Assembly: GCF_964204865.1 (NCBI RefSeq) | Contig: NC_135263.1 | Location: forward strand, 18,149,426-18,213,425 | Direction of reading: 5' to 3' | From: Styela clava | Lineage: Eukaryota; Chordata; Ascidiacea; Stolidobranchia; Styelidae | DNA length: 64,000 bases | Shown: piece after piece, positions 1 through 64,000 of the stretch | Numbering within the stretch: the first letter of the stretch is position 1 | Layout of the letters: each line of letters begins with the position of its first letter | The notes under the pieces: model-generated | Seen by the model: only the letters and a program-made list of their open reading frames with translations | The model's database searches: none | Told to the model about the DNA's origin: nothing | Position numbers and translations under genes: made by a program

Positions 1-583
1 TGGTAACATGTAAATCTAAATCTTGACTAATATTTAATGACTTGACTCGAGCACTGGAATTTTATCTACCACCAAAACAATTTGTTTTCAAAATATTTTG
101 CCCTAAATGACTTCAATATCGCTTCAATCAGAAGCTCCAAGTCTATTTTTCGTGCAGAGAATGATCAGACGGCACTTCCTGAATTCTCCATATTTATTGT
201 TTATTTATTTTATCTTGTAATATGCTGTCGAAAATACAGGAAATTATTCAAAATTTATTGGTAAAACAACATTACCTAAATTGTATATTATGAACCACTC
301 TGCCAAAACAGTTCAAATTTGGCATCATAATACTTGCGTGGTAATGATGTTTTTCCATGTACTCATGTAAATAATTCAGTCATTCTTCGAACAATCGAAT
401 GATATTGGCGACTTCTTGCTTAGCTAACAGTAATGTAGATGCTATTAGTCGGATTACATTGATGCAATCTTTTTAGACAGCTAATTGAAAATTGGTTTTT
501 ATAATTTTTCACGATGCACTCTTTAACGAAAAAAGTATGATATAAGGTTTATACTATGTAATTCAGGATTTGTGCTTCTCACT

Positions 584-724
584 AACACAAATGTATTTTT
601 GTAGCGTTTCGTCTGACCTAAGTCATTCCTCATAAGAGCACTTTATAACAATGACAAGAAAAAATATTTGTCTGAGGAATTCTACTTTTGGTCAGACGAA
701 ACGTTACAGAAATACATTTGTGTT
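584..724. mobile_element. Foldback miniature element
   Basis: Two inverted arms of about 37 bp face each other: the left arm contains TTTCGTCTGACC and the right arm GGTCAGACGAAACG, and both outer ends read AACACAAATGTATTT in the same inverted sense. The centre is about 65 bp of AT-rich DNA with no coding capacity. A lone diverged arm occurs at 5843-5877. This is the layout of a non-autonomous foldback/MITE; no transposase or clear target duplication was found, so the superfamily is unknown. Confidence 0.6.
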
Positions 725-933
725 AATGTGCAGCAGGATAAATAAGACGGTCCTGTTTATTTCCGCTACAGCATACTTGCATTGTATGCATACGAATTCA
801 TTAGCACAAAGGCATTGAGGAAGGATAAAGAGTTAGGCTCGCGTAACTTCTACTCATAAAACAGTTTATATGTAGCTTTTCATTAAAATTTAAATCAGTT
901 CTTTCGAATAGTTATTATAAATCTAAATTTGCA

Positions 934-3900
934 ATGAGGTCGTTATTCTCATTATTGCGAATATTCTTGTTACTGCAAACCGGACATGCCCACATGCCTA
1001 CTGTCTACGAATTTTGCTCACATGTTGTAGAACAAAGGGGAGTAAACTTGCCATCCTGCGATGCTGCTGTGTGTAAGGGCAGACCTGGTAAAATGGGGCC
1101 TAACGGACCAAAGGGAGACACTGGATTAACAGGGGAAAAGGGCGATGCATGTAACCCCACACCATGCGAAAGGCAACTTGCATCCATGGGTATGTACTTT
1201 GAGAAAAACTTTCAAAATGACAAGAACGAAAATAATAATATCTTGTCAACGATGTTTCATTTGAAGGAAGAAAATATTTCACACTATTTACTTTTTATAG
1301 TTCTACACATTATTCTTTGACACAATAAAAAAAATTCTTGAAACTTCTGTATCAATTTGTTTGGTGAAAAATTGAAAACATGATCTTTTGAAGGCGTAAA
1401 AATTTTAATATATTTGATGCCATAATCCACAAGACTTAATTTTGCTAATTGCCTATTCTCTTTACAAACATCATATACGCCTTAATTATTAAACTTAAAC
1501 TCTTGAGAATTGCTTTTCAAAGATTTTTTTTTAATCGCATTAGTAGTTTGTGCGTTATAATTTAGGATTTTCGTAATAATTTACTCTTTCAAAATTATTA
1601 AATATCTTCAAAAACAACAATTATTTATGTGGTGTTCTTTAGTAGTAATACGATAGAAGTTACCAAAAAATAATAATAACGTGTTTTTGAAACAGCCCTT
1701 CACTGTTCGCTCGGAATAAAATTCCATGATGTACAAGATTATGCAATGACAGCGTCCAGTGACGGAAAGTTGCACCGAGCATATTTTGGAAGACTAGATG
1801 CACAGCCTAACGCCCATTCCTATGGTTCATGGTGTGCCATGGATAATGCTGGTAAAAATATTTAAGTACAAAATTATAAGGATAAGGGTGACAGAAATAA
1901 TAATAGTCGAGGGAGTGTAATACTCGAAAGTATTTCAATATCGGTGATTCACATCCATCCTGGTGAAAAAAACGATCGTTCGTCAGAGTAATATAATATG
2001 ATGTTTTGGGTCTTGCGTGTTATTACGCGTACAAACGGTTGGATCCACATTTATATTTACGCACACAAAGAATGTAGAGACAGCTAACGATTGATGCTAC
2101 AATTATATAAGACATTGAACTTGTTGGTTCGTAATGTCTCAGTATGTATCTGCCACAAGTCACTTGTAATGTAATTATAAATTACCGTGCCGGGGAATCG
2201 ATGGAGAACGCGAGCAATTGTCTTTGTTAGAATGCATATTTGTGTATGTGACTGCATATACATGCCACATTACGAAACCTATTCCAATGTCATTTTGAAT
2301 GGATTTGAACAGTTTTTTTTTGTGATATGCATTTTGTTCATTTATCTTCTTATTTGATATTTGATGGATGACATCGTAGATTTTATCAGGTTTTAATCAA
2401 ATGCAGCATATTTTAAAACTGCCGTGTTCCCAATTCAAGGTCCTGGTTGGATTCAGATAGACTTGGGAAAGCCAAAGTTTGTGGCAGGAATAATGACTCA
2501 AGGACGTCCATATTCTAATGATTGGGTTACTTCATTTGAAGTTGCTTGTGGCTCTAGCCAACAACAGTTAACGACAATTGCTGAAAATGGAATGAACAAG
2601 GTACAAATAGAATATGGTAATAAATTCAACCAAGTTTCTATTTTGAAATAAAATTATATTGAAATGGTCAGAAACACCAATGAAACTATTTACTATAATT
2701 CAGGAATATTCATATAAAGGAGATTTAAAGGTGGAGAGAATATAGAAAAATAAATAGTTAAATTACTAGGATTATGTTTCTTGTTGTATTGAGTTGCTAC
2801 TGTGCAGTTACAGTTTATATTACAGTTTTTAGACTTAATTGAAGACTTTTTTTGTTTGTTGACAGCGAATTATAAATTCGAATTAAAGTGGATCCCAATA
2901 ATTACAATACAATATTCACAACAATTGCAAAATTTGCACGTATTTAAAATCGACTTGCTGGCGTAACTTGTGTTGTAATATAACTGGTTGCCTATTGCTT
3001 CATTTTGGGCCTGCTACATAACTTATTAGCGTTCTGACCAAAGAGAAAATTAAGGTACAAGCGTTAAACACGTTCGGAAACAAATATTGCATGGGTTGCT
3101 ATTGCTACTATTTTGTTCGAAGACTGGGATATCTTGTTTTTTAACATATTTTGTATTACGGTGTTTTGCTTGTTACCTTGTTTAGAAATGGGAAATCTTT
3201 CACTTTAGCGTGAATGCGCATGACTCAGCAAAGTTTTTCTGTAATAAAAAGGATATAAATAGAGATTTTGATCGCAAATTTTATGAATATAATTCCCTTA
3301 GATCAATTGTGGCTGAAGGAACAGCAACGGCAATAAAACATTTAAAAGATATTTTGCAACTTAATTGACTATAAATATACTTTTAAAATAAAGAAATTAT
3401 AGTTTTTTTGCTAGGGTGTCTGGTATATATATGTGTGTACTATACTTTCAACGATATTTTGTATTTTGTTTTTGCTCAAGAAGTATTTTTAATTTTTGTT
3501 CATCTTTCCAGGTATTTTTAGGTAACAGTGATGCAAACACAAAAATTTCTAACATGTTTCCGACATCTTTATCCTGCCGATATGTCAGAATTTTCCCCAA
3601 AACTTGGAATAATAAAAGTTGCATGAGAATCGAGTTGATTACTGGAAACTGCCACGGTTTGTTGCCATTTTGTTTTATAAATTATATCATTTGTTGGGAT
3701 GGGACGTTTTATGCGATGTTTCGCACTGGTATTTTTCAGGTAGGAAATCATATCGGTTTCAAATCAAATCAGCAGGCTATGATGACGGCAATACGTACGA
3801 GCTACGTGTGAATGGGATTGACGTTAACAAAATCAATTATAACAGAGGACATAATATTCTTGTTATAAATTCTCGAACCCTTACTTCAGAAACTCGCGCA

Positions 3901-6145
3901 TTTGACACTTACGAATCAACGAAAGCAGTAAGTTTTTATACAGATTCAATTACGAGTGGAAAATACTTTGGAGATTATGTTAAATACCAAAACTATTAGC
4001 TTTGGTTTGAGTAAATATCTGTCATATATTATTCAAAATTTTTCCATAGTTTGCTGAATGAAAATGTGTGATACTGTATTCTGAAATCTTATGTTTGTGA
4101 ATATTTAAGCAATTATTAAAAACTAGTGCTGAAGTCTTCGCAATGCATTTATATGGATATTTTAAAACCAAGTTTTGATCAAAATGAAAAAAATTGCAAA
4201 CAGGGTAATTTTTTTAACTCATATCCCAATGGCGCATTTATTTGTAAGGCAGTTTTTTTTCATTGCGGCTTATTCTGAAAATATTAATGGCATAAATTAC
4301 CTTAATGAAGGTAAAGAACATGATTTCATACCTAAAAGAAGTACCTTATGGATCTCTGATTGCCATGGCCGTCAGGGATGCAACAACGTCTAGTAGAATG
4401 GACGATGCGGATAAAGCTTTCATGTCTTCTCTTGGTGCCGGTGGAGAGGATTGTCCAATAGAAATAGGTAACTTATAATTTGAATTTAAATGTATATGAT
4501 TAACGTACAAAAACACTATATGAAAAAATATTTCAGGTATCTTTCAAGGCAGAAATTATGCTTCAAGTAATCCAGATTAAATCGGGGATTCCCCGTCCAA
4601 AGTTTAAATACTGTTTTTAGTAATTACCCATTTCTAGTGAAAACTGTATAATTTTTAATATTATTGTAATTTTAGCACGGTTGATTTTGCCTATTGACTG
4701 AAAAACAATCTCGACTGAGTATATACATATCTATGGTACTCTGTACTGGTAACGGTACCGTACTTGTACAAGCGTAGCTGGTAAGCTAGATTACCCATGC
4801 CGTTTACTAGTAATTTTGAATGTTGCCTATTTAATTTAATGTACCTGATTTATCAGTGTGCACAATCTAACACTTCACACCATAACCCCGACTTGTTCAG
4901 CAGTTGGTCTTTTGGTTCTTCGTTGCAATCTCTAGAAATCAACCACCTCCGGTAAGCGATACTCGTTCGGTACTCACCGACAGATTTCAAATTCTAAAAT
5001 TTCGATTTTTTCGTTTTCAAATTAAAAACGTGAACCTTGGGTGTCTCTGCTCGATAACCAGCTTTGGTTCTCCGCAACTTCCTTCCCCAGTAAATATGAG
5101 TAATTATTCTTTTCTCGTAATTTATGTTCAATTGATTTTTTTCATTACTGGTTCAAACTTGACTTGACTTGACTCAAATATAACATTTTGTCAATCGCAA
5201 GTACCAAAATATTGCGATATGGTTGGTGGACTGCTATAAATATATATACAGCTAAATATCTGCATATCGAGACAACTTATATACATATACAACCAAACAA
5301 ATATGAATATACTATACAGCCAATTTCATATGTATATACAGCCAATTCAATGTAAAAATACAGCCATTCAAGTGACACACAACCACATACAATCAATCCA
5401 TCATACATATATGCACGCTATATACCTGGACATGTTAAGAGGTCATATTGCCCCACTTCAGCTGATTAAAAACTCTTATATGAAAACCATAACGCTATTG
5501 AACGAAATATGAAAAAACTAGCGTAACTCAATATGCATATGCACCCATGATGTACATACAAAATTCAATGTCATATGCACATACATTCAACTTATTATGC
5601 ATATACGGCATTTAAACCAATGTATAAATGTAAGCAATGTATGTGTATATAGACAACTCAAGGTGCATATTAGTGGAGGTTACGTGAGACCAATTCCCAA
5701 TCCCCTCCCAATCCCCAATCCCGGGATAAATATGGAAATCCTATCCTATCCCCTTCCTCAATGCCTTTATGCTAGTGGATTCGTAGGCGTATAATGCAAG
5801 TACGCTTTAGCAAAAACAAACATGGCCATACTATGGCACACCAACACATATGTATTTCTGTAACTTTTCGTCTGACCAAAATCAGACTTCCTTAGCTTCC
5901 GTTCTACATAGCAAATAAATATAGTAAATAAGCACACTATAGAAAGGGAATGAATAGTTTGTAAAGCAATGCAATTTAGCGATTGTAGTCAATGTATCAA
6001 ACTTTTTTCAGCCCCCCGAGACTCGTGGGCTTTTCTTACACAAAAAGTGATGCCCGGAACTAAATTCCCTGAATGGAAAAACTGCTCACATACTCCAAGA
6101 TACGAAGGAATCGCTGAAATAAAGTCAAGCGTTATTTTAGGTTAG
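934..6145 (+). CDS. Secreted collagen-like / F5/8C (discoidin) / ILEI (FAM3-like) protein
   Basis: Exons 934-1189, 1696-1851, 2407-2600, 3512-3656, 3740-3927, 4311-4467 and 6012-6145 join in consistent phase (1,1,0,1,0,1) into about 409 residues. Residues 1-19 look like a signal peptide. Residues 49-72 are eight uninterrupted Gly-X-Y triplets flanked by cysteines, a short collagen rod that could trimerise. Residues ~88-250 form an F5/8C domain: SLGI near the start, TASSDG, GWIQIDLG, MTQGR, YVRIFP and a final ELITGNC. Residues ~253-405 match the ILEI/FAM3 fold: NRGHNILVI, FDTYES, then SLIAMAVRDA, FMSSLGA, RDSWAFL and RYEG. FAM3 proteins are secreted; the related POMGNT1 stem domain and many F5/8C domains bind glycans, so a glycan-recognition role is inferred, not shown. 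The ATG is the first in frame before the signal peptide. The stop is in exon 7; splicing at 6140 to an acceptor at 6236 would instead add about 12 residues and stop at 6274, with AATAAA at 6399-6404. Confidence 0.85.
5240..5660. repeat. Degenerate tandem repeat, TATACAGCCAA family
   Basis: About 420 bp of imperfect short tandem repeats built on TATACAGCCAATTCAATATG-like units. The same motif recurs at 30410-30530 and, in opposite orientation, at 39820-40290. It lies in the last long intron of the collagen/F5/8C/ILEI gene. The open frames in it are repeat artefacts. Confidence 0.6.
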
Positions 6146-6398
6146 TTGATTTGTTAATAGTTTTTTTTTCGTTCAGCGTTCGCTTGTGATCTTGTTAAAA
6201 ATAAGGAGAATGTTAAAAACTATCACATATTTACAGAGCGATTTGCTGGACTGGAGCACATTGACACCACATGAAATAGTAAATTACGAGACCCATCAGA
6301 AACAAAACAGAAACTTATATTGATGGAATATTGAATACTCTCTTGACAGACAAACTCTCAAATTTTAGTTTACATTCGAAAATCTCATCACAATTCAG

Positions 6399-6404
6399 AA
6401 TAAA
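6399..6404 (+). terminator. Candidate polyadenylation signal
   Basis: AATAAA lies about 250 bp after the exon 7 stop codon and 125 bp after the alternative stop at 6274. It is the first canonical signal downstream of either. AATAAA is common by chance in AT-rich DNA, so this is only plausible. Confidence 0.35.
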
Positions 6405-6560
6405 ATACCGGATGGCTTACGTAATTGCTTCCGACCTAGAATTACTATTCCAATGTTTGCATAACTTTCATGGTCTGTTACTTGTGCTGTTTTCACGTGT
6501 CGATTTGTCATTTTCAATGAATAAACTATCCGAAATATTGGGTCTTCTGGTTCAATATAG

Positions 6561-6620
6561 CAGGGGTTCTTAAGCTTTGGGTGGTATGGAGCCCGAGCAG
6601 AGGTTGACTATTATTTGCGG
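6561..6620 (+). mobile_element. hAT-type terminal sequence, one end only
   Basis: CAGGGGTTCTTAAGCTTTGG has the form of a hAT-superfamily 5' terminus. No matching inverted end was found in the next kilobase, so this is a lone or truncated end. Confidence 0.3.
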
Positions 6621-9600
6621 AGACCCACAATCAATTTATAAAATAAAAACAAATAAATATATTGTTACTTACAGATTAATGCTTCTTGGTAAATTAAAAT
6701 TACTTCAAACTTATAGATAATGTGTTATCTGAAACCACCCTGTTGCCACATTTCGACGATACAGTTGTCAAATTTTAATAATGCCGTCATTGCTTCTTTA
6801 GACAGTTACAAAATTAGCCAAGTCATTATTTTATTAAGTTAACGAATAGCTCTCAGAGCCCATAGGTTTCTTTGGCGAAGTCCTGGGACTTACTCGTATA
6901 TAGAGCACTTCGAGAATCTATGCAATACAGCATAGTTCAACCACAAAATGTATCACTTGAATAGCGGCCTTGTTTTGCTTTTGGGATTTAACAGACTTAA
7001 ATATACAGCGCCAAGGCTACCAGTTGTCATGGCAAAAATTAACTTTTGCTTGTTTTCATCGAAATTTCTACAAAGTACAGAAATAATCAAATTAAGTCAA
7101 AATGTCACATATTAATGATGGAAAAGTGGTATCAAATTGGTAATCATCAATACATTCTATTGAAATCATAGACGGGCGGAATAACATTTAAAAAGATGCC
7201 TCAGATGACGATGTTATATTTTTATATTTCAATACAACGTCTTCAACGGACGGTCATGTTCTTTCTTACTTGTCTTGATATTTTGTGGTACTTACATTAA
7301 TAAATGAAGTTAGTATGCATTTGCATTTACATCAGGGAAAATCTGACTTTCCACTTCCTGAAAAATTGATGGGAACTTGGAAACTGAACAAAACATTTAA
7401 ATCACTCACAGTATGTTGAGAACTCACTCAAACATTAAAACTCATATTTTATCATTTCAGTACATAAACCGCAAACAATATGTGTTTTTTTTTTGTGAAA
7501 ACTGTTTACCTAATTTATTTGACCATGAGAACGGATTACTGTATTGATTACGGTAGTGAAGCTCAGTCAGTCGCGTTGCTTAAAAGCCTTCGATAGATTC
7601 TTACGCAATATTTCTCTATCTAATCGCAAACCCGACCTAATACAATAATTTTGAAGTTCTTCCTTTAAATGGTATTTACAAATAAAATAGAAAACATGAT
7701 GCCACATTTTTATTATTATTTACAATCTAATAAGCCGAGCAACACGAGTAAAACTAAAGAATTATGATTTAATCGTTATATAAAGCTACGTTGTTAAAAT
7801 GTAAAAAAAAATTATGTTCAATAAGTTTTTGTTCGCCATCAAAATGCTACTTCATTGCCATCGTGAATATTTATTGTCTGAGTGCAAACTACACCTGTAT
7901 AAATGAATGTTTGGTATGAAGTATTGCTTCGTGTTCTCGTGACTGTTCTTAACCTACTTCGCATGGCTCAAATGTGTTCCTAATATGATTGATTGCTTTT
8001 TTACAATTCTCATTTATATACAGTTTAGGTCCAACTTGTTAATTAAGGTTCTGTACCGAAAGTTATTTTTCTAAATATTCTGTTCGCTGTGAAATAGTGT
8101 TCAAACTATCCGTTCGCCAGATAGTTACTACGTTGATCGTTTCAGGCCTCCGGGGAACTAAAGTCTATTGGTATTTCTATTGCTCAAATAAACCTTGAAG
8201 ATTTATCATTTGTCGCCTTTCACTTTTCTTCCAATACTTCTCCAATTTTAGTGGGGCAATCACTATTTTGATTTAGACAAACTTGCAGAAGGAGCAAATA
8301 AAGAAAAATGGGTATTTTTTAGAACCATTTGGAGCGCTATGCGTGCCGTAAGATGCAAGTAGTGCAATGATGAAGCTTTAAATGATAATTATATATATAT
8401 ATATTGCATTACAGTTTTCCAACGACGTTATGTAAAGTTTTGACGAGACTTGGAAGCGATTTATTTTTGTCGACTGAAATCATACCGCTTCATCAGATTG
8501 ATAATACGATTTAGCTACATGCCAGATAATATTTCAGAAAATTTATCCCACCTGGAAATATGGGAAACTTAATACTAGTCTACGTCGTTAATTCGGCGAT
8601 TGGGTTAGATAAAAAGTATATTATAGGTTTTGTGTTACCGCAGACCGCGTGAATCTGACCAAACAGGTGCATTTATGACATACACAACAATTTCAAATAG
8701 CTTTTTACATTTTGCAATATTAAAATTAAATACGTACCCATTTAGATAAATATTATGATATGTTTACAACTTCACTCCTGACAAGATCCATGCAAGCAAC
8801 TAGGGAGCCAATGAAAATTGGCTGATATTGTAGTAAACATGGTCTTGTATCCAAGATTTATAACCTCATTCGCCAGAAACAACGCTCTAAGTACCTTAAT
8901 ATAAGAATATGAAAATTAAATCAATGTTTCGTTAATCGGATTCAATAATTCGTCACTCTAATAACCAAATTTTATATGCCACTTATTTGCAGTTTTGAGT
9001 TTTTTAAGAATAGTTATGCAATAGTTAGTTATATACAATAGTAATGATGCGCACGTGCACCTGTCTTTTAACTCGAATTTCACCCCGAGGATTCTGAAAC
9101 GCTTCAAAATGGAGATTTTTGTGACATGCACATTATTGCAATTGTTCCGTCATAATAATTATTATTGTTACCATACGACTATGGTGACGTCCCAAAGGCG
9201 AAATAAACATCTACAGCCAGTGGCGGGTTCAAGTTTTCTGTCAGTTGGTTTCATCACAAATGTCATATTTTTCACCCGGTTCTGTTAGAAAAAGTCATTG
9301 ACAGTAACCAGTAATGCTGACCAGTTCGCTGATCTCATAAAATTCCGTGGGACGGTTATATAGAACCGGTGCGAACCCGCTGAATCCCACCACCGTCTAC
9401 AGCCCATTTTTCGAGCGCTTATAAATGTGAATTAAAGATATTTATTTCGCCCAATATAGATATTTATATGTATTCACTCGGATCAAATATGATTTGTATA
9501 TGTTTTGGAAATAACAAATTACTCTGATAATGAAATATAAATAGTAGCTATGTACTAATTGTGACTTGCTCAGATCGAAAGTGATACACATATAACATTC

Positions 9601-11187
9601 TCTATTGGTCGCACTGAGATACGAATTTTTCAGTATCGATATAAACAGGTTGTGGTTTTATTACAATGAATATGGTTTGCGATTATTTTGTAATATTGAA
9701 TTTTGCTATATGTCATAGTCTATAACTGTTTCAAAAAGTGAAACAAAGTATAGAGAATTACTCAATATTTTATGTATACCACCAGACGTAATGCGGAATC
9801 TTTAGTTTAACCATGTATTCATTACTGCTGAAACAGAGAGTTGCGTAAGCAGACAATTCATAATAAGAGTGCGCAATTAATAACTATTCCATTTATAATT
9901 TATACAAGTGTTATTTCCGAGTTTTGTGGGGGCTAAGAAAGGATTAGGACATTTATAGCATAAGATGCGTTTCTACTTACTAAATTTTCTGCTTACGAAT
10001 CGAGTTCATTTCGTAAGTAGAGATTTTACTGTACATTGATTGATATATTTTGTCAGTAGTATAATATTGGGAATCATTATTTTTTCAAGTCATTTTCCAA
10101 TAATATCTTTGAATTTTAGCATTTGTTCATCAATTGCTCAAATATATCTTCGCAGACGTTCGGATTCAACAAGCACAAAACTACTACATATAGTGTTGTT
10201 GTGTTGAATGTTTAGTTGGCTATATCCTAAAAATGTGGTATTTCATTAAATACGCAACCCTAAATTGGGTTTCGATATTTTGTACCGAGTTGTTATTTTA
10301 GAATGGTGCAACATATCAATATACTTTCATTTTTCCCTTTTGACTGACTTATTTTATAATGGTGTGGAATATTTCTAGCAACTTGTTCTGCTTTTGAGAA
10401 ATGCAATGAAACTGCATGATATATATTACCCAAAATGAACTTTTGGACGTGGTTGCAGTTTGAAAATATATTTATTTTTGTTTACATCAAATTAAAGCTA
10501 CATTTCCAGTTCTATGCTATAGCAAATAGTTTTCGAAATTACTTCTTTAGCAATTTCATCAAGGCCACTTATAATTCCCGAACTGATTGACGTTGCCATG
10601 GAGACATGTATAATATAAACGTATAATGTATATATATCTGAGTCGAGTGGTAAAGAATATTATACATTGCACTAACTTTTACTTGTCTATTCGTCTAAAA
10701 TACGTCGATGTGTACGTACGGTACGCTTTTAGTAGAACAAACGAATTCTCAACGACATAGACACAAAGCGTCATGAAGGATAAGGATGTTTATTTTCGTG
10801 ATTACAAAATGTATATGATTATATAAACCTCTTAACGCCACAGAAATGGCTTTTACCGTGAAACATAACTGCTAAATTTAGAGCATTTTCGTGATAATTA
10901 CTTCGTGACGGCATGCAGAAAATGTTAAGTTTTGATTGTAGATCATCACTGGTTTATACATAATTTTAAACCTTTCGTTGAGTTCACGTTTTTGTTAACT
11001 TTTGTGATTTAAATCCCATCATATTCGTTTTCTAATGAAAGTGTGATCCATTGGTTATTAATACAGTATTCAAAAAATGATATTCATGAATTTTGTGAAA
11101 AACGAGAACCATTTTATTAAAAAAAAAAAAAGAATTTAGCCAAATAGATATTTTGCAGCTACACCAATTACAATTACGGGAGCTCCA
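6620..11187. other. Gene-poor AT-rich region
   Basis: No open frame here shows a domain, splice-compatible neighbour or codon pattern suggesting a gene. There is a short AT microsatellite near 8391-8405. Otherwise I see only unique-looking AT-rich sequence. Confidence 0.5.
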
Positions 11188-11279
11188 GAAGTATGTGCAC
11201 CAAGATGGCGCACAACCTGAACATAGTATGTGTGCCAGGTCAGGATTCAGGTTATGCGCCATCTTGGTGCACATACTTC
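11188..11279. mobile_element. Palindromic miniature element, copy 1
   Basis: A 92-bp near-perfect hairpin: the left arm begins GAAGTATGTGCACCAAGATG and the right arm is its reverse complement, with a short loop. It is flanked by GGAGCTCC on the left and GGAGCGCC on the right, a likely imperfect 8-bp target duplication. Other copies are at 55838-55917 and 59533-59625. Overlapping open frames on both strands are produced by the palindrome and are not genes. Confidence 0.7.
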
Positions 11280-14200
11280 GGGAGCGCCCAATAACGTTAT
11301 TGCTTTTAATACCTAAGCAATTGTATTTCAATAACAAGAACGTAAGTGAACGTGTGTGTTACAATGCGTGATTGCTCTTTACCGTGAATTGTCAATGCTG
11401 TTATTTATAATTCCCACGACAGGCACTTGTATCAAAAAAGATTTAGATAATTACAAAATTGCAGGAAAATAATGAAAAACTAACAAATATGGTATGGTTG
11501 AAGTTACTTTGTTTCGAAAGTACTGTCATAGCGATAGTTAGAATTCAATTCATAGTAAATATAGATAATGTTTGTTTACTAGAATGGATCTTGAACAAAC
11601 ATCGCTTCGCGAGTTATTATTAACGCAATTATTTGATTTCACCTGAATGTAATGTCTTGCAACCACACAGTTTTATATTATAAATAAGCAGATTTTGGTT
11701 CAAAATGGAAGAGTTGTTCATAATCATGGTAAATATTATCATTTTATGTCGGTATTAGTGATGTTGCTAAATTTTAGAATAAAATTAAATTGCCGTTCAT
11801 TAACTTAATTTGGATAAATAAGTTTGTATCGCATTGTATATACTACTTATACAGGCATGGATGTATAATTTTGTTTTCAATGGTGATGAATTTAGAGATA
11901 TTTAATCAGAAGTACTAAATTTAGAGTGTTTATTAGAAAATATTTTAAGTGTAAATATTCTTCATCATTTCATTAATTACAATCTAATGCAAGTAAAAGT
12001 TGATCTTGAAATTGATCAAACTTTTGCTAATGCGTTATCTGAAAACAAAAATTTGATAAATCTTATGAAAATGGTATTTAATTTTGCGTGATATTTTTTC
12101 TGACGTTAACTACGACTCAAGGAAGTATCTTTGCGTTGACCACTAGGACAAACCAGTTTTCCAACACTAGATTTTAACCTGGATTGCCAACATAGCTGAA
12201 TAATATCGTTTGTGCGAATTGAGATTTCAACACGTAGAGTGTATACCAACGCACAGGAGTACATTTGCAGCTGTGTGTATATAAATATATATCATAAATG
12301 TTTTACGAATAACAGGTATTTGTGAGTAAATATTTAATTCGTATATTCTTGCAAGTTCATTTCTAGATAAGACCCGGAAAATATAGGTAAATAAATAAAT
12401 AAATCCTACTGCATTGAATTATTTCAAAATAAGGTGTGATGAACTTGCATATATCCCATCCGCGATCCGATCAATAAACATAATAATGGATGCAACATAA
12501 TTGATACTATTTGTAAAATTCAAATCCCGTAGTATTTGAAAATTCGAATGTATCTAAGCAAAATATATTCTGGCAACCCATGAGAATAAATATATAATAT
12601 AACATTGAAGACTACTTCGAGCTTATCTGACATTGAGTTTTCAATCTTTTATTCAATCAAAAACAAGATTCCTACTAAATTACTTCAATAACTTTGTGAC
12701 CCTATAATAATTTGAAGGAAACAACTAATAAAAATAATTGAACAAACCTCTTTGGCACGAAATATGATGTCACTTCAGTTTAAAAATATAATAGATTGAT
12801 GGTACGATTAGATTAGAATTTCAACACGCCAATACCACCACTAACAATAACAAATAGAGAAGGGTAGATGCATTAGGAGGAAATCACTATAGTTATTATC
12901 AGGAGAGTTCCCGGCATTTGATGTAATTTATCAGAAAAATTACGTTCTATTAGAATTTCTCTTTACTAATTGTGGCTGAAATTTAAAATAACTAATTTAT
13001 TAGCAACCTCACTTGAGAGCGTATTGGAGTTGATGCAGATGTTTCATTCAGTTATTTTTGTATTAAAGTCTAATAGATAGGAAGAAAAATAAAACCTGGT
13101 AGATTTTTTCGTTACTGTTTAAAGAATATAACAAGAAAATGTCGAAATAATTTTGTGTAAAAAGAAAGTAATTTGTTTTTAAAATCCAAATTTTGATTTA
13201 TATGTATAGAGTAATTATATTGACTCTCGAGTATATCTATCTTAATGAATTCAACGATAAATTTTGCATTTCATCATAGGCCACAGAGTTCAACGCTTCC
13301 ACCACACTTTGGATTTGAGCTGTTCCCTCACAACATTTTATTTCTGTTCTTGTTGTTTAACTGTACTTGAGTGATTGCAATAGCATATATTTATCGACAC
13401 TTGTCAGATTTTAAACAAAAAATAATGGAAGCATAAAATCTATGTATATATTTAAATGAAAATGCGCTGTAACAGCGGATGTCCTCGGAAGATTGATATT
13501 TTACTTTTACTTCAAACTTCAGAATGTATTCGACGACACATATGGCAAGATTATAAGGAGTTTGACAACTCAAAGCGTTTGAATAGATTTAATAACTATT
13601 TGACCTTTTTACAAATGTAGTCTTCGAACTTATCTAAGTACCCATAATTAACCTGAGTAATTATTTCATTTTCGATAAAAATAGCATTGTGATAGGAAGT
13701 AAATGCCAAGAGAGGAAATCCGGCACTTGTAGTGGAGTATTGTATATAATGTCATTGGATAAATGAAATGATGAGTCATACGTTATTTAATAAATTTATC
13801 TAATTTGGTCTCCATATCCAGTAATTGCCCAACAAGTAGATAAAATGTAGAATGTGTTAACGACAATGATACTCTTCGAAACATTCGTACATTTTTTGTT
13901 ACCTTTCCCAACCACACGAGACATACAGTCCATTTTCAAACAATAGAGCTCATCACAAGTGAACCCATCGCATCAATGATACATGTCGTTAAATGAAAAC
14001 AGTATTATTCATAAACTCTTTAGTTTTAACGAGTTTATGAATAGGATTATGTTGAAATAAAACGAAGAATAGTATTCACCAATGTATTATAGTATTCTGA
14101 ATAGTAACATTTCAAAAAGTTAGGAATACAACTATTCTTAGACATTTCCAGTCATTCAAATCAGTTTCCATGTTTAACTTTCAGCATGTCATACGTATTC

Positions 14201-14767
14201 TTCACGTGAAAACGGTATAGTATTTCTTAAAAATACTTAAATTATGTTTTTTAATCATTTTCATTTGAAGCACTGATTTTCGTTTTAATGTTCATTTTTG
14301 TTTTTACATGCTACAATTTCGTTTTGAAAGTTTAGATAATTTACTATTTATATATACTTACATTGTATTTTGATTATGTAAATAATCATAAAGTGATATT
14401 ATGTACAAAATACATAATGCACGTGTTTATAAAACAATTCAGCGATAATACCGCAAAATGTTAACGAATTGACGTAATAACGTGAATAATGTCACGATTT
14501 CCAATTTCCACTCGACTCAAAATGAAGGTTACGCATAATGACGCATCGACAGTAAAGTATATGGAATTTTTTTTGAAGCACATAGAAAACGGAGTTTAAT
14601 TTCTGTAATTGATGACGTCATAATTCATGTATTTATATTATCCGTACTTCACAAGCACCGTCTCGGCAATTTTCTAGTTTGAACGATAATGCTGTTTAAT
14701 CTTCATGCACAGGTGGTAGTAGTTTCGCAAAATGACCTTTTCACGGTTATTTCAGTGCATTCAATCG
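11280..14767. other. Gene-poor AT-rich region
   Basis: No gene, RNA or repeat could be supported across this stretch. It has many stop codons in all frames and a uniformly AT-rich composition. Confidence 0.5.
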
Positions 14768-14777
14768 TATATAAAAG
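14768..14777 (+). promoter_or_regulatory. Candidate TATA box
   Basis: TATATAAAAG followed by a locally GC-richer stretch is a good match to a core-promoter TATA element on the plus strand. The nearest plus-strand coding exon is at 18778, so it could start a 5' non-coding exon of the TSP1-like gene or another transcript. This rests on sequence alone. Confidence 0.25.
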
Positions 14778-14799
14778 CGCGAGATATACGATGATGGCT

Positions 14800-17700
14800 A
14801 CAGATTGCACTTATACTTGCTAGGTGTGTGCAACAATCGGAGAAATAATTTATGTCTTGTTGCGCTATTGACATGTGTTAAAGATTGAATTACATTCTCA
14901 GAAACGCAGGATTACCAATTTAACGTTCAAAACGTGATACCATTGGACTTGAACCTGCTTATAGATTAACCTACTTGATAGAGGACATGTTAATATGATT
15001 TACTATCAGGTTGATTCTTTTATAATTGGGAGAAACTAATTGCTAGAAAAAATAGTCGATTTAAATTTGAACTGTTGTTTCATTGATTTTTTAACTTTAT
15101 CTTTAACTGTATTAGGATTCAAGCTACAATATTATTTATTTCCTTATTATTTCCTTTTACTATTACTATTACTGCGCCTTCCGCTGTAATAAAATTATCA
15201 TGCGAAACAATTAGACTCTACTAGAAATGTCACATCCTACAATGTTCTTGGCAAGTGATTTGATGAACTTACTTGTGGTTTAAAAAAAATTTCATTGAGA
15301 TGAAAATTCCGTTCTCTTTAAGCTGATTTCAACGCAAAGTTTCATTACTGATTTTTATTGTATTGTTTTATTTCCTGACTTTGTTTTATTTTTGTAATAT
15401 TATTGTCTTTTCTCTAGTATCAACATCGTTAAGTCTAAACGTGTCGCCTTGAACTACAATAATCTCTGTTTGTAATCCTATTATACTTCCAGTATAAACG
15501 CACGTTTTCAAGACGATTTGCAGATGGCTTTTTATTTGAAATTTAAAATACCTGATGCTTTCGGATAAAATTATGAAAACTTGCAGAGTTATGAAAACGA
15601 TAGCACTGAATTATAACTTTAATTGAAATCTTGAAATATCTATTCTCATTGATCTTCAATACATAGGAAACTTTGGTACTATTATATATGGTTACATGAA
15701 TACGATTTTCTCCCATAAACACAAAATGAAAGAGAAAATCGAAAAGGACGCGAACAGGCTTTCTAATCACCAATACAAATTTGTATTTTGAGATCATTCG
15801 GCATACAAATGGTGCCAATTTATATCGATATTAGCGATTCGTAAGTATAACAAACAATCGTAACCATAGCAACAATAAATTGTTGAAGTTATTATATTGA
15901 GGATATAATAACAATTACAAACCCGCGGTCTTATGAAACCAGATTAGATTAAGCAATAAACACGCGAGAATACAAAGAAATTCGTTCTAACCATAATCTA
16001 TATCTGGCGATAATTCTGTGATTTAGTTTTGCAAGTTATTTTTGTCGATTACCTAAAAATTCATCTTGTCATTAAGAAAGTTTATTGTTATTTAATCGTT
16101 TGTTTAACGAGGTGTATTGTCATTTTAAACTAAATAATGATTAATTTTAAACTGAAGCAATAATTGAGTTAAAGCTAAGTTAAAGCAGAATATATTACAT
16201 AGCTTCATCAAGATGTTGGCCGTAACTGTGGGATTAAGAAAATGAAGTATGATATAGCATAGGTTCTGCTTACATATCGTATCTATATATTACCTTCTAT
16301 TATTACATTTTGACAGTAGTGCTTCAAGTTGGTACCACCAACATGACAGCCCAGAGATTGAACATTCTTAAAAAGCTTTATAGGATATTTATATTTTTAT
16401 ATTTGAAGAATTTTTTCAAACCTTCTTCCAGACAATGAGCGAGCGAGGATCTGAGTATTATGACCCATAGAATGGGGACAGGAAGAAATAAATCAGAAAC
16501 CAGAAACTTTAATTGAATCACATACAGAAATAAAAAATAAAAATAACAGAAAAACTGTAGGATTTGTAAAGAAAATTTGAATACTACAGAATAGACTTGA
16601 TCTTATTTTATTACCGAAAATCATCTTTATCCATATGAAGTGAATTTGCAGAGTTCATGGAAGTGTCTCATACTTTCTTTCAATCAATAACATGGCTCAC
16701 TGTCGCTATTTAATTATTTTTCTTATTCGCATATTGTTTTTTTCTAAGATTAGATTTTTTTAACACTCGAATTGACCCCAAATTATTGGCATTAAACAAA
16801 GCTAATATGTGTATATTCTTTATCGAATACAGATTTGAAAACAGGTTTTAATATTCAACTATTTGTTTTTATGAATGAAACGATTTTTATTCCATACTTT
16901 TATTAGCGGAAAAAAATCGAGATTGAACAAGAAAATTAATTTCTCATCCTTGTTATGGTAAAACTTCATATTCTGCTTCTAGAGTTTATGAAAATGGGCT
17001 ATAAATTGCGTCGAAGAAGCATGCTTTTTCTGCTATAATCTCACAATTTCTTAAAGCAAAAATTGCAACGCCATGACCTCACCAAAAGAGGATTTTGCGT
17101 GTTCGTTTGATTATAAATTGCGACCACATTGTGTATGGAAAAACTGTCGTCAAATGTTTGCTCTTTTTGCCCAAGAATTTACCACAATTAACTGTCGTGA
17201 CAAAAATCTGTTAGGTAAAGGTCACGACATAAATATAAATATTTTGAGGTCGTGTGATGTGACTTTATTATGCTTGATTGAACGAACTCCGAAAAATTTC
17301 ATCCCAAAAATTGTGAAAATTTGTTCACATTTGAACTGTTGAAAGTAAAATAATGATTATAACGGGCATCAGCGATGCAGATGTGCTCTGCTGTAGTGAT
17401 AAATTCATGGGTATTGTAACACGAGCGGACAAAATTCTCATTGACGTTGATCATTTTTTAAATGTTTAGGTATTTCTGCAAAGTTAGGTAGCTGGTGTTA
17501 AAATACAAGTATATTTAACCATTCTTAGCAAATAATAATGCGAGACAATGCCATGCGGTGACGAAATTCTCGCTTCAAATTAACTTTTTTTCTCTATCAT
17601 AATATCATGCGTCAGTTCGAGGTAAATATTATGATGATATTAAATAAGGAAAGTTTTCGTTTGAAATTTCCTATCTCGTTCATAGATTTACGATATTTGG

Positions 17701-18777
17701 TAAGCCAACTATGTGGAGTCGCTTGAAAAACTTTAAATTTCGGTATTTAAGTTATCGTCAATTGACTTTTAAAAAATAATCAGTGTATTTCATGTTCATG
17801 GTTTAAAGTTTACTTTCGAGTAAAGAGTTTATTGTCAGTCAGGAAGAGTGTATTTGTTGTGATATTGCCTACATAGCGGGAGAGTTTGATGCTTTCAGAT
17901 TTGTTCATGACTCACGGCCCAAATATTAGTTTCTGTAAATTAGTTTTATAACACGAAATCTATTAAATTCTACATATTTTCATGAAGTGTATTTATTAAT
18001 CTACTTTGACGCAAACAGAAGATAATTATCATGGAAAATTAGACAGCGATCATTGTAATACGGCTTATTATAATTCAATTAGGTTTTCAGTGCGGAATCC
18101 AAATATATTTTTTCTCTGTTAATTAAAATGAAAGATCTCCATATTAAGATTTCCTGTCATATGATGATATCAGTGTATAAGTTCAGTTTAGAAAGCCAAT
18201 GTAAATGTTTGTATTTTCCATGTCAAGTTTACTACGTTCTTAATGTGCTAAACGTCATGTTATGTACATTTATAGGTATGATAATAGCAGTCAGATCACG
18301 AGCGGAAAATCGATGCATAATTATACATACAAACCGTGTAATATGAGTTACCTTGTAACATTTTAAAATTGTTTTCATTTCCCTCTGTCGCGTGCTTATA
18401 TTGACTGTTAAAATAATAAGAAAATTGACTATCATTCTGGTGTCCTTCAATCGCATGTTGAATGGGGTTCATACGTAGGACTAGTGCCAGTAATGGTTAC
18501 AAGTTGCGCTGAGTAGATGCGTTTTCTATGCATATTCGTATGAAAATGTAATAGTACCTTACGAGCTGTCAATATCCAATTGTCAGCTTTATTACCAGAA
18601 AAAATTATTACGTTTACGTTTAAAAAGGTGTTCATTTATTCTGGTTTGCAGATTAAGTATATCAGAGCCTTATCTGTGTAAAGTAATAAAGAAAACGTGC
18701 TCGAATTTCTTCCGGGTTTCGTCACACAACTTTGTTCCAGATTGATTATCAGCTCGAACACCTGGTTCTACAAAAAT
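14800..18777. other. No supported gene; possible 5' region of the TSP1-like gene
   Basis: No exon with a recognisable domain was found. If the TATA box at 14768 serves the gene beginning at 18778, part of this stretch would be its 5' UTR intron. The longest frame (17073-17342, plus) resembles no family I know. Confidence 0.4.
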
Positions 18778-21700
18778 ATGAAATTTTTCAATTCTTGTGT
18801 GGCATACTTCCACATTGTGATAGCGGCACACCTGTTTGGGACAATAAATTCGAGTGAGTATCGGAGATTATTCCAACTTATTGCAGAAAGCGCAATACAA
18901 TGGAGATTGCGTTTCTGATCAATTATTCAATAATGCACTGTTAAGTAAGGCCAAGTTTGAATTGATCAAGAATGCAAATGCATCTATTATTACTAAATTG
19001 ATGACGACTTCAACAAAATCGCAAATTCCATTCTATATTAAAGAAATTAAGACACTTCCTTATTCACTTAGACACTCCCTTCCTTATTAACGCTCCATAT
19101 CTACCATCTGTTACCTTTGCCTTGGAATGACAAATATATATATTATGACTGAACATTCTTGAGAATGATATAATCGTTTGTTGACAATTTAATTCCGGTT
19201 TTGAAACATCATGCTCAACATCAACTAACAAAGTATTAATTTCTAACAATATAATTGTTGCTTTTGTTGTACAACGTCATTCAAATTTAACCTGATGCAA
19301 CCTTCATTTATTCGACAAGCCCCTCGTATTTTTTGATCACATCAGTTACTACATAGTATGACTTAAGTAGTCTTTATTTATTGTGAAATATAATTTTTGT
19401 GCAGATCTGTGCTTTGTGCATGCACGGCTTTAAGCAAGATTGCATCGATCAATATTTTAGAGATTCTTGGCTTGGTCTTCATTGACAAAGTTTATTATTT
19501 CATTGGGTTTATGTAACAACTTTTAAGATTATTTTCAGTCTGGTTTAAAGATGTTTTAAAATAAAATATAACATCGTATTTTTTATTTTGAAAATATAGC
19601 GCCAATTTTTGAGAAACTAGTATCTGGAAGAACGAAGCGAGCAAGCAACAGGAATTGTGAAGATTTCGGCTTCAATGACTGGACATCATGGGGACCATGT
19701 TTTAAAATAATGGGCCAATATATTCAAAGTCGGTGGAGAACTCGAAGAATTCCATATTCATTTAAAGGACAGAATTGTCAGAAGAATTGGCATGAAAAAA
19801 GTAATAAATCATATTTTTTCGTCGTATTGAATTCCAAAACATAAGCAGATGTTTCAGATCATCAAAAGAATTGCCCATCGGAGTCCAATTAGAAACGAGG
19901 ATTTTTACCAATATTTATTTATTTCCGAAACTCTACTTTACTGATCCTAATGCCGTTGAAAATTGCAATAATACAAACTAGCATATGGAAATGTTCAATT
20001 TACCAGTCGGCCCAAAAGTAGGATTGCAATTTTACAGTTTTATTTTTCCATAACTTTGGCCCTGCTTTTGGCCGATACTTTTTAGCCGTTAATCTTTTTT
20101 AGAAAATTTCTCCTCAAATTGGTCAATAGGCAATCCCACTTTGTATGCTACATGCACAAGCTTGGCCATTTAGATTCTGAAAAATTTAATCTTAATGAAA
20201 GACTAATAATGTCAAATTAATTGATGTTTCTAATTGAAAATGTTTTAGTTTGTGATCCACTCGATATCGAAAACGTCATAGGAAGTGAGGTGAATAGAAA
20301 AGTGCAACGTTGCGATCTCACGAGTTGGACATCTTGGAGCGAATGCTATTTATACATGAGAACGATGGAAAGGGAACGTCACAGATTTCCTTATTTTTCT
20401 AAAAATGGAAAGTTGAAATGTTCGGAAATTCAAGCCACTGTTTTAGTAGAATTTGAAGGTGAATTGTGATAATGAAATCATTTACTTGAAATTAGGCATA
20501 TAAAAAAGCAAGACAATGTTATTAAGTTCAATAATTGCTAAGGGCTGACAATTTCTGCCGTATTACTCAGATTGCATAAACTGGGTGTCCTATACGAGTT
20601 GCTTTAACATCTGTGAATGTATCTGGGTGTGTTCGAGGAACTCAAGTTGGATCAGTTTATAAATTAGGAAATTCAGCAAGATGATGATTACAAAGTGTAT
20701 GAATGAACATTTTCCATTTTTACTATTTAGATATATGCTTCTAAATGATGATCTGAAAATTGGGTTGAAACCAATATTAGTGACTTTGGTTTGAGCGATT
20801 TTTGGAACTAAGATAAATATATATTCACCTCATAGAACTCATAGAATGTTTTTAGGAACGCTATTGTCTTTTTTAGAATGTAGAAATGATTGCGGGTGGA
20901 CATCTTGGACGGCGTGCTACAGATACGGAACAGAAAAATCGCCAAGCTGGGAAAGATATAGAGAAAATAAATCTGTAATGCATCCATACATGTTGTGTCC
21001 AGGAAGATGGGCAGATTTCCAAGGTATGGCGGAGTACTATTTTATTTGATAAAGCCTGAAAGTTGTTCCACATCCAAGGATGTACCATGTCGCTGAATTT
21101 TTGTCTTAAACATAATTTTATTTTTTTTTAATTTACCTTTCGCTTCCCATACGATACTTTATATTTAGGTCTAAAATATCAATATTCTGTTATAATTAGT
21201 GTGCATAAGTTAAATGAGTTCGAAGAAACGAAATGTAACAAGACAAATAACCTCACACGATGTGGCGCCGTCACTTATAAACAGATTATTCTATATTAAT
21301 TCGAAGCGTAAAAATTCCGTCACGAGGAAACGACCAATGTCGTTCACCAACTTCACAAAAACTATTTCAGACCAAAACCTATATACTTTCTAGTTGTTAA
21401 AATCAAGATAATAATCGAAGTCACCTTTTGTAACCCTGTATCGACACATTACAATCATCAAACACGTATAATTAAGAAGTAATATCTTGCAAAATCACCT
21501 ACAGGAACGTCGATTAAGCGCCAGATTGACACCCTTTTTATTTTGACACATATTTCTTGAAAAAGTTAATAAAATCGACTCGTCACGAATATGATAGCCG
21601 ACAACAATGTTCAATTGTTAACGATGACGAAAGTTTTGACATCCAGAGACCGATTCGGCAACAAACATTTACGCTAATTGTCGCAAGCTGTAGATGACTC

Positions 21701-24495
21701 ACGGCATTCACCGGTCACGTTCCTCCACGAATCGAAACAAAAAATAATATTTTTCAAATATTTTTTAAACTGACCAATATGTGTGTCAGCATGTCTTTCT
21801 TACTTCTTTTCGTTATATATACCAGTTAAATTCATATACTTCAAACCTATACTATCTTTTTAAAAGGTCACATTTCCTATGGTAAAATCGTTTATTACAA
21901 TAGGCGTTTCCCTAAATACAAAATAATGTTCTTAAGTTATGATGACCATGTCACAGCATACATTCTTCCAGTTGATTTTAATTTTTGTGGTGAGAAAGAT
22001 AAACTTATCAATCACTATAAATGATAAAAATCATTTGATGAATTTGATACACTTAAAACTGCATAAACACATGTCGTCACAGAAAAAAGTCAAAAATGTA
22101 CCTAAAAAATTTAAGTATCGATTGCTAATTCGTTGCACTATATATGGAACATATTCCGAATATTAAGTCTATACACGCAGTAATATACGTTTGATTTCTT
22201 TGTCTCCCAGTTCGTTGTTGTAACTATTTCGTTTATTATTCTTTACACCCAATTTTGCGGTCAAAAATAAACAAATATAGTTTCAGGTAAATCTAGCGTT
22301 TTTAGATTAAAATTTCATTTGCAAACTCGACTGAAAATGATAAAAAATAAAACAGCACACAACAAACAAATAAACTGTTCAAAGGTGGTCACCTAGTTTG
22401 AAAATTTATTGAAAATCATATATTGACTACAGTATTTTGGTAACGAAGATAAACTGAGTTTTCCATTGTTTATGAGTGCACGATGAATAAACAAAACTCT
22501 AGAAAACAAAACCCCATTAAAAATGAAAAATTAGGTAAAAAAATGAGGTTGTTTCTACATAACTTGACTATGACTTACATCAATCATAATATTAAATTAA
22601 AAATATTAATTAAATCGGCGATTCAACGCGAATTAATTGCCAACATTCATTAAAAACAATTTTTGTTAAAGATTAATCTTACTTAAATTTGAGTGGACTG
22701 ATAAAATAATCACGGTAGTCATCAACAGTATAGTATTTAATTATGCCCAAATAGTAATTTTAACTCTTTGTATTATACCTTTTTTTAATTATGTGCGATT
22801 AAAATGTATTTTATAGTTCATTTAGGTTATTGGAATATAATATTTAGTTCTGGTTCTTCTGAATAATAATAATAAAATATTTAAAAAATTGATTAAATCG
22901 CGAAAGTTCTGTAGAGTACAGATGTGAAAAACTTGTATTTTCGAAACTAATTACTGCTTTGTTAATTGATATGAATTGCAAGATAATAAAAATAAAATAG
23001 ATTCGCCTATGGTTCGACTATTCGCCTAAATTGCTAGAGGTTATCAAACTTTCAAACTTAATTATTACGAAAAATGTTTTGTCGATATTGGCATAACGAT
23101 ATAGTACGAAATTCTCTACAATTGCCAAAAAATCAAACTTAGTGAATGAATTTCAAACTGTTAATCCGCATTTTTAAATAAACTTGATTTAGATTGTGAA
23201 TTTTGTGAATGGTCAAGTTGGAGACCGTGGAGTTCCTGCTATGAAATGTCTGGACACCAAGAAAGAAAACGAGAGCGTAGTAGAGTTTCTTCCGATTCTC
23301 GAAGAGGAAAGAAATGTGTACAAATGAATGATCATCATGCTGAAGAATATGAAGGTAATATTTTTATACGTCTTAAGAGAAAAACATTTATGATTGATAT
23401 AGAATACCTAACAAAATAGGTTAGACCTGCATGTTTCGTATTTTATACGAAATATATATATATCATGAATCTATCGATTTTTCTAATATTAGATTCAGGA
23501 TATAAAAATTGGTTACGGTTTGAAACAATTTCGATCGATATATTAGGCAGTATGATATGCTATTATACAAAGTAGAAAATGATTACTTCTTCATAGCGAT
23601 GATACCTGGGGATGTAAGTTTCGAATATTTCATTATCCAATCGAAGTTCGAATCAGGATGTTTCGATTCGAATATTTCCGAATCTGATTTATTTAGTTTA
23701 ACATCATATTTACTTTACTTTACTTAAATTTTGAATACCTACAGGATAAATTGTGAATAAATAATAAGAATGGACTGAAAAACGAGTAAAGTTAGTAAAA
23801 ATATATATTCACCCAAATTATGAACGCTTGCTCTATGATTTTTAAAAAAGCGAGGGTCACGAGGGAAACATTGCTGTCCTATATTTTTGATAAAGAACAG
23901 TGCAACGATGTTGTTATTATTATAGTGATAATATAATGAAACGTTTATATAACAATATATTCGTAAAACTTCTTAACATTTTACGTAGTCGAACAAAATA
24001 GAGCGGAAGCATTGGTTTCTCTAATACCGTGACTCATATAAAATGTAACAACTCCAGGGGTATTACGATTTGGGGGGAAATGTGAACGAAAAGAAAAAAT
24101 AAACGAAAAAACATTTTAGGTCGATGTTGAGACAACGCCGCTGGTTCGTGCAATTTTAGAATAGGATCAAGCGGTTGATTCTGATATTTGTTTCGAATCG
24201 ATTCGAATTGGAGTTTGATTCGAATCGCTTCGATTCAAAATTCTGAAACTTACATCTTTAATAATACCATAATCATTTATTCTATGCGTCATATCTTATC
24301 CATTTATAAACGTACTCGATCTTCCACAAAAATATTTACTATATTTTTCTTTTTACGTTCATAGTGTGCCCATCAAAGCATCACGTTGATATCGGATCAT
24401 CTAAAGGACAACACATTGTTACAACACAACCGACAGTTACGGAGAAAAATTTTCAACTTTATACACCGGAAGCAACTTATTCTCGATGGAGATGA
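18778..24495 (+). CDS. Secreted protein with four divergent thrombospondin type 1-like modules
   Basis: Exons 18778-18853, 19600-19800, 20249-20458, 20877-21023, 23193-23354 and 24365-24495 join, all introns being phase 1, to encode about 308 residues. A signal peptide (about residues 1-22) is followed by RTKR at 36-39, a furin-type site, and then four modules, one per exon. Their cores read DWTSWGPC, SWTSWSEC, GWTSWTAC and EWSSWRPWSSC. WxxW is the C-mannosylation signal of TSP1 repeats, and each core is followed by an Arg-rich strand and a late Cys, as in TSP1 folds. The usual CSxTCGxG continuation is missing, so the modules are TSP1-like rather than typical. Modules 2-4 open with a shared C-x(n)-C before the Trp core. 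The last exon gives a short Thr/Gln-rich tail ending SRWR. Likely an extracellular matrix or recognition protein; partner unknown. No transmembrane segment is seen. Confidence 0.8.
20571..20655 (+). pseudogene. Decayed TSP1-like module exon
   Basis: Lies in the intron between modules 2 and 3. After an acceptor-like TTACTCAG the phase-1 frame reads DCINWVSYTSC, matching the start of the flanking modules (Cys, spaced Trp, Cys). The frame soon hits a stop and no good donor follows. I infer a fifth module exon lost by mutation; an alternative exon with a premature stop is possible. Confidence 0.35.
21100..23192. other. Long intron of the TSP1-like gene
   Basis: Between modules 3 and 4. AT-rich, with no recognisable exon or transposon. 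The frame at 21939-22166 has no domain or splice support. Confidence 0.5.
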
Positions 24496-24628
24496 AGATT
24501 CTCTACAGAATCCCAAATATCGGTTGAAATAATAATGAATGGCTTCGTATCTTGAAGAAGGGTTGTGGATGAAATGAGTTCATAATGCCATAAACAATGG
24601 TGAGTTCCGATGAACCCTGTATACTTAC

Positions 24629-24806
24629 AGTATACACAATACAGACAAATGACCAATGCTATTGGCGGAATAGCAATACCGATACATGACATTACAGAAT
24701 GTGCTGAATTTGGTATATCAGGTTGAACCCACGAGGTATCATTTATCTCATCAGACATATCAGAATATATTAAGCAACTTTTCATTCGTATATTTCTGGC
24801 AGTCAG
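24629..24806 (-). CDS. Possible internal exon of a single-pass membrane protein
   Basis: Read on the minus strand, an acceptor (TTTTCAG, ending just above 24806) opens a 59-codon frame that ends at a strong donor GTAAGTAT. It encodes an acidic polar stretch, then a hydrophobic run (SCIGIAIPPIALVICLYCVYC) typical of a transmembrane helix. Neither flanking exon was identified, and the model would overlap the 3' end of the TSP1-like gene on the other strand. Family unknown; it could be chance. Confidence 0.3.
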
Positions 24807-25543
24807 CTGAAAACTAGAAACACAAAATTGTTAAATATTTTATCGTATCAAAAAAAAAGTTATATAAATTTTTTAATTTGAGATTCCTCGTGGTGAAATT
24901 TTTAGTTATTCATACAAGTGAGTAGTGAGCGCCATAACAGTTTAATTGAATCCCAAAAGCTTTCTATCCTCGTTATTCATTACTCGATAAGTGTATACCA
25001 TATTTTTATGACTGATATTTTTGTCGTTATTTCATGGTATGGAGGTAGTCAATATGACGATGGTGGGAATGGTAAATTTATATCAGAATTGCCATCTGAC
25101 ACATTTTAGCACAAATACTAAAATTTCTGACTGAGAAGTCAGACTTCTGATCTTAAGATCGCACGTTAATATTTGTAAAATACTTACGAGAGTATGTTCA
25201 GGTGCAGATATATGGATTAAATGTTTCTATTAACTTATTTTTTATTTTATTGCTGTTATTTACAATGTTTTTATTTTATTTATATCAACATTATTATTTA
25301 ATTTATCTAAGCTGGTTTTAATGAATAAAATGAAGTATTAGCTATATATACGTGTGAATTCTAGTCCGAATTTGTCAAATAATTTTGCACAGAGTATTTT
25401 TACTCCACGTACATAAAGAATGAAAAAATACATGAAAAATTATATCGTAAAGTATATATTTATAGGACGACATTGAACTCCCAATAAATAAAAAGGGAAA
25501 AAATAGCAGTTAGCTTTTCGTGCCAATTTTTATACATCTAGAT
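24807..25543. other. No feature seen
   Basis: AT-rich DNA after the TSP1-like gene. The plus frame at 24918-25109 has no domain support. Confidence 0.5.
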
Positions 25544-26138
25544 CACTGATTCTCAACCACTGGTGAGCCATGGAGACATTTTGAGGTGGGCCACAGACCA
25601 AGGTTGTTGATTGAAATAATTGATTCGTTTCTATCTATTTGCAAAACATGCTTCGCCGTTAAAACGCATTGTGACTCAACAAACACCTTATACGGCATGA
25701 TGACTGTAGAAGGGGAATAGCAATTTCAATAGTAGCGTATATCGAAACATGGGAATTAGACATCAGTTGAATGACAAAACGAAAGTTCATCAAAAATTAC
25801 ATTCAATATAGATTCCATCTTCTCCTGAAAACTGTGAAGTAAAAGGACAGTGTGTTTTATGCTATAAAGTTTTTGGACATCATTCATTGAGACCAACGAA
25901 GTTCAAACTTTATCTGAAAGCAGGGTTTTCCATATCGATGCAAATCAAAACAAAGGCTCGGAACCCACCAAAAATCAATGTATTCGTTGATAATGTTCAG
26001 CAGCAGAAAACCCACTAATAGTCAGTTGAATAAAAATCCATTTGGAAAACTCTTTTCTATAATAAAAAACTTAGTGGGCCACAGAACTTTCGCGCAACAA
26101 AAAGTGGGCCACGAACGAAAAAAGGTTGAGAACCACTG
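25544..26138. mobile_element. Non-autonomous hAT-type element
   Basis: The left end reads CACTGATTCTCAACCACTGG and the right end, reverse-complemented, CAGTGGTTCTCAACC, a typical hAT terminal inverted repeat. Subterminal GTGGGCCACA/GTGGGCCACG motifs occur at both ends. At 595 bp with no open frame it cannot encode a transposase. An exact 8-bp target duplication is not evident. Confidence 0.65.
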
Positions 26139-27397
26139 GTATAGGATATAGTGTACTAGTCACTAAAACTCAAATCAAGAGTCAAGTCAATTCACAGCTT
26201 TCCCGAGTCACAAAAAACTCGAGTTGCTTCTGCTCCGAGAGGTGAACGTCAAATATTAGTAATATCTGATTTTGTCAGCTACTGTGAAATGCCTGAATAG
26301 ATCTCATAGGAAAATTTGAAAATTTTTTTATTGTTTTATAATAAACCAATGTTATGTTGAAAATTTCGTTAAATCACGTTGTGACAAAGCCTATTTATCA
26401 CTTTGACAAAGCCTAATGGTGATCAACGTGGTAAATTGTACTATATCACGAAATGCAAGAAACATAATTTTTTTCTGATAACTAATTAATTTCAATATAT
26501 TGTTTATATGAGTCCCACCGCTGAAAATCATGATAAAATGCCTTGGCATTTCGCCAAATATATTAAAAAAAAAATAGTTTTGCCCATAACCTGGCCCATA
26601 ATCTATTTATCTTATTCGTGTGATCCTGCATTCATTTTAGTGATATCTGGATTGAATCGCCTACACACGTACACGCAAATATTTCTTCATCCTGATATAT
26701 CCGGTTTTCATTGGACACGGAGTCGGACCTTTCTGACCATATATATAAACATTTATCTATTGTTTTAATTTTACATTTTGAAAGAAATGTGTTACCAACC
26801 ATAAGGTAAATGGTTTAATTGCAAGATTTACATTTGGTGATTTTGCATACCACACTAAATTGACTTATAAACAAATATCTAATTGTGGATGCAGCGAAGC
26901 AAAATAAGTCACTCGGAATTGGAACGTACTAACGCTGCAAACTCCTCCAAACGATTGCCCTATCACGTCATGGTCATGTGCGTAATACTCACGCCATCTC
27001 GCGGTTTGAGCACGAATTATTTCATTTTCCACGATGTAACATACAGATTCAGCAAGAAACCCGACAAAACCTTCTATTTGGAATAGATTATGAATTTCGT
27101 GCACATAATACCTTGGTATGCGTCGATTCAAATGCTGCAACTAGTACAAGATCGTAATTCAAATGGTACATATTGAAAAATTAATATTGAAAACAAAAAC
27201 ATGACCAAACATGTAATGCAAAATTGATTTTTGAACCATGATAGTTTTAGACGATATCCTTACATTTTGATGTTGCGGGCGTACATATGAGCATGTTTAG
27301 CAGGGTGAGAATCACGCTGGACAATAATCTGCTAATGCAGCCATAAGATTCGAGAGTCTTATGGTTTTGTTGTTGTTCGAAAAATACCGAACTTATT
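26139..27397. other. No supported gene
   Basis: Overlapping frames near 26865-27140 on both strands have no recognisable domain. A donor-like GTGAGT on the minus strand near 26990 could end an exon, but no family match supports it. Confidence 0.4.
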
Positions 27398-27398
27398 T

Positions 27399-27573
27399 TA
27401 GAAAGTTTGTGTATATCGAACGGCATTGAAATCGTGGAAAATGATACTCTTGTTCTTCTGGCCAAACACAGTCGCCGCCGCCTTGCATTGGTTAATTTCG
27501 AATCTAAAGAAGTTGTGCGGTACATTCCACTCCCGGCTGGTCCAGACAACATAAGAAAGAGGAAGAACGGTGG
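27399..27573 (+). pseudogene. Isolated strictosidine synthase / APMAP-like exon
   Basis: After an acceptor-like TTATTTTAG, the plus frame includes NGIEIVENDTLVLLAKHSRR and ends LPAGPDNIRKRKNGG before a stop. This follows the family block in which an Asn-Gly loop and an 'LVAET..RR' strand precede a conserved Pro-x-x-Pro-Asp-Asn-Ile-Arg with a following Gly-Gly. The usual Pro of the middle motif is replaced by Ala-Gly. No other exons of this six-bladed propeller hydrolase-like family were found within several kilobases. It may be a relic exon, or part of a gene with distant exons using a weak donor at GGTG|GTTAA. The minus frame over the same DNA is a shadow. Confidence 0.5.
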
Positions 27574-28590
27574 TTAAACTTCAGACATATTTGTAGTCAT
27601 AGACTTAGAAGCTGCCAATAATCAAGACAAGTGACGGGTTATTCGACGATATTAGAACTTGAGTCAAATATTATCTGTATTGTGTATTGATAAATGATAT
27701 CATTAGTCAAACCTTGCATTATAGTTGATAAGTGAAGAAATAATCAAGAGTTTGACCGGTTCAAAAATCTTTCAAACTGACATTCATTTACTTTCTCATT
27801 CGGCTTAATAATCCCCTCTCTTCACACACCCACCTCTCACGACTAGAAATGGGTGTTATGACGTCAGGTATCCTGTGCCATGGCGTTTTATTACAGCCTT
27901 TGGTTTTATTAAGGTGTTTTTAAATTCAAGTTACTATTCAATCATTTTGAGTTATTCCAGTACCTAAACTGATCGTAACTAAAATTTCGTATTTTACTTT
28001 ATTTGAAAGTGAAATGAAATCACAAACGGAATAGCCTCGGGCCTCATGTCGTCTAAATCCGGCCTTGCTTAGAAGATTATATGAACAATCAACTCACTTA
28101 ACTTCAAGAAAATCAAAAGTCCAGAAAAAACATTAATAATTTGTGTATTAGTCGTTGGAATCAAGGATTAAGAACTGAGAAAGAGTGTGGGCATTCGATG
28201 AAAACGACACCAGACAACGGGTGGAAATCGAGTACGCATGTAAACAATCGAATGAGCGTGTGTTGAAGGCGCTAAGTAACTGGATGTGTAGTGCACAATG
28301 CTCTGCATACAGCGGTATAAATATTTGACATAATACGTAAACAAATAAAAAGTTCAAGAGATCAAACTGATATTAATCTTAATAATATAATATATTATAA
28401 ATCATATTAATCAATCAATATTAAGCATAGATTGATATTTGATGAATCGTTTTTGGTACACATTGAATTGAATAATTTGTTCAAAAGTGATGCAAGAGAG
28501 CACACGATTTGGTGAATGTTACACATAGTAATTCTATTAAATGAAACGACAAAGAAATTGTAAATATTGGATGGCCAAAGCATAACTCCT
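27574..28590. other. No supported gene
   Basis: No exon, repeat or RNA gene recognised between the APMAP-like exon and the gypsy relic. Confidence 0.4.
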
Positions 28591-29030
28591 AAGTTCCAGT
28601 TAAAATCAATTTTGGGCAAGCAAAAGATGAATCGGTGGTAAAAGAAAATTTGATATTCAAACGACATAAGTTTGTTGTACCAAATGTTTTGAGAAATGAA
28701 TGCTAACACTAATGCACATGATGCATTACTTAGGTACACTAACATTGAAAACGCGAGCTCGTGAAATATTTTATTGGCTTGGAATGTCGCGCAAATTCAA
28801 GACGTTGTGACAAAATGTGCCTCATGTCAAAAATGCATGTCCAGTTAAAAAAAGACAATTTTGGCAAGCAAAAGTTGATCTAGTGGTACAAAGAACAATT
28901 GACATTTAAAGGATACAAACTTGTTATACCAAATTCTTTAGGAAATAAAATACCGAATGTCATATAGGGCCTATATATGTATCACCAAGATAATTTGAAA
29001 TTGAAAACGAGTGCTTGTGAAATTTAAATT
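28590..29030 (+). mobile_element. Ty3/gypsy retrotransposon relic, integrase N-terminal region
   Basis: Around 28745-28850 the plus strand encodes, in two frames separated by a one-base shift, the segment of Ty3/gypsy integrases that carries the zinc-binding Cys-x2-Cys and the preceding aromatic 'YW..M' motif. The block just upstream (28595-28700) is repeated in diverged form at 28845-28965; both show the 'hydrophobic-Pro-x-x-Leu' strand that precedes the zinc finger. Stops and frameshifts make it dead. No LTRs were found. The long minus-strand frame over this block is a shadow. Confidence 0.55.
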
Positions 29031-29045
29031 AGATGGCAAAGGGTA

Positions 29046-29170
29046 GTAGTATGTGAAACAAGATGGCGGACACCGGAACGTAGTATGTGTACCAAGTTAG
29101 GGTTTGGCTATGATTTCAGATACAAATGCTACTGGAGTCACTTGACTAATCCCCAAACTCGTAATAAAAC
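29046..29170. mobile_element. Partial MITE, GTAGTATGTG family
   Basis: Starts GTAGTATGTGAAACAAGATG and continues with GGAACGTAGTATGTGTACCA. It matches, in reverse orientation, one half of the complete 229-bp element at 39880-40108, so this is a half copy. Confidence 0.55.
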
Positions 29171-30409
29171 TAGACTATTTCAGTTAGCATACATACTATT
29201 ACAGCAAATTTTCAATACATATGTGATTAAACTAACAAACATGTGACTAAAGAGTAGTTTTCATGCTTAGAGACGAAATTTTGGTGACATATAATGTACC
29301 ATATTATAAAGCAATTGGCAAAAGCAAATGATTTCGAACACGCAATATCGAGTCATTTTCTATATGCACATTGCACAGCTAGAGTAATTTTCTAATAGAT
29401 TGCTTGAAACGACGAAAAATACTGAAAATCGATATTAGGCGCTGCTGAAATATCGAGATGCGATTGAGAGATTGAATTCATCACCGTCACAGCTTTTGTA
29501 GTATAAAAGATTGAGATCTATGGTGACAGTTTTTAAAAAATTACTGAAACCAGGAGTGCAACTGAATAAATATAAGAGTTTTCTAAACTAAAAGACATTT
29601 CTATGACAAAAGAGCAATAGCACATAGACGACACGGGTATATTAAAAATCAGAAAAAAAGAGGATGGAACATGGGAACTACCAAGATAAATCGAAAATGT
29701 GGGAAATGATAACTATGAAGTCTAAACAATTATAAATAATACAAGCTTGCATTGGTAAGCAAGAGAAAATCATTTTCAAATTCAAATAAAAAGAATAATC
29801 CCTCCTTCATATAAATGAAATCATGCAAGAGAGGTCTAATGTATCATAAGATAATCAACAAGACAATCCAGACAAATCATTAAAATATATCCGATACTGT
29901 ACTGTTATTTTAGTACAAGAATCTTAGCTCCAAGGTACCAATATAAAAATTGAATGAAAATGACACGGTGTGCGCCAAACCCCCATCAAATACAGTAATA
30001 AATTCATGATGTGATAACAATAATAAACTAGAGAGCGATGCTCAAATATATGGACACGGAGACCACAGCAGTAGTCTACATTTCACGAGAAAAAATAACC
30101 TCTATAAATAATTTGTAATCATTTTCAAGAAGTCATCAAGAGGAAGTGAATAATAAATCTCATACAGCCTACGGGAAATTTAAAAGTAAATAAAAGTGAT
30201 AGCCTTCTATGGAAAATTACAATGTTTAATCAAAGAAAATCTCGAAGCATTCGATCAAGAGAGAAACGAGAATAATTTTTGGGCTGAGTTTTTCGTGAGA
30301 AGCTAATATGATCCCAAATTAGTACCAATAGAATTAAGTATTGGAGGCTGGAACTAGCCTCATTCAGCTACGACGTTAAATATTGACCGGGAAATGTCGA
30401 TAGGGTGCC
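29171..30409. other. AT-rich stretch with one short repeat-family end
   Basis: No gene seen. At 30028-30062 is AGAGAGCGATGCTCAAATAT, a diverged copy of a motif also found at 46880-46912 and 60893-60935 (…CAAATATATGGACACG), so a dispersed repeat end lies here. Confidence 0.4.
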
Positions 30410-30530
30410 ATACAGCCAAGAATATGCCTATACCGCCAACCAAATATACATACCGGTATACTGCCAAGTCATATGCATATACAGCCAACTCAATATACAA
30501 ATACAGCTATTAAAAGGATGTAGAAATACT
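30410..30530. repeat. TATACAGCCAA-type tandem repeat
   Basis: Short imperfect repeats of the same family as 5240-5660 (TATACAGCCAACTCAATATA and variants). Confidence 0.55.
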
Positions 30531-30729
30531 GCCAGATTATTTCTTAAGAATACAATTTAGGTATATGCGGTTGCATCTACGAGTTATCAGCACGTTGAAA
30601 ATCGTAAAAAACTCCAACGCGGCTAGTGATCGATACGGTATTAGCATATGGGGGTAAAGCTTTACCTTATTGTTGATTGCGCACAATAAGACAAAGAACT
30701 ACCAGTGTGCGTAATATATGTTAACTATA

Positions 30730-31055
30730 CAATAAGTATCAATCTATAATATCATAATAGCTCACAACATCTGGTCGTTGATAACAGGGGAGAAATGTGG
30801 TGGCTGAAAATCTCTCTTCATTGAACTATTCTTTGGCTACTGTCAATAAATTGTTCACAAACTAATAAAATTAACGCTTTATGAAAAATATACCGCATAA
30901 AACTGCCGGAACGCATATTTTTTGATAAATGCATAAAGATAGGTACCAATCTATGCTATCATAATAACCATCAACAGCTGATAACACACACAAGAAATGT
31001 GCTGACTGAAAATCCCTTTTCAGAGAACTATTCGTTGGCTATTAGCAATAAATTG
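30730..31055. repeat. Tandem duplication, about 205-bp period
   Basis: The segment 30735-30852 (ATCAATCTATAATATCATAA … TTGGCTACTGTCAATAAATT) is repeated in diverged form at 30940-31055. No coding capacity seen. Confidence 0.5.
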
Positions 31056-31769
31056 GCATTATATTTCTCTCACGCATTATTTCTTTTAATGTTGGACGTG
31101 GAAAATCAAAAATTGAGAGTGAACAGTGGGTATCATATTTAAAAAATTTGTGCCTCATTTTAGAGTTAGACAATAGTTTGAGTGAGGGCAAACCAGTAAC
31201 TAATTTGGCATTGGATAAAAATAACTTAAATCAAATGAGAAATAACCCTAATTGTTCTGACCAGTATACAATGAATATGGATAATCAATGCTAAAATATA
31301 TTGACATCAAGATCGCGTATTAGGCCTTAGCTGACCACTGAGTTTGTTAACAAAAGATCGACATTGCTGAGCCCTGTCGTCCTATTAAACTAACCAAACG
31401 TGATTTTCAGGGTCTTAACACAAAATTTTGAAAACCATTTTTTATGACATCCACATTTCCATGATTTTTATTAATCAGGATTGCCGTAAATATAACCTAT
31501 TTCATCATCACTTCCATGTTATCCTCTCCCCTCCCAGATAAATCCTATCCTAAAGGTGCTTTGTAAAACTAACCCAAAATATCTTTTTATTGACATTGGT
31601 AAAAAAAGATATGCTACCCGGAATCAAATTCATTTATGACTAGTGTTTGTGGTGAGATATGGACATAAATTTCACACCACTTGATCGTTAGATTTTATGA
31701 AAACTCTACAATTATTACAAAGCTAGTGCAGGATCATGATATCGAATGAATCTGTATCTATTATTTTAC

Positions 31770-32140
31770 AGATATGGGTGCGACCATGGAATAGATGGAT
31801 GGCAAAGTACAAGTTGCAACAAAACCACAGTGGCACAAGACCTCAGCTTGCGTGACTTGATAATACATCCTCAGTATCCATTTATTGATGCTTATCGTAA
31901 TGACAAAGTAACTTGTGATTACTGTGGATTGGTGGAGATAAAGTGTCTATCGTGCTTGAACGAAAGCAACTTCAATACGACCCTATCAAGAAAAAAGATT
32001 TTGTTTCGGTGGGTCTGGTAGTGAAGGTTTCAGTCTAAAGTTGGACACCGATACTGCAACCAAATACAGTTGCCAATGAAACTTAGCAAGGCGTAATATT
32101 GCGACTTTGTGATCTGAAAAAAAAAATTTTTGATGGGTAG
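31770..32140 (+). pseudogene. Broken YqaJ-type (lambda exonuclease-like) nuclease fragment
   Basis: After a TTTACAG acceptor-like site the plus frame reads YGCDHGIDGWQS, IIHPQYPFIDA, CDYCGLVEIKC and SCLNE. This is the order seen in the YqaJ nuclease domains of invertebrate mobile-element proteins: the His-Pro strand before 'ASPDG', then a Cys pair and the catalytic Glu-x-Lys strand. In place of the usual Asp-Gly the copy has YRND. Downstream similarity continues through LKLDTDT in a second frame and the strand before 'FVIW' in a third, with in-frame stops. So it is a decayed, probably transposon-derived copy. Confidence 0.6.
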
Positions 32141-33053
32141 CAGGCTAGACGGTACAAATGGTATTCCTGGTACCAAATGTATCACACCCTTCACAGTAAT
32201 TATAAATTATATTTAAAAAATAAAGCTCATCAAAAATGTATTTTTAAAAAACAATTGGTTTTATCTGCAGATACCAGGTTCATATTGAGATTGACCATTT
32301 CAATGCTAAATTTTCCTTAGTCAAAAGGCACACTTGATTCGCACAGATTTGTGAATGCGCACAGTACACCAATTTGTCTAATGTTTTGATTCAATAGGCA
32401 GGAGGTTGTGGATCGGTGCTGCTCAGGATGGAATATTTTTGCTTATAAATGCATATTACGTATTTCACATAAATCCATCGTGCTCAGATTCGACTGTTTT
32501 CAAGGTCTGAAGGCTGCAACTTCTTAATTTTCACGGTACACAAGAGAATTGTCAGTGTGGCATGCATGGCTGCAATCCTCTCGCATATAACTACCAGGGT
32601 GATCAGAGATGTGGTGGCGAGCGTATTCCTAGATGGCAAATTCAATTGAATTCTGGTTATTTTTTGCATGAGCACTGGCGTTAAACTTTAGTTATCTATT
32701 CAACTTTTCACACTTACTAATAGATTACCTGCTAACTAGGGAAACAATACCTTATGGCAATTGATGATCAATTCCTTACACCAGTCAAGTCTGCAAGTAG
32801 GCCTAGGTCTACCAATAACAGTAGTTTGTCATATGCTTTCCATTGAAATGAGGGAGCTTATGAATATTTGCAGAAATTGATAATGGCACATTATCACTCA
32901 CCATCAACGAAGTTCTGTCCGCAAACAGTGAAACACAAGCGAGATGACTTCTGGACTTGTCACCAAGCTGTCCTGTCAATAGATCATATCCACATTGCGC
33001 GACGTTCCGGATCTTTTGAAAACTGTGGAATATAACTGAAGATCCATTTCGTT
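32141..33053. other. No recognised gene, possible transposon remainder
   Basis: Locally less AT-rich than most of the window, as expected of old coding DNA, but no family was recognised in any frame. It may be the rest of the element carrying the YqaJ fragment. Confidence 0.35.
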
Positions 33054-33499
33054 GTCTATACCAGGGCTACTCAACTGGCGGACGGCGGTCCAAATCCGGA
33101 CCTTTCGACCATTTAATTTGGACCGCATCTGCTTGTTTATTTTGGCAGCATTAGCATGTTTTATAGTTTTAGATGATTTTGATACAATTTAAATATACAG
33201 CTATACAGTTTGTCGTACTGGTACCGATGTGCGATATTTGCGAGCCATTCATTGCCCTTGTATGTAATTAGGCTTCCCGCTGCTTGTCAGCAGGGAACCT
33301 ATTGTATTCCTGTGTTTTGTTATTATTATTATTTATTTATTATTATTTATTTTTATTATTTTTTTTTCAAATTGGTCCTACAAACTTGAAATTCACCTCA
33401 AATGTGCAGAAGTTCTCAGCTAGCAATAAAATGCAAATTTTATGCATGACTGACCAAGCTTTCACGCTCCAGTGAGCAAAACGCGTTTTCAGTTTTTTT

Positions 33500-34250
33500 G
33501 CGATTTCTCAAAATTGATACATGCTATTGGGTTGAAATTCATAACAATGATTAATGGACATGTTCCGGATACGATCATTGAGGTGTATATAACTAGAGAG
33601 CGCATAGGAGCAAAATTTTTGTGCGGAATTGAAGGTCGCGGCGGCCATCTTGGTACGCGCGATTTTCTGCTTGCGGATGCAGTGAGTAGGTAGGATTTGC
33701 TGTGTCAGTGGTGCAAAATGTAAGATAATTTGAGGAAATTCATCGTTCTGCGCGTTGTAGTGGATTTTCACGCGATCGTTGGTGGTTTAGCCATTAACTT
33801 GGAAACGGATAACACAAAACGTGTATGCACATGAGTTGAAGAATCAAGTTTTAAAAGTCAGGTGGGTACGGTGCCTTACCGGTAGAATTTATATATGTGA
33901 TTCGGTATAGATACCGGTAGTAATACCATGACACCTAATATACGGGAGCATGTTCTGTATATTAAGTCGGCTGAAATGCACGGTTTTGTCAGATTGCTGA
34001 CATACCGGTACAGGTACCGTATTATTCACTAACTAGGTTGTGCTTGATTCTGATGTGTTTATACTTTATACATAATGCAATGGCAGTCTAGGTCTGAATC
34101 AATGAACAAGCTCAAATTGGAATCTGTTGAATAGACATTATTTGTTATGACTAATTTTGCTTTTGATTTAAAAATAAATTTTACCAGAGAAACAACATTC
34201 ACCCATGTAAAAGCGAAATACCAGTAAGTCATCTAGCAAGCAATCTGAAC
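33500..34250 (+). repeat. Left arm of the internal inverted repeat
   Basis: Reverse complement, with divergence, of 38125-38980. Shared landmarks: AATTGAAGGTCGCGGCGGCC against GGCCGCTGCCACCTTCAATT, ATTTGAGGAAATTCATCGTT, ACACAAAACGTGTATGCA, and the segment GAAATACCAGTAAG near the inner end. The arm has no insertion matching 38236-38531. Confidence 0.7.
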
Positions 34251-34530
34251 CTAGTAAGCCATTTCCCTCCAAATTTGAATTATTAGATGGTTCTTGTTGT
34301 GTAGTAATCGCTCTTCTGTTTATCAAGCCTACAGTATCAGATGATTCGAAATTTTCAGAGGGAAACATTTTTATTGTCGCTAGAAGGCAATACGACAAAG
34401 ACTTATCCCAATTTAGGCTTTCCGTATCAAAATATGTTGATAACAAAAATTCAGTTTTGATATCATATTCATGATTATATCGCATAAAAACAAGTAGTTG
34501 TGAGCATAACGCCACTGCCTTAAAAATCAT
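34168..34530 (-). pseudogene. Degenerate hAT-type transposase fragment
   Basis: A 120-codon minus frame inside the large hAT insertion. Its first third (FMRYNHEYDIKTEFLLSTYF) resembles the hAT transposase block 'VRY….IKEEFL'. The remainder shows no further motif, and flanking frames lack the dimerisation region. Its position inside hAT termini supports the reading, but the match is short. Confidence 0.35.
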
Positions 34531-35484
34531 TATCCATTTCGTCTCTACTTACATATGTGGACATGGGTTTTCTATACATGTTCAAATTAATACGAAAACA
34601 AGGAACAAACTTGGTGTGCAAGATCACTTGAGATAAATAAGTACATGTACGCTATTTTTGTTGAATGGCAGTGGCAGCTAATTTAAATGTCGTCTGAAGA
34701 GCACTATGCTATGTTATTCTAATGTTTTTTTTCCGGTTTGAAAATTTTGCGGTTTTGCAGATACTTCAGAGCAGCATAGGCTCCCAGCGGATAGAAGTTG
34801 AGAACCACTGGTTTAGTCATCTTGCTCTTTGAAGTTTTATCAGTAGCCCATAATATTGCTATATATTACGGCATTATTTTTACTACCTACCGTAATACCT
34901 TTTGCATTATGTTTGAAAAAATCTTAAACACCTGTATTGTTTTACATTTCAGTTCACCACTTCCTGACTTCACGCAAGCCCCAAGCTTGTCGTACTCCAC
35001 CGTTGAAGCTGATATTCCAAAGTTGAGACTTGTGAACAGAAATATATTTCCCCTATCATCCATGACCATTCTTACAGCTGCGGTACAAGTCTTCACAGGT
35101 TTTTTGAAAGATTGGAAATAAAAACAGAACAACTAGAGACTGTCGGGAAAAAGCTGAAAGTCCCCAAGCAAAAGTCAGAGCGACTGTAAATAATGCTTCA
35201 AAACAACAGTGTTATAAAATCAATACAGGAAAAAAATTTAATCACCACTAGGAATGAAGAAGAACTTCTAGGCTGCAGTCCTGCGATTTTTAAACGAATA
35301 CTTGATGGGCCCACCCACATAAAATTACTTTCCTGATTTGAAAGCATTTGGCCTTAATTTTAACTTTTATTCTGCTAATTCCTACCTATTTGTAAGGCAT
35401 ACATTTAATCTAGCTTATATCCTCCCATGTCAAATTTGGCACTTGAATTCCGAAATTTCAGCAGAGCCTGGGTTTACTTAGCTT

Positions 35485-35553
35485 AGTATGCCATATTCGC
35501 TTATTTCTCTTTTTACACGTACCTATAAATTTCAATTTCGCATATTTTTAGTA
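35485..35553. repeat. Left part of a minisatellite interrupted by a transposon
   Basis: One unit (TTATTTCTCTTTTTACACGT … CATATTTTTAGTA) of the array that continues at 37380-37600. The pogo-like element sits between. Confidence 0.65.
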
Positions 35554-37379
35554 GGGGAAAGTGAAGAGGTATGGGCCACCAAACTTTGGAGGGCCACACC
35601 GCTTTGGCCCTTTGAACTAAATATTCACTTTTTTACCCACTGAATGTTTAACAAAACAGCTAACTATTCCCAGCATTGTTTTGGAGTTTTCAGAAGTAGT
35701 TTTGGAAAAAAATGTATTTTTCCACAAAAATGTAATTTACACAAAAAAAATTTATCATCTGAGGTATGGGCCAGGCAGTGTCAAGTATGGGCCACCATAA
35801 AAAAACTAGAACCCAGTGCTTATTGTGAAATACAATTTTACTCAATCCCAAACCCCATGAGTTAACACAGTTTCTACAATCAATAAAGCTGTTTTTTAAA
35901 TAAGGCATAGGTAATATGTAACGAAATTATCATCAATCATAGAATAGCCAGTATTCATATATATCCTGGAAATTTGCAGCACAGCTTTGTCTCATTTGCA
36001 TTCACAGTCCCCATAAATTTGTATGTCACTGCTCTGTCTCTAGTGAGTGCTGGATCTTTTAAACAGCGGACAAGATTATCCAAATCTATTTCAAAGATGT
36101 CACTTTCTGAGCTGTCTAACAATGCTACTGTTAAATCACTGTTGACGAATTATATGATTATTCCTGTCTTCCCGCTTTTTTACCTTGCTTTACTTTTTTT
36201 CTTAAATGCTTCTTATTAATTGAATTCTTTTCTATCTACCTTTGCAAGAGTTGTACTTTTGGACGGGGGCTTTTGGCAATGCCGTATAATTTCTGGGGAA
36301 ACGACCATCCGTGATGATCCAGGCAGGTCATCTGATTTGTCAGGAGATATACATTACATTGCAGAAACATGAAAGAATGGCGAAAAATAAAGACATTCTT
36401 ATTATACACTACATTTCCCTAGGTCACTATCCCCGTTCATATTATAGAATAGCCAGTATTCATATATATCCTGGAAATTTGCAGCACAGCTTTGTCTCAT
36501 TTGCATTCACAGTCCCCATAAATTTGTATGTCACTGCTCTGTCTCTAGTGAGTGCTGGATCTTTTAAACAGCAGACAAGATTATCCAAATCTATTTCAAA
36601 GATGTCACTTTCTGAGCTGTCTAACAATGCTACTGTTAAATCACTGTTGACGAATTATATGATTATTCCTGTCTTCCCGCTTTTTTACCTTGCTTTACTT
36701 TTTTTCTTAAATGCTTCTTATTAATTGAATTCTTTTCTATCTACCTTTGCAAGAGTTGTACTTTTGGACGGGGGCTTTTGGCAATGCCGTATAATTTCTG
36801 GGGAAACGACCATCCGTGATGATCCAGGCAGGTCATCTGATTTGTCAGGAGATATACATTACATTGCAGAAACATGAAAGAATGGCGAAAAATAAAGACA
36901 TTCTTATTATACACTACATTTCCCTAGGTCACTATCCCCGTTCATATTGATTAACACGACTACCGACATGGTATGGGCAGGCCCATACCTCAGCATCCAA
37001 AATGGCCCATACCTCAGACACCCTACCCGCCATGTTTTCAGACAAAATTTGATTACAAAAAAAATAAGCTGTTTCATTCAACACTCTCTTTAACAGGACC
37101 AAGACACAGGTTCCTAGGCCTTTGACAGATTTTATTAAAGAACCACAACTGATTGTGCTATCCCAAATATTCTAATTTTTCAAAAAAAAGCTTTTACTAC
37201 AAGAAATCATTTAGTACCTCATAGCTGAGACACCTTGTAAGCTGCTGACCTGCAAATAACATGTGTTATTTGGTGGGACTTATGCAATAATCACACCAAG
37301 TTACAGATGATTGGGATATTTTAAAGCTGTTGAACTTGCAATGGCCCACACCTCAAGGTGGCCCATACCTCTCCACTCT
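35554..37379 (-). mobile_element. Pogo-like element inserted at TA, with internal tandem duplication
   Basis: The ends are inverted: AGTGAAGAGGTATGGGCCAC at the left and AGTGGAGAGGTATGGGCCAC on the opposite strand at the right. TA flanks both sides (35552-35553, 37380-37381), and the minisatellite unit it interrupts is seen uninterrupted near 37495, which fixes the target. The minus strand carries a short frame, MVVSPEIIRHCQKPPSKSTT, resembling the 'P..I.P.PKA..RK' linker after the DDE domain of pogo/Tigger transposases. It is present twice because of a 505-bp tandem duplication. Motif GGTATGGGCC recurs subterminally (35762, 35786, 36970, 37000, 37350), like transposase-binding repeats. No catalytic domain remains. 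Confidence 0.6.
35939..36948. repeat. Near-perfect 505-bp tandem duplication
   Basis: 35939-36443 and 36444-36948 are aligned with a constant 505-bp offset. I see one difference (CAGCGGACAAG against CAGCAGACAAG), so the duplication is recent or an assembly artefact. The paired plus-strand frames beginning near 35974 and 36479 are antisense copies of the pogo-like segment. Confidence 0.85.
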
Positions 37380-37600
37380 TATGCCATAGTCGCTTATTTC
37401 TCTTTTTACACATCCCTATAAATTACAATTTCACATATTTTTAGTATTTGCTTATTTCTATTCTTTCACGTCCCTGTGAATTTCAATATTTTTAGTATGC
37501 CATTTTTGCTTATTTCTCTTTTTACACGTCCCTATAAATTTTAATTTTGCATATTTCTCTCATTACACGTCCCTATAAATTTCAATTTTGAGCATTTCAG
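37380..37600. repeat. Minisatellite, 65-75 bp units
   Basis: Three to four imperfect units of GCTTATTTCTCTTTTTACAC followed by GTCCCTATAAATTTCAATTT. One further unit lies to the left of the pogo-like insertion at 35485-35553. Confidence 0.7.
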
Positions 37601-38124
37601 CTGTCACGCTGCACAACTGGCAGCATGACAAAAATAGACCTATAAACCAAAAATCAATCAAGTTCGATATCTTACGTATTACTTAATTGAATATCTATTC
37701 AATTCTGTTTTTGCTAGAATTTACTATTAAACAGGACCTTAATTTAGAATATTCCGTATTATTGAATTTAAAACATCGGTCCAATTTGGCGGTTCAAGAT
37801 TCTATAATACTCTCCTGATTGATTCACTAGGACAGTACTTTAGATTTATGGATTTAGATTTGAAAAAAGACTTAAAATTATCTACTCTAAGAAAACCCGG
37901 TGTATCTCAAATAGAACGAGAGCTTGCAAACTTTTTTTTAAGTTTTAATTGCATTACAAATTTTACAAAAAATAAACAATGCAGAAATGAATGTGCTTTG
38001 TGCTGTGTAGTGAAACTAGTAGAAAAGCTGGTTAATTGAAGAAACTGGAGACACTTCAGGAGTAGGCAAACAAATGACTCGATTCACTTCACACTTTCAC
38101 CTATTAGTTAAAATATTAAAGCTG

Positions 38125-38980
38125 GAGGTAAAATGGCTTACTGGTATTTTGCTTTCACATGGATGAATGTTGTATTTCTGGTAACAGTTTCCAATTTGGG
38201 CTTATTCAAACCTAGACTGACATGGCATTAGGTATCAGGGTGGTCCAAGATTGGCAGCTCCGCGGGCCAAAAAATTACTTTTGCATTGTTCGCGGGCCAG
38301 AATGGTGCCAAAAACTTTGCTCGTTTAACTTCGCTAGTTGCCACAGAGGCTAACACTAGTCAATTCAGTTACATTAGTGATGCAAAAATATGTTAAAAGA
38401 TTTTTTGGTTAATTTTATGACGAAACAACACGAAATGCGATTTTTTGATTCCTCACCGAATGCGACGCGGGCCACAGATAAAGGAGTGGCGGGTCACATG
38501 TAGCCCGCGGGCCTGGGCTTGGACCACCCTGGTATAGACCCATCAGTAGGTGTCATGGTATTACAACCATTATCTCTACCGATCACACATAAATTTTACT
38601 TGTATTTCACAAGCTAGACCAAATACAGCACCGTACCCACCTAGTTTCCAAAACTTGATTCTTCAACCTCTATGCATACACGTTTTGTGTTATCCTTTTC
38701 CAAGTTAATGGCTGAACCAACAACAATAGCGTGAAAATCCATTTCGACGCGCAGAACGATGAATTTCCTCAAATTATCTTACATTTTGCACCATCGGAAC
38801 GGCAATTCCAACCAATGACATTAAACATTGTTTAATGTCATTGTTCCAACCCACTTACTGCATCCGCAAGCAGAAAGTCGCGCGTACCAAGATGGCCGCT
38901 GCCACCTTCAATTCGGCACAAAATCGCATACGTCTAGCGCCGCCAATGCGCACTCTAGTTATATACACCTCAATGGATAC
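38125..38980 (-). repeat. Right arm of the internal inverted repeat
   Basis: Inverted partner of 33500-34250. It is interrupted by the 296-bp element at 38236-38531 and by a short ACATTAAACA palindrome near 38818-38840, both absent from the left arm. Confidence 0.7.
38236..38531. mobile_element. Small element with CAGGGTGGTCCAAG termini
   Basis: Perfect 14-bp inverted ends (CAGGGTGGTCCAAG and CTTGGACCACCCTG) with subterminal GCGGGCC motifs on both sides. Its absence from the left arm shows that it inserted after the arms formed. hAT-like by terminal form, but no clear 8-bp duplication. Confidence 0.7.
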
Positions 38981-38987
38981 GATATGT

Positions 38988-39460
38988 CGGCGATACGCTC
39001 CAGTGAGCAATATAGGATTTTACATTTTCATCTTCTTCTCGAGAACGACACTACTTAGAGACTTGAAATTAACGTCACATGCAGATAATAAGTCCCCCAT
39101 CATAAATTGCAAATTTTATGCATGACTGATCACGGCTTCACGCTCCAGTGCACATAGCATAATTTTCAGTTTTTTTCGCATATCTCAATTACTATTGAAT
39201 ATTAATAACTCAAACTTGGTATTTGAGGTCGGTTGATACACCACAACTTATGTTAGCCTTTTGGGGTAGCACTCCCGGTCACATGACTAAGTGACCTCGG
39301 CGATACGCTCCAGTGAGCAATATAGGATTTTACATTTTCATCTTCTTCTCGAGAACGACACTACTTAGAGACTTGAAATTTACATCACATGCAGATAATA
39401 AGTCCCCCATCATAAATTGCAAATTTTATGCATGACTGACCACGCTTTCACGCTCCAGTG
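38988..39460. repeat. Direct repeat pair, about 165-bp units
   Basis: 38988-39150 and 39296-39460 share CGGCGATACGCTCCAGTGAG through GACTTGAAATT to TTCACGCTCCAGTG with few changes. The inner part (GCAAATTTTATGCATGACTG) also occurs in the same orientation at 33430-33480 near the left end of the insertion. Confidence 0.7.
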
Positions 39461-39879
39461 AGCAAAACGCGTCTTCAGTTTTTTTTACGCGGGAAGCCTG
39501 TTAAAGCTGCACGCAGCTCTAGTTTAATATTGCATTTAAAGTTTCGTTTAATAAATGAAATAAATTTTCTGAAATGTCCGGACCCCCAGTAATTTTGAAG
39601 TTTTCCAAACGGACCTTTGGTGAAAACAGTTGAGCAGCCCTGGTCTATACTATACGTACAGCTAACGAAGCAATACGAAATAACCATTTTCAACAGCCAA
39701 ACAAAACGGAAACGTATAATCCGACTTGTAACTGCACAGGAGCCAAATAGACGTTTTTGTTTTTTAGCCGTCCAGTAAACAAAGTCACGTGACCAGTGCA
39801 AGTCCTATATACACATACATATGGCATTGGCTGATTGTATACATTACTTGAGTGGCTGTATAAGTGTATTGTGCAGTCT

Positions 39880-40108
39880 GGTACTTCTGTAGTATGCGAA
39901 CCAAGACGCCGAACACCGGAAAATAGTATGTGTACCAGGTTATGGTTAGGCCATAATTTTATTCCAATTTTCCTCAATTTAGTTCTATAACGAGTTCGGG
40001 GACTAACCAAGTGACTAGTAGTATTTGTACCTGAAATTATAGTCTTAACCTGGTACACATACTACGTTCCGCTGCCCTCCATCTTGGTTTACATACTACG
40101 GAAGTACC
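39880..40108. mobile_element. 229-bp MITE with GGTACTTC termini
   Basis: Left end GGTACTTCTGTAGTATGCGA; right end, reverse-complemented, GGTACTTCCGTAGTATGTAA. Inverted similarity continues inward (ACCAAGA, CGGAA.GTAGTATGTGTACCAGGTTA). It shares the TATGTG.ACCAAGATGG core with the short palindromic elements, so the two are probably related families. Confidence 0.7.
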
Positions 40109-40899
40109 TGTAGTCTATATGAGTATGTACATTGCATTAGCTGTGTATGTACATTACTCGATTGGCCGTATATGTATATTAATTTGACTATATATGCATA
40201 TTATATTGACTTTTGTATGTGCATAACTTCCACATGCCTTTGTGTGTATATTGAGTGACTATACATGCTTATGGTATTGAGAATATAGGCCAACATCACT
40301 TGAATGGCTGAGTATTTAGTAACAAAAAGTGCTGTAGCAACAAATACACCGCTTATAAGAAAAAAATATTCATGGACAATGGACAGAACATGCAGTGATT
40401 GTGACCGGAAAATTGTACACTTGTCCCGTTGCAATGGACCTTTCCCCGACCTTTGACCCTCGGAAAATTCTCCCTATACTTTACCATTGCAAAATTGTCA
40501 AGGCTATTTCGAGAGTGCTTTTGCGAGTTGGCGTCTGTAAAATGGGGTATGTGTTTCAAACCATCATTATGATTCATCGCATACAACAATCTGTTTTTTA
40601 AAAGTACCGGTAAAGAATCCTAATTTTTATTACTGCAATTAAATTAAAACTCCTAGAAAGACAGAGTGATCATTGAATTATCTGATTTTTATTTAAGTTC
40701 CCAAAACACAACTGAAAACTAACGAATAGAGTTCAAAAACGCGAAAACAAGGTAATGTTTACAATCACGCTTGAAAATCTGTCTGAGTGAGAAAAGTGTC
40801 TGAGCAGATGCGAAAAGGGGGCATTGTTACGTCACTTTTTGCATCTTGCTGATTGGCTAATGTCACGAAGTAAACAAGGAAGTTCATGCTCGGGGAAAG

Positions 40900-42330
40900 G
40901 TCCATTACTTGAAAAGCATGAAGTTGATAGAAGACCATATAATGGCTAGTTTTTCAATGAATTGGGAAAGCGAGAATTGTGGTCCAGGATACTGGAAATT
41001 TATCAACTTCTTATTATCGGATGAAAAATATAAAGAATCGATTCATCAGCTGATAGGGCAAACAATGAAAGATCATTCTCACGCATATGTTGAACCAAAT
41101 ACAATGTGGGATACTATGAAATGCATAATTAGGGGATCATTCAATATGCTTCAAGAGAGAAAAAAGAGAATCATAGAGCAAGAGATAATCTTGAAATAGG
41201 CATCAAAGATCTGGAAGACAAATCAGCAAAAACTAGCGAAGAAATAAACAGATTGAATAAAAGTAAAGAAAAATTTGAAACTATTATTGCACAATATGCC
41301 CAGGGAGCGATGGTTTGTAGCAGAGTTGAACATGCCGAATATGGGGGCAAATGCAATGCACATTTCTCAAGGAGAGAAAAATATAATGCGAATAAAAATG
41401 GTATTCCTCTTTTGCAGTAAAAGGGAGAACTAATTAAAGATCCACAAAAAAACAGCAAACATAGCCGCTGATTTTTATGGAAATTTATTAAATCCGACAG
41501 CTATTTCAAAGACAGAAGATATAGAAACATATTTAAACACTGTACAGATAACAAAACTTACCGAACAACAGACTAAGTGAGGGCTTATTAACTTTGGGAG
41601 AATGTGAACACGCACTAAGAGAAATGAAATCAAATACTAGTCCGGGGGAAGACGGGTTCACTGTTGAATTTTACAGACAATTCTGGGAACATCTCAAAGA
41701 CGTACTACTTACTTAATGCTTACAACTACTCGGTGGAAACTGGCACAATGAGCAAATCACAATCTAGGGGAATTATAAAGCGGCTTCCAAAACAAGAACA
41801 GAATGGTTAAAGAAATTTTATCGAAAACTACAGACCCATTCATTACCTTATTGAACATTGACTATAAAATTACATCCAAGAGCATAGCAAACAGACTGAA
41901 AAATGTAATACAAAAATTGATTCATCATGATCAAAAATGTTTTATTAAAGGAAGATACATTGGGGAAAATGTAAGATTATTTCCATAACTTTCCACGTTA
42001 AGTTTGCTTTGCCAGCAGTACCTACAAATGACCTATTATTTAGATTAATAAGACATCAAGTCCAAAATGTACATTCTGTGAAAGGCATGTCGAAACTGTG
42101 TTACATTTATTTTATTTCTGTAAATTTGTGCAACAATTTTGGGAAATTTTTAATGCATAGCTAACCGTTGAATATGGGTTAAATCCTAATCTGACATATT
42201 GAGAAATTCTAATGGGGGTAGGGCAAAACCAAGGTATAAACTGTGTTTTACTAAGTGCAAGATACTATATTTATAAATGTAAACTACGTTATGAAAGGCC
42301 TCAAAACTAAATAAATAAATAAAAAACTCA
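40900..42330 (+). mobile_element. 5'-truncated, inactivated LINE (Tx1/L1-like)
   Basis: The plus strand shows, in order, a GPGYWKFINFLL segment (linker after the endonuclease), a SPGEDGFTVEFYRQFWEHL segment (start of reverse transcriptase), NIDYKITSKSIANRL and CFIKGRYIGENVR (next RT block), and a C-terminal Cys/His region (CTFCERHVETVLHLFYFC). The order and wording fit Tx1/L1-clade ORF2 proteins. Frames shift several times and stops occur, and the catalytic middle of RT is missing. It ends in an A-rich tail (ATAAATAAATAAAAAA) near 42325. No endonuclease domain precedes it. Confidence 0.75.
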
Positions 42331-42339
42331 AAGACTCTC

Positions 42340-43665
42340 TCAGTCAGTCGAGAACGGTTGTCATCAACGTGTGTCACAGTTTCGAAAGATTTTGCTACTG
42401 TGGTTGTGAATGAATCAGAAGACTCAGGGGTTCCGGATCGGTTGTTTATTGTACGGTAACTTCAATATATTACAAGCATATAACAGCCAAACAAAACATA
42501 ACTGAAAACATGACCGACCGTCAGCCCAGCGGCCGGAGAAAGAGAACGAAAGACACAGTTTTTGCCTCGCACGTGGTGAGTGGTCAGTGTCCAAATCCGA
42601 CAAAACAGCATTAATAAGGGTCAACCTAACAGTCTATAAACATGAAAAATATATATACACACAATATAACATGGCAGCATAAGTGAAAGAAAATCAAAGT
42701 TGGCACAAATGAAAGGGAACACACACTATAACGCAAAAAATTTAATCAGAGTCGCAATCTCTCGAGTTTAAGTCGCTTTCAAATGTAGCCAGAAGAATAT
42801 AGCCCAGATTGTTTTCTTTCTGTGGCCACATGTCTTTCATCTCAGCAATTGGGGAAAATGTTCCCTCTCGGATTTACTCCCTCGCAGGGCTCCCGCTCCA
42901 ATATGCAATGGTTACTTGCTCATACTGACCACACACAATGGGATTCTAACACTTCAGGGCTCCACTCCTGAAGTCAATATACTCAGTCCCACTTTCGAAA
43001 ACCGGTCACAAAAGTCCAGCCAGCCTCAACCATCGCATGCAAATCAAGCTACCATCATTACTCAAAAGCTCACTCATGTGCCAAACACATTTTTCTACAG
43101 CAAGGGGGTGCAATTTCATTTCCCAAACTCTGCTGCAACTTGGAACACACAGTCTTTTCACTACTGGGCATTTTCGACCGGCTTATCGAGCTCACTTGTA
43201 CGTGCATGCTCAAAACAATGTATGAAATATTCTTGTCAGCCATTACCACCCGGCTTCTCATCCCCGCAGTCAATCAGTGCAAAATAAATAAAAACGCATT
43301 ACACAAGGTATTCAACCCGAAAGTCTTAACTTCAAAGAAATTTGTTTTTGACATCATTAATGGTCCATGATCTGCTACTGGCCAGGGTAGACTATACCGT
43401 GCATTCACCTCCACCGCCAAATGAAGACACAAGTCATGGTCCGGTTGAAAACAGTTCCAGAAGTTGACGTTTCCGGCACACAATTCCTCCATGCTGAGAT
43501 TCGCTTCATTTTCTGACCTTCGAATTTGTTGTCAATGATTTCCGCCAAAACCGTCGCCGTGCTCGCCATTGACACAGTAACAGGATGTAATCCTGGCGTG
43601 CTCGCTATTGTCACAGTTTCAAAGGATGTTGGTTGCTACTGTGATTGTGGATGAATGAATTTAGT
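42340..43665. repeat. Block flanked by ~75-bp direct repeats
   Basis: GTGTCACAGTTTCGAAAGAT…GCTACTGTGGTTGTGAATGA (42370-42420) recurs as TTGTCACAGTTTCAAAGGAT…GCTACTGTGATTGTGGATGA (43605-43660). Between them are several short frames on both strands (for example minus 43274-43614), none recognised. The block may be an unclassified mobile element; no integrase or transposase motif is visible. Confidence 0.4.
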
Positions 43666-45096
43666 CTAAACGTGTCTCACGATAAATTAGGTTACGTAGT
43701 GAATATAATCTACTCCTCGAGCGTAGATTTTAAAATTAAATCATCGTCAAAAACGCCGTTTTGTCGCTATAATTCAATAAAGCGTCGCGGACCGGATCTA
43801 GCTCGCGGCCGTAGGTTGCCGATCCCTGGTCTGCGTGAACTACCTTACGTCGGGAAGTAGACCAGCAATCCTTTCGCGTGTGATTATCGCCCACGGGATT
43901 CAACGCACACAGAGTGCAGTAATCAAGTGCACGATGCGCCAGACGCCGAGCAAGTTTTGCGAAATCGACCCCCTATCGCCCACTTTGGGAATCACTGAAT
44001 TCTAATCCATGGATAAAACCACGCACACATTGATAAAACAGACAAAGATATTCGCGTTGCGAGTTTCTGCAGCTACACACTCCAGTAGGGTCATTTGATA
44101 TCGGTATACATTGCGCAGCGATAATCGACGACGGACCTGAGTAAAATTTTCAGACAGTAACCCTTTTTTCGAAAATCGATCTCGTCATACGAATTACGAA
44201 ATAATAGAGAACAACGGGTTGTATTTAGTAAAGCTTCAAATTAAATTCGTCGTTTTCTATTATTTAATGCATTTGTTGCCAATGCCCGGAGAGTCAATGA
44301 CCTCGGTTCTCGCTGTTCCATAGGCTAAAGCAGTGATTCCCAACAGGGAGCAAATAAATGGTAAGAGGCGATGGCGTTAATTTAGCATAAACCCCACCGA
44401 TTTACCCCAATTTCAGTTAAAATATGAACAAGTTATGTTTTCCCAAATTTCTAACAAATACTTTTGTAGGAATCAAATTATATAACTTTAGCTTTTAGGA
44501 ACATGTTGCGTCATTTTATTATCAAATCAAAATTCATTTACTCGGGATATTTTAACACAAATTAGAATAATTAAACTTAAGTTCCCATCCGTACGACGTA
44601 CATAATTACCCATATAAGATAATTATAGCTTCTGTTTATATATATAACGAGAATCACAAGATTGCGTTTCCATTTCCAATATTCTTGACAAATCTTTCAA
44701 TGGAAAGGTCGTCTATATAGAAGTTCTAAGATTGTATACTGTGTATCGTGTGAATTTATGAATACAATTGAATAAGGATTTTAACGTATATTCATTAACG
44801 TTTGCGCTGAGAGGTGAACTGAGAGGTCAGAGACGGTCCGCGAGTTTACAATATTCCTGGACATCCCACATATTTGCTGCAGGCGCATTTCGAGAGACAA
44901 GAATATCGACAATAGTCTTGAGTTAGGTTCCGTTCTGACCGGATTGTATACTATATATCTGTCTGTATTATGATTTTCACAGACTTGTATTGTATTGAAT
45001 TTATCCTCATATAAATATTCAGTTTTTTTTTAATTTGGTACTAGAATGACTGACAAAAGACAATACGACAAAGCAATCGTTGAATAAACTAGACTG
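43666..45096. other. Transposon-end fragments, no gene
   Basis: GGGAATCACTG at 43988-43998 and CAGTGATTCCCAACAGGGAG at 44324 look like hAT ends pointing away from each other, so they belong to different or truncated elements. Otherwise AT-rich DNA without features. Confidence 0.4.
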
Positions 45097-45402
45097 CAGA
45101 GCCCTTCAAACTTGGTCTCCCGATCCCAAGATGGGTCGCGAAGGTGCCCAATAGGTGTTAAAAATCTTCTTTGACACTGATGTAATGTTAACAAAATATC
45201 GATCAAATTTGAAACCAGTACTGAGACCCACCTTCGCCGAAATAGATCAGAGATTCTATCTTTTGTGCGAAAATAGCCACATCGGTCATATTAAAGGGAT
45301 TATGCATGTTAATTTATTTTTTTTAAATATTATCTGTATTAATAAATTTTACTTTTTGGCCGTGCCAAGTGGGCCGTGATGAAAAAAGTTTGAAGAACAC
45401 TG
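45097..45402. mobile_element. Short hAT-like element
   Basis: Left CAGAGCCCTTCAAACTTGGT and right, reverse-complemented, CAGTGTTCTTCAAACTTTTT form imperfect inverted ends, with subterminal TGGGTCGCGAAGG on the left and GGGCCGTGATG on the right. Length 306 bp, non-coding. Target duplication unclear. Confidence 0.5.
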
Positions 45403-45412
45403 TGCTATAGAG

Positions 45413-46314
45413 CAGGGGTGGCCAACTTGCTTTCGTTCGCGATCGACTGAAATCTTCAACAAAACACCTCGCGATCGACTAATCGGTAATAAGGTCATAA
45501 ACAAAAATGAATGAATACTGTATACCAAGATAACCGCACACACGCATACAAAAATTCCACCGCTGCTCGGTAATAATAAGCTTGGTTCTGCGGGCGCATT
45601 CTCAATGAAACTGCCTCAAAAATTTGCATTTTATATATTCCATTCAATTTGTTAATTTGAATATATAATTGTACCCGGAGTAAATGTTTCATTATTTATT
45701 TTAGATTTATTCAAATCATACAATTCAGATATAGGGCCTGTCTAATTTTTAGTCGTAAGAGTTTTCAATTCCTCCAAAAACCTTGAAAAATATCCATGTA
45801 TTATTATCACAAACCTGCTCAAACTTCAGTATCTAATTTACAATTTTCTTCAAATCCACTTTTTTGCTTGCTTAGAATTCGAAAAAAATTGGGCATTCTG
45901 ATGCCACTGCTACCGTTGCGAATAAAATTTATCACACATACTCTTGGAATGAGACAATAACTTTCGCATAGTGCAGAAATTATTGTAGGATCGTTTGCCA
46001 GTCAAGACACACGATATTCTGCAGATTCATTTCTAAACTTTGGCAGCAGTGAAACTTGCATTTATTACGTAATGTCGGTAATGATATGCTCTATCGGGCT
46101 TGTCCATACCAAATTACTGCATGTGTATATCGTATTTTGCGCATGTACAGTACTATATTCTTCCTGTTTAAAACATACAACAGGCGCTGTATTAAACCGG
46201 TTCAAGGCAATTTTTTGGGGTATGTTATTAAATTCACTCAACATCAGACGCGATCGACTCATCGAAACGTGGCGATCGACCGGTCGATCGCGATCGACTT
46301 GTTGGCCACCCCTG
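45413..46314. mobile_element. 902-bp non-autonomous hAT element with perfect target duplication
   Basis: Termini CAGGGGTGGCCAAC and GTTGGCCACCCCTG are perfect 14-bp inverted repeats, flanked on both sides by CTATAGAG (45405-45412, 46315-46322). Subterminal CGATCGACT motifs cluster at both ends, as expected for transposase binding. Open frames inside on both strands are short and unrelated to transposases. Confidence 0.88.
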
Positions 46315-46594
46315 CTATAGAGCATACTAGTGCACAATGCGGTATACGGGATAATATAAAAGAGTTGGTAGATTGTGACTTTCTGTATAGCGCTGGGTTC
46401 ATCCCGATCGACGTACTTAAATTTTGAGACCTCTAGGCTAGAGCGCCATCGATGATCCTAATTTTGAGACGAAGGGCAGGATACATCACCGCCATATTCT
46501 AGCACTGCAACAACAGTTTGAATTAATATACATAATGAAGTAGTCAGTTGTGCAAGAAATATTTTTTAATGTACACGTATATGTATACTGTATT

Positions 46595-46989
46595 AGGCTT
46601 GTCCATGGGACATCTTTTTCTGTCTCATCTCATCCCATAGCAATTTATGCCTGTCCAATCCCATCCCATGGGATTCCCATTGGAATACAATTCGATAAAA
46701 ATTGTTATATTTAGGTTTAGCGTCTACTAAACAGGACTACATATACGAAGAGACATGCAAAGCAACAATATTTACTGACTTTGTTAACTTTGGATTCATA
46801 ACTATTATACATGCGATCATCAGCCCCTTCCACAAGTATATTGTTAATGCTGAATATATTTTGCTCTTTATAACTAACAAGAGAGCTATACCCAAATATA
46901 TGGACACGAAATTCATTACGAGTGTTTTATCATCATTTCCTAAAAAATCCTCCGTTATTTCTTGTCCCACGTTTCCCATGGACAAGCCT
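46595..46989. mobile_element. Short element with GGCTTGTCCATGGGA termini
   Basis: AGGCTTGTCCATGGGA on the left is mirrored by TCCCATGGACAAGCCT on the right. Flanks CTGTATTA and TGGTATTA agree at 6 of 8 positions, consistent with a hAT target duplication. Next to the left end is a CCCATCCCATGGGATTCCC stretch resembling the C-rich repeat at 5690-5750. The 46702-47001 frame is not a gene. Confidence 0.55.
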
Positions 46990-47154
46990 GGTATTATGTA
47001 AAAGTTGGCAAATAGAAAGATAGTTAGGTTGCATTTTAAACTTAACTCGAGTTTGTCCCAAATAGCCTATAATAGTCTCATCAATCTCTTATTAAAGACC
47101 AGATGCTACTGCATTGTCGACTTCATTCCGTCTCATATAAGTAAAATAAATAAA

Positions 47155-49261
47155 TCATTGTTTTAAAAGCATGTGTCTAACAAAAGCTACTATGAAACAC
47201 ATTATTATAAGTATTGGGGGAACGATACATCCAATAATGAAGTCACGTCCAAACATCGGATCCAAACCAATTATCATTTCATTTATGGACTGATGTATAT
47301 TGGAAGTGTTGAATCCTGATAGACCGACATACCCCGATAAATCTCCCGTAACCACTCCGTGACGTATCCTTTTTTCCACAGATTGCATTGCTCCTTGACT
47401 TATTACTTTTATAAATTTTTGTGGACTATGGATGATATGTGAGGATCCCGCGGCGTAAGAAACCATTCCCATCGTTGCCGTCCATGCTAAAAAGTCAATT
47501 AATACTTTATTAACGCAAACTCCGCTTGCATTCTTAAAAATTCAGTAAATATTAGAATACTGTACCGGTATTTACAGAAGAAGTAGTATCCAGCGTAATC
47601 ACAGACTGCGCTATTTCAGTTATTCATCCTGATTTTAAGTTCATGAAATTTTCACATTTCCAAACATATGAAAACAGTCAAATGTAATTTACTTACTCGC
47701 GTTGACCAGCAAAATCAAGGCAATTTTTATGTGTCTTTGAGTTCTGAGCATTTGCTTCCGTGTTTTTGTTTCTCGACAAATTGTTAAAATAATTGGGATC
47801 ATAAATGTCAAGCAGCTCACAATGGAAATCATCAGAAAAATGGCACAGAAAATAACAGAGCCTGATGACACTGAATCAAAGTAAATTAAGTTCGCTCATT
47901 ATCAAGAAACATAACAAATAAATATTATAATAAATACCATTATATAACAAGTATTACCCAGTACCAGTAGCGACACTGAAGTTTGTGAGAGAATCGCTTG
48001 ATTTCAATCTATGCGAAAATGAAATATCAGGAAATAATAATATTAACAAAAGAAACATGCTTGAATTTATAGACACGAAAGTCAAATGACTAAGATAGCC
48101 TATTATGCTATCTACTCATATATATACTTGTTATCTGATCATTCGAATACTCAAGTCGAAAATCACAAATCAAATCCGATAACGTAGCAATTCACGTCAA
48201 TGCCCGTGTGGCCTCACTGTCTGTAGAAGAGGTGGCGGACTTATCGGAAATCGATGATGGAATGCTAACATTAAAAATCAAAAAAGTGTTAACGCGAAGT
48301 GAAATAAAACAGAAAGTTTTGGGTGAAATATCGGTTTCCGTAAGCCTCGGCAAAAATTAATCAAATAAATAACGTAGTCGCCTTCAATAAAATTTGATCC
48401 ATAGATAACTCACTATTAACTTCCAATGATATACTCGTTAAGTCTCCGAATTTTACAGATAACTGGAAAAGCCCACAATGCAAGCATATTTTGCTTCCTC
48501 TGAGCTTCGAAACTATGTTGTTAAAACGTTCTTTCAAATCCTCATTGGAAACTTGCAAGGAATTGAGTTGTTCATGAATGGGGTCAAATGCAATGCATCC
48601 CTGAAAAAACGAAAATGGATGGTCTTGTTGTAAGTAACGGACTGTAATTAAATGGATGAGTGAAACAGACATGATTTCTTTAATAAAAACCTCTGTATTT
48701 ATTTCCAGTACGGTCTAAAATACCATTCCATTAAAATGACTTCCTCAATAAAAACCTCTGCATTTATTACCAGTACGGTCTAAAGTACCATTGCATTAAA
48801 ATGACTTCCTCATTAATGTGCGCACGGACTATGACATGTTTTCATATACACGCAGCATTATATATTACCATATGTTGCAGCAATTATTAGAAATTTTGAA
48901 TGAAATAAAAGACACCACTATATAAAAATTACATATAAAAATAATAATATTAGGATGATAGATGCCCTGATTAGGTTACAAAAATATATAAATACTACTT
49001 AGCAGAGTTTTTAAATGTGGGGAAAAGCCACTGGGCGTCTGTAATTGAAATTATTTTGTAAACTCTTTTACGCTAATGTATATGTCGACGTATCATTTCA
49101 TGTATACACAACCTTTCTAACATGCTTCGTTACGTGCAAACATAGAAGATTTATTAACTTACATTTATCCAATCCGTTGAAGACATGGCAAAAATCATTA
49201 GTAAACATGCTACCGATGTAAATGATACGGCAATAGTATATGATCTTTTAAATTTGTTCAT
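47155..49261 (-). CDS. Claudin/PMP22-like four-transmembrane protein, gene C
   Basis: Minus-strand exons 49163-49261, 48414-48600, 47697-47870 and 47155-47486 join in phases 0,1,1 to give about 263 residues. Exon 1 encodes a basic N-terminus and TM1 ending SSTDWI. Exon 2 encodes the first extracellular loop with ICLHCGLFQL, in the position of the Gly-Leu-Trp/Cys signature of claudins. Exon 3 holds TM2 and a basic cytosolic loop; exon 4 holds TM3, a long second loop with EKRIRHG, TM4 and a tail ending HMLLKQ. The claudin Trp and second Cys are not canonical, so the claudin/PMP22 superfamily is preferred over claudin proper. Genes A and B share every intron position, so this is a diverged paralogue. 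The function, probably at cell contacts or in membrane organisation, is inferred from the fold only. Confidence 0.78.
48139..48360 (+). other. 74-codon open frame antisense in intron 2 of gene C
   Basis: The plus frame from after a TGA to TAA 48358-48360 has alternating hydrophobic patterning (NVAIHVNARVASLSVEEVAD, GMLTLKIKKVL, GEISVSVSL), suggesting beta strands as in many extracellular domains. It has no early ATG, and the acceptor-like CTCAAG upstream is weak. I do not recognise the family; it could be a relic exon or chance. Confidence 0.25.
48675..48812. repeat. Tandem duplication, 65-bp unit
   Basis: AATAAAAACCTCTG.ATTTAT.CCAGTACGGTCTAAA.TACCATT.CATTAAAATGACTTCCTCA occurs twice in tandem with a 65-bp offset, plus the start of a third unit. 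It is in intron 1 of gene C. Confidence 0.75.
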
Positions 49262-52200
49262 ATTTATCTCTGAACAACTTCCAACTACTATAGACATGTA
49301 TATCATATGTATCTACAACAGTGTGTATATGATAAAGTAATGCAGCAAGTCACATACCAACATAAGTTTCCTAGTTTTGTACCCGTAACACAACAATATG
49401 ACATCAATGGTATAAATTTTAATATATACGATACACGAATAAACGTAAATTTAAAATAATAAAACATTAATAATTCCTATACAGCAATATAACCGCCTTG
49501 ATATTGCAAAGAGAGTGCAGTTACACTTGGATCATGCAATGATTTTAAAGTTATTAATTATCAAATCTCCAGGGATTCGATCTGTTTTGCTGAACGATCG
49601 CTGGACTCGGAATCCCCGAAGGCCAAACATCACAAAAATAGAAATGGTTTTGTCTGCACATGCGTATAAAGAACTTCAAAGTAATAGTGCGTATTTTCAA
49701 CAGTCAGCGCTCGAGTTCATAACAGGTATACAAAAATACACGGTATCGGAGTTATGTGCGGTCCCATTCATCAAAATTTAACGGAATATGGAACTGCCTA
49801 GAAGGCTTATAAAAGAAAATGATTTAAGTGACTGAAATATCTGGTGTTTTGATGTTCACTTAGGTGTTACGCTTTTTTATTTGCACCGTTTTCTCATTAA
49901 AGTACGAATTTGGTGCTCGCCCTATTAAATAATCCGGAAACAATCTCCTACTCTATCTGAAAAGCACGTTTTGGTTTACAGTAACATATTGTAATTTTAC
50001 CCCGTGTTTGGGATCATATTTCAAGTAAATGAATATTTATTCGCGGAAATTATGATACAATACGTTGCGCATGGGATTTCACTGGAAACGTTACCAGAAT
50101 TCAGGCCAGTTCGAATACCAATAGTAGTATCATAAATTCATTTTCACAAAACTGATCTGACAAACGGCTTTTACCATTTTAAAAAAAGATCTGATGTTTC
50201 ATTCAAAATCTGGTACGATAACAGTAAGTTAATGTAAAAAGTATAGTACTTTATTTTAATCAATACTAATGTTGTGAGTCGAATCATTCAGCATTTTATC
50301 TCACGTAGGAAAAGGGCGCATGAGTCATCAGTGTCACAGGACTTGGTACAGGTGACGGTACCAGTGAGTTACAATGGGTTCGCAAGTTTTGTTACCGTAA
50401 GTGCTGAGCATATCAAATTTCTAATAGTGAAGTGAAATTCATTTCATATACCAGTACCATCAAATTGCCCAACTTTGAACACATATTTTTTTTCTAAAAG
50501 CGCAGTATCAAGCATTATATGTGTAGACCTATTTGATAATAGCACCATCAAATTGACCAAATTCTAGTATATTGGCAATGTCAATCATTATAGCAAGTGC
50601 TGTGTGCTAACTTGTTCGAGTATTCGATAAAAGTTTCAAGTTATGTATTTGTTAATGACAATCATTATAGCAAGCACTGTTATGGTCTAATCTATTCCAG
50701 TATTCGACAAAAGATTCTAGTTTTGATACCACAAGTGTAGGTGCCGAAAATATCAAATGTCTGAGTCCATTTCGTTTTGGTCTTCGTGTCTATATATTTG
50801 AGAATACCTCTGCTGTTTGGTTAAGACTAGTATGCGTATGTAGGCTGGTGCCCGAGGCATTTGTTTTTGCGGTAGCCAGTAAAAAAATCCTTTTGAAATA
50901 CTTACAAAAATATTTAATCCTATTTACATAAACTTGACCTATTCCAATTAAATTTTAAATGCAATGAATTGTATAAGGCCATTGCTTTAACTGGAAATGA
51001 TTCGAAATTTTGGAAATTACACATCCACGAGTGAAGGAAATGATTGTGAATTACTACTACCATGTACTCTTGGTCGGTTAAATGTATTAAATGGAATATT
51101 GACCCAGATATCACGCACGGTCGCGAGGCAAAATATTTGATTTGATGTTGAACACGATGCCAGAGTCACACATGATCTACATAAAATGCCAAGAATTCAG
51201 AGTAGACTCGAGTAATCGTGGCCAATCACGCCAACGCAACAGAATTCTTGCCTCTTTGGTCATTTGTTTATAACACTGACGATTTACTGACAAATTTCCC
51301 AGATAAATTGAAACACAGGAAGTCATACAAATTGATATGTGTAGGCCGAACAGTGATAATGCGCAGTCCCATTGTGCCTCCCAGAATACTCTTGTAACAC
51401 GATACGGCCGTCAATTCACATATTCGATTGCATACTCCTACTCATTTTCATGGCAAATCAACTGGCGTGTTGTATCACACATTTACTCCTTGATCCCTGT
51501 ACAATAGTTTCAGCTGCTTTACCAAAAATGGCGAATGACTGTCAGCTATTTGATGAACATTGTTTTCACTTTTATAACACGCTTAGTTTTATAAATAATT
51601 CTGTGTATTGACAATTTCGTAGTGTGATTTGAAGTTCACTATTCAGCATTGATTGTATCAATAAAATGCATTTTTACGGTACGAACCAAAATGCACTATT
51701 AATCACAAAAAGGTGTGTTTAAACCAATTTATAAATTTCATGCTCCAGAATAATCTTAAACTTTTTAATGGACACCAAATACCACGGCTGGGGCAAATAA
51801 ATTATGAATATTAATTTCCGGTGTGGACTCTTTATTGGGTTATCTTACTTGGGTACAACTCCGCAGTCGTACATAACGCAAAACAAATATTCCACATTGT
51901 TTGCTTAGAAAACGAACGAGTGACGTAGTCCTTACAACCGAACTGAGGAATGCGGTAAATAATCTTAAAACACTCTCGAGAATGGTACTTTCCGATAAGG
52001 ATGTGCCAAGTCGGCCGTGAGAATTTCTCGTTATCTCACAGCGCGTCATTGCGCCATATTAAAGTAATAAATAAATTATCTACCAAAAGAGAATAGTGAA
52101 AACGCGTGCTCAAATTAACCCGCTACCCACATTTAATTTTTATCTTCGTACAAAGCCGGAGTTTGAGCCCACTCTGGCATTATGCATTATGCACCAATCA

Positions 52201-52800
52201 TTAAATCTACGTCACAAGTTTAATGGAAAAAGGTAATTTGACAACATTGCGCTTTTGTACATTTAATTTGAATTATTCATTGTATCGTTCCGGAAAAATT
52301 GTTCTCTTGAAGAAACGTTCGCACGAACAATAGAGGGAATTTCCAAATCATACTAAGTGAGAATAATGTTTCACTCCGTCTTTTGTTGTAGTGAGTGGAT
52401 AATGGCGCAATAATTTCTGCAATATCGAATGCTCGTAATAGAATGGTTCAAACTAAGCAATCAGGTTCATCGTTTTATTACAAATTTTGTCTTTCTCGAG
52501 TTACGAAGTTTTTTGATATGTTCGATTAATGATATGTTTTGTTAGGTAAGTCCACGGAAGGTTACGCTGACCATGGTAAAACTATGTAAGTGTTGTGAAC
52601 TCTTAAATTCATTTTAGTAGTGTTTGATTAATGGGAAAGTGACCATACCAACTTGTAATTATCTGTGATAAGCAAATACCATGACATCCAAGAAAATGTT
52701 ACCTGAACACACCACCACGTTACACCTGTGGAAAATACCACTAATTATTCACGTTTATGATAAAACTGTTCGAATAACATTTTGAGCGTGACAACGGCAA
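49262..52800. other. Region between tetraspan genes C and A
   Basis: It should hold the promoter of gene C just above 49262, but no clear TATA was seen. A ~105-bp imperfect tandem repeat (CAATCATTATAGCAAG.GCTGT … GTATTCGA.AAAAG) lies at 50575-50715. The plus frame at 51372-51611 ends in a Cys-rich run but has no convincing domain. The rest is AT-rich and empty. Confidence 0.4.
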
Positions 52801-53439
52801 TAGATGCGGCGTCAGGTCTGTTGAGGAAATACTTTTTATGACTATCCATCATGCGACCTTTATCATAACATTTTCGGCATATTTTTCCACCCACATATTC
52901 CGCTAGAAAAAAACACTGATTTTTGAGACGTGTAATAGAGCTTGATATTGTAGTATGAACAGCAAATATTTGCGATTGATTTCATTCCTCATAAAACATT
53001 GCTTTTGTGAATATCTATTAAAATTCAATACCTGATTATTCGAAGTTTCAGAACTGGATTGTATTCTGCTATCCCCTATTCACTTGATATTTATAGATAT
53101 TTTCATTGTCTCTTGTAGTCATATCCAGTTACTATCACGCAGTGTTTGTTTGATTGAATATGAGAATTTCGTAATCAACACTTAAATTCATATTTGGTAA
53201 ATATTAAAAAATCTCTAATTGTTCCATGGATGTGTGCATGCATTTCACTTATATTCGTAAGTGCTTAATATTACTAATATCACATAAATAATTGCAGCAC
53301 GTAGTCGTATACATCTATACGAGACATTTTAAAACAATATATTATTTATACGTCACAGAAGATTAATTCATTTGGCAGCGACGACTTGAAGGAATTTGTT
53401 AAAGTATTCTAACGCGCAAAACATTACGCGTAACATCAG

Positions 53440-53740
53440 CCATATATATATATATGACGCCACCAATCGCGACGAATGTTTGTCGCATATTCTCAGGCGT
53501 GAAGGAGATGACTGAGTGCACTATGAGGCAAACGCAAATGCCACTTAACAAAAGTAACATATTCCATAAGCAAAATTTATTTGATGGTTACAGATACCAA
53601 TTTACAAGCGCCGCTGATTCCATAAACAGTTTCAGTTTATGTTTCCGAACATACACAACGATAGAAACTACATTTAGAGCGGCCCACACACTAATGGCCG
53701 GGAGATGAGTTAACAAGGAAACAATCCAGTAAAATATTTT
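53440..53740 (-). pseudogene. DRAM/TMEM150-like membrane gene fragment, copy 1
   Basis: In one minus frame at 53606-53740 the sequence reads LPAISVWAALNVVSIVVYVR, then a basic stretch and a donor-like GTAAAT. A second block (53446-53575) reads LLLLSGICVCLIVHSVISFT and continues to an Ile-Gly-Gly-Val run. This resembles two successive helices of Frag1/DRAM/Sfk1 proteins: the Pro-Glu.. helix ending '..LN....YVR', then 'GL..G..C..L..V..F'. No start exon or good acceptors were found and the second block runs into an AT repeat, so it is treated as a fragment. Confidence 0.35.
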
Positions 53741-54122
53741 TCAGTTCAGATTCAATATTTTCACAACTTATACATTCTTCATACAGAATAAAAAATATTA
53801 GAATGAAAAAATGAACCTTTACGTCATAACAAAAATCGGCAACAGATTGAAATAATATCTGTTACTCAGTAAAATTTGAAACTTACATCGGAACTTTGAG
53901 CATTCAACATAACCTCCCTAGCCGCGGCAAATCTTGGAACAAATACAAAATTTAGTTCGTAAGTGAATCAAAATTGTGCAAGGATCGCCCGATATTTCCA
54001 ACCGTTCAGCATATTTCAAGTTTGTAAGCTTGTCTCAAAACTAAAATAAAATTGGAAGAAGCAAAAAACGAATAAGGCAAAATTTAAAAAAGAATTAATA
54101 TTGGTGTGAAAATATTATTCAC

Positions 54123-55482
54123 TTAGAGTTCCATGGAGCTTGACCCGACATAAGGCTGTCTAAGTAGAGCCTGTTTTGCAACTCCAGTGAATATCGCGGA
54201 TATGATGAAGAAAACCGCTGAAAGCCACCCCAGATAGAATGCGTATCCATACATTGGATCCATTCCGTCGAATATCGTACTCATCATTTTCTTCAGGCCT
54301 TCATCGAGGCCCAAACCATCAAGGCTGATATCTCTTTTCCCTCTTCCCCCTGGTAGTTGTTGTTGGAATACAGAACTCAAACTCTTACCCATGTTTGCCA
54401 TGAACAGCAGAGGATTGTGAACAGTTTGAGCGGTTCCCCCTGTGTACGCGGCCATACCAATGATTGTGGACAGCGCTACAATAAAAAAGACCATATTATC
54501 TTAGGTGTAGGTATTTTATTGAAACCGCCACAACATCAGCTAGAATAGACTACTGTAAAAGAATATATTTTAAAATGCGCGAGGTGCTGAAGGCTTTGCG
54601 ATTAACATTGGTAAATGAATACACGCTTTTATGTATATATTACCTGTCATCATGAGACATAAAAGCCCCAATCGAGTAAGTTTAGCCACTTTATTCTTGC
54701 TATCGTAAGAACCTTGCTCCCTGCTGATTGCAACTATCAGGATAATTCCACCAATCACTCCGAAAACAAGTGCTCCCACCAAATTTACAGCTCCGAACAC
54801 GATGCTTCTTGACATGCTGGTAACTAAAAAGGATCAGAATTTTTACTTAAACTAAATATTACATTATTATTACGAGTATTTCAAATTTACGCAACTAGGC
54901 AAAACTTGTGTTGTGAATACTCAAAATAGTGGGTTCCGCTTAAAGCTAAATAAATGCCACTTACTGAATACTATTTACACATCTTATTAAAATAATGTTA
55001 TAGCGTCCTCAGTTTTGCATGCACCTCGGAATTCCCAAATTTGGCAAAAGTATATTGTTGAATTTATTGGCCAATAATTCTCAAACTCACTGTTAATCCC
55101 CAGGTTCACGTTCATCAGATTTCCAGCTACCATTGTCAGTTTCAACAAACCATGATGTACACAAAGGTTCGTCCCTTTTACCATCTGCGTTCCGGAGTCA
55201 AATTGACGTTTTTGTTCCTCGGTCATAAATCCGCTGGACGCGTATTTTGTCGCTTTGAGAATGTTATCATATTTCATGCAGGCCTTCAAAATATTTTACA
55301 TTTAGTAGTCACATGGTTAAGGGTGCAGAAAAGTGACTGAAACGTCTACACAATCTACCGAACTATTAATATTAATAAAAACTTACGACCATCCACGACG
55401 CTGAGGAAATTGCCACAATGAGCATAATACAACCCAAAGCAACGCAGGATATTGCAGAAACGTGAAATTTCTTCCAAGCCAT
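54123..55482 (-). CDS. Claudin/PMP22-like four-transmembrane protein, gene A
   Basis: Exons 55387-55482, 55091-55283, 54644-54823 and 54123-54475 (phases 0,1,1) encode about 273 residues. TM1 lies in exon 1 (CVALGCIMLIVAISSASW). Loop 1 carries LCVHHGLLKLTM. TM2 is VGALVFGVIGGIILIVAI, TM3 spans the exon 3/4 junction, and TM4 is YGYAFYLGWLSAVFFIISAI, close to the claudin TM4 'G.alylGW'. Loop 2 contains GRGKRDISL, a basic site that a proprotein convertase could cut. The C-terminus is short (SSSMEL). An acceptor (GATAGCTATTTCAG) just upstream of the ATG suggests a 5' UTR intron. ATG 55482 is the first codon of exon 1 in frame with TM1. Family membership is by fold and motif; function unproven. 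Confidence 0.83.
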
Positions 55483-55764
55483 GTTTGCTTCGAAGCAAAG
55501 TAGATACTGAAATAGCTATCGTTTACCCTGAAATTTATATGTGAAGTAGATGTGGTGTCAGATCTGTTGAGGAAGTAATTTTTATGACTATCCATAACGC
55601 GACCCTTGTCATAATATTTTCGGCATCATTTATCACCCACATATTCGGTAAAAAACATTGCAACACCTACAAATAACTGCGATTGATCTCTTTTCCTGAG
55701 TCATAAGACATTGGTTTTGTGAAGTAAAGTTGCGTAACTGGCTTGAATTATGCTATCCAACTCA

Positions 55765-55772
55765 TATTTATA
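55765..55772 (-). promoter_or_regulatory. Candidate TATA box of gene A
   Basis: TATAAATA on the minus strand, about 280 bp above the gene A start codon and above the conserved 5' UTR splice acceptor. The same octamer is kept at the equivalent place (about 53089-53096) in the other duplicated block, which has no gene below it. Position and conservation make a core promoter plausible. Confidence 0.35.
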
Positions 55773-55837
55773 GCTATTTTGTTGTCCTTTGTAGTCATAT
55801 TCGCTCACTATCATCGGATGTGTTTGGTTGAACAGGA

Positions 55838-55917
55838 GAAGTATGTGCACCAAGATGGCGCACAACCTGGTACACATACTATGTTTAGGTTGTGCGCCAT
55901 CTTGGTGCACATACTTC
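55838..55917. mobile_element. Palindromic miniature element, copy 2
   Basis: An 80-bp hairpin with arms GAAGTATGTGCACCAAGATG and its complement. The duplicated copy of this region (around 53160) lacks it and gives the empty site: TTGAATATGAGAATTTCG against TTGAACAGGA-[element]-GAGAACACCG. Thus it inserted after the segmental duplication, with an apparent imperfect target duplication (GAACAGG/GAACACC). Confidence 0.78.
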
Positions 55918-56453
55918 GAGAACACCGAATTTTGTAATCAACAGTCAAATCCATATTTGCTACAGTATTAAAAAACCTCTAACGACATGTAGTTGTTCTA
56001 TGAATATGTGCATACATTACACTTATTCATACGTGCCAAAGTGCTTATTAATATCACATAAATGCAACAAGTAATAGTATGCTAGAAATTTTTAAAACAA
56101 TATATATACTATACGTCACAGAAGGCTAATTCATTTGACAGCGACGACCTGAGGGAGGTTGTCGAAGTCTGCTAATCCGCAAAACAATGCGCGTAACCTT
56201 AGCCATATATTTAATTTCTTTAACCTACATTCTTTAAAGTCATTGCTTTATTAACTCTAGCGATCGAGAGAATGTACACAGGCTACATAAACATATATGA
56301 GATCTTTTGAAAGTTTGCTGAAATGTCTCGAGATTATGTAGATTTTTCGTCAGTTTCTTATTATATTTTTTGATTGAATTTATTCAGATATATTTCATTT
56401 TGCAAATGCAAAAAGATGTCAATCGTAATGAGGAAGTAATCTGCATAACCATA

Positions 56454-56945
56454 TCACAGTGACTCTTTAGGTGCGTCATTCCACCATGCACATATTAATT
56501 GCATCATACTGCAGCTACCGCAAATGACGCCACCAATCGTGAAGTACGAATGTTGGTCCCATATGCTCAGGTGTGAAGGAGCAGACCAATAAACTGACTG
56601 CACAATGGAGCAAACGCAAATGCCACTTAACAAAAGTAACATATTCCAAACGCGAAATTAAAATAAATTACTGATTACTGATCGACTGGATGGTCACAGA
56701 TGCCTATTTACAAGCAAGCGTGACATGCACGCGCCGCTGATTCCATAAACGTTTTCAGCTTGCTTCTGAACATACACCACGAGAGGAAACTACATTTAGA
56801 GTAGCGCACACACTGATGGACGGGAGATGAGTTCACAAAGAAACAATCCAGTATAATATTTTTCAGTTCAGATTTAATATTTTCATAACAGAAACGTTCT
56901 TCACACAGAATGAAAAATACTACAATGGAAAAATGAACTATCACA
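56454..56945 (-). pseudogene. DRAM/TMEM150-like membrane gene fragment, copy 2 (inactivated)
   Basis: Duplicate of 53440-53740. In the helix block that is open in copy 1, this copy has an in-frame TGA where copy 1 has a leucine codon, and later stops. The second block (56454-56642) stays open and longer than in copy 1, reading GGVICGSCSMMQLICAWW before a stop. This adds the 'G..l.F..g..Y...Q' helix expected of DRAM-like proteins. It is therefore a pseudogene fragment by position and by the stop codon. Confidence 0.4.
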
Positions 56946-57212
56946 TCAGAACGAAAATCGGCGACAGATTAATATAATAATATCTGTCACTCAGTAAGAT
57001 TCGAAACTTACATTAGAAACTGAGCATTCAACATAACATCTTTAGTCGCGGCAATCAAAATTGTGCCAGGTTCGCCCATCCTTCCAACCTCTCAACGTAT
57101 TTCAAGTTTGTAAGCCTTGTCTCAAACATTAAAAAAATTGGGGGAAGAAGTAAAAAAAAAAATAAGGCAAAACTCAAAAAAGGATAAACATTGATGTGAA
57201 AAAATTATCCAT

Positions 57213-58544
57213 TTAGAGTTTCACAGAGCTTGCCCCGGCATAAGGCTGTCTAAGTAGAGACTGCTTTGCAACTCCAGTGAAGATCGCGGATATCACGAGG
57301 AAAACCGCCGAAACCCATCCCAGATAGAATGCGTATCCATACATGGGATCCATTCCCTCGAACATCGTACTCATCATTTGCTTCATGTCTTCATCAAGGC
57401 CCAAACCATCAAGACTGATATCTCTTTTCCCTCTTCCCATTGGTAGTTGTTGTTGGAATACAGAACTCAAGCTCTGGCCCATGCTTGCCATGAACAGCAG
57501 AGGATTGTGAACAGCTTGAGCGGTTCCCCCTGTGTATGCGGCCATACCAATGACTGTGCAAATCCCTGCAATACAAAGTCCATATTACCCTGGGTTTGGG
57601 TATTTTATTGAAACCCCCAGAACATCAGCTAGAATAGATCTCTAGAAAAGCATTTATATGAATATGCGCGAGGTGCTGAAGGCTATTTCTTTTAATTTTG
57701 GTAAATGAATAAAATGCTTGCATGTGCTTATATTACCTGCAACCGTGAGAACTATCAGCCCTGATCGAGTACGTTGAGCTACTTTACTCTTGCCATCGTA
57801 AGAACCTTGCTCCCCGCCGATAGCAACGATCAGGATAATTCCACCAATCACTCCGAGAACAAGTGCTACCACCAAAATAAAAGCTCCGAACATGGTGCTT
57901 CTTGGCATGCTGGTAACTAAAAAAATCAGAATATTTTTTACCAAGACTAAATATTTACGAGATTATTTCAATTTAAGCAAATAGGCAACACTTGCCTAAA
58001 GCTAAATGATTACCACTTACTGAATATTATTTACGCGCAATGAAAATACAAACGCATCTTATTAAAATAAAGTTTTAGCGTCCTCAGTTCCGCATGCTCT
58101 TCGAAATTCCCAAATTTGGCAAAACAATATTGTTGAACTTAATAGCCAATGATTCTTAAAACTCACTGTCAATCCCCATGTTCACGTTCATAATATTTCC
58201 AGCTGCCATTGTCAGTTTTAACAAACCATGATGCACACAAAAGTCCGTTCCTTTTAGCATCTGCACTCCCAAGTCAAATTGATCTTTTTGTTCCTCGGTC
58301 ATAGGTTCACTCGAAAAGCCTTTCATCGCTTTGAAAATGTTATCATATTTCATGCAGGCCTTCAAAAATTTTCACATTTAGCGGTTACAGGGTTAGGGGT
58401 GCAGAGAAGTAATTGAAAAGAAACGTCTAATAATAATAAAGTACTTACGACCATCCATGACGCTGAGGAAATTGCCACAATAAGCATAATACACCCCAAA
58501 GCAACGCAGGATATTGCACAAACGTGAAAAGTTTTCCAAGACAT
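57213..58544 (-). CDS. Claudin/PMP22-like four-transmembrane protein, gene B
   Basis: Exons 58449-58544, 58167-58359, 57737-57916 and 57213-57565, with the same lengths and phases as gene A, encode about 273 residues. TM1 (CVALGCIMLIVAISSASW), the loop 1 motif FCVHHGLLKLTM, TM2, the loop 2 basic site MGRGKRDISL and TM4 (YGYAFYLGWVSAVFLVISAI) are all kept. Differences cluster in loop 1 (GFSSEPMTEEQKDQF against YASSGFMTEEQKRQF), the intracellular loop and the C-terminal tail (ASSVKL against SSSMEL). All splice signals are intact and there are no stops, so both duplicates appear functional. The upstream TATA-bearing block of gene A is not found above B, so the promoters may differ. Confidence 0.83.
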
Positions 58545-58836
58545 GTCCGCGATCGACTCTTCGAAGCAAAAGTAAATACTGAAATAGCTATCGTTTACCC
58601 TGAAGGTTATAAGTGGATGTTTTAACAATGCCGAACAATTTCTCATAAGCTGAAACTAAAACTTCAAAAGGGAAACAAAATAAAGTTGTCGCATTCAAAG
58701 GTCGAATATTGAAATAACATATCCCCAGTACTAACACGACGCGCCGCCAGATCAAAACAAGAGCTTCTCTGAATTTCAGTCGGCAATCAACAACGTCGAC
58801 AAACTCTTTGCTGTGCGAAAAAAGCGAACGCCAGAA
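58545..58836. other. Upstream region of gene B
   Basis: Contains the splice-acceptor block shared with gene A (GTTTACCCTG on the plus strand) close to the start codon. Beyond about 58650 similarity to the gene A upstream region ends, marking a duplication breakpoint. Confidence 0.4.
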
Positions 58837-61270
58837 CGAACGAAAACAACTGTCTGAGCGTCACGAGAGAATGATTTCTCTTCTTAAAGAGTTACGTTCA
58901 TACCGAGCACGTGTTCGTAATAATTCGATGGACGTTTCTTTTTACACTCTTCACTCCACACTCTGACCGGAACCACGAAGTACCAATAGAATTAAATTTC
59001 GTCGCGCGTCTTGCGAAATATCGATACATTTTATACCTAAATTACATTAAGCGTCTTTCTCAGTCAGAAGGCCGCTTTAGCATAATGGTTATAAAAATTC
59101 AATATGCCCAGTTATAGGTCTTCAATTGATGGAGTATGTCAAATTTCTGGTGAATCTAGTAAATTTACAACAATATCTTCCAATGGGACATTTTTATGTT
59201 CTTCAGGAACGAAGTTCTGTTTCGCCTCACTGGACACGAAGTATACCAATGTATCGTTTTGTTGAATTGCTATTGTTTGTGTTCTCGTTGAGTTTGTTGT
59301 TGTTATTTTGAACAAATCTATTCTCCGCAACTAATGGACTGATGATTACAAATTTTCAGTTCTTAAAAGCGGGTGAAGGCAGCGATAGAAGGCTATTTAT
59401 TACTTCTGTTGTATTTTCCAGTTTTCTCATAGTCCTGTGCAACTCAAGATCGGTTGCAAATTATAAGTACTGTATAACATTTATCATAGTCTACAAATCT
59501 TTCTGTCACTACAAGAAATTATGGGTACTCCTGAAGTATGCGCACCAAGATGTCGCATAACCTGAACCCTAACCTGGTACATAACCTGAGTTCAGGTTGT
59601 GCGCCTTCTTGGTGCGCATACATATGTCTATCCCTATTCAACCTTTGTTGCGGTCGTTTTTCAACAACGAAAAAACGCAAAGGCACCACAGCAATATATT
59701 GTGTGTCATAAAGAAGATTGGTATAAATATACAGACTCCTCTTTACCAGGGCCGGATCACGCCCGTTAAAGGACCTGAGCATCCTAAGATTTTAGTCCTT
59801 CATGTATAAAAATAATCATAATTAAACAAGTGTTCCATGCTATCTGAAATTAAAAAAATGAGTGAGGTTTAGTATTTATAACCGATCAAACACCATTTTT
59901 TGAAATAGTTCTCACGCCTACATATATTTATAGTGAGGTTTAAGACGATATTTGAGAAAGAAAAATAAGCAAAAATTTATTTCAACCGGGCCAATATTGA
60001 GGTCTGAAGCGTCTTACCAACTGAGAATGAATACATTAAACACTCAAGCTGAACACTGAAATACGTTTGTAGAATTGTGGAAAGTCCCCGCCCTTAATGC
60101 AAAACGAACGAAAACAACTGTCTGAGCGTCACGAGAGAATGATTTCTCTTCTTAAAGAGTTACGTTCATACCGAGCACGTGATCGTAAAAATTCGATGGA
60201 CGTTTCTTTTTACACTCTTCACTCCGCACTCCGCCCGTAACCACGAAGTGCTAATAGAATGGAATTTCGTCGCGCGTCTTCCAAAATCGGTGGGGTATGT
60301 CAAATTTCTGGTGAATCTAGTAAATTTGCAACAACATCTTCCAATGGGACCCTTTTATGTTCTTCAGGAACAAAGTTCTATTTCGTCTTACTGGACACGA
60401 AGTATACCTATGTATCGTTTTGCTGAATTTCTATTGTTACTTATCGATCTTAAGATCGGTAAGTATGTTGATAGGTATTTGTCTGTTTGCTTGTTGGACA
60501 CGTAGTGGACATAACGATCGTTTCAATATTATGTTGGTCTTGTTGTTGTTCTTTGAAACTTTTTGGACATCTAGTTGAAAATCTAAAAAAACGCTTTTCT
60601 CTTTCATTACTGGACCGATTGCTTCGAAATTTTTGCTGGTTAAAGATGGAATTTTTCTCCAGAAGGCTATTACTTTTATTTATTTCAAATATTTCTGTTA
60701 GCTCTGTGAGATTTGTTTTTGTTTGCTATGACGTCACCGAACGTTCTGCATACGCGTAGCCGACACTCCTCTTCTTTTTGATCACGTGCCATCGAACGTC
60801 GATGGTTCGCAACGAAGTCCTTAGGGTACTTTGCTACGATTTTCCCTTACGCCGATCGACGAAACGGTAAACCGTACTGTACTGCGAACAGACGTGTCCA
60901 TATATTTGGGCGTAGCTCTCTTGTTTATCTGTCTGTCTGTCTGTTAGATTAAAATTTTGCATGTGCATTCATCATAGCTCGGATCAGAAGCCTATTAATT
61001 GAAGCCTATTGATTTTCGATGAATTATGTCGTATAATTAGCGAGTTATCAATTAAATAGTCATAGGACACACGGTGTCACTATGGAGTAAGAGCGCTGTT
61101 TTGGGGGATCCCCTAACCTTCGATCGATAAGTCTTCGGTATCCGACCAATATTCTCGTTGAGTTTATTGTTGTTATTGTGAACAAATCTATTCTCGGCAA
61201 CTATTGGACTAATGATTACAAATTTTCAGTTCTTGAAAGCGGGTAAAGGCAGCGATAGAAGGCTAATCTT
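58837..61270 (+). repeat. Patchwork of duplicated repeat blocks
   Basis: 58837-58990 recurs at 60105-60250 (ACAACTGTCTGAGCGTCACG … CTTTTTACACTCTTCACTCC). 59140-59250 recurs at 60300-60420 (ATCTTCCAATGGGACATTTT region). 59290-59395 recurs at 61155-61265 (AAATTTTCAGTTCTTAAAAG, GGCAGCGATAGAAGGCTA). GGACCTGAGCATCCTAAGAT occurs at 59771 and 61296. The blocks keep the same order, so a larger element was duplicated and then split. The open frames here (for example 60179-60505) track the repeats; no recognised protein. Confidence 0.65.
59533..59625. mobile_element. Palindromic miniature element, copy 3
   Basis: Arms GAAGTATGCGCACCAAGATG and the diverged complement on the right ending GGTGCGCATAC. 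It is more worn than copies 1 and 2 and lies within the duplicated repeat patchwork. Confidence 0.6.
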
Positions 61271-62360
61271 TAGGGCCGGACCATGCCCTTTGAAGGACCT
61301 GAGCATCCTAAGATTTTGGCCCCCAATATATAATAATAATAATAAAATTTCGCTTGAGAATAGCCCTTTTCTAACACCGATGTCGGAATTCATATTTGTT
61401 CAAATCACTGAATTTCAATGTGAAAATATTAACGTCAAGACGGTGCCAATATGAGAATGGCGTCCTTTGATTGGTATAAGAAGAATGGATTGTCTTGTCC
61501 AGTTAGGACCAAGCCAATGAGATGGGTCACGCTTTTTATCTAAACTTCGTACTTTAAGCTCTCGTTAAGTAGCCTGACTCCTCATTTGGAGAGACTTTTT
61601 GTGCCTTTATTTTAGTAAAAACACTCCTCTATTTTCAAGCGTTGGCCACGTGACTGCAGTGACGACCTCCAGAGCTGACTTAGCGCCACGTGATCCAGAT
61701 TTTTTTTAGCTGGGTCCGAGAGTCCCAACTTAGACGGACTTAGTTGTCTTTGACAATAGCACCAGGCCCGCTCACGCTACGAGTAATAAAGTTAGTCAGA
61801 TATAACGATTCATCATACAATGAGTGTAAATAAAGATGACCGAGGTAAACTGTGAGGAAACGTATTTCCTAACTCACAACGTGTCTGGTGTGTTTTTAAG
61901 TAATATCTGTCACGAAAGAATATAATTTGAAGCGACATTACAAAACCATACACGAAAAAGATACCTAAAATACCACGGGAAGCAATTTAAAAATAACTGG
62001 AAGCTTTATATATCTTCCTTCAACTGATTAGAACGTTAAACACTCATTTCTGAATATATTTAAAGCGAGTAAACTCGCGATGTTTTGATCATATTTGGGT
62101 TCTTCTCCCCGACTGTGGCCCGCGAGACACCCTCAAAAGTTTTGCGGTCTGACAACCCCGCAACCTTGGCCCACCCTGATCTACATGATATTTTTTGAAA
62201 AAAGTTCTCATGCCTACATATATTTATATTGAGGTTTAAGGCGATATTTGAAATAGAAAAATAAGCAAAAATTTATTTCAACCGGGCCAATATTGAGGTC
62301 TGAAGCGTCTGACCAATTACATTACCATTGGATTAAACACTGAAGCTAAACACTAAAATA
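59935..62360. repeat. Dispersed repeat pair
   Basis: 59915-60065 (CCTACATATATTTATAGTGA … AACCGGGCCAATATTGAGGT … GTCTTACCAA) recurs at 62210-62355 with few changes. CCTTGGCCCACCCTG at about 62164-62178, just before the second copy, is a hAT-type right end without a visible partner. Confidence 0.6.
61330..62100. other. No gene recognised
   Basis: Less AT-rich than the surroundings (for example CACGTGACTGCAGTGACGAC), suggesting old repeat or regulatory DNA, but no frame or repeat partner was found in the window. Confidence 0.35.
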
Positions 62361-62399
62361 CGTCTATAGATATTTTTGGTGCACTTTTCCTAGGTGCCC

Positions 62400-64000
62400 C
62401 AAGCACGTGCTCTTGATTATCTAGTCGGATTTTTTTGTAGAAAGCCCTCTTCACTAATGCGAACTGTGAGCTTTGAGAAAAACGCTGTGTTTCAAAACTT
62501 ACCGTACTCACGGTCAAAGCTGACGGGAATTAAACTTAATCTGGGTCGGTTTTGTGGTTGAAAATGAACGTGAGTGTGAATGCCCGCGGATGTGAATGTA
62601 CGTGGCCGAGAATGTCCATAAGTGATAATATCCATTTGTGCCGACTGTAATCGACTCACTGTTAGAAAATAATGGGAAGTTGCCATGCTTAACAATAATT
62701 ATAGATTTTTTTGCATTACATCTGACTCTGTTAAATTGTAGTAGCCACGGCCTGGAGTTACAGGGTCCAGGGTCCGCGTTATTTGGGTTTGTATGAGTTA
62801 GTATTTGTGATCAAGTAACTTTAATGTAGCTGTTCAATATTTTTGAATTTTCCATACGACTTTAATATAGTTATTTCCTATTGTATTACGTGTTCTTTAT
62901 TTGTTCCACTGTTATATGAAGCTTTAGATGACTAGATCTTACATTCTGTTTTTCACTCGCTGTCATTGAGCTCAAATATTACGCCTTAACTTTTATATGT
63001 TATTTATCAATGTGCATCGACATACCACTGTGGTTATAACCCCGTTTTCGATGATCCCTTTTTTCGCGTGAAGAAATTTACGTTTTCCACAATCTAAACC
63101 CGACACGTATAAAAAATTGAATATATAATTCTGAAATTTTGGTACTGAAACGTATAGAGATAATTTTAATTCTGCATAAGAATCCTCATGAAATGAGACG
63201 TGTTACAGCATCATGTTGTTATGGTTCCATTACATTTGAACCCACGACAATTGCACCTGCATATTATTGCACTTATGGAGAAATTTCTTTGTTTTACGGA
63301 TATTTAAACCCACACTGACCCTAAACCATGGGTTTTAGCACCCGCATATGGATTGAACCCGCGGATATACACATCGGTTCAAATGTACGGTCATTAACTC
63401 ACATTATTAACCAACATCCCAATTCGAATTTTCAAAAACATCTAATTCATTCAATTCTAAGGCACACAAATATATTTTTTTATTCAATACACTATTCCTT
63501 CTACGACTCACATACGGCAATAAGTCTTGCATACCTAATTTTTTAAAACATGCCCTGATTTAAAATAACAATGGGATTTTATTTGTGCTTGAAAACAATG
63601 ATTTCAATCTGTACTAATCAGTGTATTTCACATGTTTATTTATATTCATTCTGAAAAATTTTCTGGTCGGTCTATTTAAAAAATTAGGCTTGACTTTACT
63701 ATAAAGTGGGTTTACAACCACAAAAGTATAAACGTAATTAAAATATGATTGGTGCATCTGACCACGATTTTCAGCGTCAACTGTTTCGACAGTCATTGTG
63801 TATCGCCATTTCCTTTTCACAAGTTGACATATGAGACGTCGGAGAAGTTAAGAGGGATAGTTTCAAATTGGCATAATCGATACAGGTTCGATGAAATATG
63901 CGTATCGGACAACGAAATTAAAATTGATTACCTAATTTCGTTATCGGTCAGGTTTTATATTATACATCAAATACAAACTTTCCTAATATGGATTGATTGT
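62400..64000. other. No gene recognised at the window's right edge
   Basis: Short frames on both strands (for example 62492-62695 minus, 63328-63546 plus, 63614-63820 minus) have no domain, signal peptide or splice support. Confidence 0.4.

Follow-up and report, generated by a model that had tools for sequence, protein, structure and literature searches.

A collagen-F5/8C gene of Styela clava that appears to have acquired an ILEI domain through a lost stop codon

Introduction

In the FAM3 proteins (FAM3A-D), the ILEI domain stands alone after a signal or anchor. A locus in a 64,000-nucleotide stretch of DNA from Styela clava, here called the window, raises the question of whether a short collagen-like stem, an F5/8C domain and an ILEI domain can belong to one secreted protein and, if so, where the last of these came from and what such a protein might do. 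No description of a collagen-F5/8C-ILEI protein was found in the titles and abstract openings of the open-licence literature, among the matches listed, an absence that lends the novelty of the arrangement weak support. The locus was compared with its relatives in the same genome, with domain profiles and with proteins of solved structure.

Gene structure and domains

Seven exons, when joined from the genomic DNA, give a single frame of 398 residues and a stop (Table 1). All six introns are GT-AG and their phases, 1,1,0,1,0,1, are mutually consistent, such that the coordinates, joins and phase agreement of the original prediction were borne out. The predicted domain order also holds in the Pfam matches, with the collagen-like stretch at residues 49-72, F5/8C at 103-233 and ILEI at 275-366. 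Profile searches had been proposed for the latter two, and in the spliced protein both score well above the Pfam cut-offs: F5_F8_type_C (PF00754) with 77.6 bits (E 1.2e-21, cut-off 28.2) and ILEI (PF15711) with 60.4 bits (E 2.5e-16, cut-off 27). These E values rule out chance domain matches, and the ILEI match is not rejected.

Table 1. Features of the collagen-F5/8C-ILEI gene, in window positions
Feature	Position	Strand	Remarks
Exon 1	934-1189	+	Signal-peptide-like hydrophobic start, N-terminal motif with three cysteines, then 8 Gly-X-Y triplets; phase-1 donor
Collagen-like region of 8 Gly-X-Y triplets (residues 49-72)	1078-1149	+	Pfam Collagen 19.9 bits, cut-off 27.2
Exon 2	1696-1851	+	F5/8C domain, first part
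Exon 3	2440-2600	+	F5/8C domain, middle
Exon 4	3512-3656	+	F5/8C end including last cysteine, C238; donor within the codons that end the paralogue proteins
Intron 4, 83 nt	3657-3739	+	Starts inside the old terminal codons (GGT TTG TTG); stop codon of the paralogues missing
Exon 5	3740-3927	+	ILEI module, first part, with Arg275
Exon 6	4311-4467	+	ILEI module, middle, with Asp325 and Cys350
Exon 7	6012-6145	+	ILEI module end, with Arg357, Cys379 and stop TAG

The collagen part had been described as a rod. A conserved short Gly-X-Y region is indeed present, but with just 8 triplets and a Collagen score below the cut-off the word rod overstated it. In four paralogue sequences (one spliced whole, three N-termini) the same place scores 19.5-23.0 bits, all below the cut-off; because the paralogues score similarly at the same position, the short region appears to be conserved. 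The N-terminus of the 398-residue model is hydrophobic and signal-peptide-like and no strongly hydrophobic helix was seen further on; therefore, the protein is likely to be secreted. A sequence search among solved structures places the F5/8C domain closest to coagulation factors V and VIII and lactadherin. The C domains of these proteins bind membranes.

The donor of exon 4, ACG/GTTTGT, scores lowest of the gene's six on a simple matrix, which ranks it among the top 12.2% of GT dinucleotides across the window. Without splicing, exon 4 would stay open to 3811, and a longer unspliced form is possible. Rfam and tRNA scans of the 64-kb window gave no matches. Elsewhere in the same genome, a GT2 match on contig C9 (C9:16177301) is followed 2.1 kb downstream on the same strand by a GH6 match (C9:16179895); a cellulose synthase with a GH6 domain is a tunicate hallmark.

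The collagen-F5/8C family

The window protein was searched exon by exon against its own 376.6-Mb assembly, in which the window lies on C18; the resulting counts are lower bounds. At least 105 matching places were found, among them at least 32 N-terminal exons including the window's own, or at least 31 others, many of which are clustered on C13, C16 and C4. Seventeen of the 31 were read, and all 17 have, as the window gene does, a signal-like start and an M-x-x-x-x-E-F-C motif along with a brief run of Gly-X-Y triplets. At least two of these 17 (L016 and L024) have in-frame stops inside the collagen stretch and look broken.

One paralogue, spliced from L020 and L031, consists of a signal-like start, a short collagen stretch and an F5/8C domain of 82.6 bits. 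It ends directly after F5/8C, whereas the window gene continues into ILEI. The paralogues also carry a coiled-coil-like LEERIRELE tail after the collagen, where the window gene has instead a stretch with two cysteines. Genome searches with the ILEI profile and with the ILEI half of the protein found no ILEI domain beside the N-terminal exons of the family. As far as can be read from these sequences, the collagen-F5/8C part is a member of a large family in this genome and the ILEI domain is the addition. An exon-4 tree built on 51 retained columns from the window and 34 distinct relatives leaves the window gene unplaced and gives it the longest end branch. On C1, C2, C6 and C18 there are F5/8C exons for which the contig shows no N-terminal exon among the matches listed (the window's own excepted, on C18); the 42 terminal exons considered below may therefore include some that have other stems.

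The missing stop codon and the proposed origin of the exon-4 donor

The terminal F5/8C exon was read at all 42 other listed places, which give 35 distinct translations. Counting from the last cysteine, 39 of the 42 reach a stop within six residues, and their endings include CHGLL (7), CHDMF (7) and CHDLF (6). The exceptions are L044, with its stop 14 residues on (cysteine counted), and L049 and L054, which stop before the cysteine. Exon 4 of the window has identical last codons, TGC CAC GGT TTG TTG (C-H-G-L-L), and no stop; read straight on, it is open for 51 codons past the Cys-His. Some downstream stop is expected by chance in any AT-rich DNA, and it is the shared position of the stop that matters. 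The donor, CACG/GTTTGT, lies inside the old last codons with the ILEI acceptor 83 nt downstream, and the tail lost through the new donor is just a few residues beyond the last cysteine of F5/8C. From the genomic evidence alone, the gene model is well formed and the fusion of collagen-F5/8C with ILEI is probably real.

The ancestor would have been an ordinary member of the collagen-F5/8C family, in which the stop codon just after the last cysteine of F5/8C was lost, a splice donor was recruited within the old last codons, and the three-exon ILEI module immediately downstream was spliced on. The missing stop and the intron plan are read directly from the DNA; the order of these steps, and use of the new splice in vivo, are what they suggest.

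The ILEI module and its relatives

A search of the genome with the ILEI family found four places: two FAM3 genes on C9, one exon on C13 and the window. The canonical FAM3 genes form an adjacent pair, both intronless over ILEI, and the C13 exon has a same-strand upstream neighbor that matches POMGnT1 at 1.7e-8. The intronless structure of the FAM3 pair led to rejection of a direct origin of the ILEI head from those genes. A direct origin from POMGnT1 was likewise rejected, given that the local POMGnT1-like exon (L003) reads through the exon 5/6 boundary of the window with no intron there. A scan of viral contigs found no relatives of the ILEI half.

A protein search with the window's ILEI half gave one further module, at C9:6455077-6456613 (L077). 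Like exons 5-7, it has three exons in the same phases. The exon boundaries align, the second of them inside a gap of one residue, and 64 of 154 aligned residues are identical. First, second and third codon positions agree at 71, 72 and 41 of 111 in exons 5 and 6, and at 24, 30 and 18 of 43 in exon 7; since third positions are the most changed, the pattern is that expected under protein-level constraint. Both modules have Cys350 and Cys379 and the R/D/R residues described below, whereas neither canonical FAM3 has the full cysteine pair and just one of them has its Cys350 member. The surroundings of the two modules differ, in that the window ILEI stands behind F5/8C and the C9 module is preceded, on its own strand, by MAM exons (by Pfam) and by an exon that is LDLa-like by eye. 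The join of the C9 module to the MAM exons is putative, since a search of the interval between them did not find the last MAM's second half.

Against solved structures, the ILEI half matches FAM3A (2.3e-8), FAM3C (4.2e-6) and the POMGnT1 stem (2e-5). The same search returned a chance-looking chitinase (2.4e-4) and, more weakly, FAM3B and cell-surface hyaluronidase. The window protein resembles the FAM3 family in its ILEI domain and in C-terminal residues that can be aligned with those of FAM3A and FAM3C; it differs in that its ILEI follows F5/8C in phase in the gene model. The S-I-C, C-I-P and N-terminal-segment cysteines of both canonical FAM3s of the genome are also absent from the window's ILEI half. 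If the preceding C-H-G is included, the sole match is the last cysteine of F5/8C, which falls on the first cysteine of the canonical FAM3s. POMGnT1, by comparison, is a Golgi enzyme, but its stem is of ILEI type and has its GlcNAc-contact residues in common with the window.

Those residues are known from work reporting that the POMGnT1 stem binds beta-linked GlcNAc with direct involvement of Arg129, Asp179 and Arg207, that FAM3 members conserve these residues, and that GlcNAc was bound by both FAM3A and FAM3C (PMC9802357). By alignment they correspond to Arg275, Asp325 and Arg357 of the window, such that all three are retained; the numbering of the POMGnT1 chain was taken from the spacing of the contact residues, which fits exactly. 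In an alignment of four ILEI modules from the genome, the three residues never vary and account for 3 of the 14 invariant columns. Their conservation may serve the fold, and as a sequence pattern it is no proof of binding.

Proposed function and alternatives

The explanation favored here, at a probability of about 0.5 for the whole, is that the locus encodes a secreted, probably trimeric, multivalent lectin-like protein with an F5/8C head and a gained ILEI head. In short, the N-terminal cysteines and the 8 Gly-X-Y triplets would probably trimerize the chains, each of which carries F5/8C and then ILEI. The brevity and low score of the collagen stretch, and the replacement of the paralogues' coiled-coil-like tail, count against this picture. 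Like the POMGnT1 stem, FAM3A and FAM3C, for which such binding is reported, the ILEI head would most likely bind GlcNAc-type sugars, and the protein could thus act as a multivalent recognition or bridging molecule. The chances of the lectin-like role itself are judged to be even.

The original prediction had compared the layout to that of collectins and ficolins, which also carry recognition heads on a collagen stem; with so short a collagen part, a similar role would be a tentative reading. Their heads are fibrinogen-like or C-type lectin domains, and the window protein has neither: no such head is among the four Pfam families that it matches at E up to 1. The collagen of ficolins and collectins is also much longer than the stretch found here. 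Identity as a ficolin or collectin was therefore rejected, for want of the defining head. Ficolins and an MBL that contain collagen domains are reported from tunicates (PMC11312191), and transcripts from a Botryllus allorejection library are reported to include five coagulation factor 5/8 domains (PMC2527998). By analogy, both facts could offer circumstantial support for a recognition role.

Whether exons 1-4 and 5-7 belong together bears on any reading of the protein. Two transcription units would consist of a collagen-F5/8C gene that runs to exon 4, together with an independent ILEI gene in which exons 5-7 are joined to an upstream exon hidden in introns 1-4 or earlier. The gap between exons 4 and 5 is just 83 nt with matching phases, and the paralogues' stop is missing, although exon 4, with the weakest of the six donors, is open past that stop, and exons 5-7 alone contain the entire ILEI profile. 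An AATAAA at 3611 in exon 4 might end a first unit, but it is one of many in the same AT-rich stretch, and neither AATAAA nor ATTAAA occurs in intron 4. In the open frame that leads into exon 5 (3616-3999), no methionine precedes the ILEI residues, an in-frame methionine with hydrophobic residues just upstream of exon 4 (frame 3392-3811) would yield the last part of F5/8C only, and no signal-peptide exon that fits exon 5 was recognized by eye among ORFs of at least 50 aa. Judged by these sequences, separate genes are unlikely, and the chance that two units account for the locus is small. That a fusion made by drift is now a functionless, decaying gene is more improbable still: the long end branch in the exon-4 tree, the lost stop and the broken relatives at L016 and L024 would fit decay, but the gene has seven open exons, undamaged splice sites and high-scoring matches for both domains.

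If the fusion is real, its product might serve other ends than recognition. In a matrix or tunic protein, both heads would anchor the short collagen stem on glycans of the matrix or the cell surface, and recognition of non-self would play no part. F5/8C domains are known in matrix and cell-adhesion proteins, and matrix proteins also form large tandem families; no finding here discriminates this role from recognition, and it is regarded as the less likely of the two but the most serious of the alternatives. The ILEI head could instead act like a secreted FAM3, as a ligand for a signaling receptor, with the stem serving to cluster it. FAM3A is the closest solved sequence, but the absence from the ILEI half of cysteines common to both canonical FAM3 genes, and the Cys350 and Cys379 pair that it shares with the C9 module and that is incomplete in both FAM3s, make this improbable.

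Implications

The lectin-like explanation can be extended, tentatively and with somewhat less conviction, to a general reading in which the three-exon ILEI module of tunicates is a shuffled sugar-binding head placed on unrelated extracellular stems, collagen-F5/8C in the window and MAM on C9. Such shuffling would have made a soluble collagenous lectin of an undescribed kind, with the window preserving the route of the fusion. Because 42 related exons are available for comparison with the former stop codon and the new donor, the domain gain is readable at this locus. If the proposal is true, a secreted collagen-F5/8C family with one ILEI-bearing member would be a candidate recognition repertoire, and its study would test ILEI domains as sugar-binding modules outside FAM3 and POMGnT1.

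In the window's collagen-F5/8C-ILEI gene, the donors of exons 1, 2 and 4 are all in phase 1, which is also the starting phase of exon 5. Exon skipping could therefore join the collagen-like stretch to the ILEI module in frame, as judged from splice phases. The gene is also associated with two related repeat copies, one 5' of exon 1 and the other inside intron 6, with arms that are 81-88% complementary; both probably derive from a transposable element.

At L077, a locus on contig C9, the ILEI module follows the same intron plan as in the window. Several MAM exons lie upstream of this module, and an exon judged LDLa-like by eye lies further upstream.

Elsewhere in the window, two open frames are near-identical over approximately 90 residues, which indicates a local duplication. 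Three minus-strand exons look related to one another; two of them show some resemblance to PMP22/claudin membrane proteins, both scoring below the cut-off of 26.7 bits. Repeated F5/8C exons with identical translations on contigs C2 and C4 would reflect either recent segmental duplication or duplication in the assembly.

Positions of repeats, repeated exons and other features
Feature	Position	Strand	Remark
Repeat copy	window 573-824
Repeat copy	window 5752-5895
Open frame	window 35911-36219
Open frame	window 36290-36724
Exon	window 47155-47541	-	no match
PMP22/claudin-like exon	window 54123-54500	-	20.1 bits, below cut-off
PMP22/claudin-like exon	window 57213-57584	-	23.1 bits, below cut-off
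F5/8C exons	C2:17569866, 17582126, 17594387		spacing ~12.26 kb
F5/8C exons	C4:2735751, 2985038, 3231634		spacing ~250 kb
L077	C9:6447001-6457000
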